38,853 bases of DNA from Clostridiaceae bacterium (GTDB lineage Bacteria; Bacillota; Clostridia; Saccharofermentanales; UBA5734): assembly GCA_012520975.1 (NCBI GenBank), contig JAAYNF010000015.1, positions 1-38,853 on the forward strand. Reading direction: 5' to 3'. The translations under genes were made by a program, and so were the position numbers. Positions 1 to 38,853 of the stretch are shown here, in pieces. How positions within the stretch are numbered: position 1 is the stretch's first letter; the number at the start of each line of letters is the position of its first letter. A model generated the notes under the pieces. It was not told where the DNA came from. It was given only the letters and a program-made list of their open reading frames with translations, and ran no database searches.

Positions 1-190
1 CGAAGATCATCCGCGAGCTGTCCGACGAAAGTTCTGCTTGGCGCAGGCAATGAGTAGGAAGGACCGGAAGGCCGTCTGTGGGGCGGCGTCCCCGTTAGAG
101 GAAAACGAGATGATGGTCTGCCGTTGGCAAGGCCATTGTGAACGGGTGGTACCGCGCTGCGATCTGGCGCCCCGTGGGGGGCGCTTTTTT
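1..190 (+). promoter_or_regulatory. T-box leader (tRNA-sensing riboswitch) of ileS, 5' end probably outside window
   Basis: The stretch AACGGGTGGTACCGCG at 141-156 is a near-perfect match to the conserved T-box sequence. Its UGGU bulge can pair with the ACCA end of an uncharged tRNA, and the U after UGG fits the A discriminator base of tRNA-Ile. ACGGG (142-146) can pair with CCCGT (171-175), which would form an antiterminator that excludes the terminator hairpin at 167-184. The gene directly downstream is ileS, so uncharged tRNA-Ile is the expected effector. An AGTA at 52-55 and GC-rich pairing segments around 63-103 look like upstream leader stems. An ATC at 6-8 followed by A could be the isoleucine specifier codon, but stem I is probably cut by the window edge and this assignment is tentative. 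Confidence 0.93.
167..190 (+). terminator. T-box-controlled intrinsic terminator before ileS
   Basis: GCGCCCC (167-173) and GGGGCGC (178-184) form a perfect 7-bp stem with a 4-base loop, followed by six T (185-190). It overlaps the 3' strand of the proposed antiterminator, as expected for a T-box that works by transcription attenuation. Confidence 0.92.
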
Positions 191-211
191 ATTGAGATTG
201 GGGAGGCAAGA

Positions 212-3200
212 ATGTATAAGAAAGTATCCGGTGAAATGAGTTTCGTCGAGCGTGAAAAAGAAGTGCTGGATTTTTGGAAAACCCATGACATATTCCGCCA
301 ATCGATGACCAATCGTGAGAACGGGCCTGTGTTTACCTTTTACGAGGGCCCGCCGACAGCTAACGGCAAACCTCATATTGGTCACATATTGACCCGCGCC
401 ATTAAAGATATTATTCCACGTTATAAAACCATGAAAGGTTACTACGTCCTGCGAAAGGCCGGTTGGGATACCCATGGTTTGCCTGTGGAGCTGGAAGTCG
501 AGAGGCTCTTGGGAATCGACGGCAAACCGGCGATTGAGGTCTATGGGGTTGAACCGTTCATTGCCCAATGCAAAAAAAGCGTTTGGAAGTACAAAGCTGA
601 ATGGGAAGAAATGTCGGAACGCGTCGGCTTCTGGGCGGACATGGAAGATCCTTATGTCACCTATGAAAATGATTATATCGAATCGGAATGGTGGGCGCTG
701 CGCACCATTTGGGACAAGGGGCTGCTTTACAAAGGTCACAAAATTGTGCCTTATTGTCCGCGGTGCGGAACTTCCTTATCCAGTCACGAAGTGGCCCAGG
801 GTTACCAAGATGTCAAAGAAACATCGATTTTCGTGCGTTTTGCCGTCGACGGTGAGCCGGACACCTATCTTACCGCTTGGACCACGACACCTTGGACGTT
901 GCCGTCCAATGTCGCCTTGTGTGTCAATGCTGAAAAAGAATATGTTCTGGCCGAATTGGATCAAGATGTGGACGGCGGCCGGCGTCAGGTTCGCTACTAT
1001 GTGGCCGGCGCCCTCGTCCGGGATGTTCTCGGAGAAAATTATCGTATCCTGGAGCGGATGCCGGGTAGGGATTTGGTGGGAAAAACCTATCAGCCGCTTT
1101 TCTCCTACGCCAACGCTCAGATCGAAAAGTCCGGTAAGCGTGCTTTTATCGTGACGGCAGATCCTTATGTTTCTTTGAGCGAAGGTACCGGCATCGTCCA
1201 CATTGCTCCGGCATTCGGTGAGGACGACGCCCGGGTTGGCCGGCAAAACGACCTGCCATTCATTCAGCTGGTCGATGAGGACGGCACCATGCCGGCGGAT
1301 GTCACCGACTTTGCGGGTGTTTTCTGTAAGGATGCCGATCCGGGATTGATCCGAAAGCTGGCCGACGAGGGCAAACTGATCCGCAAGATGTCTTACGAGC
1401 ATAGTTATCCCTTTTGCTGGCGGTGCGACACGCCTCTCATTTACTACGCCCGAAATTCCTGGTTTATCCAAATGACCGCCGTTCGGGAAAACCTCCTGCG
1501 CAACAATCAGACGGTCAACTGGATTCCGGAACACATTCGCGACGGCCGCTTTGGCAATTTTTTGGAAAATGTCATTGATTGGAGCATTTCGCGTGAACGT
1601 TACTGGGGAACGCCCCTGCCGATCTGGGAGTGTGGCTGCGGGCATCGCCACCTGATTGGCAGCATTGCCGAACTTCGGGCCATGTCCGATGACTGTCCGG
1701 AAAACATCGAATTACATAAACCCATGATTGATCAGGTCCATATCCGTTGTGACCAGTGCGGCGGCCGCATGACTCGGGTGCCCGAGGTGATCGACTGCTG
1801 GTTTGATTCGGGATCCATGCCCTTTGCCCAATGGCACTACCCGTTTGAGAACAAAGAGCTTTTTGAGCAAAACTTCCCGGCGGATTTTATTTCCGAGGCC
1901 ATCGACCAGACCCGAGGATGGTTTTACACCTTGATGGCGATAGGAACCTTGCTGTTTGATCAAGCCCCTTATAAAAATGTCATCGTTATGGGTTTGGTAC
2001 AGGATAAAAACGGTCAGAAAATGTCCAAACATAAGGGTAACGTGGTCGATCCGTGGCAGGTGCTGGACAAACAGGGCGCCGACGCTGTCCGCTGGTACTT
2101 TTATGCGGCCGGTTCGCCGTGGCTTCCGTCCCGGTTCTCGGATGAGGCTGTCAGTGAGCACCAACGAAAATTCATGGGCACATTCTGGAACACATATGCT
2201 TTTTACATCATGTATGCTCAGATCGATGGCTTTAATCCGGTCGGAAGAAAATTGGACCGAGCAACCCTGAGTGTCCTTGACCGATGGATTTTAAGCCGGC
2301 TCAATTCCCTTATCCGCAAGGTTGACGGTCAGCTGGAACGTTACGATATCACCGGAGCCGCGCGTGCCATTCAGGCCTTCACCGATGATCTTTCCAACTG
2401 GTATGTGCGTCGGAGCCGAGAGAGATTCTGGCAGCCGGATATGAACCAGGATAAAATCAATGCCTACATGACCTTGTATGCAGCCTTGGAGGTCTTGACC
2501 CGCTTGAGTGCGCCCTTCGTGCCGTTTATGACCGAAGCCGTTTATCAAAATTTGGTCTTGAGTGTTGAGCCTCAATCTCCGTCCAGTGTTCACCTGTGTG
2601 ATTTTCCGGTTTGTGACCCGGATCTGATCGACAGCCAATTGGAAAAATTCATGGGAGATGTTCTGAAAATTGTCACGATGGGTCGCGCCGCCCGTAATAC
2701 CGCGGCGATCAAGAATCGTCAACCGCTGCAACGGCTGTTTGTTGTGGCTCCCGAAAGGCTGCCGGCAGAATATCATGCATTGATCACCGACGAGCTGAAT
2801 GTCCGCGAACTGGTGTATCTGGATGATAATGTCCAGCTCATGGATTATCGCTTTAAGCCTCAGTTGCGCACCCTTGGCCGTCGCTTCGGCAAGGCCCTTG
2901 TCCAGGTTACGGACCAACTCAATGCGCTGGACGGGAAGGAAGCTATGGACGAGCTGGAAACCCAAGGTTATCTGGTGATCACTGTCGATGGACGCCATGA
3001 ACATTTGACGGCGGAGGATTTGTTGATCGAAACGGTACAACCGGAGGGTCTGGCCACCGAGTCCGATCGGGATTTCACGGTTTCTTTGGATACGCGGTTG
3101 ACCCCGGAGCTGATCGAGGAAGGCTTTGTCCGAGAAATTATCAGCAAAGTGCAAACCATGCGCAGGGACAGCGGGTTTGACGTTCAGGATCGAATCATCC

Positions 3201-3364
3201 TGCGCATTGACGGCAACGAGTATATCTGGGGCATTGCCAACCGCAATCAGGATTTTATTGCCGATGAGGTGCTGGCGACGGCGGTGTTGGCCGGAACCGG
3301 ACCCAATAGCCGCGCGTGGGATCTCAACGGCGAAAAGGCCACTTTGTCCGTTGAGCGGATCTGA
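212..3364 (+). CDS. ileS: Isoleucyl-tRNA synthetase, long type 2 class
   Basis: Charges tRNA-Ile with isoleucine in the cytoplasm. The protein is 1050 residues. The class I signature HIGH is at residues 55-58 and the KMSKS-type loop reads KMSKH at 603-607. Also visible are the CP1 editing-domain motif TTTPWTLPSN, the paired cysteines of CPRCGTS, the ISRERYWGTPLPIW segment, WFDSGSMPFAQWHYPF, and a long C-terminal anticodon-binding region. The KMSKH loop and length match the eukaryote-like IleRS2 class; from family knowledge, many members of this class resist mupirocin. The reading frame is open back to position 38, but that stretch is the T-box leader. The start at 212 follows a GGGGAGG ribosome site (200-206) and gives the usual N-terminus. 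It is probably transcribed alone or with weak read-through, since a promoter lies just downstream. Confidence 0.97.
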   Translation: MYKKVSGEMSFVEREKEVLDFWKTHDIFRQSMTNRENGPVFTFYEGPPTANGKPHIGHILTRAIKDIIPRYKTMKGYYVLRKAGWDTHGLPVELEVERLLGIDGKPAIEVYGVEPFIAQCKKSVWKYKAEWEEMSERVGFWADMEDPYVTYENDYIESEWWALRTIWDKGLLYKGHKIVPYCPRCGTSLSSHEVAQGYQDVKETSIFVRFAVDGEPDTYLTAWTTTPWTLPSNVALCVNAEKEYVLAELDQDVDGGRRQVRYYVAGALVRDVLGENYRILERMPGRDLVGKTYQPLFSYANAQIEKSGKRAFIVTADPYVSLSEGTGIVHIAPAFGEDDARVGRQNDLPFIQLVDEDGTMPADVTDFAGVFCKDADPGLIRKLADEGKLIRKMSYEHSYPFCWRCDTPLIYYARNSWFIQMTAVRENLLRNNQTVNWIPEHIRDGRFGNFLENVIDWSISRERYWGTPLPIWECGCGHRHLIGSIAELRAMSDDCPENIELHKPMIDQVHIRCDQCGGRMTRVPEVIDCWFDSGSMPFAQWHYPFENKELFEQNFPADFISEAIDQTRGWFYTLMAIGTLLFDQAPYKNVIVMGLVQDKNGQKMSKHKGNVVDPWQVLDKQGADAVRWYFYAAGSPWLPSRFSDEAVSEHQRKFMGTFWNTYAFYIMYAQIDGFNPVGRKLDRATLSVLDRWILSRLNSLIRKVDGQLERYDITGAARAIQAFTDDLSNWYVRRSRERFWQPDMNQDKINAYMTLYAALEVLTRLSAPFVPFMTEAVYQNLVLSVEPQSPSSVHLCDFPVCDPDLIDSQLEKFMGDVLKIVTMGRAARNTAAIKNRQPLQRLFVVAPERLPAEYHALITDELNVRELVYLDDNVQLMDYRFKPQLRTLGRRFGKALVQVTDQLNALDGKEAMDELETQGYLVITVDGRHEHLTAEDLLIETVQPEGLATESDRDFTVSLDTRLTPELIEEGFVREIISKVQTMRRDSGFDVQDRIILRIDGNEYIWGIANRNQDFIADEVLATAVLAGTGPNSRAWDLNGEKATLSVERI

Positions 3365-3384
3365 TCCGGCCGGATCTTGTCCTG

Positions 3385-3393
3385 TGATATAAT
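3385..3393 (+). promoter_or_regulatory. Extended -10 promoter upstream of the M50 protease-trpS-scpAB operon
   Basis: TGATATAAT is a perfect extended -10 element (TGN plus TATAAT at 3388-3393). No good -35 hexamer sits 17 bases upstream, which is tolerable for an extended -10. It lies 20 bases after the ileS stop and 66 bases before the next start codon. Confidence 0.6.
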
Positions 3394-3459
3394 CGTGTCA
3401 ACGATCATTGCCGATCGTCTATAACAGGTCGCCGACGGCGGCCGACTGGAGAACAGAAG

Positions 3460-4188
3460 ATGCCGATAATCATGCTGAGCAGTTTGCTTCGGGGTACCAC
3501 ATGGGAAACGATCCAGTATTACCTGTTGATGTTCCTTGTGCTTTGTATTTCATTGTCTGTCCATGAAGCATCCCACGGTTGGGCGGCTTACAAACTGGGC
3601 GACGACACCGCCTACCTGCAAGGCCGGTTGACCCTCAATCCACGGGCTCATCTGGATCCGATCGGGACAATTTCCTTTTTGCTGGCCGGTATTGGGTGGG
3701 CCCGTCCGGTGCCGATCAATCCCGCCCGCTTTGATGCCCGGCATTCAATGAAAAAAGGTATTGTCATCAGCAGTCTGGCCGGACCGGTCTCCAATATTGT
3801 TCTGTCGGTGGTGTCGGCGCTTGCGTTCTTCATCACCGTAACGGTGGCCCTGTTGATTAAGATACCATCGGGAAATGTCGTCTACGGGATTTTCACCAAT
3901 TTTTTCTATTTGATGTATTTTTACAATATTATTCTGGCGGTATTCAACCTGTTGCCTGTGCCGCCTCTGGACGGGTTCAAGATTTTCGGAGCGCTTCTGC
4001 CGGATCGGATTTATTACCGCCTGATGAGTTATGAGCGGTATATCGGATTGGTTTTTCTGCTGCTGGTCATTTTCGGCCGCGGCATTCTTTCCAACATCAT
4101 TCAGACGGTCAGTGTCCCTTTCCGATTGGCCATCTGGGATCCGTTGGAAATGCTTTTTCAGGCTGTTTGGCGGGCGCTCGGCATTTAA
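3460..4188 (+). CDS. Site-2-protease family (M50) membrane metalloprotease
   Basis: Predicted intramembrane zinc protease of 242 residues. The zinc motif HEASH is at residues 35-39, inside a hydrophobic segment. The second metal-ligand region reads PVPPLDGF, with Asp about residue 171. At least four hydrophobic segments are visible (about 18-35, 95-125, 140-170, 195-215). There is no PDZ domain, unlike the RseP homologue at 19279, so this belongs to the short S2P-like group (YwhC type). Its substrate is unknown. It lies between ileS and trpS and is followed closely by scpA and scpB, a neighbourhood common in Clostridia. The ATG at 3460 has only a weak purine-rich ribosome site (GGAGAACAGAAG). 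An in-frame ATG at 3472 is an alternative. Confidence 0.88.
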   Translation: MPIIMLSSLLRGTTWETIQYYLLMFLVLCISLSVHEASHGWAAYKLGDDTAYLQGRLTLNPRAHLDPIGTISFLLAGIGWARPVPINPARFDARHSMKKGIVISSLAGPVSNIVLSVVSALAFFITVTVALLIKIPSGNVVYGIFTNFFYLMYFYNIILAVFNLLPVPPLDGFKIFGALLPDRIYYRLMSYERYIGLVFLLLVIFGRGILSNIIQTVSVPFRLAIWDPLEMLFQAVWRALGI

Positions 4189-4227
4189 TGACGTGGTAAG
4201 CAAGTATGATTGACATGGGGGATTTTT

Positions 4228-5214
4228 ATGGCTAAAAAGATCGTTCTCAGCGGCGCGCGTCCGACCGGGGATATACACTTGGGCAATTACTTCGGCGCTT
4301 TGGAAAACTGGGTTCAGTTGCAAGACCGGTATGATTGTTATTTTTTCATCGCCGATTGGCATGCTTTGACCACCGGTTACGCCGAAACCGATCAACTGCA
4401 GGACCATTGTCTCAGCTTGATGGCCGATTTTATGGCGTGCGGCTTGGATCCGGAAAAATCTGTCATTTTCAAACAATCGCTGATCATGGAGCATGCCGAA
4501 CTGTTCCTGCTTTTTGCCATGACCACGCCGCTGCCTTGGCTGGAGCGCTGCCCGACCTACAAAGATCAGATCAATCAGCTGAAAAACAAGGATATCACCA
4601 CCTATGGCTTTCTTGGTTATCCTTGCCTGCAGGCCGCGGATATTTTGATCTACAAGGCCGATTATGTTCCGGTGGGAGAGGATCAGCTTCCGCATCTGGA
4701 ACTGGCCCGTGAGATCGCCCGACGTTTTAACTATCTTTACGGTCCGGTATTTCCGGAACCGCAGCCTTTATTGACTCAGGCCAAAACGCTGCCCGGAACA
4801 GACGGCCGCAAGATGTCCAAAAGCTATGAAAACACCGTATCCTTCGCCGATTCGCCGGAGGAAGTCAAGAGCAAGGTCATGAACATGATCACCGACCCGG
4901 CCCGCATTCGCAAAACCGACCCCGGCCATCCGGAAATATGCACGGTTTACGCTTTCCATCATGTTTTCAATCAAGAAGAATGGGAAGCCATTGGCAGCAG
5001 TTGCCGGAAAGGTGAAATCGGTTGTGTTCAATGCAAACGAAAGCTACAGGAAAAACTATTGGCTTTTCACCAGCCGATTTATGAAAAGCGTACCCGGTTG
5101 TTGCAATCCCCCGACCATTTACTGGCGTTGATCGAGGACGGATCGGCACGTGCTCGTGTCCAAGCCCGAGAGACTCTTTCTCAGGCACGCACTGCGATGA
5201 AAATCGCCCCTTGA
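4228..5214 (+). CDS. trpS: Tryptophanyl-tRNA synthetase
   Basis: Charges tRNA-Trp with tryptophan. The protein is 328 residues, normal for bacterial TrpRS. The N-terminal GARPTGDIHLGNY carries the HIGH-like HLGN (17-20), and the catalytic loop KMSKS is at 195-199 in GRKMSKSYENT. The conserved CLQAADIL segment is present. I chose the ATG at 4228, preceded by GGGGGA about eight bases upstream. An in-frame TTG at 4210 would add six residues and bypass that ribosome site. There is no T-box or trp leader: the gap to the preceding gene is 39 bases. It probably shares a transcript with the M50 protease gene and scpAB. Confidence 0.96.
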   Translation: MAKKIVLSGARPTGDIHLGNYFGALENWVQLQDRYDCYFFIADWHALTTGYAETDQLQDHCLSLMADFMACGLDPEKSVIFKQSLIMEHAELFLLFAMTTPLPWLERCPTYKDQINQLKNKDITTYGFLGYPCLQAADILIYKADYVPVGEDQLPHLELAREIARRFNYLYGPVFPEPQPLLTQAKTLPGTDGRKMSKSYENTVSFADSPEEVKSKVMNMITDPARIRKTDPGHPEICTVYAFHHVFNQEEWEAIGSSCRKGEIGCVQCKRKLQEKLLAFHQPIYEKRTRLLQSPDHLLALIEDGSARARVQARETLSQARTAMKIAP

Positions 5215-5221
5215 TCCGAAG

Positions 5222-6055
5222 ATGAGAACCAACGCGGAAGGGCCGCTTGATGTCAATATCGACCAATTTGAAGGTCCCCTCGATCTTCTTTATCATCTGA
5301 TCGAAAAAAACCGGATCGACATCTACGACATTCCGATTGTCCAGATAACCGACCAATACATTGCCTATCTTGACGGTCAGAAAAGTCTGGATATGGAAAT
5401 CGCCAGCGAGTTTTTGCTGATGGCAGCCACATTGATTCATATTAAATCAAGGGTTCTGTTGCCTAAAAAAGAAAGTCCGGACAAAGACGAAAATGAAGAT
5501 CCCCGTGAGGAATTGGTGCTGAAACTGCTGGAATACCGCCGATGTAAAATGCTGGCCGGCCGGTTGCGGGAGCGACACAGCCGTTTTGCCGACTGCTTTT
5601 TGAAACTGCCGGAAACGCCGGTTCGTTTGGGCATACCCTTGCTTGCCGAGAATGGAGAAAATCTAAGCTGGGATGCGTTTTGGCGGGCATCTCAGCGTGT
5701 GGCCCGACAAAACCAATTGCGGTTTAATGATCTGAGCGGCCGGATCACCCATATTCTGAAGCGAGAAAAAATTTCGGTAAAGGGCAAAATGCGCGAAATT
5801 TGGCAGGCGGTTGTCCGCCGAAGCCGATTATTTTTTAATGAATTATTCCCGGCCGATCGTTCCAGCAAGGCTGAACAGGTCACCGGGTTTCTTGCTCTGT
5901 TGGAGCTGTTGCGAATAAACAGAATTCGAGCCCGGCAGGATCGCCCCTTTGACGTCATTTTGCTGGAAAGCGACCCGGAGCCCCTAATCGATGACGATAG
6001 AGCTCTTGACCGGTTTTGGGCCGAAATCCATGTGGAGGAAAAAGCATATGACTAA
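5222..6055 (+). CDS. scpA: Segregation and condensation protein A (kleisin subunit)
   Basis: ScpA is the kleisin that joins the SMC heads and binds ScpB in the bacterial condensin complex used for chromosome compaction and segregation. The 277-residue protein opens with the family hallmark FEGPLDLLYHLIEKNRIDIYD and the following QYIAYLDG helix. A charged middle region (DKDENEDPREE) and a winged-helix-like C-terminus (VTGFLALLELLRINRI) follow. It starts seven bases after the trpS stop and its end overlaps the scpB start by eight bases, so translation of the two partners is probably coupled. Confidence 0.95.
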   Translation: MRTNAEGPLDVNIDQFEGPLDLLYHLIEKNRIDIYDIPIVQITDQYIAYLDGQKSLDMEIASEFLLMAATLIHIKSRVLLPKKESPDKDENEDPREELVLKLLEYRRCKMLAGRLRERHSRFADCFLKLPETPVRLGIPLLAENGENLSWDAFWRASQRVARQNQLRFNDLSGRITHILKREKISVKGKMREIWQAVVRRSRLFFNELFPADRSSKAEQVTGFLALLELLRINRIRARQDRPFDVILLESDPEPLIDDDRALDRFWAEIHVEEKAYD

Positions 6056-6788
6056 AAACAGCCAGCCCCTTCGGCAGGAAGGTCGCAATGATTTCACTGC
6101 CCCGTCGGAACCGGCCTTTCAGCTGGCCGTTGAAGACGCGCCGGCCGCCTTGGAAGCGTTGTTGTTTGCTGCCGGAGACCCCCTCACAATAGACAAGATC
6201 CGCCAGATAACCGGACTTGACCGACAAACATTGGAGCGGTTGTTGGGTCAAATGGCAGAGGGATATGATCGTGATCGAAGGCGAGGAGTTATGTTGCGAG
6301 AAGCGGAGGGAAGTTGGTTTTTCTGCACCAAACCGGAGCAGGCGGATGTTCTCCAACGGCTGTTTCAGCCACGACATCGTCCCCCGCTTTCACAGGCGGC
6401 GTATGAAACGCTGGCCATCATCGCCTACAACCAACCGGTTACGCGCTCTCAGGTGGAAGCCGTTCGAGGCGTCAACAGCGACAGCATCATCACCCGCCTG
6501 ATGGAACGCAACCTGATCAATGAAGCCGGTTCTCTCGATGCGCCGGGACGGCCGACGCTTTTTGTTACAACCGATCAGTTTTTAATTGATTTCGGCTTGC
6601 GATCGGTCAAAGATTTGCCGCCGATGGAAATGTTAATGTACGGCACGCTGCGGGATTTTGAAAGAAGCCTTGAAATTGCTGCCGGCCACAGACGGGATGA
6701 TCAGATGACCATTGATCAACTGGTTGATGCCTTTCTGCCCGAGCCGCCGGACAAGCTTGACAAAAATGACACCCAAGCCTCAGAATAA
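6048..6788 (+). CDS. scpB: Segregation and condensation protein B
   Basis: Partner of ScpA in the SMC complex. The protein is 246 residues with two winged-helix domains. The first begins at APAALEALLFAAGDPLTI; the second contains the diagnostic YETLAIIAYNQPVTRSQVEA and RGVNSDSIITRLMERNLI. The frame is open from 5991, but the ATG at 6048 has a GGAGG (6034-6038) at good spacing and gives a normal-length protein, so it is preferred. The C-terminus beyond about residue 215 is polar and probably disordered. It overlaps the end of scpA by eight bases. Confidence 0.94.
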   Translation: MTKNSQPLRQEGRNDFTAPSEPAFQLAVEDAPAALEALLFAAGDPLTIDKIRQITGLDRQTLERLLGQMAEGYDRDRRRGVMLREAEGSWFFCTKPEQADVLQRLFQPRHRPPLSQAAYETLAIIAYNQPVTRSQVEAVRGVNSDSIITRLMERNLINEAGSLDAPGRPTLFVTTDQFLIDFGLRSVKDLPPMEMLMYGTLRDFERSLEIAAGHRRDDQMTIDQLVDAFLPEPPDKLDKNDTQASE

Positions 6789-6835
6789 ATGCGTTGTTAA
6801 AAGCTCGGCCTGATGACTCGGCATGGAGAATGATT

Positions 6836-7717
6836 ATGGAGCCAGGACAAACCAGCCTGATTGATAAAATTACCCGCGCCATGCCTAGGCTAAGCAGAGG
6901 GCAAAAAGCCATAGCCAACTATATACTCGCCCATTACGAACAGGCGGCTTACATGACCGCCGCCCGAATCGGTGAGGAGGCTGCTGTCAGTGAATCCACA
7001 GTGGTCCGCTTTGCGATGGAGCTGGGTTTCAACGGTTATCCGCATTTTCAAAAGGTTCTGCAAGAGGAACTCAAAGTGCGCCTGACCTCGGTTCAACGGA
7101 TGAAGGCCTCCCTCAAACTGACCGATCGAGATGATATTCCGGGTGCTGTTTTGCTCGCTGACCAGGAAAAACTTAAGAAAACCCATGAACTGCTCGACCG
7201 TGATGCCTTTAACCGAGCGGTCGACCTGATTTTGGACGCTCAAAAAATCTACATTCTCGGGGTGCGGAGTTCGGCCCCGCTGGCATCTTTTCTTGGCTTT
7301 TATTTTAATCTGATCTTTGACAATGTTCGTCTGGTTCATACGACCAGTGTCAGCGAACTGTTTGAGCAGATCTTATCGGTCAAGCAGGGGGACGTGATGA
7401 TCGGAATCAGCTTTCCGCGCTATTCCAGACGGACCATCCAGGCCATGTCCTATTCGCGCTCTACCGGCGCGACCGTGATCGCCCTGACCGACAAAGCCGG
7501 CAACCCGATCGCTAATAATGCCGATGTTTGCCTGCTGGCTCCCAGCGACATGACGTCCTTTGTGGATTCGCTGGTTGCGCCTTTAAGTGTCATCAATGCC
7601 CTGATCGCGGCCATTGGCTATAAACGGCAGGATACTGTCAGTCAAACCTTGGAGAAACTGGAACGAATCTGGGATGAATATGAGGTTTATGATAAAAGCG
7701 ATTTGACAAACGGCTAA
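6836..7717 (+). CDS. RpiR/MurR-family transcriptional regulator (HTH plus SIS domain)
   Basis: Predicted sugar-phosphate-responsive DNA-binding regulator of 293 residues. The N-terminal HTH_6 domain (about 5-80) includes IGEEAAVSESTVVRFAMELGF. The SIS domain (about 120-260) includes KIYILGVRSSAPLASFLGF and the GDVMIGISFPRYSRRTIQ segment, typical of a phosphosugar pocket. The ligand cannot be read from sequence; no sugar catabolic or transport genes are nearby, unlike most RpiR genes. It sits between scpB (47 bases away) and cmk (14 bases away), apparently within an operon of housekeeping genes. The chosen ATG at 6836 follows GGAGA; the ATG at 6830 and a TTG at 6794 are possible alternatives. 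Confidence 0.88.
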   Translation: MEPGQTSLIDKITRAMPRLSRGQKAIANYILAHYEQAAYMTAARIGEEAAVSESTVVRFAMELGFNGYPHFQKVLQEELKVRLTSVQRMKASLKLTDRDDIPGAVLLADQEKLKKTHELLDRDAFNRAVDLILDAQKIYILGVRSSAPLASFLGFYFNLIFDNVRLVHTTSVSELFEQILSVKQGDVMIGISFPRYSRRTIQAMSYSRSTGATVIALTDKAGNPIANNADVCLLAPSDMTSFVDSLVAPLSVINALIAAIGYKRQDTVSQTLEKLERIWDEYEVYDKSDLTNG

Positions 7718-7731
7718 AAGCAGGTTGAACC

Positions 7732-8418
7732 ATGAAACCAAATCAAATCACCATTGCCCTGGACGGTCCGTCCGGGGCCGGCAAGAGCACAGTCGCAGGA
7801 TTGTTGGCAAAAAAACTGGGTATTTTGCATCTCGATACCGGCGCGATGTATCGGGCGGTTGGGCTTAAAGCGCTTCGAACCGGCCTCACGACCGATGATG
7901 AAGAGGCCGTGCGACGAATGCTGGAAACCACCAAACTGGAGGTCATCCTCTCCGAAGACCGACAGCGCGTACTTCTCGATGGCGAGGATGTATCCACCGC
8001 CATTCGGACACCGGAAGCCTCACTGGCGGCTTCGGATTTCAGCAAGCTACCGGTGGTGCGGCACAAATTGGTTGAGTTGCAACGTCAGATGGCGGATCGT
8101 CAATCCTTGATTCTGGATGGTCGCGACATCGGAACCTATGTTCTGCCTCAGGCCACCTGCAAAATTTTTCTGACCGCCGAACCGGCCGAACGTGCCCGAC
8201 GGCGTCTTTTGGATCTTCAGGCAAGCGGTGACCACAGCGCCACCTTAGAGCAGGTGCTGCAGGATATTGAGTACCGTGACCGCCAAGATGCCGGTCGGGC
8301 GCTGGCTCCACTTCGTCAGGCGGAGGATGCCATTTTGGTGGATAGTACCGATTGCAGCGTTGAAGAGGTCGTTGACCGAATTACGTCCTACATCAAGGGA
8401 ATCCGGCATGAGTCGTGA
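7732..8418 (+). CDS. cmk: Cytidylate kinase
   Basis: Phosphorylates CMP and dCMP to the diphosphates, supplying pyrimidine nucleotides and recycling CMP from lipid synthesis. The protein is 228 residues. The P-loop GPSGAGKS is near residues 12-19, followed by LDTGAMYRAVGLKAL, the CMP-binding DGRDIGTYVLP segment, and the RRLLDLQ and QDIEYRDRQD helices characteristic of this family. The start is the first ATG after the regulator gene. The last 11 bases overlap plsC. The order cmk-plsC-ispH/S1 is a recurrent clostridial arrangement. Confidence 0.96.
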   Translation: MKPNQITIALDGPSGAGKSTVAGLLAKKLGILHLDTGAMYRAVGLKALRTGLTTDDEEAVRRMLETTKLEVILSEDRQRVLLDGEDVSTAIRTPEASLAASDFSKLPVVRHKLVELQRQMADRQSLILDGRDIGTYVLPQATCKIFLTAEPAERARRRLLDLQASGDHSATLEQVLQDIEYRDRQDAGRALAPLRQAEDAILVDSTDCSVEEVVDRITSYIKGIRHES

Positions 8419-9076
8419 AAACCGGACATCCACCGGAAGGGTCAATGCATTGTTTCGTCGGATGGCCCGTGCTGTCGCTTGGCTCTATATTCGGCTCTTT
8501 TACCGTCTGTCTTTTACGGGTTTGGAGAATGTTCCGGCCGGCGGCCCGGCAATCTTGGTGGCCAACCACACCGGCGGCGGAGATATTCTGGCGATTCACA
8601 CGGCAATCAAGCCTTGGATTCATTGGGTGGCCAAAAAAGAGTTGTTTAAGCATAAATTGTTCGGGACGGTCCTTTTAAAGCTCGGCTGCATACCCGTCGA
8701 CCGTAAAAAGGCCGACTTAACAGCGGCCCGCGAGATCGTTTCTGCTCTGCGCAACAACCAGATCGTCGGTGTCTTTCCCCAAGCAACGCGGGTTCGCCCC
8801 GATCGCATTCCATACGTCGTTCCGCACAGCGGCGCGATTCGTTTTGCCATTAAAACCGAATCCCCCATCCTACCGGTTGGTATCAGTGCTCCCTTTCGGC
8901 TCGGCGGCAGCGTTCGTATCGTATTTGGAAAGCCGATTAATCTGAGGATGCCTGCCGACAGCCTTAATGATGCCGACCTGATCGATGGTTTGGCCGTTGA
9001 TGTGATGCGAAAGGTTTACGCGTTGGTCGGCTATGATTATCAATTGGTCGATCAAAAGGGAGGGGCGCCGTCATGA
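8408..9076 (+). CDS. plsC: 1-acyl-sn-glycerol-3-phosphate acyltransferase
   Basis: Predicted to add the second acyl chain in phosphatidic acid synthesis at the membrane. The protein is 222 residues with the HX4D catalytic motif NHTGGGD (His54, Asp59), motif II GCIPVDR (93-99) and motif IV LPVGI. Motif III, normally FPEGTR, reads FPQATR (123-128), replacing both Glu and Gly. A hydrophobic stretch lies around residues 19-35. The open frame runs back to 8267 inside cmk, but the ATG at 8408 has an AAGGGA ribosome site and gives normal length. It overlaps cmk by 11 bases and ispH-S1 by four bases (ATGA). Confidence 0.9.
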   Translation: MSRENRTSTGRVNALFRRMARAVAWLYIRLFYRLSFTGLENVPAGGPAILVANHTGGGDILAIHTAIKPWIHWVAKKELFKHKLFGTVLLKLGCIPVDRKKADLTAAREIVSALRNNQIVGVFPQATRVRPDRIPYVVPHSGAIRFAIKTESPILPVGISAPFRLGGSVRIVFGKPINLRMPADSLNDADLIDGLAVDVMRKVYALVGYDYQLVDQKGGAPS

Positions 9077-11400
9077 AGATCATTCTGGCTCGTACATCCG
9101 GATTCTGCTTCGGCGTCAAACATGCCGTGGACACGGCCTATCGATTATCCGAACCGGGACAACAAGCTGATCAACCCCCCATTTATATGTTGGGCGAACT
9201 GATTCACAACCGTCAGATTGTCGAAGAACTCAAAGAGCGGGGACTTCTTTTGGCTGAGCAAGAAGATGATATTCCGAGCGGATCGCGAGTCTTGATTCGA
9301 GCCCACGGCGTCCCGCCGGCAACCATTTGCAAGCTTAAAGACCAAGATTGCCGGATTACCGACTGTACCTGCCCATTTGTCACCAAGATCCATCAAATCG
9401 TCAGACAGGCCTGGCAGCAGGGCAAACAAATCATTATTGCCGGAACTCCGATTCATCCGGAGGTCGTCGGGATCAACGGTGAGTGCGAAAACAGCGCGCT
9501 TATCCTTGAGACAACCGAACAGGCCGAAAGGGTGAATGTTGCTACGGGCGATTGGATTTTGGTCGCCCAAACAACCTTTTCATTTAATGAATATAAAAAA
9601 ATAAGTCAAGTTCTTAAGAAACAAATTGCAAAATTGAAGATATTTGATACAATATGTAGTACGACTGAAAACAGGCAAAAGGAAGCCCTCGAGATTGCCG
9701 AGCAGGTCGATACCATGTTGGTTATCGGCAGTTCGCGTAGCTCGAACACCATCAAGCTTCTGGAAATTTGCCGAGGTCGTTGTGCCGACACGCATCTGAT
9801 TGAACAACCTGACCAAGTCAGGACGCTTCTTGGAGAGCGATCACTGAAAGGTCGAACGGTGGGCATTACAGCTGGGGCGTCGACACCAGAACGTATAATC
9901 AGGGAGGTTATCCAAACAATGACGGAGAACGACGGTTTGCAGAACCAGCAAGAACAGGTTGATGTCAGCTTTTCAGATTTCATCGACAACATCCCTCATT
10001 TAAAAAGAGGAGCGATCGTGAAGGGAACCATTATCCGCTATGATGATGATACCGTTTATGTCGACGTGCGCGATAAATCTGAGGGAAGGATTCCTCGCCA
10101 TGAGTTTGATGGCGATCCGGATTTTGATCTGGACCGAGCCATTGAGGATCATGTTGAAATCGATGTCTATGTCCGCAACATTCGCAATTCGGACATGGGC
10201 AAGGAAATCAGCCTTTCCAAAGCCCGAGTCGATTTCGGCAAATATAAGGCTCTGATTGAAGAGGCTTACAATGAAAAAACACCGATTAACGTTAAGATCG
10301 TTAATGTGGTCAAAGATGGTGTTATCGCGACCTACGGCGGTGTTGACATCTACGTTCATCGCACCCAGCTTGAAATGGGCATTGTCGATGATCTTGAGCC
10401 CTACAGGGGACAGACGATGGACATTCTGGTCACCCAGTATGATCCGGATCGGCGCCGCCTCAGGGTTTCCGGTTCCCGCCGGGCCCTGCTGTCGATCGAG
10501 CGAAAAGCCAAAGCAGAGGAATTATGGCAGACCATTGAGATCGGTAAGGAATATGATGGAATTGTTCGCAGCCTGACCGATTTCGGCGCTTTTGTCGATA
10601 TCGGAGGCGTAGACGGTTTGGTGCATATATCCGAACTTTCCTGGAATCGGATTCGTCACCCATCCGAAGTGGTTAATGTCGGTGATGAAATCCATGTTTT
10701 TGTCAAGGATTTCGATGCGGAACGCAAGCGTATTTCTCTAGGCTATAAGCGCCCGGAGAACGACCCGTACCGTGATGTTGAAAACCGGTTCCCGGTGGGC
10801 TCCATCGTGCACGGTATCGTTGTCCGGATGTTCCCGTTCGGTGCTTTCGTTGAGATTGCGCCCGGTGTTGATGCCCTTTGTCATATTTCACAGATCGCCA
10901 ACGTCAGACTGGCAAAGCCCAATGATGTTTTGGCGGAAGGCATGGAGATCTATGCTCGCGTTCTGGAAGTGAGCAATGAGGCCCGTCGGATCAGCATCAG
11001 CATCAAAGAGGTTGAGCCCATCAATCCTGTCGGATATGGAGATTCCGATGCGCCCACGACCTATCAGGATACCTTTGATCAAGTGGTGACCGAAGATCTG
11101 ATCGAAACCGCGGCTGCCAGCGAAGGCGAGGCTGCCGCAAGCGGCGCAGCGGTCGAAGAAGCCGCCGAAGACGTCGCTGAGCCGACCGAGATCGCCACCG
11201 CTGAAGAAGCCGCCGAAGACGTCGCTGGGCCGACCGAGATCGCCACCGTCGAAGAAGCCGCCGAAGACGTCGCTGAGCCGACCGAGATCGCCACCGCCGA
11301 AGAAGCCGCCGAAGACGTCGCTGAGCCGACCGAGATCGCCGCCGAAGACGTCGCTGGGCCGACCGAGACCGCCGCCGAAGAAGAAGAGAAAACAGAGTAA
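9073..11400 (+). CDS. ispH: IspH (LytB) fused to ribosomal protein S1
   Basis: One 775-residue frame joins two activities. Residues 1 to about 283 are 4-hydroxy-3-methylbut-2-enyl diphosphate reductase, the last MEP-pathway enzyme; its three iron-sulfur cysteines are visible at Cys12 (FCFGVKHAV), Cys100 (CTCPF) and Cys195 (ICSTTENRQ). From about residue 308 there are four S1 RNA-binding repeats, of which the third (DFGAFVDIGGVDGLVHISEL) and fourth (FPFGAFVEIAPGVDALCHISQI) are the most canonical. From about residue 695 there is an acidic repeat tail. The fusion is known from Clostridia, where the S1 part is thought to act as S1 protein; whether it is cleaved or separately translated is not known here. 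It starts within the plsC stop (ATGA overlap) and is followed by a strong terminator. An AT-rich island and an internal SD/ATG lie near the junction. Confidence 0.95.
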   Translation: MKIILARTSGFCFGVKHAVDTAYRLSEPGQQADQPPIYMLGELIHNRQIVEELKERGLLLAEQEDDIPSGSRVLIRAHGVPPATICKLKDQDCRITDCTCPFVTKIHQIVRQAWQQGKQIIIAGTPIHPEVVGINGECENSALILETTEQAERVNVATGDWILVAQTTFSFNEYKKISQVLKKQIAKLKIFDTICSTTENRQKEALEIAEQVDTMLVIGSSRSSNTIKLLEICRGRCADTHLIEQPDQVRTLLGERSLKGRTVGITAGASTPERIIREVIQTMTENDGLQNQQEQVDVSFSDFIDNIPHLKRGAIVKGTIIRYDDDTVYVDVRDKSEGRIPRHEFDGDPDFDLDRAIEDHVEIDVYVRNIRNSDMGKEISLSKARVDFGKYKALIEEAYNEKTPINVKIVNVVKDGVIATYGGVDIYVHRTQLEMGIVDDLEPYRGQTMDILVTQYDPDRRRLRVSGSRRALLSIERKAKAEELWQTIEIGKEYDGIVRSLTDFGAFVDIGGVDGLVHISELSWNRIRHPSEVVNVGDEIHVFVKDFDAERKRISLGYKRPENDPYRDVENRFPVGSIVHGIVVRMFPFGAFVEIAPGVDALCHISQIANVRLAKPNDVLAEGMEIYARVLEVSNEARRISISIKEVEPINPVGYGDSDAPTTYQDTFDQVVTEDLIETAAASEGEAAASGAAVEEAAEDVAEPTEIATAEEAAEDVAGPTEIATVEEAAEDVAEPTEIATAEEAAEDVAEPTEIAAEDVAGPTETAAEEEEKTE
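9626..9653 (+). promoter_or_regulatory. Possible internal promoter inside ispH, upstream of the S1 part
   Basis: TTGCAA (9626-9631) and TACAAT (9648-9653) are separated by 16 bases and lie inside an AT-rich island: only 16 of the 80 bases at 9581-9660 are G or C. It is about 270 bases upstream of an internal ATG that would begin a free S1 protein. Chance occurrence in AT-rich codons is a real alternative. Confidence 0.3.
9903..9921 (+). promoter_or_regulatory. Possible internal ribosome site and start codon for a free S1 protein
   Basis: GGAGG (9903-9907) is followed after 11 bases by an in-frame ATG (9919-9921), exactly at the border between the IspH domain and the S1 domains (residue 283). 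Initiation here would give a 493-residue S1 protein beginning MTENDG. The spacing is longer than ideal. Confidence 0.35.
11155..11390 (+). repeat. 48-bp tandem repeats encoding the acidic tail of the S1 fusion
   Basis: Three full 48-bp units (11155-11202, 11203-11250, 11251-11298), a 42-bp unit (11299-11340) and a partial unit (from 11341) encode copies of EEAAEDVAEPTEIATA with few changes (AEP or AGP, ATA or ATV). The near-identity at DNA level suggests recent expansion or homogenisation by slippage or unequal recombination. Confidence 0.92.
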
Positions 11401-11422
11401 TCGCTACTGTTGAAAATCTTAC

Positions 11423-11456
11423 AAACCGCCGCCAACAATTTGCGCGGCGGTTTTTT
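11423..11456 (+). terminator. Intrinsic terminator after ispH-S1
   Basis: AAACCGCCGC (11423-11432) pairs with GCGGCGGTTT (11444-11453), with an 11-base loop and a T run (11451-11456). It lies 22 bases after the ispH-S1 stop and touches the stop codon of the convergent acetyltransferase gene. On the minus strand the same stem is followed by only a short T run, so it may also stop the convergent transcript, less efficiently. Confidence 0.9.
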
Positions 11457-12585
11457 ATTCAAAGCAACGAAAGTCTGATTTGAGCAGGGCCAAGCGGAGG
11501 ACGTCTTTCCAAGATCCGCCGTGATAAAGTCCTTGCCGATCGATGCCCTCTTCTCGGAAACCAAGTAATTTCAAGAGGCGAAGACTTTGCCGGTTCCCTT
11601 GGATGCAACGGGCGGTTATTCGGTTGAGCCGATAGTCGGCAAAAAGCCAAGCAATCACACTGGACAACACTTCCGGCATCAAACCCCGTCCGCTGAGCAA
11701 CCGATCGATGGAGAAGCCAATTTCACAACTGGAATAAGGAAAGGGTTTTATTTTTTGGCAGGTAATGTGGCCGGCCAGCCAATCCGGACGTTCCGGCCAG
11801 AAAAGCAAAAAATCCTGTTGTTGACCGCGGGCTTGAGCCGCCAGACCATCAAAGACATAACGATGCCAGCTCGGGAATTCATTGGAATCGCCCGACCTAG
11901 GAACATTCCAGCGCTCAATATGATCCTTGTTTCGTCGGTAATAATCATCCAGCAGGGAAATGTGCATGGGCTGGAGCGCACAGATATTAAGTTTGCCGGA
12001 TCCGGCGGGCGGCGTCGGCGATTGTTTAGGGCGATCGTCGGCCAAACGGACATAATGAAGGTGATCCTGCCAACGGTTGTTGATTTTCAGATAACGAGGC
12101 GACAGCCCCTCACAGCGGAAGCCAAGTCTTTCGGCCAATGCAATGGACCGGCTGTTGGTCGGCATGATACTGGCCTGGGCCCGATGCAGGCGAAAATCTT
12201 CAAACAGCACACGAATCGCTGCCTGCCCCGCCTCCAGCGCAAGACCGTTGCCTTGGACAGCCTGATCCAGATGATAGGCGGTGCGGCAGGAGCGAAGACA
12301 ACCGTAGATTATGTCGGTGAAAGCGAACCGGCCGATGATTCTATCGGGTTCATTCCGGCGGAAAAGCCAGAAAGGCAGTGCCCGGCCGGCCAAAAAGCCG
12401 GCATACTCATCGGCTAGATCGGCCTTTTGCTCTTCCAGACGGAAAACCTGATCGTTGCGGGCGGCAAACCAAGGCTGATGAAAAGACCGATTGCGAACAT
12501 AATAATCAAGAACAGCGGGAGCTGCCGAGCTATCCAAGATGCGCAGCTGCAGGCGCGATGTATTAAGCGCAAAGTGATCAGTCAT
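11455..12585 (-). CDS. Tandem-domain GNAT acetyltransferase (two RimJ/RimL-like domains)
   Basis: Predicted acetyl-CoA-dependent N-acetyltransferase of 376 residues built from two GNAT domains joined by a Pro-rich linker (about 183-197). Domain 1 (about 10-182) has the acetyl-CoA loop QGNGLA (111-116) and the NSRSIALAERLGFRCEG helix. Domain 2 (about 198-370) has SGRGLM (298-303) and NRQSLRLLKLLGFREEG. Both copies keep the pyrophosphate-binding loop and the C-terminal LGF motif of the RimJ/RimL branch, so both may be active; they have diverged strongly. RimJ/RimL relatives acetylate N-termini of ribosomal proteins, but many homologues act on small molecules, so the substrate is open. The start at 12585 overlaps the upstream gene's stop by eight bases (ATGACTGA). 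Longer upstream frame is read-through of that gene. Confidence 0.87.
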   Translation of the reverse strand: MTDHFALNTSRLQLRILDSSAAPAVLDYYVRNRSFHQPWFAARNDQVFRLEEQKADLADEYAGFLAGRALPFWLFRRNEPDRIIGRFAFTDIIYGCLRSCRTAYHLDQAVQGNGLALEAGQAAIRVLFEDFRLHRAQASIMPTNSRSIALAERLGFRCEGLSPRYLKINNRWQDHLHYVRLADDRPKQSPTPPAGSGKLNICALQPMHISLLDDYYRRNKDHIERWNVPRSGDSNEFPSWHRYVFDGLAAQARGQQQDFLLFWPERPDWLAGHITCQKIKPFPYSSCEIGFSIDRLLSGRGLMPEVLSSVIAWLFADYRLNRITARCIQGNRQSLRLLKLLGFREEGIDRQGLYHGGSWKDVLRLALLKSDFRCFE

Positions 12586-13147
12586 GCGTTGCGTCCGGAT
12601 CGGCTTTGGGCCGGTCATCGACAGCATCGACAGATTCATCATCCGTCGCCGCCGAATCGTAATCGTTTTCTTCTTCGCAATCGTTGCTCCCCACAAAATC
12701 TGTCGGTTCTTGATCCAAACACGTGGGATGGAGATGACAGTACAGGCCATGATAAAGCCCTTTGCTTTTGGCCGGATCACCGCAAACGGCGCAGGCATCG
12801 GCAGGCAGATCGCCAAGCGACATCATGCCCGATATCTGTCCCAAAATGTAGGCCATCCTGTCGGTGGTCAACGGCAGCAACCCTTCACGGATTCGAACAC
12901 AGAGAAAATTATCCGCAAAGTCGTAGTTGCGAAGGCGAAGCACATCAAAATTCTCATCCAGAAACCGGATCAAGCTTTGCAAAGCATCAGGGCTGATTCC
13001 GGCTAGGGAAGTGATGAATGCTTTGAAACGTTTTCCCTCCAAACCGGTGAACAGATAACCGTTGTATTCGCCAAATACGGTTTGTTCATCGGCATGAACT
13101 TTCCAATCATTATCTCTGGCCAGTTTTATCAATTGTGCAGACAACAT
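12578..13147 (-). CDS. Hypothetical protein with a Cys/His cluster and acidic C-terminal tail
   Basis: I do not recognise this family. The 189-residue protein has a mixed N-terminal part (1-115, e.g. DNDWKVHADEQTVFGEYNG), then a cluster of possible metal ligands: CAVC (119, 122), Cys137, His138, His140 and Cys143 (YCHLHPTC). It ends in a strongly acidic tail (about 157-189). There is no signal peptide or membrane segment. The cluster resembles a small zinc-binding knuckle, but this is inference. The start at 13147 is chosen because the minus-strand sequence carries AAAGGAGA just upstream; the frame continues to 13207. It is probably cotranscribed with the tandem acetyltransferase through an eight-base overlap, hinting at a joint role. 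Confidence 0.75.
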   Translation of the reverse strand: MLSAQLIKLARDNDWKVHADEQTVFGEYNGYLFTGLEGKRFKAFITSLAGISPDALQSLIRFLDENFDVLRLRNYDFADNFLCVRIREGLLPLTTDRMAYILGQISGMMSLGDLPADACAVCGDPAKSKGLYHGLYCHLHPTCLDQEPTDFVGSNDCEEENDYDSAATDDESVDAVDDRPKADPDATHD

Positions 13148-13196
13148 ACGGTTCTCCTTTGCCATCCACAGGTGGTTTGTTATTGGTAACATGACC

Positions 13197-13225
13197 ATTA
13201 TAAACATTTTTTCCGGATTTGTATG
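13197..13225 (-). promoter_or_regulatory. Probable promoter of the minus-strand two-gene island
   Basis: On the minus strand a perfect TATAAT lies at 13202-13197, about 50 bases before the start codon at 13147. The sequence 17 bases further upstream is CATACA, a weak -35. Confidence 0.5.
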
Positions 13226-13278
13226 CGTGCCATATCCATTAAGCGACGAGAAAGGCGGGAAAAGGATGATCGGATTGC

Positions 13279-13307
13279 TTGATTTGCCTGTTTATTCATG
13301 ATAGAAT
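13279..13307 (+). promoter_or_regulatory. Promoter of rpsB-tsf
   Basis: TTGATT (13279-13284) and TAGAAT (13302-13307) are separated by exactly 17 bases. The predicted start near 13314 gives an untranslated leader of about 90 bases before rpsB. It points away from the minus-strand island promoter, so the intergenic region is divergent. Confidence 0.72.
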
Positions 13308-13328
13308 TGCCAAGGTTCAAATACACAC

Positions 13329-13378
13329 ACGGGTGGCATGACCTGTTGTCGATCGATCAGATCCGCGGTAGCCCGTGG
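13329..13378 (+). promoter_or_regulatory. Candidate structured leader of rpsB with alternative pairings
   Basis: CCGCGG (13363-13368) can form a hairpin with CCGTGG (13373-13378, one G-U pair, four-base loop). ACGGGT (13329-13334) can instead pair with GCCCGT (13371-13376, one G-U pair). The two helices share 13373-13376 and exclude each other. In E. coli S2 represses its own mRNA leader; a similar role here is inference. Confidence 0.35.
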
Positions 13379-13404
13379 CGGAAAAAAACAGGAGGAAACC
13401 ATCA

Positions 13405-14166
13405 ATGGCTGTGATCAGCATGAAACAACTACTCGAAGCAGGTGTTCACTTTGGGCACCAGACCCGCCGTTGGAACCCCAAGATGGCGGAGTACATTTAC
13501 ACCGAACGAAATGGCATTTACATCATTGATCTGCAAAAGACGGTCCGGAAGATCGAAGAAGCATATATGGCGGTTCGTCATATTGCCATGAACGGTGGTA
13601 CGGTGCTTTTTGTCGGCACCAAGAAACAAGCTCAGGATTCAATTCGAGAAGAGGCCGAACGTTGCGGGATGTATTTCATCAACAACCGCTGGCTGGGCGG
13701 AACCTTGACCAATTTCGAAACCATCCGCAAGCGGATCAAACGTCTTGAGGAATTGACCACAATGCAGGAAAACGGTACTTTTGAAATCCTGCCCAAAAAA
13801 GAAGTGGCCAAGCTCAAGCTGGAAATGGATAAGCTTGAGAAGAATCTCGGCGGCATCAAGGATATGGACCGGCTGCCTTCCTGTGTGTTTGTCGTCGACC
13901 CGCGCAAGGAACACATCGCGGTCCGGGAGGCCCGGCGCCTAGGTATTCCGATTGTCGGCATTGTCGATACCAACTGCGATCCGGACGAGATTGATTTCAT
14001 CATTCCCGGCAACGACGATGCCATCCGCGCGGTCAAGCTGATCGCCGGGAAAATAGCCGACGCCGTGATCGAAGGTCGGCAGGGCGAGCAATTTGAAGCC
14101 GATGAGGACGATGACGAAGCTGCCGATGATGAAGCCGTCGGCGTCGACGAGGAAGAAGCTGACTAA
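13405..14166 (+). CDS. rpsB: 30S ribosomal protein S2
   Basis: S2 sits at the back of the 30S head-platform junction and is needed for S1 binding to the subunit. The protein is 253 residues with the family motifs [40 protein letters not shown], and the late [23 protein letters not shown] segment. The C-terminus has an extra, almost purely acidic tail (from about residue 230). The ATG at 13405 follows a perfect AGGAGG (13390-13395). The open frame runs back to 13375, but without a suitable ribosome site. It is followed by tsf, the standard order. Confidence 0.97.
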
Positions 14167-14220
14167 GGTCTTTTTGCAACACTTGCGCTTGACAGCGTCG
14201 AAATATTAGGAGGATTTGAA

Positions 14221-14868
14221 ATGTCCGTTACGATAGAGATGATCAAAGAACTGCGTGCCAAAACCGGCTCCGGCATGATGGATTGCAAGAAAGCGCTCAC
14301 CGAAAGCCAAGGCGACATGGAAAAAGCCTTGGTTTGGTTGCGCGAAAAGGGAATCAGCTCAGCCGACAAAAAGATGACACGTATTACCGCCGAGGGAATT
14401 GTCGATGCCTACATCCATGCCGGCGGTCGGGTTGGCGTCTTGATTGAAGTCAACATTGAGACCGATTTTGCCGCCAAAAACGAAGATTTCCGCCGGATGG
14501 TTCGCGACATTGCCATGCAGGTTGCGGCCATGGCCCCCCGCTGGGTCAGCAAAGAGGACATTCCGGCCGATGAATTGGAAAAAGAGCGTGATATTATTCG
14601 CAATCAAGCGCTGAACGAGGGCAAGCCGGAAAAGATCGTCGACAAAATTGTTGATGGACGATTGGCAAAATTCTATCAGGATAGCTGCTTGGTCGAAATG
14701 CCCTTTATCAAGGACGATAGCAAAACGATCGGCATGCTGGTCAAGGAAATGATCGCGATGATTGGTGAAAACATCACGATCCGCCGTTTTGTCCGTTTCG
14801 AGATGGGCGAGGGGTTGCAGAAAAAAGAAGAGGATTTTGCAGCCGAGGTCCTGAAACAGATCAAATGA
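14221..14868 (+). CDS. tsf: Elongation factor Ts
   Basis: Guanine-nucleotide exchange factor that recycles EF-Tu. The protein is 215 residues, the short form found in many Firmicutes and thermophiles rather than the 280-residue enterobacterial form. The N-terminal UBA-like domain carries the signature [18 protein letters not shown]. The [23 protein letters not shown] segment follows, then the core domain. AGGAGG at 14209-14214 precedes the ATG. It lies 54 bases after rpsB and is followed by a strong terminator, so rpsB-tsf form a unit. Confidence 0.97.
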
Positions 14869-14883
14869 CTCTTTAACAGCTGA

Positions 14884-14918
14884 AAAAGAGGAACATGGAT
14901 GCCATGTTCCTTTTTTTT
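14884..14918 (+). terminator. Intrinsic terminator between tsf and pyrH
   Basis: GGAACATGG (14890-14898) and CCATGTTCC (14902-14910) form a perfect 9-bp stem with a 3-base loop, followed by eight T (14911-14918). An upstream A-rich stretch can extend the stem with A-T pairs. It separates rpsB-tsf from pyrH. Confidence 0.92.
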
Positions 14919-14939
14919 AAGATCAGGAGGTGCGTAGAC

Positions 14940-15644
14940 ATGGCGGTCAAGTACAAAAGGATTCTTCTCAAACTCAGCGGAGAAGCGCTGGCGGGGAAAA
15001 AGGGCCAGGGCTTGGACAGTGACACCCTTCGAGCCATTGGGAAAACAATTTTCCGGTTGACCCAAAAAGGTGTCGAAACCGCCATCGTGGTCGGGGGCGG
15101 CAATTTTTGGAGGGGGAGAACCAGCGAAGGTATGGATCGTGTCACCGCTGATCATATCGGTATGTTGGGAACCGCGATGAATGCCTTGGCCCTGTCTGAT
15201 GCTTTGGAACAGGCCGGATGTGTCACTCGTGTACTCAGCGCCGTCGAAATGCGCCAGTTCTGCGAACCCTATATCCGAAAAAGAGCCATCCGTCATTTGG
15301 AAAAAGGCCGAGTGGTTATTTTTGCCTGTGGCACCGGCCATCCGTTTTTTTCGACGGATACCGCCGCGGCTTTACGCGCTTCCGAAATAGAAGCCGACAT
15401 TATTCTTAAAGCCACCGTGGTTGACGGTGTTTACGATAAGGATCCGAAAAAGCATTGTGATGCCGTCCGCTATAAAACCGTCAGTCATGACGAGGTTCTT
15501 CGCCTCAGCTTGGGGATCATGGACGCCACCGCGGCAGCTTTATGTCGGGACAACCGGGTTGCCATCGCGGTTTTCGACATAAGCGACCCGCAGAACATTA
15601 TCAGAATCGTCGACGGGGACGGAATCGGCACGATTATCAGTTGA
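14940..15644 (+). CDS. pyrH: Uridylate kinase (UMP kinase)
   Basis: Converts UMP to UDP, the entry to UTP and CTP. The protein is 234 residues with the amino-acid-kinase fold: KLSGEAL (11-17), [10 protein letters not shown], the [17 protein letters not shown] helix, [17 protein letters not shown], and the conserved [11 protein letters not shown]. The start at 14940 has AGGAGG at 14925-14930. An in-frame ATG at 14895 lies within the terminator stem and is rejected. Because a terminator precedes it and no clear promoter is visible in between, pyrH may depend on read-through or on an unrecognised promoter. Confidence 0.96.
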
Positions 15645-15729
15645 CGGCCCCAAAATCGCCCGGTGTCGTTTACAAAACAACCCACTATGGCTTCCCGACC
15701 CATTAATCTGTCCGCAACTGTCCATAATC

Positions 15730-15738
15730 TGTTATAAT
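15730..15738 (+). promoter_or_regulatory. Extended -10 promoter of the frr-uppS-cdsA-dxr operon
   Basis: TGTTATAAT contains a perfect TATAAT (15733-15738) with a TGN extension. No clear -35 is present. It lies 34 bases before the frr ATG. Confidence 0.6.
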
Positions 15739-15771
15739 GACTCTACCGATTGTTGACTTGGAGGTAATAGT

Positions 15772-16344
15772 ATGGCCATGATTGAAATTACCAAGGAATC
15801 TTACCGACCTTATGAAGAGAACATGGGTAAAACCATCAATGTACTCAATGAAAATTTGAATGCAATTCGCGCCGGCCGTGCTAATCCCAGGGTCCTTGAT
15901 CGGATTACCATAGATTATTATGGTGTCCAGACACCGATCCATCAGGTGGCTAACATCCAAGTTCCGGAACCGCGTCTGATTACGATTACCCCTTGGGATC
16001 CAACCACCCTTAAAGCGGTGGAAAGAGCCATCCAGGCATCGGATCTGGGTATTAATCCTGTCAATGACGGGAAGCAGCTGCGATTGATTTTTCCCACTCT
16101 GACCGAGGAACGTCGCAGGGATCTGGTCAAAATCGTCAACAGATATGGCGAAGATGCGAAGATCGCCATCAGGAATATTCGCCGGGACGGCATTGACAAA
16201 CACCGGGGATATCTCAAGCGAAAAGAATTGACCGAAGATAATCTGGCTGAATTTGAAGTTGCGATACAGAAAATAACCGACCGTTTTGTCGCCGAGATTG
16301 ACGCGATTACGGCGGAAAAAGAAAAGGATCTGATGGAGATCTGA
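15772..16344 (+). CDS. frr: Ribosome recycling factor
   Basis: Works with EF-G to split the post-termination ribosome. The protein is 190 residues, close to the usual 185. The motifs are ENLNAIRAGRANPRVLD, the IQVPEPRLITITPWDP beta segment, GINPVNDGKQLRLIFPTLTEERRRDL, and the C-terminal long helix with KELTEDNL. GGAGG (15760-15764) precedes the ATG at 15772; a second in-frame ATG six bases later is possible. It begins a typical Firmicute cluster running through to polC. Confidence 0.97.
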   Translation: MAMIEITKESYRPYEENMGKTINVLNENLNAIRAGRANPRVLDRITIDYYGVQTPIHQVANIQVPEPRLITITPWDPTTLKAVERAIQASDLGINPVNDGKQLRLIFPTLTEERRRDLVKIVNRYGEDAKIAIRNIRRDGIDKHRGYLKRKELTEDNLAEFEVAIQKITDRFVAEIDAITAEKEKDLMEI

Positions 16345-16372
16345 CAGTCCAACATAAGAAGCCTGTTGAAAT

Positions 16373-16400
16373 GCCGGGTGCCAGTCGCCCGGCTCTTGTT
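16373..16400 (+). terminator. Weak hairpin between frr and uppS, possible attenuator
   Basis: GCCGGGTG (16373-16380) can pair with CGCCCGGC (16386-16393) with one T-G wobble and a five-base loop, followed by TCTTGTTT. The T run is interrupted, so at most partial termination is expected between frr and uppS. Confidence 0.35.
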
Positions 16401-16413
16401 TGAAAGGAACGTC

Positions 16414-17190
16414 ATGTGCCGTCCGGGTAATGTTTTAAAAATTAAAAACAAGCGCCGACCGAGGCGTGCAGACGGAGTTGATCTTCGGATACCCATTCAT
16501 TTGGCCGTGATCATGGATGGCAACGGTCGTTGGGCCGGAAAGCGTGGTCTGCCGCGGACCGCAGGCCATCGCGCCGGCGCGGAAAATTTGGAAAATATTT
16601 GCAAAGCTTGTATTGAGCAGGGCATTCAATATTTGACCGTCTATGCCTTTTCCACGGAAAACTGGTCTCGGCCGGCCGAAGAGGTCGATACCCTGATGGA
16701 CCTTTTTATTGAATTTATTCATCGTTTTGATACCAAGATGGCCCGGGAAGGAATCCGCCTTCGTTTTGCCGGTGATTTGGCCGGACTGCCCTCCCGCCTG
16801 CAAAGCATCATTGCCCGTGCAGAGGAAACCTCCCGTCACCGCGACAGATTGCAGTTGATTATCGCCATCAACTATGGCGGACGCCGCGAACTGGCCCAGG
16901 CCTGCCGCAAACTGGCGGAGCAGGTTCAAAGCGGACAAATTGAGCCGGATAGCATCGATGAAAACTTGATACGTTCGGTTCTTTATTTATCGGATGTGCC
17001 CGATCCGGACCTGATTATCCGTCCGAGCGGCGAACAGCGGCTTTCCAATTTTTTGATCTGGCAATCCGCTTATTCTGAATTTTGGTTTTCCGATGTCCTC
17101 TGGCCGGATTTCGATCGAAAACATCTGCTGGCCGCCCTCAAGGCCTACACGCTGCGAGACCGTCGATTTGGAGGCGTGAAGCAGATATGA
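16414..17190 (+). CDS. uppS: Undecaprenyl diphosphate synthase (isoprenyl transferase)
   Basis: Adds isoprene units in cis to make the C55 lipid carrier for peptidoglycan and wall polymers. The protein is 258 residues. The catalytic block AVIMDGNGRWAGKRG has the essential Asp at residue 35. The YLTVYAFSTENW, INYGGRRELAQACRKL and DLIIRPSGEQRLSNFLIWQSAYSEFWF motifs are all present. The ATG at 16414 follows GAAAGGAAC; the frame is open from 16366, inside the weak hairpin region. The stop overlaps the cdsA start (ATGA), linking lipid-carrier and phospholipid synthesis. Confidence 0.96.
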   Translation: MCRPGNVLKIKNKRRPRRADGVDLRIPIHLAVIMDGNGRWAGKRGLPRTAGHRAGAENLENICKACIEQGIQYLTVYAFSTENWSRPAEEVDTLMDLFIEFIHRFDTKMAREGIRLRFAGDLAGLPSRLQSIIARAEETSRHRDRLQLIIAINYGGRRELAQACRKLAEQVQSGQIEPDSIDENLIRSVLYLSDVPDPDLIIRPSGEQRLSNFLIWQSAYSEFWFSDVLWPDFDRKHLLAALKAYTLRDRRFGGVKQI

Positions 17191-18086
17191 GACAGCGCGT
17201 AATCACCGGTACTCTCTTTGCTCTGGTCGTCGCGGCTTTTATCATCCCCGGCTATTGGGTTGCGTGGCCGCCGATCATTCTTTTTGTCGCTGTGGCTCTT
17301 TTGACTTCCCGGGAGCTGACTCACACTTTGCGCCATCGTGGCTTGCGACCCAACGGTTTTATGGCTTCGGCCGGGAGTTTGTTGATGTTGTTGCCGATTT
17401 TGGGGGCGGCGTTGTTCCGCAACGGATCGGCCGGGCAGGTTGCCGGCCTGACCGGTCAGGTGGCGGGGGGACTGTCATTGATGGCGTTCACCCTGTTGAC
17501 TGTCATGCTTTTTACCGCCGCCGCCATCGTGCTGAAACGGGGGATAGATGGTCTGCCCGATGCCGTGGCTACAGCCGCGATTATGGGGTATGTCGCATTT
17601 CCGTTAAGCTGTCCGGTTCTGCTGTCGTTTGAAATCAGCGGTGGTTATGTTTGGTTGCTGGTCGGATTGGTTTCACCTTGGATTTCCGATTGTTTTGCCT
17701 ATTTTACCGGTAGCTTGATCGGAAAACATCCGATCGTGCCGGCTATCAGTCCCAAAAAGACCGTCGAAGGTTTTTTGGGCGGTATGGTTGGCTGTATGTT
17801 GGTCACCTCCTTTGTCTTCATCTTGTTCCGGCACCGCTTGGAACCGATAGCGAGACCCGGCTGGCCGGTGATGCTCTTTGCCATGGGCAGCGGTCTCCTG
17901 CTCAGCTTGGTTTCGCAGCTGGGGGATTGGTTGGCTTCCGGTATCAAGCGCTGGTGCCGCGTCAAGGATTTTGGCAGTATTTTGCCGGGACATGGTGGAA
18001 TCCTCGACCGTTTCGACAGCGCGTTTTTTACCTTGCCGGTTTCTCTGGTTCTGGCCGTCTTGTTCCGGCTTCTGATAGCAGGATGA
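17187..18086 (+). CDS. cdsA: Phosphatidate cytidylyltransferase (CDP-diglyceride synthase)
   Basis: Makes CDP-diacylglycerol from CTP and phosphatidic acid in the membrane. The 299-residue protein is strongly hydrophobic with about eight membrane segments. Near the C-terminus is the family signature, here SGIKRWCRVKDFGSILPGHG followed by GILDRFDS, and before it the SPKKTVEGFLGG motif. The start at 17187 overlaps the uppS stop by four bases; the frame is open further upstream inside uppS and is ignored. It follows plsC logically in phospholipid synthesis, although plsC is 8 kb away. Confidence 0.95.
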   Translation: MRQRVITGTLFALVVAAFIIPGYWVAWPPIILFVAVALLTSRELTHTLRHRGLRPNGFMASAGSLLMLLPILGAALFRNGSAGQVAGLTGQVAGGLSLMAFTLLTVMLFTAAAIVLKRGIDGLPDAVATAAIMGYVAFPLSCPVLLSFEISGGYVWLLVGLVSPWISDCFAYFTGSLIGKHPIVPAISPKKTVEGFLGGMVGCMLVTSFVFILFRHRLEPIARPGWPVMLFAMGSGLLLSLVSQLGDWLASGIKRWCRVKDFGSILPGHGGILDRFDSAFFTLPVSLVLAVLFRLLIAG

Positions 18087-18114
18087 AGCCGGCAATGAAA
18101 AAGGAGTTTCGTTC

Positions 18115-19275
18115 ATGACCGACTCGATCATTATCCTTGGCTCGACCGGATCAATCGGCACACAGGCTTTGGAGGTCTGCAGCCATCTTGGTATTTCGGT
18201 CAGAGCTTTGGCGGCCGGTCATCAGATCGATCGGCTGGCACAGCAGATTCGTTGTTGGCATCCGACTCTGGTCAGTGTTGCCGATGCCGAAGGAGCCGAT
18301 CAATTGGCCGTTCGGCTGGCGGATTATCCTCGCCCACTTCGAATTGTGCACGGGCGGGAAGGGCTGCTTGAGGCCGCAACCTGTTCCGGCGCCGACCTGG
18401 TTTTGGCGGCAATGGTCGGCGTGGCCGGCCTTGAGCCGGTCCTGCACGCAATCCGAGCCGGTAAAAACATTGCCTTGGCCAACAAAGAAACGCTGGTTGC
18501 CGGCGGTTCGCTGGTTATGCCCCTTCTGCAAAAATACGGCCGAAATCTTTATCCCGTTGACAGTGAGCATTCGGCGATCTGGCAATGCCTGGCAGGTTCT
18601 TCCGCCGCAGGTTTCAGGCGAATTTTCTTAACCGCCTCCGGCGGCCCTTTTCATGGTCGTTCGATCCGGGAGTTGTCTGCCGTCACCAGAGAAGAGGCTC
18701 TGCGGCACCCGACCTGGCAAATGGGTGGGAAAATAACCGTTGACTCGGCTACCTTGATGAACAAAGGACTGGAGGTCATCGAAGCCAGCTGGCTGTTCGA
18801 TTGTCCCGCCGAACGCATCGAAGTGGTGATCCATCCGCAAAGCATCATTCACTCCATGGTGGAAATGCAGGATGGTTCTGTTCTGGCGCAGATGGGCTTT
18901 CCGGACATGAAACTGCCCATTCAATTGGCGTTGACTTGGCCAAAACGGCTGCCTTCCGCCCAGCCGGCCTTTGATCCCTTTGATCCGCGAGCCAGCCGAT
19001 TGACCTTTGAGCCGCCGGATCGCGAGACTTTCCGTCTGCTGGATCTGGCTTATGCGGCCTGCAATCGGGGCGGCTCAATGCCTGTTGTGCTCAATGCAGC
19101 CAACGAAGCGGCCGTTGCCCTTTTCCTTGACGGTACGATCGGCTTCCTGGACATAGCCGAGCGGGTGGAGAAATGCCTGAACAAACACGAAGCCTCAGGC
19201 TTTGTGACAGGTTTTAGCTTTGATGATATGATTGAACTGGATCGCTGGGCACGAGATTTTGTTAAGGAGTTATAA
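18115..19275 (+). CDS. dxr: 1-deoxy-D-xylulose 5-phosphate reductoisomerase
   Basis: First committed MEP-pathway enzyme; it converts DXP to MEP with NADPH. The protein is 386 residues. The N-terminal nucleotide-binding loop is GSTGSIGTQAL (from residue 9). The substrate and metal-site motifs LANKETLV, PVDSEHSAIWQCL, TASGGPF and KITVDSATLMNKGLEVIEA are all present. AAAAGGAG precedes the ATG by about ten bases. It is separated from rseP by only three bases and belongs to the frr-to-polC cluster. Confidence 0.97.
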   Translation: MTDSIIILGSTGSIGTQALEVCSHLGISVRALAAGHQIDRLAQQIRCWHPTLVSVADAEGADQLAVRLADYPRPLRIVHGREGLLEAATCSGADLVLAAMVGVAGLEPVLHAIRAGKNIALANKETLVAGGSLVMPLLQKYGRNLYPVDSEHSAIWQCLAGSSAAGFRRIFLTASGGPFHGRSIRELSAVTREEALRHPTWQMGGKITVDSATLMNKGLEVIEASWLFDCPAERIEVVIHPQSIIHSMVEMQDGSVLAQMGFPDMKLPIQLALTWPKRLPSAQPAFDPFDPRASRLTFEPPDRETFRLLDLAYAACNRGGSMPVVLNAANEAAVALFLDGTIGFLDIAERVEKCLNKHEASGFVTGFSFDDMIELDRWARDFVKEL

Positions 19276-19278
19276 CCA

Positions 19279-20574
19279 ATGGGCATCGTCGTCGGATTTT
19301 CGATTCTCAGCATTATGATGATTGTCCACGAACTGGGACATTTTTTAACCGGTCTGCGACTGGGTTTTAAAATAGAAGAATTTTCGCTTTTTATGGGTCC
19401 GGTTCTATTCTCCAGAACCCGTCGTGGCATTAAGTACAGCATTAAGCTCTTTCCCATCGGCGCTTCGGTGCGCTTTGCCGGAGAATACACCGATGACTTG
19501 GTGCCGGGAGATGACGATCCGGGACACTTTTTTAATCGGCCGAAATGGGCCCGTGCCATTGTCATCGGAACCGGGCCGGCCCTTAATTTTTTGTCCGGAA
19601 TCCTGGCCTTTTTTATTATGTTTACCTCTTTCGGCTATACCGTACCTGTGATTGCCCAGGTCAACAGCAATACTCTGGCCTACGAGGCCGGTTTGCAGGC
19701 AGGGGATCGGATCATCGCCGTGGAGGGCGAGTCCATTCGAACCACCCTTGACTTTGGCGGACGGGAAATGTTTTTGACGGCTGACCAACCCATGCAACTG
19801 CGCCTTCGGTCTCCTGACGGTTCGATTCGCGAAACCACCCTCGTACCGGTCGCGGTGGATGGTTATCGTTTGGGGATCACCGTCGATCTGTCCGGAGCCG
19901 ATGCCGGCGTCCGGATCAGCTCGGTTGACGAAAAATCAAACAACGGAAATCCGGTGTTGCGCGTCGGCGATATTTTATTGTCGGTTAACGGGGTTCCGTA
20001 CGGGCATGACGATTTCGTGCAGACCGTTGAGGATAGCGCCGGCGGCCCTTTGTGTGTGCTGGTCAAACGAGACGGACAAAATCTGGAGCTTGAGATGGCG
20101 GCTACACAATATCGGTACCACCTGTCCAGAGGTATCTATTTTGAGTCGGGCAGAGCTCTCGTTCCGGCAATCGGACAGTCTTTCCTTTGGAGCTGGTCCA
20201 TTATCAAAGTGACATTGCGCAGCATCGGCATGATGTTCACCGGAGTCATCAAACCGCAAGAGGCCCTGTCCGGACCGGTGGGCGTGGTCACGATCATCAG
20301 CGATGTCATTTCCGCCAAACAGCCGCTGGCGGATAAAATTTATCAGCTGTTGTGGTTGTTTGCGCTGATCTCGGTCAGTCTCGGCTTTATGAACCTGTTG
20401 CCGATACCGCCGTTGGACGGCAATCATTTGGTTTTAATCGTGATCGAGGCCATTCGTGGCAAACGGTTGTCGGAAAAGACGCAACACATCATCGGGATGG
20501 CGGGTCTGGCCTTGATTATCCTGCTGGCCGCCGCCGGTTTGCTGTTTGATGTGATGAGGCTGGTGGGTCGATGA
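19279..20574 (+). CDS. rseP: RseP-type site-2 protease (RIP zinc metalloprotease with PDZ domain)
   Basis: Membrane protease that cuts transmembrane proteins such as anti-sigma factors or signal-peptide remnants. The protein is 431 residues. The zinc motif HELGH is at residues 17-21 in the first membrane helix. A PDZ domain spans roughly 125-200 (SNTLAYEAGLQAGDRIIAVEGE), with a second PDZ-like stretch around 210-270. The third metal ligand lies in LPIPPLDGNHL (Asp about 380). AAGGAG precedes the ATG. It is flanked by dxr and ispG, the standard Firmicute position. Its stop overlaps the ispG start (ATGA). Confidence 0.95.
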   Translation: MGIVVGFSILSIMMIVHELGHFLTGLRLGFKIEEFSLFMGPVLFSRTRRGIKYSIKLFPIGASVRFAGEYTDDLVPGDDDPGHFFNRPKWARAIVIGTGPALNFLSGILAFFIMFTSFGYTVPVIAQVNSNTLAYEAGLQAGDRIIAVEGESIRTTLDFGGREMFLTADQPMQLRLRSPDGSIRETTLVPVAVDGYRLGITVDLSGADAGVRISSVDEKSNNGNPVLRVGDILLSVNGVPYGHDDFVQTVEDSAGGPLCVLVKRDGQNLELEMAATQYRYHLSRGIYFESGRALVPAIGQSFLWSWSIIKVTLRSIGMMFTGVIKPQEALSGPVGVVTIISDVISAKQPLADKIYQLLWLFALISVSLGFMNLLPIPPLDGNHLVLIVIEAIRGKRLSEKTQHIIGMAGLALIILLAAAGLLFDVMRLVGR

Positions 20575-21659
20575 TCCGGCGGCGTCAGTCCAAGACGGTT
20601 CGTGTCGACCGGCTTCTGATCGGTGGTCAGGCTCCGGTGGTTATCCAGTCGATGAACAACACCGATACAAGAAATGTCGAGGCGACATTGTCTCAGATCC
20701 GACAGTTGGCCGATGCCGGCTGCGCCTTGACCCGCGTGGCCATTCCCGATTTGGAAGCCGCCGAGGCTCTGGCTAAGATCCGTCGGGAGTCGCCGTTGCC
20801 GATCGTTGCGGACATCCATTTTGATTATCGCTTGGCGCTTGCCGCCATCGAATCCGGTGCCGACAAGATCCGGATCAATCCGGGCAACATCGGCGGCGCC
20901 GACCGGATTCGGCAGGTCGCCGAGTCGGCTCGGGAACACGGCATTCCTATTCGGGTCGGTGTTAATTCCGGTTCGATCAGCCGGGCCGTGCTGGATCGGT
21001 ATCAGGGGGTCAACGCCCGATCCATGGTAGCTTCGGTTATAGAGGCCGTGACCATGTTGGAAGCCGTTCAATTTACGGATCTGGTAATTTCCGTCAAAGC
21101 ATCCGACCCGCTTCTGACCATTGAAAGTTACCGGCTTCTGGCGGATAAGACAGATTATCCCTTCCATGTCGGCGTAACAGAGGCCGGAACCCGTTATGAG
21201 GGTGTTATCCGTTCCAGTGTGGGAATCGGCACATTGCTGGCGGAGGGAATCGGCGATACGATCCGCGTTTCTTTGACCGCCGATCCTGTGGAAGAGGTTC
21301 GGGCGGCACGCACCATTCTTCGATCCTTGAACCTTATGTCCGGTGGTCCCCAAGTGATCAGCTGCCCGACCTGTGGCCGGACCGAAGTCGATTTGCAGAG
21401 CATCGCCGAGGAAGTGGAAAACCGGCTGCAGGCTTATGACCGTCCAATCAAGGTTGCAGTGATGGGTTGCGCGGTCAACGGTCCCGGGGAAGCAAGGCAT
21501 GCCGATGTCGGCATTGCCGGCGGGAAGGGTGAATTTTTGATTTTCAGCCGAGGCGATATTTTGTGTAAAGTGCCCCAATCCGAAGCCGTCGAGGCTCTGA
21601 TGACCGAAATCGACAAAATAATCCTACAAAAAGACAACCGGAGGAGCAACGACGAATAA
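20571..21659 (+). CDS. ispG: 4-hydroxy-3-methylbut-2-en-1-yl diphosphate synthase
   Basis: Penultimate MEP-pathway enzyme, an iron-sulfur reductase acting just before IspH. The protein is 362 residues. A TIM-barrel N-terminal part (VVIQSMNNTDTRNVEAT, PIVADIHFDYRLAL, KIRINPGNIGG) is followed by the cluster-binding domain with Cys265 and Cys268 (SCPTCGRTEVDL) and Cys300 with Glu307 in MGCAVNGPGEA. All expected ligands are present. The start overlaps the rseP stop by four bases. The stop is directly followed by the polC ATG. Confidence 0.97.
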   Translation: MIRRRQSKTVRVDRLLIGGQAPVVIQSMNNTDTRNVEATLSQIRQLADAGCALTRVAIPDLEAAEALAKIRRESPLPIVADIHFDYRLALAAIESGADKIRINPGNIGGADRIRQVAESAREHGIPIRVGVNSGSISRAVLDRYQGVNARSMVASVIEAVTMLEAVQFTDLVISVKASDPLLTIESYRLLADKTDYPFHVGVTEAGTRYEGVIRSSVGIGTLLAEGIGDTIRVSLTADPVEEVRAARTILRSLNLMSGGPQVISCPTCGRTEVDLQSIAEEVENRLQAYDRPIKVAVMGCAVNGPGEARHADVGIAGGKGEFLIFSRGDILCKVPQSEAVEALMTEIDKIILQKDNRRSNDE

Positions 21660-24600
21660 ATGCAGGCATCGCTATATCATCTTGTAAAAATAATCCTCGG
21701 AGACCGGCCCATCCTCGATCAGGTTGCCGAACTTGGCGGTCTGGTAACCGGTATTACAGTACGAAAAGACAACACGCTTTGGCTCAATTGCCTTTTGGAA
21801 AAACCTTGCCCGACGGAGCTGTTGTGTGAAATTGAACAAAGTCTCGAGCGGTCATTGGATGTTGCGGAGATTATCTTGCGGCAGCAATATGGCCGAAATC
21901 TAACCGCCGAGCAAAGCAGCCGATATGCCGCCACGCTTCGGCCTTGGCTGATCCGTCATCTATGGAAAACCGATGCTTCCCAAGCCTCCATGCTTGCCCA
22001 TGGCGATTTTCAACCTGATGATCATTCGGTCAACATCTTTTTGCCGGATGCATGCTGCGGGTTGATCGTAACCGATACCATGACCTTTATCGATCGGATT
22101 TTTCATGAACATATCGCTGCCAAAACGATTTTCACATTGTGCTCATCCTCGGATGATTTGGTGGAATACACCCGAAAGATGAACGACAAACATCGACTTG
22201 AAGCCAATCAGGTCATGGCCTGCACTGCCTTGGCCAACCGGTCGGCGTCATCCAAGACATCCGTCACACAAAACAAAAATTCGCGAACCTCTCGTCGTCA
22301 ACCCAAGGCGGAAGGTTTAATTTGGGGGAAAATGCATTCGGAACTCAAGCCCACTCCGATCAGCAGCCTGAGCAGTGAGTCCGGATTGGTGCTGCTTGAA
22401 GGCAAGGTGTTTGATTTTGAGAGCCGCGTGGTCAGCAACGGCACGCGCGTTCTGGTTAAATTCGGGCTTACGGATTACCGGAACTCGGTCGGCTGCATCT
22501 TATTTTTGAAACCGGCGGATCGTGAAGCCGTCGAAGAAAATCTGATCGACGCTTGGATTCGGATCAATGCCGAGATTTCTTTTGATTCACAATTTGCCAA
22601 AGATCTGCAAGCCCGCGTCCTTGGATTGCAAAAGGCCGCGCCGCCGCCTCCGCGTCAGGATACCGCGGTTCAAAAACGCATTGAACTTCACACCCACACC
22701 AAAATGAGCGCCAAAGATTCGGTTGCCGACGCGACCGAGCTGGTCAAAGCAGCAGCGGCTTTCGGGCACCTGGCACTGGCGGTTACCGACCACGGCGTTG
22801 TCCAGGCCTTTCCGGATGTGGCTGCGGCCGCGGCTGATCTGACGGCGAACGGCCAGCCGATCAAGATTATTTACGGGCTGGAAGGTTACTTGGTTGATGA
22901 CGGTCCGGTTGTGGCCTGGCAAGTCGAGAAAGACAGCTTGACCGATGGCTTTATTGCTTTGGATGTTGAAACCACAGGTTTGGATCCAACGCAAGACCGC
23001 CTGATTGAAGTCGCCGCTCACCGGTTCAAGCCCGACGGCAAGGGCGGTTTTACGCCGGCCGAATCTTTGAGCAGCCTGGTTAATCCGGGCATCGCGGTTC
23101 CGGATCAATCCAGAGAACTGACCGGTATCAGCACCGAGATGCTGCGCGAGGCGCCGGAGGTTTTCACTTTTCTGGAACAGTTGGCTGTATTCATAGGAGA
23201 CCGCCCGATTGTGGCGCATAATGCCCTTTTCGACCTTGGCTTTTTGCGATGCGAAGGATTCAGAACGCGAAAACCTGATGATCCCAGATTAAAATTTAAC
23301 CAACCGCTGATTGATACGCTGGCTTTGACTCGAGCCATGTTGCCTCATTTGCCGAACCATAGACTGGATACGGTCAGCCGCGAGCTGTCGATCGATCTGG
23401 AGCATCACCATCGGGCCGGTTCCGACGCAATTGCCTGCGGCATGATTTTCAGCACGCTTTTTTCCCGAAGCGGCGCCAAGAACCTTGTGGACCTTAACCG
23501 ACAGTTGGGTCACCAGTCCCGGGAAGAGATCCTTGATCATAAGCGGACCGTCAATCATGTCATTCTGCTGGCCAGAAGTGATGTCGGTTTGTATCACTTG
23601 TACCGGCTGGTATCGGCATCTCATATGCAGTATTTTCACACGCGCCCACGCATTCCCAAAAGCCTGCTCCGGTATTTCCGCACCGGTTTGCTGGTCGGCG
23701 GTGCCTGCGAGGCCGGCGAAATTTTTCAAGCCGTGCTGAAAACTTATCAGCAAGCAGGAAATGATTTTGCCAAGGCCGCGAATCTTCTTCGTGCTCCTGA
23801 ACTTGTCAATCTAGTACGTTTCTACGATTACCTTGAAATACAGCCGGTCGCCAATAATGCGTTTTATCTCCGAGATCCGTCCAGCGGGCTGACTTCGGTC
23901 GAAGATCTCATGAACCTGAACCGATTGGTGGTCAAGTTGGCCAATCAGAATAAAAAACCGGTCTGCGCTACCTGCGATGTGCACTTTATCCAGCCCCATG
24001 ATGCCCAGTTCAGGCGTATTCTCATGGCTGATATGGGTTACGCCGACGCCGAGCATCAGGCCGAACTTTTCTTGCGAACCACCGACGAAATGCTGGAGGA
24101 GTTCGCCTACCTCGGAGAAAAATCGGCACATGAGGTGGTTATTTCCCATCCGGCCGATGTTGCCGATCAGATACAGGGAGGGCTTAAACCCTTTCCCGAC
24201 GGTTCTTTCCCGCCGATCATCGACTCGGCAGCTGATGAAATCCGTCAGCTGACCTGGAACACGGCTCATGCCATTTACGGTTTTGAAGGCGGGTTGCCGG
24301 ATCTTTTAAAACAGCGCATCGATCGAGAGCTTTCCGCCATCATTGATAACGGTTTTGCGATCATGTATTACATCGCCTATAAACTGGTCAAAAAATCCAA
24401 TGATGACGGATATATCGTCGGTTCGCGGGGTTCGGTCGGCTCCTCTCTCGTGGCCACACTCTGCGGTATTTCCGAGGTCAATCCGTTGCCGCCTCATTAC
24501 ATCTGCCCCAATTGCCATCACAGCATCTTTGACACATCCGGCGCTTACGGATCGGGTTATGATCTGCCGGCTCAAGCCTGCCCCATGTGCGGTACGCCGT

Positions 24601-26099
24601 TTTTACGGGAAGGACAGGACATTCCGTTCGCCACTTTTCTTGGGTTTGACGGCGACAAACAACCGGACATTGATTTAAACTTTTCCGGCGAATATCAGGC
24701 AAAAGCGCATCGTTTTATCGAGGAGATGTTCGGATCGACACATACCTTCCGGGCCGGCACGATCAGCGGATATGCCGAAAAAAATGCCTTGGCGATGGTG
24801 GTTGGATATTTCAGGGAAAAAGAACAGTTTGTGACACAAGCAGAAATCAGCCGTCTGTCTCAGGGCCTGATCGGCGTTAAGCGCACAACCGGTCAGCATC
24901 CGGGAGGTATTGTGGTTGTGCCCAAAGAACGTGAAATCTACGATTTCACGCCGATTCAACATCCGGCCGACAGAAGCTCCGCCGGCACAGTGACGACACA
25001 CTTTGATTTCAACGCAATGCATGATACCATTCTTAAACTGGATGTTCTGGGTCACGATGATCCAACGATGCTCAAGATGTTGGGGGACCTGACCGGTGTG
25101 GATGTCCGCAGCATCCCTATCCCTGACGAAAAGGTCATGTCTTTATTCCGCTCAACCGAAGCCTTGGGGATTCCCGACGGACACGCCCCGACCGGAGCCG
25201 CAACCTTGGGTCTTCCCGAACTGGGGACATTCATGGCCCGTGAAATGATTCGCGAGACCCGCCCGGCTCGATTTTACGATTTGGTTCAGCTGATGGGGCT
25301 CTCCCACGGAACCGATGTCTGGAAAGGGAATGCCCAGCAACTGATCCTGAGCGGCACTTGCACCATCAATGAAGTCATCGGCTGTCGGGATAGCATCATG
25401 ACCTGGTTGATTTACAAAGGATTGCCTCCCAAAACCGCCTTTGACATCATGGAACGGGTGCGCAGGGGTCGCGGTGTTTCAGCCGAACAGGAGCAACTGA
25501 TGCGGGAGAAAAATGTTCCGGAATGGTATATCGATTCCTGCAATAAAATCCGTTACATGTTTCCCAAGGCTCATGCTGTGGCCTATACCATTTCTTCTCT
25601 TAGAATAGCCTGGTTCAAGGTTTATCATCCGGAAGCCTATTACTGCGTTTACTTCACGGTTCGCGCCAATGAGTTTGACAGCAAAAGGATGTGTTTGCCA
25701 CCGGCTGTTGTTCGCCAGAACCGCGAACAGTTGCGCTCCCAATTCCGGGATTTGCCGGATCGTGAGCAAAAGATTTATTATATCCTTGAACTTGTCGAAG
25801 AAATGCAACTGAGAGGCATTGACTTTGTTCCGATTGACCTTTACGATTCAGCTGCCACGACCTTTGTCAAGGTAGCGCCGGGACGGATCCGTCCGCCGTT
25901 GAATGCCATACCTTTCATCAGCTCGACGATGGCCGAGAGCATTGTCCGGGCCCGGGTCCAAGGTCCTTTCAAATCCCGTGATGACCTGATGCGGCGCGCC
26001 GGCATCGGTCAATCAGCGGTCGAGAATCTGGCTGAGGCGGGTTGTCTGGGCGACCTGCCGGCCACATCACAGATCGAAATGTCCGAGCTTTTTGACTGA
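21660..26099 (+). CDS. polC: DNA polymerase III subunit alpha, Gram-positive type PolC
   Basis: Main replicative polymerase with a built-in 3'-5' exonuclease. The protein is 1479 residues, slightly long for the family. Domains in order: an N-terminal region (1-200) and a polar linker (about 205-225, rich in Ser, Lys and Arg); an OB-fold (about 235-325); a PHP domain beginning IELHTHTKMSA (341 onwards) split by the exonuclease with DVETTG (Asp435, Glu437); the polymerase core with GSRGSVGSSLVATLCG, a zinc-knuckle pair (CPNC, CPMC), and the catalytic PDIDLNF with Asp1003 and Asp1005; and the C-terminal helix-hairpin-helix region. GGAGGAGC precedes the ATG, inside ispG. It is followed by priA, not by the rimP-nusA genes common elsewhere. 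Confidence 0.97.
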   Translation: MQASLYHLVKIILGDRPILDQVAELGGLVTGITVRKDNTLWLNCLLEKPCPTELLCEIEQSLERSLDVAEIILRQQYGRNLTAEQSSRYAATLRPWLIRHLWKTDASQASMLAHGDFQPDDHSVNIFLPDACCGLIVTDTMTFIDRIFHEHIAAKTIFTLCSSSDDLVEYTRKMNDKHRLEANQVMACTALANRSASSKTSVTQNKNSRTSRRQPKAEGLIWGKMHSELKPTPISSLSSESGLVLLEGKVFDFESRVVSNGTRVLVKFGLTDYRNSVGCILFLKPADREAVEENLIDAWIRINAEISFDSQFAKDLQARVLGLQKAAPPPPRQDTAVQKRIELHTHTKMSAKDSVADATELVKAAAAFGHLALAVTDHGVVQAFPDVAAAAADLTANGQPIKIIYGLEGYLVDDGPVVAWQVEKDSLTDGFIALDVETTGLDPTQDRLIEVAAHRFKPDGKGGFTPAESLSSLVNPGIAVPDQSRELTGISTEMLREAPEVFTFLEQLAVFIGDRPIVAHNALFDLGFLRCEGFRTRKPDDPRLKFNQPLIDTLALTRAMLPHLPNHRLDTVSRELSIDLEHHHRAGSDAIACGMIFSTLFSRSGAKNLVDLNRQLGHQSREEILDHKRTVNHVILLARSDVGLYHLYRLVSASHMQYFHTRPRIPKSLLRYFRTGLLVGGACEAGEIFQAVLKTYQQAGNDFAKAANLLRAPELVNLVRFYDYLEIQPVANNAFYLRDPSSGLTSVEDLMNLNRLVVKLANQNKKPVCATCDVHFIQPHDAQFRRILMADMGYADAEHQAELFLRTTDEMLEEFAYLGEKSAHEVVISHPADVADQIQGGLKPFPDGSFPPIIDSAADEIRQLTWNTAHAIYGFEGGLPDLLKQRIDRELSAIIDNGFAIMYYIAYKLVKKSNDDGYIVGSRGSVGSSLVATLCGISEVNPLPPHYICPNCHHSIFDTSGAYGSGYDLPAQACPMCGTPFLREGQDIPFATFLGFDGDKQPDIDLNFSGEYQAKAHRFIEEMFGSTHTFRAGTISGYAEKNALAMVVGYFREKEQFVTQAEISRLSQGLIGVKRTTGQHPGGIVVVPKEREIYDFTPIQHPADRSSAGTVTTHFDFNAMHDTILKLDVLGHDDPTMLKMLGDLTGVDVRSIPIPDEKVMSLFRSTEALGIPDGHAPTGAATLGLPELGTFMAREMIRETRPARFYDLVQLMGLSHGTDVWKGNAQQLILSGTCTINEVIGCRDSIMTWLIYKGLPPKTAFDIMERVRRGRGVSAEQEQLMREKNVPEWYIDSCNKIRYMFPKAHAVAYTISSLRIAWFKVYHPEAYYCVYFTVRANEFDSKRMCLPPAVVRQNREQLRSQFRDLPDREQKIYYILELVEEMQLRGIDFVPIDLYDSAATTFVKVAPGRIRPPLNAIPFISSTMAESIVRARVQGPFKSRDDLMRRAGIGQSAVENLAEAGCLGDLPATSQIEMSELFD

Positions 26100-26114
26100 C
26101 GCTGAGGGATCAAG

Positions 26115-28385
26115 ATGTATTGTCAAGTTGTCTTGCGTAGCGCAACCCGCGCTTTTGACCGGGAATACACCTATGCGGTACCGGGTATCTTACAGGAGAA
26201 GCTGGCGGTCGGCAGCCGGGTTCTGGTTCCTTTTGGAAGCGGCAACCGCCTTGTTGAGGGGGTTGTCACGGCAATGCAGCGTGACAACCGGTCGGAATTT
26301 TACATCAAGCCGATTGCCGAATTGCTTGCCGAACGACCTGAGGTTTTACCGGAACAACTCCAGCTTGCCGCCCAAATGCGGAACCGCTATATTTGCACCT
26401 ACGGCGATGCTCTAAAGTGCATGCTTCCGCCGACCGTAACCGCTGTCGGCGCCAAAACCATCCGGATGGCGGAGCTGGTCGACCCCGACGAGGCTGCCCA
26501 GCGACTCGCCGATGGCGAAATCGACCGAATCGGGCACATTCGGGTCATCGAATTGTTGTTGGAAAGCGGCAGTGCACCATTACAAGAGATCATGCATGCC
26601 TGTCAGGTCAGTCGTGCCGTACTGAATACGTTGGTAAAAAAACAATTGATTCAAATTTTTACTCAAGAATCCAGACGCTCATTTCCCGAAGAGCTCGAAT
26701 ATGTATCTCAAGAGTCTTTTTTACCGTCCCCGGATCAGGCCGACGCCATCCGGGCGATCAGCGAGGCGTTGACCTCGGATCGTCAAAGCGTGACACAGGT
26801 CAAAGAGCACCTTCTTTTTGGCATTACCGGAAGCGGCAAAACCGAAGTTTATCTCCAATGTGCCCAACTGGCCGTTGATCTTGGCCGCGGTGTGATTATT
26901 CTGGTTCCGGAAATCGCCCTGACTCCTCAAATGATCAGGCGAATCCGCTCGCGTTTTGGCACCGACATTGCGGTTTTGCACAGCCGCCTGACACCGGCGG
27001 AGCGGTATGAGCAATGGCAGCGGATTTTGCGGCAGGAAGTGCAGGTTGTGGTGGGCGCTCGCTCGGCTATCTTTGCACCCTTGTCCCATATTGGCTTGAT
27101 CGTTATCGACGAGGAGCAGGAAAGTACCTACAAGTCGGAAACCCACCCCCGTTACCATGCCCGGGACATTGCCCGGATGCGAGCAAGAAACCATCAGGCG
27201 GTCTTGTTGCTGGGTTCGGCCACCCCGTCGATCGAAAGCTATTATCGGACCGAACAAGGACGATCGCGCCTGCTGGCGCTGCCCGGTCGGATCGGCTCGG
27301 CGGGTTTGCCCAAAGCCGAAATCATTGATATGCGTCAGGAGTTGCTTGCCGGCAATCGTGGCATTTTCAGCCGCAAGCTCAGCCAATCCTTGCGCGATGC
27401 CTTCCGGAAAGGACATCAGGCCATTCTTTTGATTAATCGACGGGGCTATGCCGGATTTATTTTGTGCAGAACCTGTGGTCATGTGGTTAAATGCCGGTCC
27501 TGCAGTGTTTCCATGACCAGCCATGTTAACAGGGACCACGCCGGCCTGCCGCGATCGCAACATTTGCTGGTCTGCCATTATTGCGGAAAAATCGCCCGCG
27601 CTCCCTCGACCTGTCCGGCTTGCGGCAGCGATAAAATCGGGCGCTTCGGAGCCGGAACGCAGCAGGTGGAGGAGTATTTCAATTTGAATTTTGCGCCCCA
27701 CAAAGCCATTCGCATGGATCAGGACACAACCTCCGGTCGGCGTTCCCATCAACGTCTGTTGGACAGCTTTGCCAACGGAGAAGCCGATGTTTTGATCGGC
27801 ACGCAGATGATCGCCAAGGGGCATGATTTCCCGAATGTGACGGTTTCCGGTGTCTTGTCGGCCGACTTGATGCTGGGGGTGTCGGATTTTCGTTCGTCCG
27901 AGCGTGCTTTCGCGCTGATCACCCAGACCGCAGGCCGTTCCGGCCGTGGCGAGGCAGGCGGAACGGTCATCATTCAAGCCTATAATGTTGACGACTATGC
28001 CGTCCGCTTGGCGGCGGCTCAGGATTATCCGGGTTTTTATCGACAGGAGATCACCTATCGCCGTGCCATGAAATATCCTCCTTTCGGCAGTCTGGCGATC
28101 ATCACGCTGTCGGGTGTTCAGGAAAAGCCGGTTCGCGAGAAATGTGAAACACTGGCCTCAGCACTGCGTGTTCGCAGACAATCCGAGCCCGGCTTGGACT
28201 CGGTTGAGATTTTGACGCCGGCCAGAGCACCCCTTTACCGGATCAAGGATCGTTATCGCTGGCGTTTGGTCATCAAGGGTTCCGATTCGACGGTTCTGGC
28301 GGCCTTTCTGATGCCGGTAATGGATCGGTTTGATTTTGGCAAAATCGCCTATGCGCTTGATCTGGATCCTTATCAAATGTTGTAA
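26115..28385 (+). CDS. priA: Primosomal protein N' (replication restart helicase PriA)
   Basis: Superfamily 2 3'-5' DNA helicase that reloads the replisome at stalled forks. The protein is 756 residues. It has an N-terminal 3'BD DNA-binding domain, Walker A GITGSGKT (236-243) and the DEEQ box (332-335, followed by ESTYKS). A zinc-binding insert with eight Cys (CRTCG, CRSC, CHYCG, CPACG) falls at about 450-515. Helicase motifs V/VI are IGTQMIAKGHDFPNVTVSG and QTAGRSGRG. The ribosome site (GAGGGATC) is modest. It is placed 15 bases after polC, pairing replication and restart functions. Confidence 0.96.
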   Translation: MYCQVVLRSATRAFDREYTYAVPGILQEKLAVGSRVLVPFGSGNRLVEGVVTAMQRDNRSEFYIKPIAELLAERPEVLPEQLQLAAQMRNRYICTYGDALKCMLPPTVTAVGAKTIRMAELVDPDEAAQRLADGEIDRIGHIRVIELLLESGSAPLQEIMHACQVSRAVLNTLVKKQLIQIFTQESRRSFPEELEYVSQESFLPSPDQADAIRAISEALTSDRQSVTQVKEHLLFGITGSGKTEVYLQCAQLAVDLGRGVIILVPEIALTPQMIRRIRSRFGTDIAVLHSRLTPAERYEQWQRILRQEVQVVVGARSAIFAPLSHIGLIVIDEEQESTYKSETHPRYHARDIARMRARNHQAVLLLGSATPSIESYYRTEQGRSRLLALPGRIGSAGLPKAEIIDMRQELLAGNRGIFSRKLSQSLRDAFRKGHQAILLINRRGYAGFILCRTCGHVVKCRSCSVSMTSHVNRDHAGLPRSQHLLVCHYCGKIARAPSTCPACGSDKIGRFGAGTQQVEEYFNLNFAPHKAIRMDQDTTSGRRSHQRLLDSFANGEADVLIGTQMIAKGHDFPNVTVSGVLSADLMLGVSDFRSSERAFALITQTAGRSGRGEAGGTVIIQAYNVDDYAVRLAAAQDYPGFYRQEITYRRAMKYPPFGSLAIITLSGVQEKPVREKCETLASALRVRRQSEPGLDSVEILTPARAPLYRIKDRYRWRLVIKGSDSTVLAAFLMPVMDRFDFGKIAYALDLDPYQML

Positions 28386-28436
28386 AAGCTTCCCGAAATC
28401 CTGTAACCAAGGTTAACAGAATTTTTATTGTGAATC

Positions 28437-28445
28437 TGATATAAT
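28437..28445 (+). promoter_or_regulatory. Extended -10 promoter of the def-fmt operon
   Basis: TGATATAAT contains a perfect TATAAT (28440-28445) and a TGN extension. No convincing -35 is visible. It lies in the 124-base gap after priA, the largest gap in this part, 64 bases before the def start. Confidence 0.6.
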
Positions 28446-28509
28446 ATTTGTCGGAAAGCAAGCTGCCGCCGATTCACAACCGGTTTAAGGCTGAAAGGAT
28501 CAGAGCTGG

Positions 28510-28971
28510 ATGGCATTACGACAAATCATCAAAGATGGAGACGAAACCCTCCGCAAAAAAAGCCGGGAAATCACGGAGGTCACCCCACGAATCCAAGAGT
28601 TGATCGACGACATGATCGAGACCATGTACGCCAACAATGGTGTCGGATTAGCGGCGCCGCAGGTTGGTGTTTTGCGGCGATTGTTTGTCGCCGATGTCAA
28701 AGATGGCTCGGAACCGCTGGTGGCGATCAATCCCCGGATTATATCTGCGGACGGCATCCAGTGTGATGTCGAGGGCTGTCTCTCGGTTCCCGGGAAGTGG
28801 GGAGAGGTCCGGCGACCGCAGACAATCACTTTGGCAGCGCTGGATCGTCAGGGAAAACCTTATACAATGGAGGCCGAAGGGCGTCTGGCGGTGTGCATCT
28901 GTCATGAAACCGACCATCTGGACGGCGTATTGTTCGTGGACAAAGTAGAAGGAGAGTTGTTTTCAGAATGA
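28510..28971 (+). CDS. def: Peptide deformylase
   Basis: Removes the formyl group from the N-terminal Met of new proteins. The protein is 153 residues with all three family motifs: GVGLAAPQVG (from 44), EGCLSVPG (88-95, metal ligand Cys90), and HETDH (132-136, two His ligands and the catalytic Glu). The length and compact motif spacing fit the short type 1 form. The ribosome site AAAGGATC is moderate. Its stop overlaps the fmt start by four bases (ATGA), coupling deformylation with formylation. Confidence 0.96.
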   Translation: MALRQIIKDGDETLRKKSREITEVTPRIQELIDDMIETMYANNGVGLAAPQVGVLRRLFVADVKDGSEPLVAINPRIISADGIQCDVEGCLSVPGKWGEVRRPQTITLAALDRQGKPYTMEAEGRLAVCICHETDHLDGVLFVDKVEGELFSE

Positions 28972-29918
28972 GGCCGCGAATACTTTTTATGGGTACACCG
29001 GACTTTGCGGTTCCGGCTCTGCAACGCCTGCTCGATGATGCTTTCCCGATGGTCGGAGTTGTTTGCCAACCGGACCGCCCCCAAGGACGAAATCTTCATT
29101 TGGCCATTCCTCCGATCGCTCGTTTGGCCAACGCCCACGATCTGCCATTATTCCAGCCGGAAAACCCCCGGTCAAAAACATTTGCCGACCAAATCAGGAC
29201 CCTGTCTCCCGACCTGATTGTAACGGCGGCCTACGGACGGATCCTACCGGCCGATATTCTGGCGATCCCGAAACTGGGAAGTCTCAACATTCACGCATCT
29301 TTGCTGCCGGCCTACCGGGGCGCGGCGCCGATCCAGCGGTGCTTGATCAACGGGGAAATCGAGACCGGCGTAACCATTATGCTTATGGACGAGGGAATGG
29401 ACACAGGCGATATTCTTGCCCAGCGGCGCGTTGATATTCCGGAGGAGATGTATGCCGATCAACTCAGCCGACTTCTTGCTCAACTGGGCGCCGACCTGTT
29501 GCCACCAACCATCGATGCGTTTGTTTCCGGACAGATCAAACCGCAGCCGCAGGATCACACCCTAGCGACAACGGCGCGTATGCTGAAGCGGGAAACCGGC
29601 CGGATTGTTTGGGATGAGTCGGCTCGGACCATTTATAACCTGATCCGGGGAACTTATCCTTGGCCGGGTGCATTTACCCATTGCGGCAAAAAAAGAATCA
29701 AAATCCACAAGGCCCGTGTTTGCAAGGACCCCGACATGATTTCGTCCGCCGCCGATCTGGAACCGGGTACGATCTGTGATTGTCAAGGTGACGCCATTCG
29801 CGTCGCCTGTGGGGAGGGTGTGATTGACCTGTTGGAAATCCAAACCGATTCCGGAAAAAAAATGCACTGCCGGGATTGCGCGCACAATTACCGTTTGGGT
29901 CAAATGATGGAGGGATGA
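28968..29918 (+). CDS. fmt: Methionyl-tRNA formyltransferase
   Basis: Formylates initiator Met-tRNA using 10-formyl-tetrahydrofolate. The protein is 316 residues. N-terminal MGTPDFAVPALQRLL is followed by the catalytic and folate-binding segment NIHASLLPAYRGAAPIQ (Asn107, His109) and by LMDEGMDTGDIL with the catalytic Asp. A C-terminal OB-like tRNA-binding domain includes YNLIRGTYPWPGAFT. It overlaps def by four bases and lies five bases ahead of the metallopeptidase gene. Confidence 0.97.
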   Translation: MRPRILFMGTPDFAVPALQRLLDDAFPMVGVVCQPDRPQGRNLHLAIPPIARLANAHDLPLFQPENPRSKTFADQIRTLSPDLIVTAAYGRILPADILAIPKLGSLNIHASLLPAYRGAAPIQRCLINGEIETGVTIMLMDEGMDTGDILAQRRVDIPEEMYADQLSRLLAQLGADLLPPTIDAFVSGQIKPQPQDHTLATTARMLKRETGRIVWDESARTIYNLIRGTYPWPGAFTHCGKKRIKIHKARVCKDPDMISSAADLEPGTICDCQGDAIRVACGEGVIDLLEIQTDSGKKMHCRDCAHNYRLGQMMEG

Positions 29919-29923
29919 GGAGA

Positions 29924-30661
29924 ATGCCTTTTTCTATGGTTTTACTCGGTTTGATGAATAATTACGGCTATTTCCGACTGGATAGCTGGTATCTTATCTT
30001 GATTGTTCCGGCTATGCTGATCAGTCTTCTGGCTTCAATATCGGTGAGAAAAACCTTCGATCAATTTAATCGCCGGACCGCTGCTTCCGGTCATACCGGC
30101 CAGTCTGCCGCCCGCAGCATTTTGAATAAAAACGGACTGACCAATGTTGTGATCGAGCGGGTGGCTGGCAACCTTACGGATCATTATGATCCAAGGACGC
30201 AAAGACTGCGCCTGTCGGAATCCACCTATGGCAGTTCATCGATCGCCGCCATCGGGGTGGCGGCTCATGAAGCCGGCCATGCGATCCAACACAACGAGGG
30301 TTTCTGGGCCAACAGTTTGCGCAGTACTTTGGTGCCCGTGGCCCGGATCGGATCCACGGTCGGCCCCTATTTGGCCTTGTTCGGCCTGATTTTGCAGATC
30401 AGCATGCTGACCGGCATCGGTATTGTCCTTTTTTCCGCGGCGGTTCTGTTCTATCTTGTGACGTTGCCGGTGGAGTTCGATGCCAGTCGACGCGCCATAC
30501 GGGTGCTGGAGGAGCAGGGGATGTTGACCGCCGATGAGCTGACCGGAGCCCGGCGCGTCCTGCGCGCGGCCGCCATGACATACGTTGCCTCGGCGCTGTT
30601 ATCCTTTGCCAGCTTGTTGCGCCTGATTTTGCTTTCACGAGGTCGCAGTGGCCGCAAGTAA
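29924..30661 (+). CDS. YugP-type membrane zinc metallopeptidase
   Basis: Predicted neutral zinc peptidase of 245 residues anchored in the membrane. A first hydrophobic segment lies at about residues 19-39, the zinc motif HEAGHAIQH begins at residue 115 (HEAGH 115-119), and two to three more hydrophobic segments follow (about 145-182 and 220-240). This matches the YugP family, which Firmicutes often encode between fmt and rsmB; its substrate is not established. I chose the ATG at 29924 with GGAGGG nine bases upstream. The frame is open from 29876 inside fmt. The last 14 bases overlap rsmB. Confidence 0.88.
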   Translation: MPFSMVLLGLMNNYGYFRLDSWYLILIVPAMLISLLASISVRKTFDQFNRRTAASGHTGQSAARSILNKNGLTNVVIERVAGNLTDHYDPRTQRLRLSESTYGSSSIAAIGVAAHEAGHAIQHNEGFWANSLRSTLVPVARIGSTVGPYLALFGLILQISMLTGIGIVLFSAAVLFYLVTLPVEFDASRRAIRVLEEQGMLTADELTGARRVLRAAAMTYVASALLSFASLLRLILLSRGRSGRK

Positions 30662-32030
30662 GCCAGCCAAGCGGCCACCCGATGCCGCCCGAATGGCGGC
30701 TGTGCGGATTTTGCACGATGTTCTGGAACGAGGCGCTTTTTCCAACATTCACGCCATCCATCACTTGGACCGACAGGACATGGATGCACGGGATCGTGGA
30801 TTTGCGTCGGCCTTGATTTATGGTACGCTCAGCCGTATTGTTACTGTTGATTGGTTGTTGGCCAAGGTCAGCCACAGGGATTTATCCCGGCTGGACCCTT
30901 GGACCAGAACCATCCTGCGCATGGGCGTTTGGCAGCTGTATTGGTCTGACAGCATCCCCGCAAGGGCGGCGGTTGATGAATCCGTCCGCTTGGCGACAAA
31001 TTTGGTCAATCCCGGCGCCGGATCCTTCGTCAATGCCGCTCTCCGTCGTTTGAGCCGGGAAAAACCCGCCCTGCCGGAAAAAAACATACCGATCCTGACC
31101 AGTCTGTCTCCGGAAATTTTTGGCTGCCTGCGTCAATGGTATGGCGCTGCGGAGGCGGAATTAATGGCCCGGTCTTTTCTGCGGGATCAGACCCAAGTGA
31201 CCGGCCGGGTCAATGTCCTGCGCGCAACGCCGGAGCAGGTGCATACTGAACTGACCGCCGCCGGCTATGCGCCGACAAAGGGTCGCTATTGCTCGGAAGC
31301 CATTGCCCTGTCTCTCGGAGGAACCTCGGTTCGTGGTCTGACAGCGTGGCAGCGCGGCCGATTAACCATTCAGGATGAAGCCGCGATGCTGGTGGGGTAT
31401 GCCGCCGCGCCGGAACCGGGGCAGACCATCATCGATTTATGCGCTGCTCCGGGTGGCAAAACCTGTCATCTGGCAGAAATTACAGGGGACAAGGCTGCTA
31501 TTTTGGCTGTAGACAAGCATCCGGAGCGACTGAAATTGGTTTCGGAAAATGCCGGCCGTCTGGGTGTAACCAAGATTACCTGCCTTCTTGGTGACGCGAC
31601 CGGTTTGGGAATGCCTGGCGATTTGGCCGAATGTGCCGACCTTGTCCTGGCCGATGTTCCTTGCAGCGGACTTGGCCTATTGGCTAAGAAACCCGAGATC
31701 CGTTTAACCATGAGCCATGAAAAAATGGTCGGCCTTTATCCACTGCAAGAGGCAATCCTGAACTATGCGGCCACGATTCTCAAAACAGGCGGCACCTTGA
31801 TTTACAGCACCTGCACCGTCAATCCGGCCGAAAATATTGATCGTGTGCAAAAGTTCCTAGCCGAACATCAAGCAAGATTTGTTTTGGAGCCTCTCGATGA
31901 CCGGCTGCCGAAAAATCTGCTCCAACATCCCGATTTAAAGTTAACAGCCGCCAAGGGCTATATACAGCTGCTTCCACACCGTCATGACCTGGATGGATTT
32001 TTTATTGCCCGGATCAGGAGGGTAGGTTAG
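30648..32030 (+). CDS. rsmB: 16S rRNA (cytosine-967-C5)-methyltransferase
   Basis: SAM-dependent methyltransferase that modifies C967 of 16S rRNA. The protein is 460 residues. It has an N-terminal NusB-like RNA-binding domain (about 10-140), then a Rossmann-fold core with DLCAAPGGKT (263-272), DVPCSGLG (Asp336, Cys339) and the catalytic Cys389 in STCTVNP. The start is a GTG at 30648, supported by GAGG just upstream, within the end of the preceding gene. A later ATG (30693) would cut into the conserved N-terminus. The gap to rlmN is three bases. Confidence 0.95.
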   Translation: MAASKPAKRPPDAARMAAVRILHDVLERGAFSNIHAIHHLDRQDMDARDRGFASALIYGTLSRIVTVDWLLAKVSHRDLSRLDPWTRTILRMGVWQLYWSDSIPARAAVDESVRLATNLVNPGAGSFVNAALRRLSREKPALPEKNIPILTSLSPEIFGCLRQWYGAAEAELMARSFLRDQTQVTGRVNVLRATPEQVHTELTAAGYAPTKGRYCSEAIALSLGGTSVRGLTAWQRGRLTIQDEAAMLVGYAAAPEPGQTIIDLCAAPGGKTCHLAEITGDKAAILAVDKHPERLKLVSENAGRLGVTKITCLLGDATGLGMPGDLAECADLVLADVPCSGLGLLAKKPEIRLTMSHEKMVGLYPLQEAILNYAATILKTGGTLIYSTCTVNPAENIDRVQKFLAEHQARFVLEPLDDRLPKNLLQHPDLKLTAAKGYIQLLPHRHDLDGFFIARIRRVG

Positions 32031-32033
32031 ACC

Positions 32034-33068
32034 ATGCGCAATTATTACGACATGACGCTGACAGATTGGCAGCAATGGGTCAAGGAACAGAATCTGCCCT
32101 CTTATCGGGCCAAGCAGATCGCGGCGTGGTTGCCGCGAGGTATCAACAATTGGGCCGAGATGAGTGACCTGCCTTCGGACCTTCGGCACCGTCTGACCGG
32201 CTTTTTTACCATCGATGTGTTGCGGCTGGAGCACAAACTGGTTTCACAGATTGACGGAACGGCTAAATATATTTTTCGTCTGCCCGATGGCAATATCATT
32301 GAGAGCGTCCTCTTGAAATATCATCATGGACAAAGTGTCTGTATCTCTTCGCAGGCCGGCTGCCGCATGGGGTGTGTATTTTGCGCCTCAACCGGTGCCG
32401 GATTTGGTCGCAACCTCTCCCATGGCGACATGCTTGCCCAGGTCGCGACCATTGCCCGGGACAGCGGTGATCGCGTCGGACATGTTGTCATTATGGGAAT
32501 CGGTGAGCCGCTGGACAATTACGACAATCTCATCAGCTTTCTCAAACGGGTCAATGATCCTGCCGGGTTGAATATCAGCCTGCGGCATATTTCCGTATCA
32601 ACTTGCGGACTGGTACCTGAAATGCTAAAATTCACAGATGAAGGTTTGCCGGTTACTCTTTCGGTTTCGCTTCATGCGCCTAATGACGAAATCCGCCGGC
32701 AACTGATGCCCATCGCCCGCCGATACGGCATGGATGACCTTTTGGCCGCCTGCCGACGGCATATTGAAAGAACCGGCCGACGAATTTCTTTCGAGTATTC
32801 TCTGATCAGCGGCGTCAACGACCGGCTCGACCACGCCAAAGCCTTGGTTGCCCGCCTCAAAGGCATGCTCTGTCATGTCAACCTGATACCGGCCAATGAG
32901 ATTGAGGGCAGCGATTTTCGGCAAAGCGGTCGAAAGGCCGTTCGCCAATTTTGGAATTGCCTGACCCGCTCCGGCATTAATGCCACCGTGAGAAGAGAAT
33001 TGGGATCCGATATTATGGCCGCCTGCGGCCAGTTAAGGAGACGTATCGAGGCATGCGAGAATCCGTGA
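32034..33068 (+). CDS. rlmN: 23S rRNA / tRNA adenine-C2-methyltransferase RlmN
   Basis: Radical-SAM enzyme that methylates C2 of A2503 in 23S rRNA and of A37 in some tRNAs. The protein is 344 residues. The iron-sulfur motif CRMGCVFC (Cys110, 114, 117) has the C-x3-C-x2-C spacing. The VIMGIGEPLDNYDN and VSLHAPNDEIRRQLMPI segments and the C-terminal catalytic Cys (MAACGQLR) are present. GGAGGG lies upstream of the ATG, within the end of rsmB. It overlaps the phosphatase gene by 16 bases. Confidence 0.96.
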   Translation: MRNYYDMTLTDWQQWVKEQNLPSYRAKQIAAWLPRGINNWAEMSDLPSDLRHRLTGFFTIDVLRLEHKLVSQIDGTAKYIFRLPDGNIIESVLLKYHHGQSVCISSQAGCRMGCVFCASTGAGFGRNLSHGDMLAQVATIARDSGDRVGHVVIMGIGEPLDNYDNLISFLKRVNDPAGLNISLRHISVSTCGLVPEMLKFTDEGLPVTLSVSLHAPNDEIRRQLMPIARRYGMDDLLAACRRHIERTGRRISFEYSLISGVNDRLDHAKALVARLKGMLCHVNLIPANEIEGSDFRQSGRKAVRQFWNCLTRSGINATVRRELGSDIMAACGQLRRRIEACENP

Positions 33069-33799
33069 TGTTCGGCGCCGCCACCCATGTCGGGCTGGTT
33101 CGTCCAAATAACGAGGATAACTTTGCCATTATCGATCATGATGGCTCAAGGCCATGTGCTCTGATTCTTGCCGACGGCATGGGAGGCCACAATCGTGGTG
33201 AATTGGCCAGCGAAATTGCCGTAGACTATGCTCAGGGCCGCCTGGTAGAAGAATTTGCTTCCGGCCATTCCGCCGAAAGCTTGGTCAATGTATTATCGGA
33301 TTTATTGGAAAAAGCCAACGTCAAGGTCTATCTCGGATCACTGGAGGAAAAAAACAACCGAGGTATGGGAACAACGCTGCTCTTGGCGGTTCTGCTGGAA
33401 GATCAGATCATTCTGGCTCATGTGGGGGATTGTCGTGCTTATCTGCTTCGCGAGGGCGAATTGATACGTTTGACCGTAGACCACACCTTGATGCAGGAGA
33501 TGTTGGACGCCGGCACGCTGACTCCTGACGAAAGCACCGATCATCCGCGCCGCAATGTTCTGACCCGTGCCCTCGGAATGCCGGAATATATTCAGCCTGA
33601 CTTAACCTCTCTGCCGTCCCGAAAGGGTGATCGCCTGATCTTGTGCAGCGATGGACTGCACGGCCTGGTCTCTGACGAAGAGATCAAGACCGCCATGCGC
33701 AAAGAAAAACATCCTGCTGACCTAGCCAACAAACTCATTCAATTGGCATTGGATGAAGGCGGCCTGGACAATGTTACGGTTTTGGCCGCGTATTTATAA
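33053..33799 (+). CDS. stp: PP2C-type Ser/Thr phosphatase (partner of PrkC)
   Basis: Metal-dependent phosphatase expected to reverse phosphorylation by the adjacent kinase. The protein is 248 residues with the PP2C motifs VRPNNEDNF, LADGMGGHNRGE, HVGDCRAYLL, DGLHGLVSDEEI and DNVTVLAAY; the metal-binding Asp residues are retained. The N-terminus is uncertain: the ATG at 33053 (GAGG just before it, GGAG 12 bases upstream) is used, while an ATG at 33068 touching the rlmN stop would remove five residues and is equally plausible. It sits 29 bases upstream of prkC, the standard order. Confidence 0.94.
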   Translation: MRESVMFGAATHVGLVRPNNEDNFAIIDHDGSRPCALILADGMGGHNRGELASEIAVDYAQGRLVEEFASGHSAESLVNVLSDLLEKANVKVYLGSLEEKNNRGMGTTLLLAVLLEDQIILAHVGDCRAYLLREGELIRLTVDHTLMQEMLDAGTLTPDESTDHPRRNVLTRALGMPEYIQPDLTSLPSRKGDRLILCSDGLHGLVSDEEIKTAMRKEKHPADLANKLIQLALDEGGLDNVTVLAAYL

Positions 33800-33828
33800 C
33801 GAATGACACGCTACTTGGAGGATATTAA

Positions 33829-35763
33829 ATGATTTCAAACAGACAACATTTGGCCGCCGGCACTTTAATCGGCGACCAATATAGGATTGTCAAACTGATC
33901 GGACAGGGCGGCATGGCCAGGGTTTATTTGGCAACGGATCAGCAAAACGGCGGTTCTGTGGCAATTAAAATTATGAAGGCCGAACTGAGCAATGATCAGG
34001 AATTTATCAAGCGTTTTGATACCGAAGCCCGGGCGGCATCCAGTCTCGATCATCCGAATATCGTCAAGGTTCTTGACCATGGTCAGGATGGCGAGCTGCG
34101 CTATATTGTCCAAGAACTGGTGGAGGGGCAAACGCTGAAAGCCCTGATCGATCATCGCGGCCCCCTGCCTTGGACCGTTGCGGTTCCTCTGACCATCCAG
34201 ATCGGCCTGGCGCTGGAACATGCCCATCGTCATGGTGTCGTTCATCGCGACATCAAACCGCACAATATCCTGCTCACGGAAGATATGGTCGCCAAGGTGA
34301 CGGATTTCGGAATTGCTCGGGCGGTCAATACCAATACCATTACCCTGACTTCGGGCATCACGCTGGGGTCGGTTCATTATTTTTCCCCGGAGCAGGCGCG
34401 GGGCAGCATTGTCAGTGAGAAATCAGACATTTATTCATTGGGAATCATGCTCTACGAGATGATTACCGGCCAGGTTCCTTTTGACGGTGAAACCTCGGTT
34501 GCCATCGCCATTAAACATCTGCAGGAAATGCCGCCGTTGCCGTCAACGATCAATCACAACATCCCCCCCGGCTTGGACAATATTATCCAGAAATGCATCC
34601 AAAAATCACCGGACAATCGCTACACCGATGTTCGCCAGCTGGTTGATGAACTGGATGCTTTCATGATCGATCCGGACGGCATTTACGGCGTTCTCATCCA
34701 CAACTATGATGGCGAAGCCGGCACATCGGCCATTGGACTTAAACGATTTGATCCCAATTATGAGAAAATCCGCGACATCGAAAAGGCTATTGTTAACCGC
34801 CGCCGTTCTCGCCAACGGGATGTGGTCATCGTGGTTACGATTATTTTGTTATCGCTGGTTTTTCTTACATCAATCGGTGTCTGGACATACCAGAAATTGA
34901 GCGAAAGCATGGCTCGGCCAACCCAAAATGAAATAACCATTGACAATTATATCGGCCGCAAAATCACTGAGGTCAAGCCTTTGCTCGAAAGCGCGGACAT
35001 TCCTTACAAAATTGTTTATCAATCATCGGATACCGTTGATCGCAACATCGTCATCAATTTGAGCCCTCCGGCCGGAACAACGATTAAAATGGGCGGAACA
35101 ACCGTACTCCATGTTTATGTCAGCGCCGGTCAGGAAAAATATATTTTGGATAATTACAGCGGATGGACATATGAAAAAGCCAAAGCCACGATCGAAAGCT
35201 TGAACTTGGGATTTGTCGTTCTGCGCAGCCTTGAGCCGTCCGACGATTTCAAGGTCGGAACCATCATTAAGACCATTCCGGAGCAAGGTGCGGAGATCCG
35301 GTATGGCGATACCATTACGCTGGTTGTCTGCGGCGGAAAGGCAACGGTGATCGTGCCCAACCTTGCCGGCAAATCCCTGCGTGAAGTACGGGAACTTTTT
35401 TCCAATGAACTACATTTGATTGTGGGAACCTTGACCAATATGCATGTTGACTTGGTCACCGGTGAACCGGTCGAGGTTGACGAAAAAAACCGGGTTGTCA
35501 TTAAGCAGGGCGTTGCGCCCGGAACCGAGGTCATGTATCAAACAACGATTCCCTTAACCTACGGTACGCGGGAGGACTACTATTATTTCCTTAATCCTAC
35601 TCCGACTCCGACTCCGGAACCGTCGCCGACGCCGACCCCCGAACCGACACCGGAGCCGTCACCGACGCCGACGCCGACGCCGACCCCCGACCCAACGCCG
35701 ACCCCCGACCCGACGCCGACTCCAACCCCAACTCCGCCGTCTCCCGGATTCGACGCTGACTAA
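33829..35763 (+). CDS. prkC: PASTA-domain Ser/Thr protein kinase
   Basis: Membrane kinase that senses peptidoglycan fragments or lipid II and controls growth and wall synthesis. The protein is 644 residues. The kinase domain (about 15-280) has the ATP lysine Lys47 (VAIKIM), HRDIKPHN (Asp141) and DFG (159-161), with a Thr-rich activation loop (NTNTITLTSGIT) for autophosphorylation. One membrane helix lies at about 332-354. Outside are three PASTA repeats (about 363-430, 432-502, 504-580), the third longer and less regular. The last 55 or so residues are Pro-Thr-rich. GGAGG precedes the ATG. Confidence 0.96.
   Translation: MISNRQHLAAGTLIGDQYRIVKLIGQGGMARVYLATDQQNGGSVAIKIMKAELSNDQEFIKRFDTEARAASSLDHPNIVKVLDHGQDGELRYIVQELVEGQTLKALIDHRGPLPWTVAVPLTIQIGLALEHAHRHGVVHRDIKPHNILLTEDMVAKVTDFGIARAVNTNTITLTSGITLGSVHYFSPEQARGSIVSEKSDIYSLGIMLYEMITGQVPFDGETSVAIAIKHLQEMPPLPSTINHNIPPGLDNIIQKCIQKSPDNRYTDVRQLVDELDAFMIDPDGIYGVLIHNYDGEAGTSAIGLKRFDPNYEKIRDIEKAIVNRRRSRQRDVVIVVTIILLSLVFLTSIGVWTYQKLSESMARPTQNEITIDNYIGRKITEVKPLLESADIPYKIVYQSSDTVDRNIVINLSPPAGTTIKMGGTTVLHVYVSAGQEKYILDNYSGWTYEKAKATIESLNLGFVVLRSLEPSDDFKVGTIIKTIPEQGAEIRYGDTITLVVCGGKATVIVPNLAGKSLREVRELFSNELHLIVGTLTNMHVDLVTGEPVEVDEKNRVVIKQGVAPGTEVMYQTTIPLTYGTREDYYYFLNPTPTPTPEPSPTPTPEPTPEPSPTPTPTPTPDPTPTPDPTPTPTPTPPSPGFDAD
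35594..35750 (+). repeat. Pro/Thr/Glu/Asp-rich codon repeats in the prkC tail
   Basis: Short CCGACG/CCGACC-type repeats encode runs of PTP, PEPSPTP and PDPTPTP at the extracellular end of PrkC. The protein pattern resembles linkers that span or bind cell wall. Repeats vary at synonymous positions, so selection on the protein as well as slippage is likely. Confidence 0.85.
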
Positions 35764-35776
35764 GCAGCAGATATCC

Positions 35777-36688
35777 ATGATTTTAACGGGGCAGGATCGT
35801 TTTCAGAATACGGAAAAATCTGTGAGGGGACGGATTATCAAAGGGGTCGGCGGACGCTACACCATTATGTTTCCGGATGGTCAGGTCGGTATAGCCAGCG
35901 CGCGAGGCCTTTTCCGCCTTGAGGATCTTGTTCCGGCCGCCGGCGATAAGGTGGAATGCATCGATAGCGGTGATCCGGATGTACCTTGGCGCATTGTTCA
36001 TATTCTGCCGCGCCGCAATCATTTGCTTCGACCGCCGATCGCCAATCTTGATGGTCTGATTATTACCGTTTCAGCCGCCGAACCGCAGCCGGATTTTTAT
36101 CTGGCCGACAAGTTGTTGACCGTTTGCTTAATCAACCAAATCGAGCCGCTGCTCTGCCTGACCAAAATCGACTTGGCAACCGACACCGATCTGTTGGCCG
36201 GCTACCAACCAACGGGCTGTTCCATGATCGAGACCTCGCCGGAGGATGAAAGCAGTTTGGTTGAGCTGAAAAACTGGATGACCGGTCGATTTGTGTCTTT
36301 TGCCGGCCAATCCGGCGTGGGCAAATCAACGCTGCTTAATCGGCTTTTTGGACAGGAATTGATGCCGGAAGGCCATGTCAGCAGCCGGATCGGCCGTGGT
36401 CGACACACGACCAGACATGTCGAACTCTTTCCGATGGCGGATGGTTTTGTTGCCGACACTCCGGGCTTCAGTTCGCTGGAACTGGCCGATTTTGACATCA
36501 GCGGCGAACAGTTGGTGACCGGTTATCCGGAGATCCAAGCCGTTGCCGACCGCTGCCGGTTTACCGATTGTCGACATATCGGTGAACCGGGCTGTGCCGT
36601 ATCAACAGGGGATATCCATCCGGACCGCCTGTTGCGATATCGCTTTTTTCGCAATCAACTGGACAGCATCGATCCGCATAACCGGTAA
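35777..36688 (+). CDS. rsgA: Ribosome small subunit-dependent GTPase RsgA
   Basis: Late 30S maturation GTPase. The protein is 303 residues with an N-terminal OB-fold (about 15-80). The G domain is circularly permuted: the G4 motif TKID (129-132) comes before the P-loop GQSGVGKST (177-185) and G3 DTPG (227-230). The zinc site Cys260, Cys265, His267, Cys273 follows. The order G4-G1-G3 is diagnostic of the family. The ribosome site before the ATG is weak, so translation may follow from prkC, 13 bases upstream. In the sequenced Firmicutes it is usually next to the PrkC module. Confidence 0.95.
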   Translation: MILTGQDRFQNTEKSVRGRIIKGVGGRYTIMFPDGQVGIASARGLFRLEDLVPAAGDKVECIDSGDPDVPWRIVHILPRRNHLLRPPIANLDGLIITVSAAEPQPDFYLADKLLTVCLINQIEPLLCLTKIDLATDTDLLAGYQPTGCSMIETSPEDESSLVELKNWMTGRFVSFAGQSGVGKSTLLNRLFGQELMPEGHVSSRIGRGRHTTRHVELFPMADGFVADTPGFSSLELADFDISGEQLVTGYPEIQAVADRCRFTDCRHIGEPGCAVSTGDIHPDRLLRYRFFRNQLDSIDPHNR

Positions 36689-36756
36689 GCAATGTATTCG
36701 TAGCGACCTTTGACCAAATCCGGTTCCGATCAGATTAACCCAAGGAGGAAAAAACC

Positions 36757-37437
36757 ATGTTGCCGACTTATCAAGAGACCGCTGGACGCCTGCTGCTTTG
36801 TCCATCCATCCTCTCCGCTGACTTTGCCGCCCTGGGCGATGCCATGGATCAGGTTGCGACCGCCGCCGATATCGTTCATATTGACGTCATGGACGGCCAT
36901 TTCGTTCCTAATTTGACGATCGGGCCACCGGTTGTCGCCTCCCTTGGACGCCGCACCAAATTGCCCTTGGATGTTCATTTGATGGTGGAGCAACCCATAA
37001 ATTGGATTGAGCCCTTCGCCGGGAGCGGAGCCGATTCATTGGTCGTCCATGCCGAGGCCTGCGTTCATCTGTTGCGCTGCCTGCAAATGATCCGTGACGT
37101 CGGTTGCACACCCGGCGTCGCCATCAACCCCGGAACACCATTGACCGCAATCGAGGAAGCTTTGCCCTATGTCGACATGGTTTTGTTGATGACGGTCAAC
37201 CCCGGCTTCGGCGGTCAACAGTTTATCCCGACAATGACCGATAAAATCCGCCGTCTGCGCCAGCGGCTGGACGATCTGGATCGTCCGATTCATCTTCAGA
37301 TTGACGGGGGCGTGTATCTTGGCAATATCCGGGAATTATATCAAGCCGGAGCCAATATGATTGTTGTCGGCCAAGCGGTCTACGGACAGCCGGATCCCGC
37401 CGCGGCCCTGAGAGCGTTGCGCGCATGCGCTGTGTAA
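36757..37437 (+). CDS. rpe: Ribulose-phosphate 3-epimerase
   Basis: Interconverts ribulose 5-phosphate and xylulose 5-phosphate in the pentose phosphate pathway. The protein is 226 residues with the TIM-barrel motifs PSILSADF (Asp22), HIDVMDGHFVPN (His41, Asp43), LDVHLMVEQP, LLMTVNPGFGGQ, and LQIDGGV with the catalytic Asp. AAGGAGG precedes the ATG at ideal distance. Its end overlaps thiN by 13 bases. The 68 bases before it hold no other feature that I can see. Confidence 0.96.
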   Translation: MLPTYQETAGRLLLCPSILSADFAALGDAMDQVATAADIVHIDVMDGHFVPNLTIGPPVVASLGRRTKLPLDVHLMVEQPINWIEPFAGSGADSLVVHAEACVHLLRCLQMIRDVGCTPGVAINPGTPLTAIEEALPYVDMVLLMTVNPGFGGQQFIPTMTDKIRRLRQRLDDLDRPIHLQIDGGVYLGNIRELYQAGANMIVVGQAVYGQPDPAAALRALRACAV

Positions 37438-38099
37438 TCGTTCTTTCCGGTGATCTTCGCGATGATGCGGTTGTTCGTACCTGGCTGGACCAGGCCGATC
37501 ACCTGATCTGTGCCGATGGCGGGGCACGGCATTTACGCCGGCTGGATGTTTCTCCGGATCTGCTGGTCGGGGATCTGGACTCACTGTCGCCGGTGGACCG
37601 GATTTGGCTGCATAGCCGGCAGGTTCCGGTCAAGCAGTATCCTGCGGATAAAGATCAGACCGACTCGGAACTGGCCTTGCGTCAGGCTTTGAGCCTGCTG
37701 AAAGAACCGCGGGACCAACATGAGCTGATCATCTTGGCTGCCTTTGGCAGCCGACCGGACCATGTATTGGCCAATCAGCTGCTGTCGGCCCAACTGGCAG
37801 CGGAAGGATGGCGTCTGATTCTGACCGATGGCGTGACCACCCAATATACCTTGACGATCGGTCAGGAATTGGTTTTGCATCTGCCGACTTACCAAGAAAA
37901 ACCTTTGGCCTTTTCCGTCAATGCGATCGGTTGCCAAGTCGACGGCCTGACCGGCAACGACAATCTGCTTTATCCGCTGAACGGAATCTCGCTCTCTGCC
38001 GGAAGCTCCCGGGGCATCAGCAATCGAATTACACAAAGTCCGGTTGTTCTTCGTTTGTCTTCCGGTGTTGCGCTGATCACGGTAACACCGGATCATTAA
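37425..38099 (+). CDS. thiN: Thiamine pyrophosphokinase
   Basis: Transfers pyrophosphate from ATP to thiamine, giving thiamine diphosphate. The protein is 224 residues. The family motifs are CADGGARHL (Asp31), LVGDLDSLSP (49-53 core GDLDS), the KDQTDSELALRQAL segment, and GSRPDHVLAN. A second, beta-rich domain follows. The start lies inside the end of rpe, with the stop of rpe read in another frame. No TPP riboswitch precedes it, as expected for an operon-internal gene. Thiamine diphosphate serves transketolase, a functional link to rpe. Confidence 0.94.
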   Translation: MRCVIVLSGDLRDDAVVRTWLDQADHLICADGGARHLRRLDVSPDLLVGDLDSLSPVDRIWLHSRQVPVKQYPADKDQTDSELALRQALSLLKEPRDQHELIILAAFGSRPDHVLANQLLSAQLAAEGWRLILTDGVTTQYTLTIGQELVLHLPTYQEKPLAFSVNAIGCQVDGLTGNDNLLYPLNGISLSAGSSRGISNRITQSPVVLRLSSGVALITVTPDH

Positions 38100-38128
38100 T
38101 TGAAAGGGTTCGGCGGTTTTGCTATAAT
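38100..38128 (+). promoter_or_regulatory. Promoter of the mscS-type gene
   Basis: TTGAAA (38100-38105), a 17-base spacer and TATAAT (38123-38128) with a TGC extension (38120-38122) make the strongest promoter match in the window. The -35 begins at the base after the thiN stop. The predicted start of transcription leaves a leader of roughly 58 bases. Confidence 0.8.
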
Positions 38129-38192
38129 CGGTGCCGATGCCGCTCATGAACTCCGAGCCGGAATGTCGGCGGAACAGAAGGAGAGATGCGTT

Positions 38193-38853
38193 GTGGAAGA
38201 ATTTTGGGAATTAGCAATACCGATCATTAAAAGCATCGTCTTTGCCGTCATTGTCCTGATCGTTGGTCTGCTGCTGATCAAGTGGATCAATCGTTTGGTG
38301 AGACGGCTGCTGGACAAAAAAGATATTGCCCCATCGCTCAAGCCTTTTATCAAATCCGTGATTTCTGTTGCGCTTAAAGGGCTGTTGATTGTCGCCGTGA
38401 TCAGCATTCTCGGCATTGAAACATCCTCCTTTGTCGCTTTATTCGGAACCGCCGGTCTGGCCATCGGTCTGGCGTTTCAGGGCTCCTTGTCAAATTTTGC
38501 CGGCGGTGTTCTGATTTTGCTGACCAAGCCGTTCAAGGTAGGGGATTATATAGAGGCCAATGGTTTTTCCGGAACCGTGGAGCAGATTCAAATTCTTTAT
38601 ACCGATCTGGTTACCTTGGACAACAAGGTCATTCATATTCCTAACGGCGGTCTGGCCAACACCAGCGTGGTCAATCACTTCGAAAAGCCGACACGCCGGG
38701 TGGATCTTGACTTTCGCGTTGCCTACGAGGCCGACATCGACCATGTTATTCGCGTCTTGACGGGAATAATCGAGAATCACCCGTTGGCGCTAAAAACCCC
38801 CGAGCCACTGGTTCGCTTGGCGCAGCACGCCGAGAGCGGCATGATTTATGCCG
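38193..38853 (+). CDS. mscS: Small-conductance mechanosensitive channel (MscS family), 3' end outside window
   Basis: Predicted membrane channel that opens under osmotic downshock. 220 codons are visible. Starting with GTG at 38193, after AAGGAGAG, the protein shows three hydrophobic segments (about 9-30, 55-75, 82-115). The third has the Gly/Ala-rich pore-helix pattern GLAIGLAFQGSLSNFAGG. It is followed by the beta-domain hallmark KPFKVGDYIEANGFSGTVEQI and the HIPNGGLANTSVVNH motif. No ATG start fits this frame; the ATG at 38186 is in another frame. The gene continues past the right edge. It has its own promoter. Confidence 0.92.
   Translation, partial: MEEFWELAIPIIKSIVFAVIVLIVGLLLIKWINRLVRRLLDKKDIAPSLKPFIKSVISVALKGLLIVAVISILGIETSSFVALFGTAGLAIGLAFQGSLSNFAGGVLILLTKPFKVGDYIEANGFSGTVEQIQILYTDLVTLDNKVIHIPNGGLANTSVVNHFEKPTRRVDLDFRVAYEADIDHVIRVLTGIIENHPLALKTPEPLVRLAQHAESGMIYA

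Follow-up and report, generated by a model that had tools for sequence, protein, structure and literature searches.

The fusion of IspH with ribosomal protein S1 has been described as a 'Rosetta stone' fusion (Rao et al. 2015, PMC4746011) and is represented by the NCBIfam family NF000907, 'bifunctional IspH / 30S ribosomal protein S1'. In that work the fusion is treated as one protein, and the words operon, Shine, internal and promoter do not occur. The authors propose a link between IspH and the ribosome, and report that the Clostridium thermocellum fusion is an active IspH whose S1 part is dispensable for catalysis. A 46-kDa protein that co-purified with the fusion was identified as E. coli Rho, with an N-terminally tagged construct, and says nothing on free S1. 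Bacterial genes in which an internal in-frame start gives a full-length and a short protein probably include infB (the IF2 forms), cheA and clpB, and the rpsA promoters of E. coli appear to lie in the preceding gene, cmk. We found no paper that places an internal promoter or start in ispH-S1, although supplements and most subscription journals lay outside the search. Word searches of the main texts of PMC7438776, PMC6203783, PMC6260860, PMC8407422 and PMC5171806 gave nothing on ispH-S1 (RpsA is mentioned in general in PMC6203783), and the passages found in PMC6495232 and PMC8336468 are unrelated.

The ispH-S1 locus and its internal signals

The window, that is, the whole 38,853-nucleotide stretch that was analysed (contig JAAYNF010000015.1 of assembly GCA_012520975.1, Clostridiaceae bacterium), contains a reading frame of 775 residues at 9073-11400 (+), which matches NF000907 (682 bits against a cut-off of 624, residues 1-672) and is composed of one LYTB domain and four S1 domains. 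The frame lies downstream of cmk ((d)CMP kinase, 7732-8418 (+), TIGR00017) and of a plsC-like acyltransferase ORF (8267-9076 (+), PF01553), which overlaps the ispH start by 4 nt (ATGA), and is convergent with an ORF carrying two tandem GNAT acetyltransferase domains (11455-12816 (-)). As in E. coli, where rpsA probably follows cmk, S1 lies downstream of cmk and has a candidate promoter in the gene before it, except that here the order is cmk-plsC-ispH-S1 and the gene before S1 is ispH, fused to it in frame.

The first-pass annotation noted an AT-rich patch with promoter-like hexamers and an internal ribosome-binding site within this frame, and suggested that a free S1 protein could be made in addition to the fusion. 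Its observation is exact. The patch at 9581-9660 holds 16/80 G/C and contains a −35-like TTGCAA (9626-9631) and, 16 nt downstream, TACAAT (9648-9653), which is preceded by TG to form the extended −10 TGATACAAT (9645-9653), 5/6 to TATAAT. GGAGG (9903-9907; GGGAGG, 9902-9907) lies 11 nt before an ATG (9919-9921), which is in frame, 282 codons after 9073. The product from 9919 (9919-11400) has 493 residues, comprising four S1 domains and an acidic Ala/Glu-rich C-terminal tail. The tail (11080-11400) is an Ala/Glu/Asp-rich tandem repeat of EEAAEDVAEPTEIA-like units.

Within the window alone, neither signal beats chance. A promoter scan found 3 sites in 8000-12500 against 3.3 expected, and 5 of 240 in-frame internal ATGs in 28 window ORFs have GGAGG 5-12 nt upstream. 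The spacing of 11 nt is longer than at many starts, but best-match SD spacings of 11-12 occur at other window starts too (474, 28968, 32034 and 33053), and SD-like sites precede several other window genes. The 16S 3' end was not found in this draft genome of 176 contigs, so the anti-SD is assumed. The case for both signals rests on conservation.

To assess conservation, we took fused genes from relatives (39 genomes), the class (147 genomes) and the phylum (119 genomes), leaving out four fused genomes of the class sample and fifteen genomes of the phylum sample; a separate scan of genome contigs gave only two loci. Of 271 loci examined (numbered with L), 11 had no IspH part, one (L009) was set aside, and 227 were fused with a placed border. 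L009 carries one in-frame TAG inside the ispH part while the S1 part and the internal SD-ATG are intact, which could reflect an assembly error or an ispH lesion that leaves S1 alone. In several draft genomes (among L015-L018, L034-L036 and L215-L218), contigs end at or near the ispH/S1 border (L034-L036, L215-L218), possibly because of repetitive linkers.

The Shine-Dalgarno sequence and start codon at the domain border

At the end of ispH the residues are typically [K/R/E]-E-V, and the codons spell GGAGG in 221 of 227 fused genes, whereas 31.4 would be expected from each gene's own codon usage. Thinning does not change this: GGAGG is present in 65 of 68 genes below 50% identity (11.3 expected) and in 31 of 33 below 45% (6.0 expected). 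In AT-rich genes (GC3 under 25%) it is present in 41 of 42, against 1.75 expected. The residue before Glu may be K, R, E, G, L, Q, T or M, but its codon ends in G. Elsewhere in the same genes, [KRE]E[VA] sites are spelled with GGAGG 45 of 557 times. The six exceptions are instructive. Specifically, L110 has AGAGAGGT; L227, L233 and L264 replaced Glu by Gly and still read GAGGGGGT; and L265 and L277 have a full GGAGG with an in-frame ATG a little further downstream, SD and ATG having moved together.

An in-frame ATG lies within 5-11 nt of the GGAGG (nearly always 11, sometimes 8) in 220 of 227 genes, a GTG in five more, and the two others are the relocated ones. Other in-frame ATGs in these genes have GGAGG 5-12 nt upstream 10 of 1340 times. 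The next residue after the ATG is often S or T (64 of 141). Where acidic linkers of up to about a hundred residues separate the domains (L021, L023, L031, L032 and L037), they lie after this ATG and not between SD and ATG; in L021, L023 and L037 an acidic stretch similar to the C-terminal tail of the window's S1 lies instead between the internal Met and the first S1 domain.

Furthermore, six loci have ispH and S1 as separate, overlapping ORFs, in which an equivalent SD inside ispH serves as that of S1, the S1 start lying in another frame 7-10 nt after a GGAGG. In L154, L155 and L156 (family f26, whose member L140 is fused) and in L200 (family f84), the GGAGG at the usual codons of ispH stands 9-10 nt before the S1 start (ATG, in L200 GTG). 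In L201 and L202 (family f78), the GGAGG lies further downstream, as in their fused relative L277. L277 and L202 are of one genus and differ between SD and ATG by one G, which decides between fusion and separate genes. These are draft genomes, but split pairs occur in three families, and on a FastTree tree of 233 rows fused/split changes six times at least. In the window, by comparison, the frames coincide, so read-through yields a fusion. A third gene layout is seen in L170 and L171 (family f116), where an unfused ispH is directly followed by S1 with its own downstream SD and no GGAGG at the ispH end.

The candidate promoter within ispH

The AT-rich patch recurs in relatives, with a lower GC than the gene as a whole in all 26 relatives listed with a patch (L036 starts after it), and centres on TTTGATACAATATGT, the codons of F-D-T-I-C beside a conserved Cys. 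We therefore rejected the reading of the patch as imported DNA; the candidate promoter largely explains it. The promoter counts exclude 11 of the 227 fused genes, which had no recognised T-I-C motif. TGNTACAAT is present in 26 of 26 order-level genes and in 56 of 113 other class members. In particular, TGATACAAT is present in 23 of 23 order-level genes with Asp at this position (1.8 expected), the three with Gly have TGGTACAAT, and Ile is ATA in 26 of 26 (2.5 expected). In the rest of the class, TGATACAAT is in 55 of 113 genes (55 of 69 with Asp, 10.1 expected); in class genes above 50% GC it is in 23 of 25. TGATACAAT occurs nowhere else in 295,887 nt of the same genes and in 0 of 20 uncut unfused ispH genes, 18 of which have Asn.

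A TTG in the −35 zone is enriched (25 of 26 order-level genes against 8.4 expected; 39 of 56 against 17.8), and the −45 to −6 zone is poorer in G/C than codon usage predicts in 26 of 26 order-level genes. The full −35 hexamer is nevertheless weak (TTGCAA, 4/6; mean best match in the order 4.08 against a null of 3.73). The fold of the predicted leader (9660-9918 (+)), whose start site at about 9659-9662 is inferred from the −10, is unremarkable (z-score −1.69).

Presence of the promoter is nearly all-or-none by family, with at least 11 changes on the tree. It is missing in 57 of 113 fused class genes outside the order and in 75 of 77 of other classes, where −10-like sites are not in excess (146 against 146.6), so transcription from inside ispH cannot be the general rule. 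In family f37, six Clostridium-like genomes (L161-L166) have a separate S1 gene besides the fusion, contrary to the statement in PMC4746011 that no other rps1 gene was found in fusion carriers. In this family the promoter is absent in 6 of 6 while SD and ATG remain; as this is one family, it is only a hint. It also follows that need for free S1 is not the only possible reason for conservation of the SD-ATG.

A probable nested S1 gene and alternative readings

The comparison supports the interpretation of the first-pass annotation, as the internal SD and ATG are conserved to an extreme degree and the proposed promoter is conserved through the order and in about half of the other class members sampled. 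The comparison adds that the SD-ATG is phylum-wide while the promoter is clade-limited, and that split gene pairs use an equivalent site. The motive proposed in the first-pass annotation, that S1 is needed in far greater amount than IspH, rests on E. coli and is not supported by any data here. We consider it most likely, with good confidence although on sequence comparison alone, that the annotated fusion is a nested gene. In this model, ribosomes that start at 9073 make the 775-residue IspH-S1 fusion, while 30S subunits independently bind the GGGAGG inside the last IspH codons and start at 9919, making a free 493-residue S1. In the window's order and in about half of the sampled rest of its class, the extended −10 promoter would also drive a shorter mRNA, starting near 9660, that can only give free S1, and thus IspH (in the fusion) and S1 could be set at different levels. 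Conservation of each signal beyond protein constraint is established; use of the promoter and start in the cell, the presence of free S1 and the ratio of the products are inferred. The genome of the window (96% complete) has S1-domain hits in four ORFs, of which only this one carries several, and the other three are inferred to be PNPase and similar proteins, so free S1, if needed, must come from here. As in the genes with internal starts mentioned above, one frame with an internal SD and start codon is expected to give two C-terminally identical products; here, however, the short product would be a whole ribosomal-type protein, the long one joins it to an unrelated enzyme, and some lineages add an internal promoter.

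The alternative that free S1 comes only from internal initiation on the long operon mRNA, without an internal promoter, holds as far as the data go for most of the phylum, as other classes have the SD-ATG (L174-L279) but TGATACAAT in only 2 of 77. For the window's own order it is unlikely, because nothing at the protein level asks for the invariant TGNTACAAT, the ATA codons and the lowered GC. It is still less likely that the SD-like sequence is a translation pause that helps IspH fold before S1 is made. The sequence does lie exactly at the domain border, and internal SD-like sequences may induce pausing, but a pause needs no start codon, yet an in-frame start is kept in 227 of 227 genes when relocations are counted and moves with the SD in L265 and L277, and in split pairs the S1 ORF begins there.

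Similarly improbable is a leftover of an ancestral overlapping gene pair that is no longer used after fusion. Split pairs do exist among fused relatives, with repeated fused/split changes on the tree, but unused synonymous G's would decay, in contrast to the retention of GGAGG in divergent and in AT-rich genes. Protein constraint alone, whereby K/R/E-E-V-x-x-x-M and D-T-I-C happen to spell the motifs, is very improbable. E-V is common at this place also in unfused IspH, but the codon-usage nulls contradict this reading, and among unfused, uncut IspH without an adjacent S1, GGAGG occurs in 1 of 19 and a start codon at this place in none; Asn rather than Asp occupies the promoter site in 18 of 20 unfused ispH genes.

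A more far-reaching reading is possible but tentative: that the fusion is, phylum-wide, mainly a nested S1 gene whose own ribosome-binding site (and, in one class, own promoter) is written into ispH codons, strongly enough to have changed IspH residues (Asp or Gly where unfused IspH has Asn, beside an iron-sulphur Cys). In this reading most S1 in these cells is free and the fusion is the minor product, and the 'Rosetta stone' link between isoprenoid synthesis and the ribosome is largely a by-product of overlapping gene layout.

The IspH-S1 fusion has been taken as a clue that isoprenoid synthesis and the ribosome are functionally linked. If S1 is also, or mostly, made alone from inside ispH, that inference, the annotation as one bifunctional protein, and any drug or knock-out work on 'IspH-S1' need re-reading, since deleting or inserting into ispH need not remove S1, and vice versa. 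It is also a rare case where promoter and ribosome-binding signals have visibly shaped an enzyme's codons, and apparently its residues, across a phylum.

Follow-up and report, generated by a model that had tools for sequence, protein, structure and literature searches.

The window, a 38,853-nt stretch of DNA from a Clostridiaceae bacterium, carries two minus-strand genes in the gap between an IspH-S1 fusion gene (9073–11400, plus strand) and the S2 gene (13375–14166, plus strand). They encode a 189-residue Cys/His protein, hereafter termed ZnDom, and a 376-residue tandem GNAT acetyltransferase. The initial annotation had described the pair as the only minus-strand genes of the window; both ORFs were confirmed, and this description seems to fit, as the other long minus-strand ORFs overlap longer plus-strand ORFs. 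The locus comprises the following features:

13197..13202, minus strand: TATAAT, possible -10 box of the island (weak)
13154..13158, minus strand: Shine-Dalgarno sequence AGGAG of ZnDom
12578..13147, minus strand: ZnDom gene, 189 aa, Cys/His protein with a predicted YbjN/T3SC-like domain and a putative zinc ribbon
12803..13147, minus strand: ZnDom core fold, residues 1–115, H-EEEE-H-EE-H in the AlphaFold2 model, with fold matches spanning residues 1–115/126
12719..12793, minus strand: putative zinc-ribbon motif C119xxC122-x14-C137xxH140xxC143 (CX2C-X14-CX2HX2C)
12581..12703, minus strand: acidic tail, residues 149–189, predicted to be disordered
12578..12585, minus strand: overlap of the ZnDom and GNAT genes, 8 nt, ATGACTGA
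11455..12585, minus strand: tandem GNAT gene, 376 aa
12034..12585, minus strand: GNAT domain 1, residues 1–184, RimJ-like
12238..12255, minus strand: acetyl-CoA loop of domain 1, QGNGLA, residues 111–116
11464..11997, minus strand: GNAT domain 2, residues 197–374, with a PF00583 stretch at residues 240–343
11677..11694, minus strand: acetyl-CoA loop of domain 2, SGRGLM, residues 298–303
11423..11453, unstranded: hairpin between the converging GNAT and IspH-S1 genes

The eight-base overlap that had been noted between the two genes is real, and the same overlap is found in the sister species G001. As G001 is a separate assembly with an identical junction, misassembly of the window was rejected. 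Homologues of both genes in many genomes, together with dN/dS values of 0.08–0.15 against the sister species, place the ORF pair beyond chance. Judged from the sequence, the Shine-Dalgarno element supports the ATG at 13147 as the start of ZnDom, whereas the TATAAT is a weak candidate for a -10 box because the promoter scan did not report it. The hairpin (-20 and -19.4 kcal/mol, z -2.6 and -4.0), with a T-run on the plus strand, is likely a two-way terminator that would work best on the plus strand. No Rfam RNA family was found in the window. In the C-terminal end of IspH-S1 (11154–11381, plus strand), a 48-bp unit occurs four times (95% match) alongside related 33-bp units, encoding repeated EEAAEDVAEPTEIAT; S1 is shorter in G001 (763 aa) than in the window (775 aa).

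The CxxC, the C/H cluster and the acidic tail by which the small protein was originally characterized are all present. Residues C119, C122, H140 and C143 are invariant in 29 aligned ZnDom sequences and C137 is kept in 28 of them, a pattern that suggests zinc binding by the motif. ZnDom matched no family in Pfam, NCBIfam or PADLOC, and PDB sequence searches with ZnDom alone and as a profile returned chance matches only. Two zinc-ribbon candidates were set aside: the Pfam family Zn_ribbon_TiaS fell below the cut-off (E 0.2), and a Zn_ribbon_NUD match in 2 of 29 members (best E 0.0026) was read as generic zinc-ribbon likeness. Of the two proteins, profile searches thus placed the GNAT, with matches to NF008072 and PF00583, and found no family for the Cys/His protein. 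ZnDom is a new, uncatalogued bacterial domain without a Pfam or NCBIfam model.

The AlphaFold2 model of ZnDom, with pLDDT values of 94–98 (ten-residue block means) through residue 140, has the H-EEEE-H-EE-H core; two short strands and one helix come next, at the position of the Cys/His motif. Structural similarity search using Foldseek ranked E. coli YbjN (6vu7) first, with an E of 5e-4, a probability of 1.00, 16% identity and a TM-score of 0.32–0.42, followed by the class I type III secretion chaperones (T3SCs) and AmyR; the entry 1xkp gave TM-scores of 0.43/0.59. VIA-align gave a modest score for SycT (Z 8.7, rmsd 2.9 over 102 residues), and the top rows of the fold search, modest in score as well, are nearly all of one fold. 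The model thus lends modest support to a YbjN/class-I-T3SC-like α/β fold of the α-β(3–4)-α-β2-α type, with Z values of 8–9 that lie near the level a common arrangement can give. This fold would be shared with YbjN/AmyR/DR1245 and the class I T3SCs SycT, Spa15 and CesT over ZnDom residues 1–115 to 126, and catalytic residues are not evident in ZnDom, as in these proteins. YbjN/AmyR proteins are thought to act via protein-protein interaction without enzymatic activity (PMC5398634), and DR1245 binds DdrB (PMC3575483). By contrast, ZnDom has no detectable sequence similarity to them: no YbjN or class I T3SC profile matched any of the 29 members at E<=0.1 in Pfam, and none appeared in the PDB profile search. 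ZnDom also differs in its extra C-terminal zinc ribbon and acidic tail, in its fusion to or operon with a dipeptidase, and in showing no sign of a type III secretion role.

The AlphaFold2 model of the 376-aa protein (mean pLDDT 81) predicts two complete GNAT folds. Domain 1 matches the S5-alanine model NF008072 with an E of 3e-48 and 164 bits, under the cut-off of 190, and its modelled fold aligns with Vibrio fischeri RimJ (3igr) at Z 27.0, with an rmsd of 1.4 over 179 aligned residues. MccE, a microcin C immunity GNAT that acts on microcin C like RimL, follows at Z 23.9, below RimJ and RimL. Domain 2 resembles the N-acetyltransferase PA3270 (8gxj; Z 21.4, rmsd 2.3, 175 aligned). Both acetyl-CoA loops are conserved across the aligned tandem homologues, and in the model neither domain appears to lack the pocket at the level of fold and loop, in agreement with the two RimJ/RimL-like domains recognized in the initial annotation. 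Like RimJ (S5-alanine) and RimL (L12-serine), each half is predicted to be a complete GNAT with an acetyl-CoA loop, domain 1 being nearest RimJ; unlike them, the protein has two domains per chain and scores below the equivalog cut-off. Two GNAT domains per chain are also found in Eis and the type V tandem GNATs (PMC8556138). Compared to these, the window protein lacks a C-terminal third domain, as domain 2 reaches residue 374 of 376, and both of its domains are RimJ/RimL-like with intact acetyl-CoA loops. In a GNAT tree of family f1 only, all second domains form one group, and the tandem fusion therefore probably had a single origin in the family. In genus g9 the single-domain GNATs cluster with domain 1 of the tandem proteins and have probably lost domain 2.

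ZnDom homologues were detected in 46 of the order's 188 genomes. Relatives with named records are metagenome-assembled genomes labelled Clostridiaceae, Clostridiales, Oscillospiraceae, Eubacteriales or Mageeibacillus. A 12-row alignment was used for the contig pattern scan, and ZnDom, M20, GNAT, S1 and S2 were assigned by similarity; automatic gene calling picked some ORFs wrongly at high-GC loci. Of the 29 order loci with readable flanks, 27 have ZnDom either fused to the N-terminus of a Sapep dipeptidase (PepV-type M20) or immediately next to one; these 27 span families f1, f3 and f4 and sit mostly in the S1–S2 gap; the two exceptions are the window species and G001. Four representative island M20s, in fused and separate forms, score 377–412 bits against the Sapep model TIGR01887 (cut-off 208), so that the island enzyme of the relatives is a full Sapep/PepV Mn2+-dependent dipeptidase. 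The Sapeps examined elsewhere in the class, unlike the island form, are open frames of ~440–590 aa without ZnDom. We found no paper on Sapep with rpsA and rpsB, or on YbjN with a zinc ribbon. The island is inverted to the S1 strand, its position behind S1 being kept, at L065, L067 and L076 (genus g13) and at L070 and L071 (genus g5). In g5 a further gene follows ZnDom-Sapep (L070:8687-9625, L071:7976-8875), and in L070 this gene encodes a lipid kinase of the YegS/BmrU type (TIGR00147, 221 bits).

As third gene of the island the GNAT is optional, being located behind the dipeptidase in some genera only. It lies 16–21 nt behind the fused ZnDom::M20 in G011 and G004 and comes next after the M20 in G022, G018 and G009; the RimJ-like GNAT that follows the Sapep gene has the tandem form in g4 and the single-domain form in g9. 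In G003 it lies ~1.1 kb behind a Sapep and there is no ZnDom; a ZnDom remnant at the N-terminus of this Sapep was considered, and none was seen. About 100 genomes of f2, another family of the order, have a RimJ-like GNAT and no ZnDom gene, and the GNAT therefore needs no ZnDom in general. Direct neighbourhood of ZnDom and GNAT, which would be expected across Clostridia of a dedicated pair, is found in this genus only.

The bond between ZnDom and Sapep is likewise not obligatory, as seen from both sides. In the one-contig genome G025 (family f4), a Sapep (L170:6308-7660) is kept beside IspH-S1 and ZnDom is absent, the mirror image of the loss in the window. Distant ZnDom relatives were found in seven genomes beyond the order, in a sample of the class; in these proteins (L112–L118; 314–347 aa) the domain precedes a membrane region at the C-terminus, and the genes nearby are, for example, oxaloacetate decarboxylase beta-like or enolase. 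No Sapep was found within 1.5 kb of the relatives outside the order, and three of them, when scanned, gave no Pfam family above cut-off. Within the order, G007 has a ZnDom with membrane helices, and the Sapep gene is still next to it.

No M20 gene lies between ZnDom and GNAT in the window or in G001, and in these two only. The overlap of ZnDom and GNAT marks the very site that the Sapep gene or fused Sapep domain takes in relatives, and ZnDom abuts GNAT because the island Sapep is missing, while the CxxC...CxxHxxC ligands are present. The acidic tail (18 D/E and 2 K/R in 46 residues) matches the position of the ZnDom-Sapep linker in fused relatives, several of whose linkers are acidic, and may thus be the former linker. 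The window genome has a sole Sapep, on contig C77 (3981–5387), next to genes named by eye from sequence as membrane pyrophosphatase-like and peroxiredoxin-like. In a maximum-likelihood tree of 59 rows, this Sapep and its G001 orthologue cluster (100/93) among Sapeps from other families of the class, whereas the 28 island Sapeps are placed apart from it, with four other Sapeps of the class (100/99). The tree rejects the C77 Sapep as a relocated island copy: the two lie on separate sides, which means that the island copy did not move but was lost. At ~96% completeness the window assembly is a draft, and a second Sapep could therefore be missing from it.

Selection on the remaining genes was assessed from dN/dS between the window genome and G001. 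The values are 0.14 for the ZnDom core and 0.18 for its tail, 0.08 and 0.15 for GNAT domains 1 and 2, and, for comparison, 0.13 for IspH-S1 and 0.03 for S2. A dN/dS of ~0.14 indicates that ZnDom is under purifying selection and hence functional. That ZnDom is a decaying remnant of the former fusion, as the departure of its enzyme partner from the island might suggest, is strongly disfavoured by this value and by the intact zinc ligands, the good ribosome-binding site and the same layout in two species.

Taking together the computed gene layout, fusion partners, loss, other-branch Sapep, purifying selection and folds, we consider it probable that the pair is a reduced [ZnDom]-[Sapep]-([GNAT]) island. 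The conserved island between IspH-S1 and S2 consists of ZnDom, a Sapep/PepV-type M20 dipeptidase and, optionally, a RimJ-like GNAT of one or two domains. ZnDom would normally serve as a non-enzymatic adaptor of the dipeptidase, linked to it covalently or by operon, which might dimerize and have a peptide or a protein as its binding partner. The dipeptidase of the island has been lost in this genus, and a Sapep of another family branch lies elsewhere in the genome; ZnDom has been retained under selection, and the GNAT gene that would formerly have followed the dipeptidase now overlaps it. ZnDom may now work in trans, its partner being the Sapep on C77, the GNAT or both of them, and the whole ZnDom-Sapep-GNAT unit may handle peptide N-termini. 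PepV of Staphylococcus aureus is reported to bind SecA and to change its oligomers and activity in response to signal peptides (PMC12004944, PMC12671168); by analogy, a peptide-sensing module on Sapep is plausible.

A less probable course of events is that, once the dipeptidase was lost, ZnDom came to serve the tandem GNAT as its dedicated adaptor and presents it with peptides or proteins to be acetylated at the N-terminus. This would be the pair of the initial annotation, but as a derived state of one genus. The overlap in both species, the purifying selection on both genes after the loss, and the presence of the GNAT in the same operon in g4 and g9 are all consistent with such a switch. However, the overlap can be a by-product of the deletion, and GNATs of the same kind do without ZnDom in about 100 f2 genomes. 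Moreover, the ZnDom stem branch of this genus (g1) has a length of 0.39, modestly above the 0.24 and 0.21 of the sister genera g6 and g9, giving no sign of a drastic change of partner.

An improbable reading assigns the island to peptide detoxification or capping, in which Sapep would cut and GNAT would acetylate small toxic peptides or aminoacyl-nucleotides, ZnDom being the peptide-binding module. It would explain a dipeptidase and an N-acetyltransferase in one unit. Microcin C is an acetylation substrate of RimL (PMC8556138), and MccE is among the fold matches of domain 1, so small peptides are as reasonable a substrate class for the GNAT as ribosomal proteins. Against this reading, domain 1 scores lower with MccE than with RimJ and RimL, the island has no recognized transporter or peptide-antibiotic gene, and PADLOC gave no match.

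The initial annotation put forward a ribosome-linked modification pair, in which the GNAT would acetylate N-termini of ribosomal proteins with the help of the Cys/His protein; we regard it, too, as improbable. Domain 1 is nearest RimJ in sequence and fold, and many genera have the island in the S1–S2 gap. RimJ acetylates the N-terminal Ala of S5. The S5 of the window genome begins with Met-His (MHIDPS, behind GGAGG) and so lacks this Ala, which, as far as sequence goes, argues against S5-alanine acetylation by the window GNAT, as does its score under the NCBIfam cut-off. L12 (MAS-) and S18 (MAE-) could expose Ala, so a ribosomal substrate is possible, though not supported. The notion of a dedicated pair is not supported, as the small protein elsewhere goes with Sapep and many f2 genomes have the GNAT and no ZnDom gene. 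The S1–S2 location is the conserved position of the whole island and no evidence of a ribosomal role.

As an uncatalogued domain, ZnDom would give Sapep/PepV dipeptidases an accessory module. More speculatively, and with low probability, ZnDom could represent a new class of zinc-ribbon YbjN/T3SC-like adaptors that guide peptide-end enzymes, dipeptidase or N-acetyltransferase, or tether them to the membrane, here caught switching enzyme after deletion of the fusion partner. A built-in chaperone-like module on Sapep would make the regulation of a peptidase by bound peptides directly testable, and this genus, which lacks the island enzyme, offers a natural deletion in which the role of ZnDom by itself can be examined.
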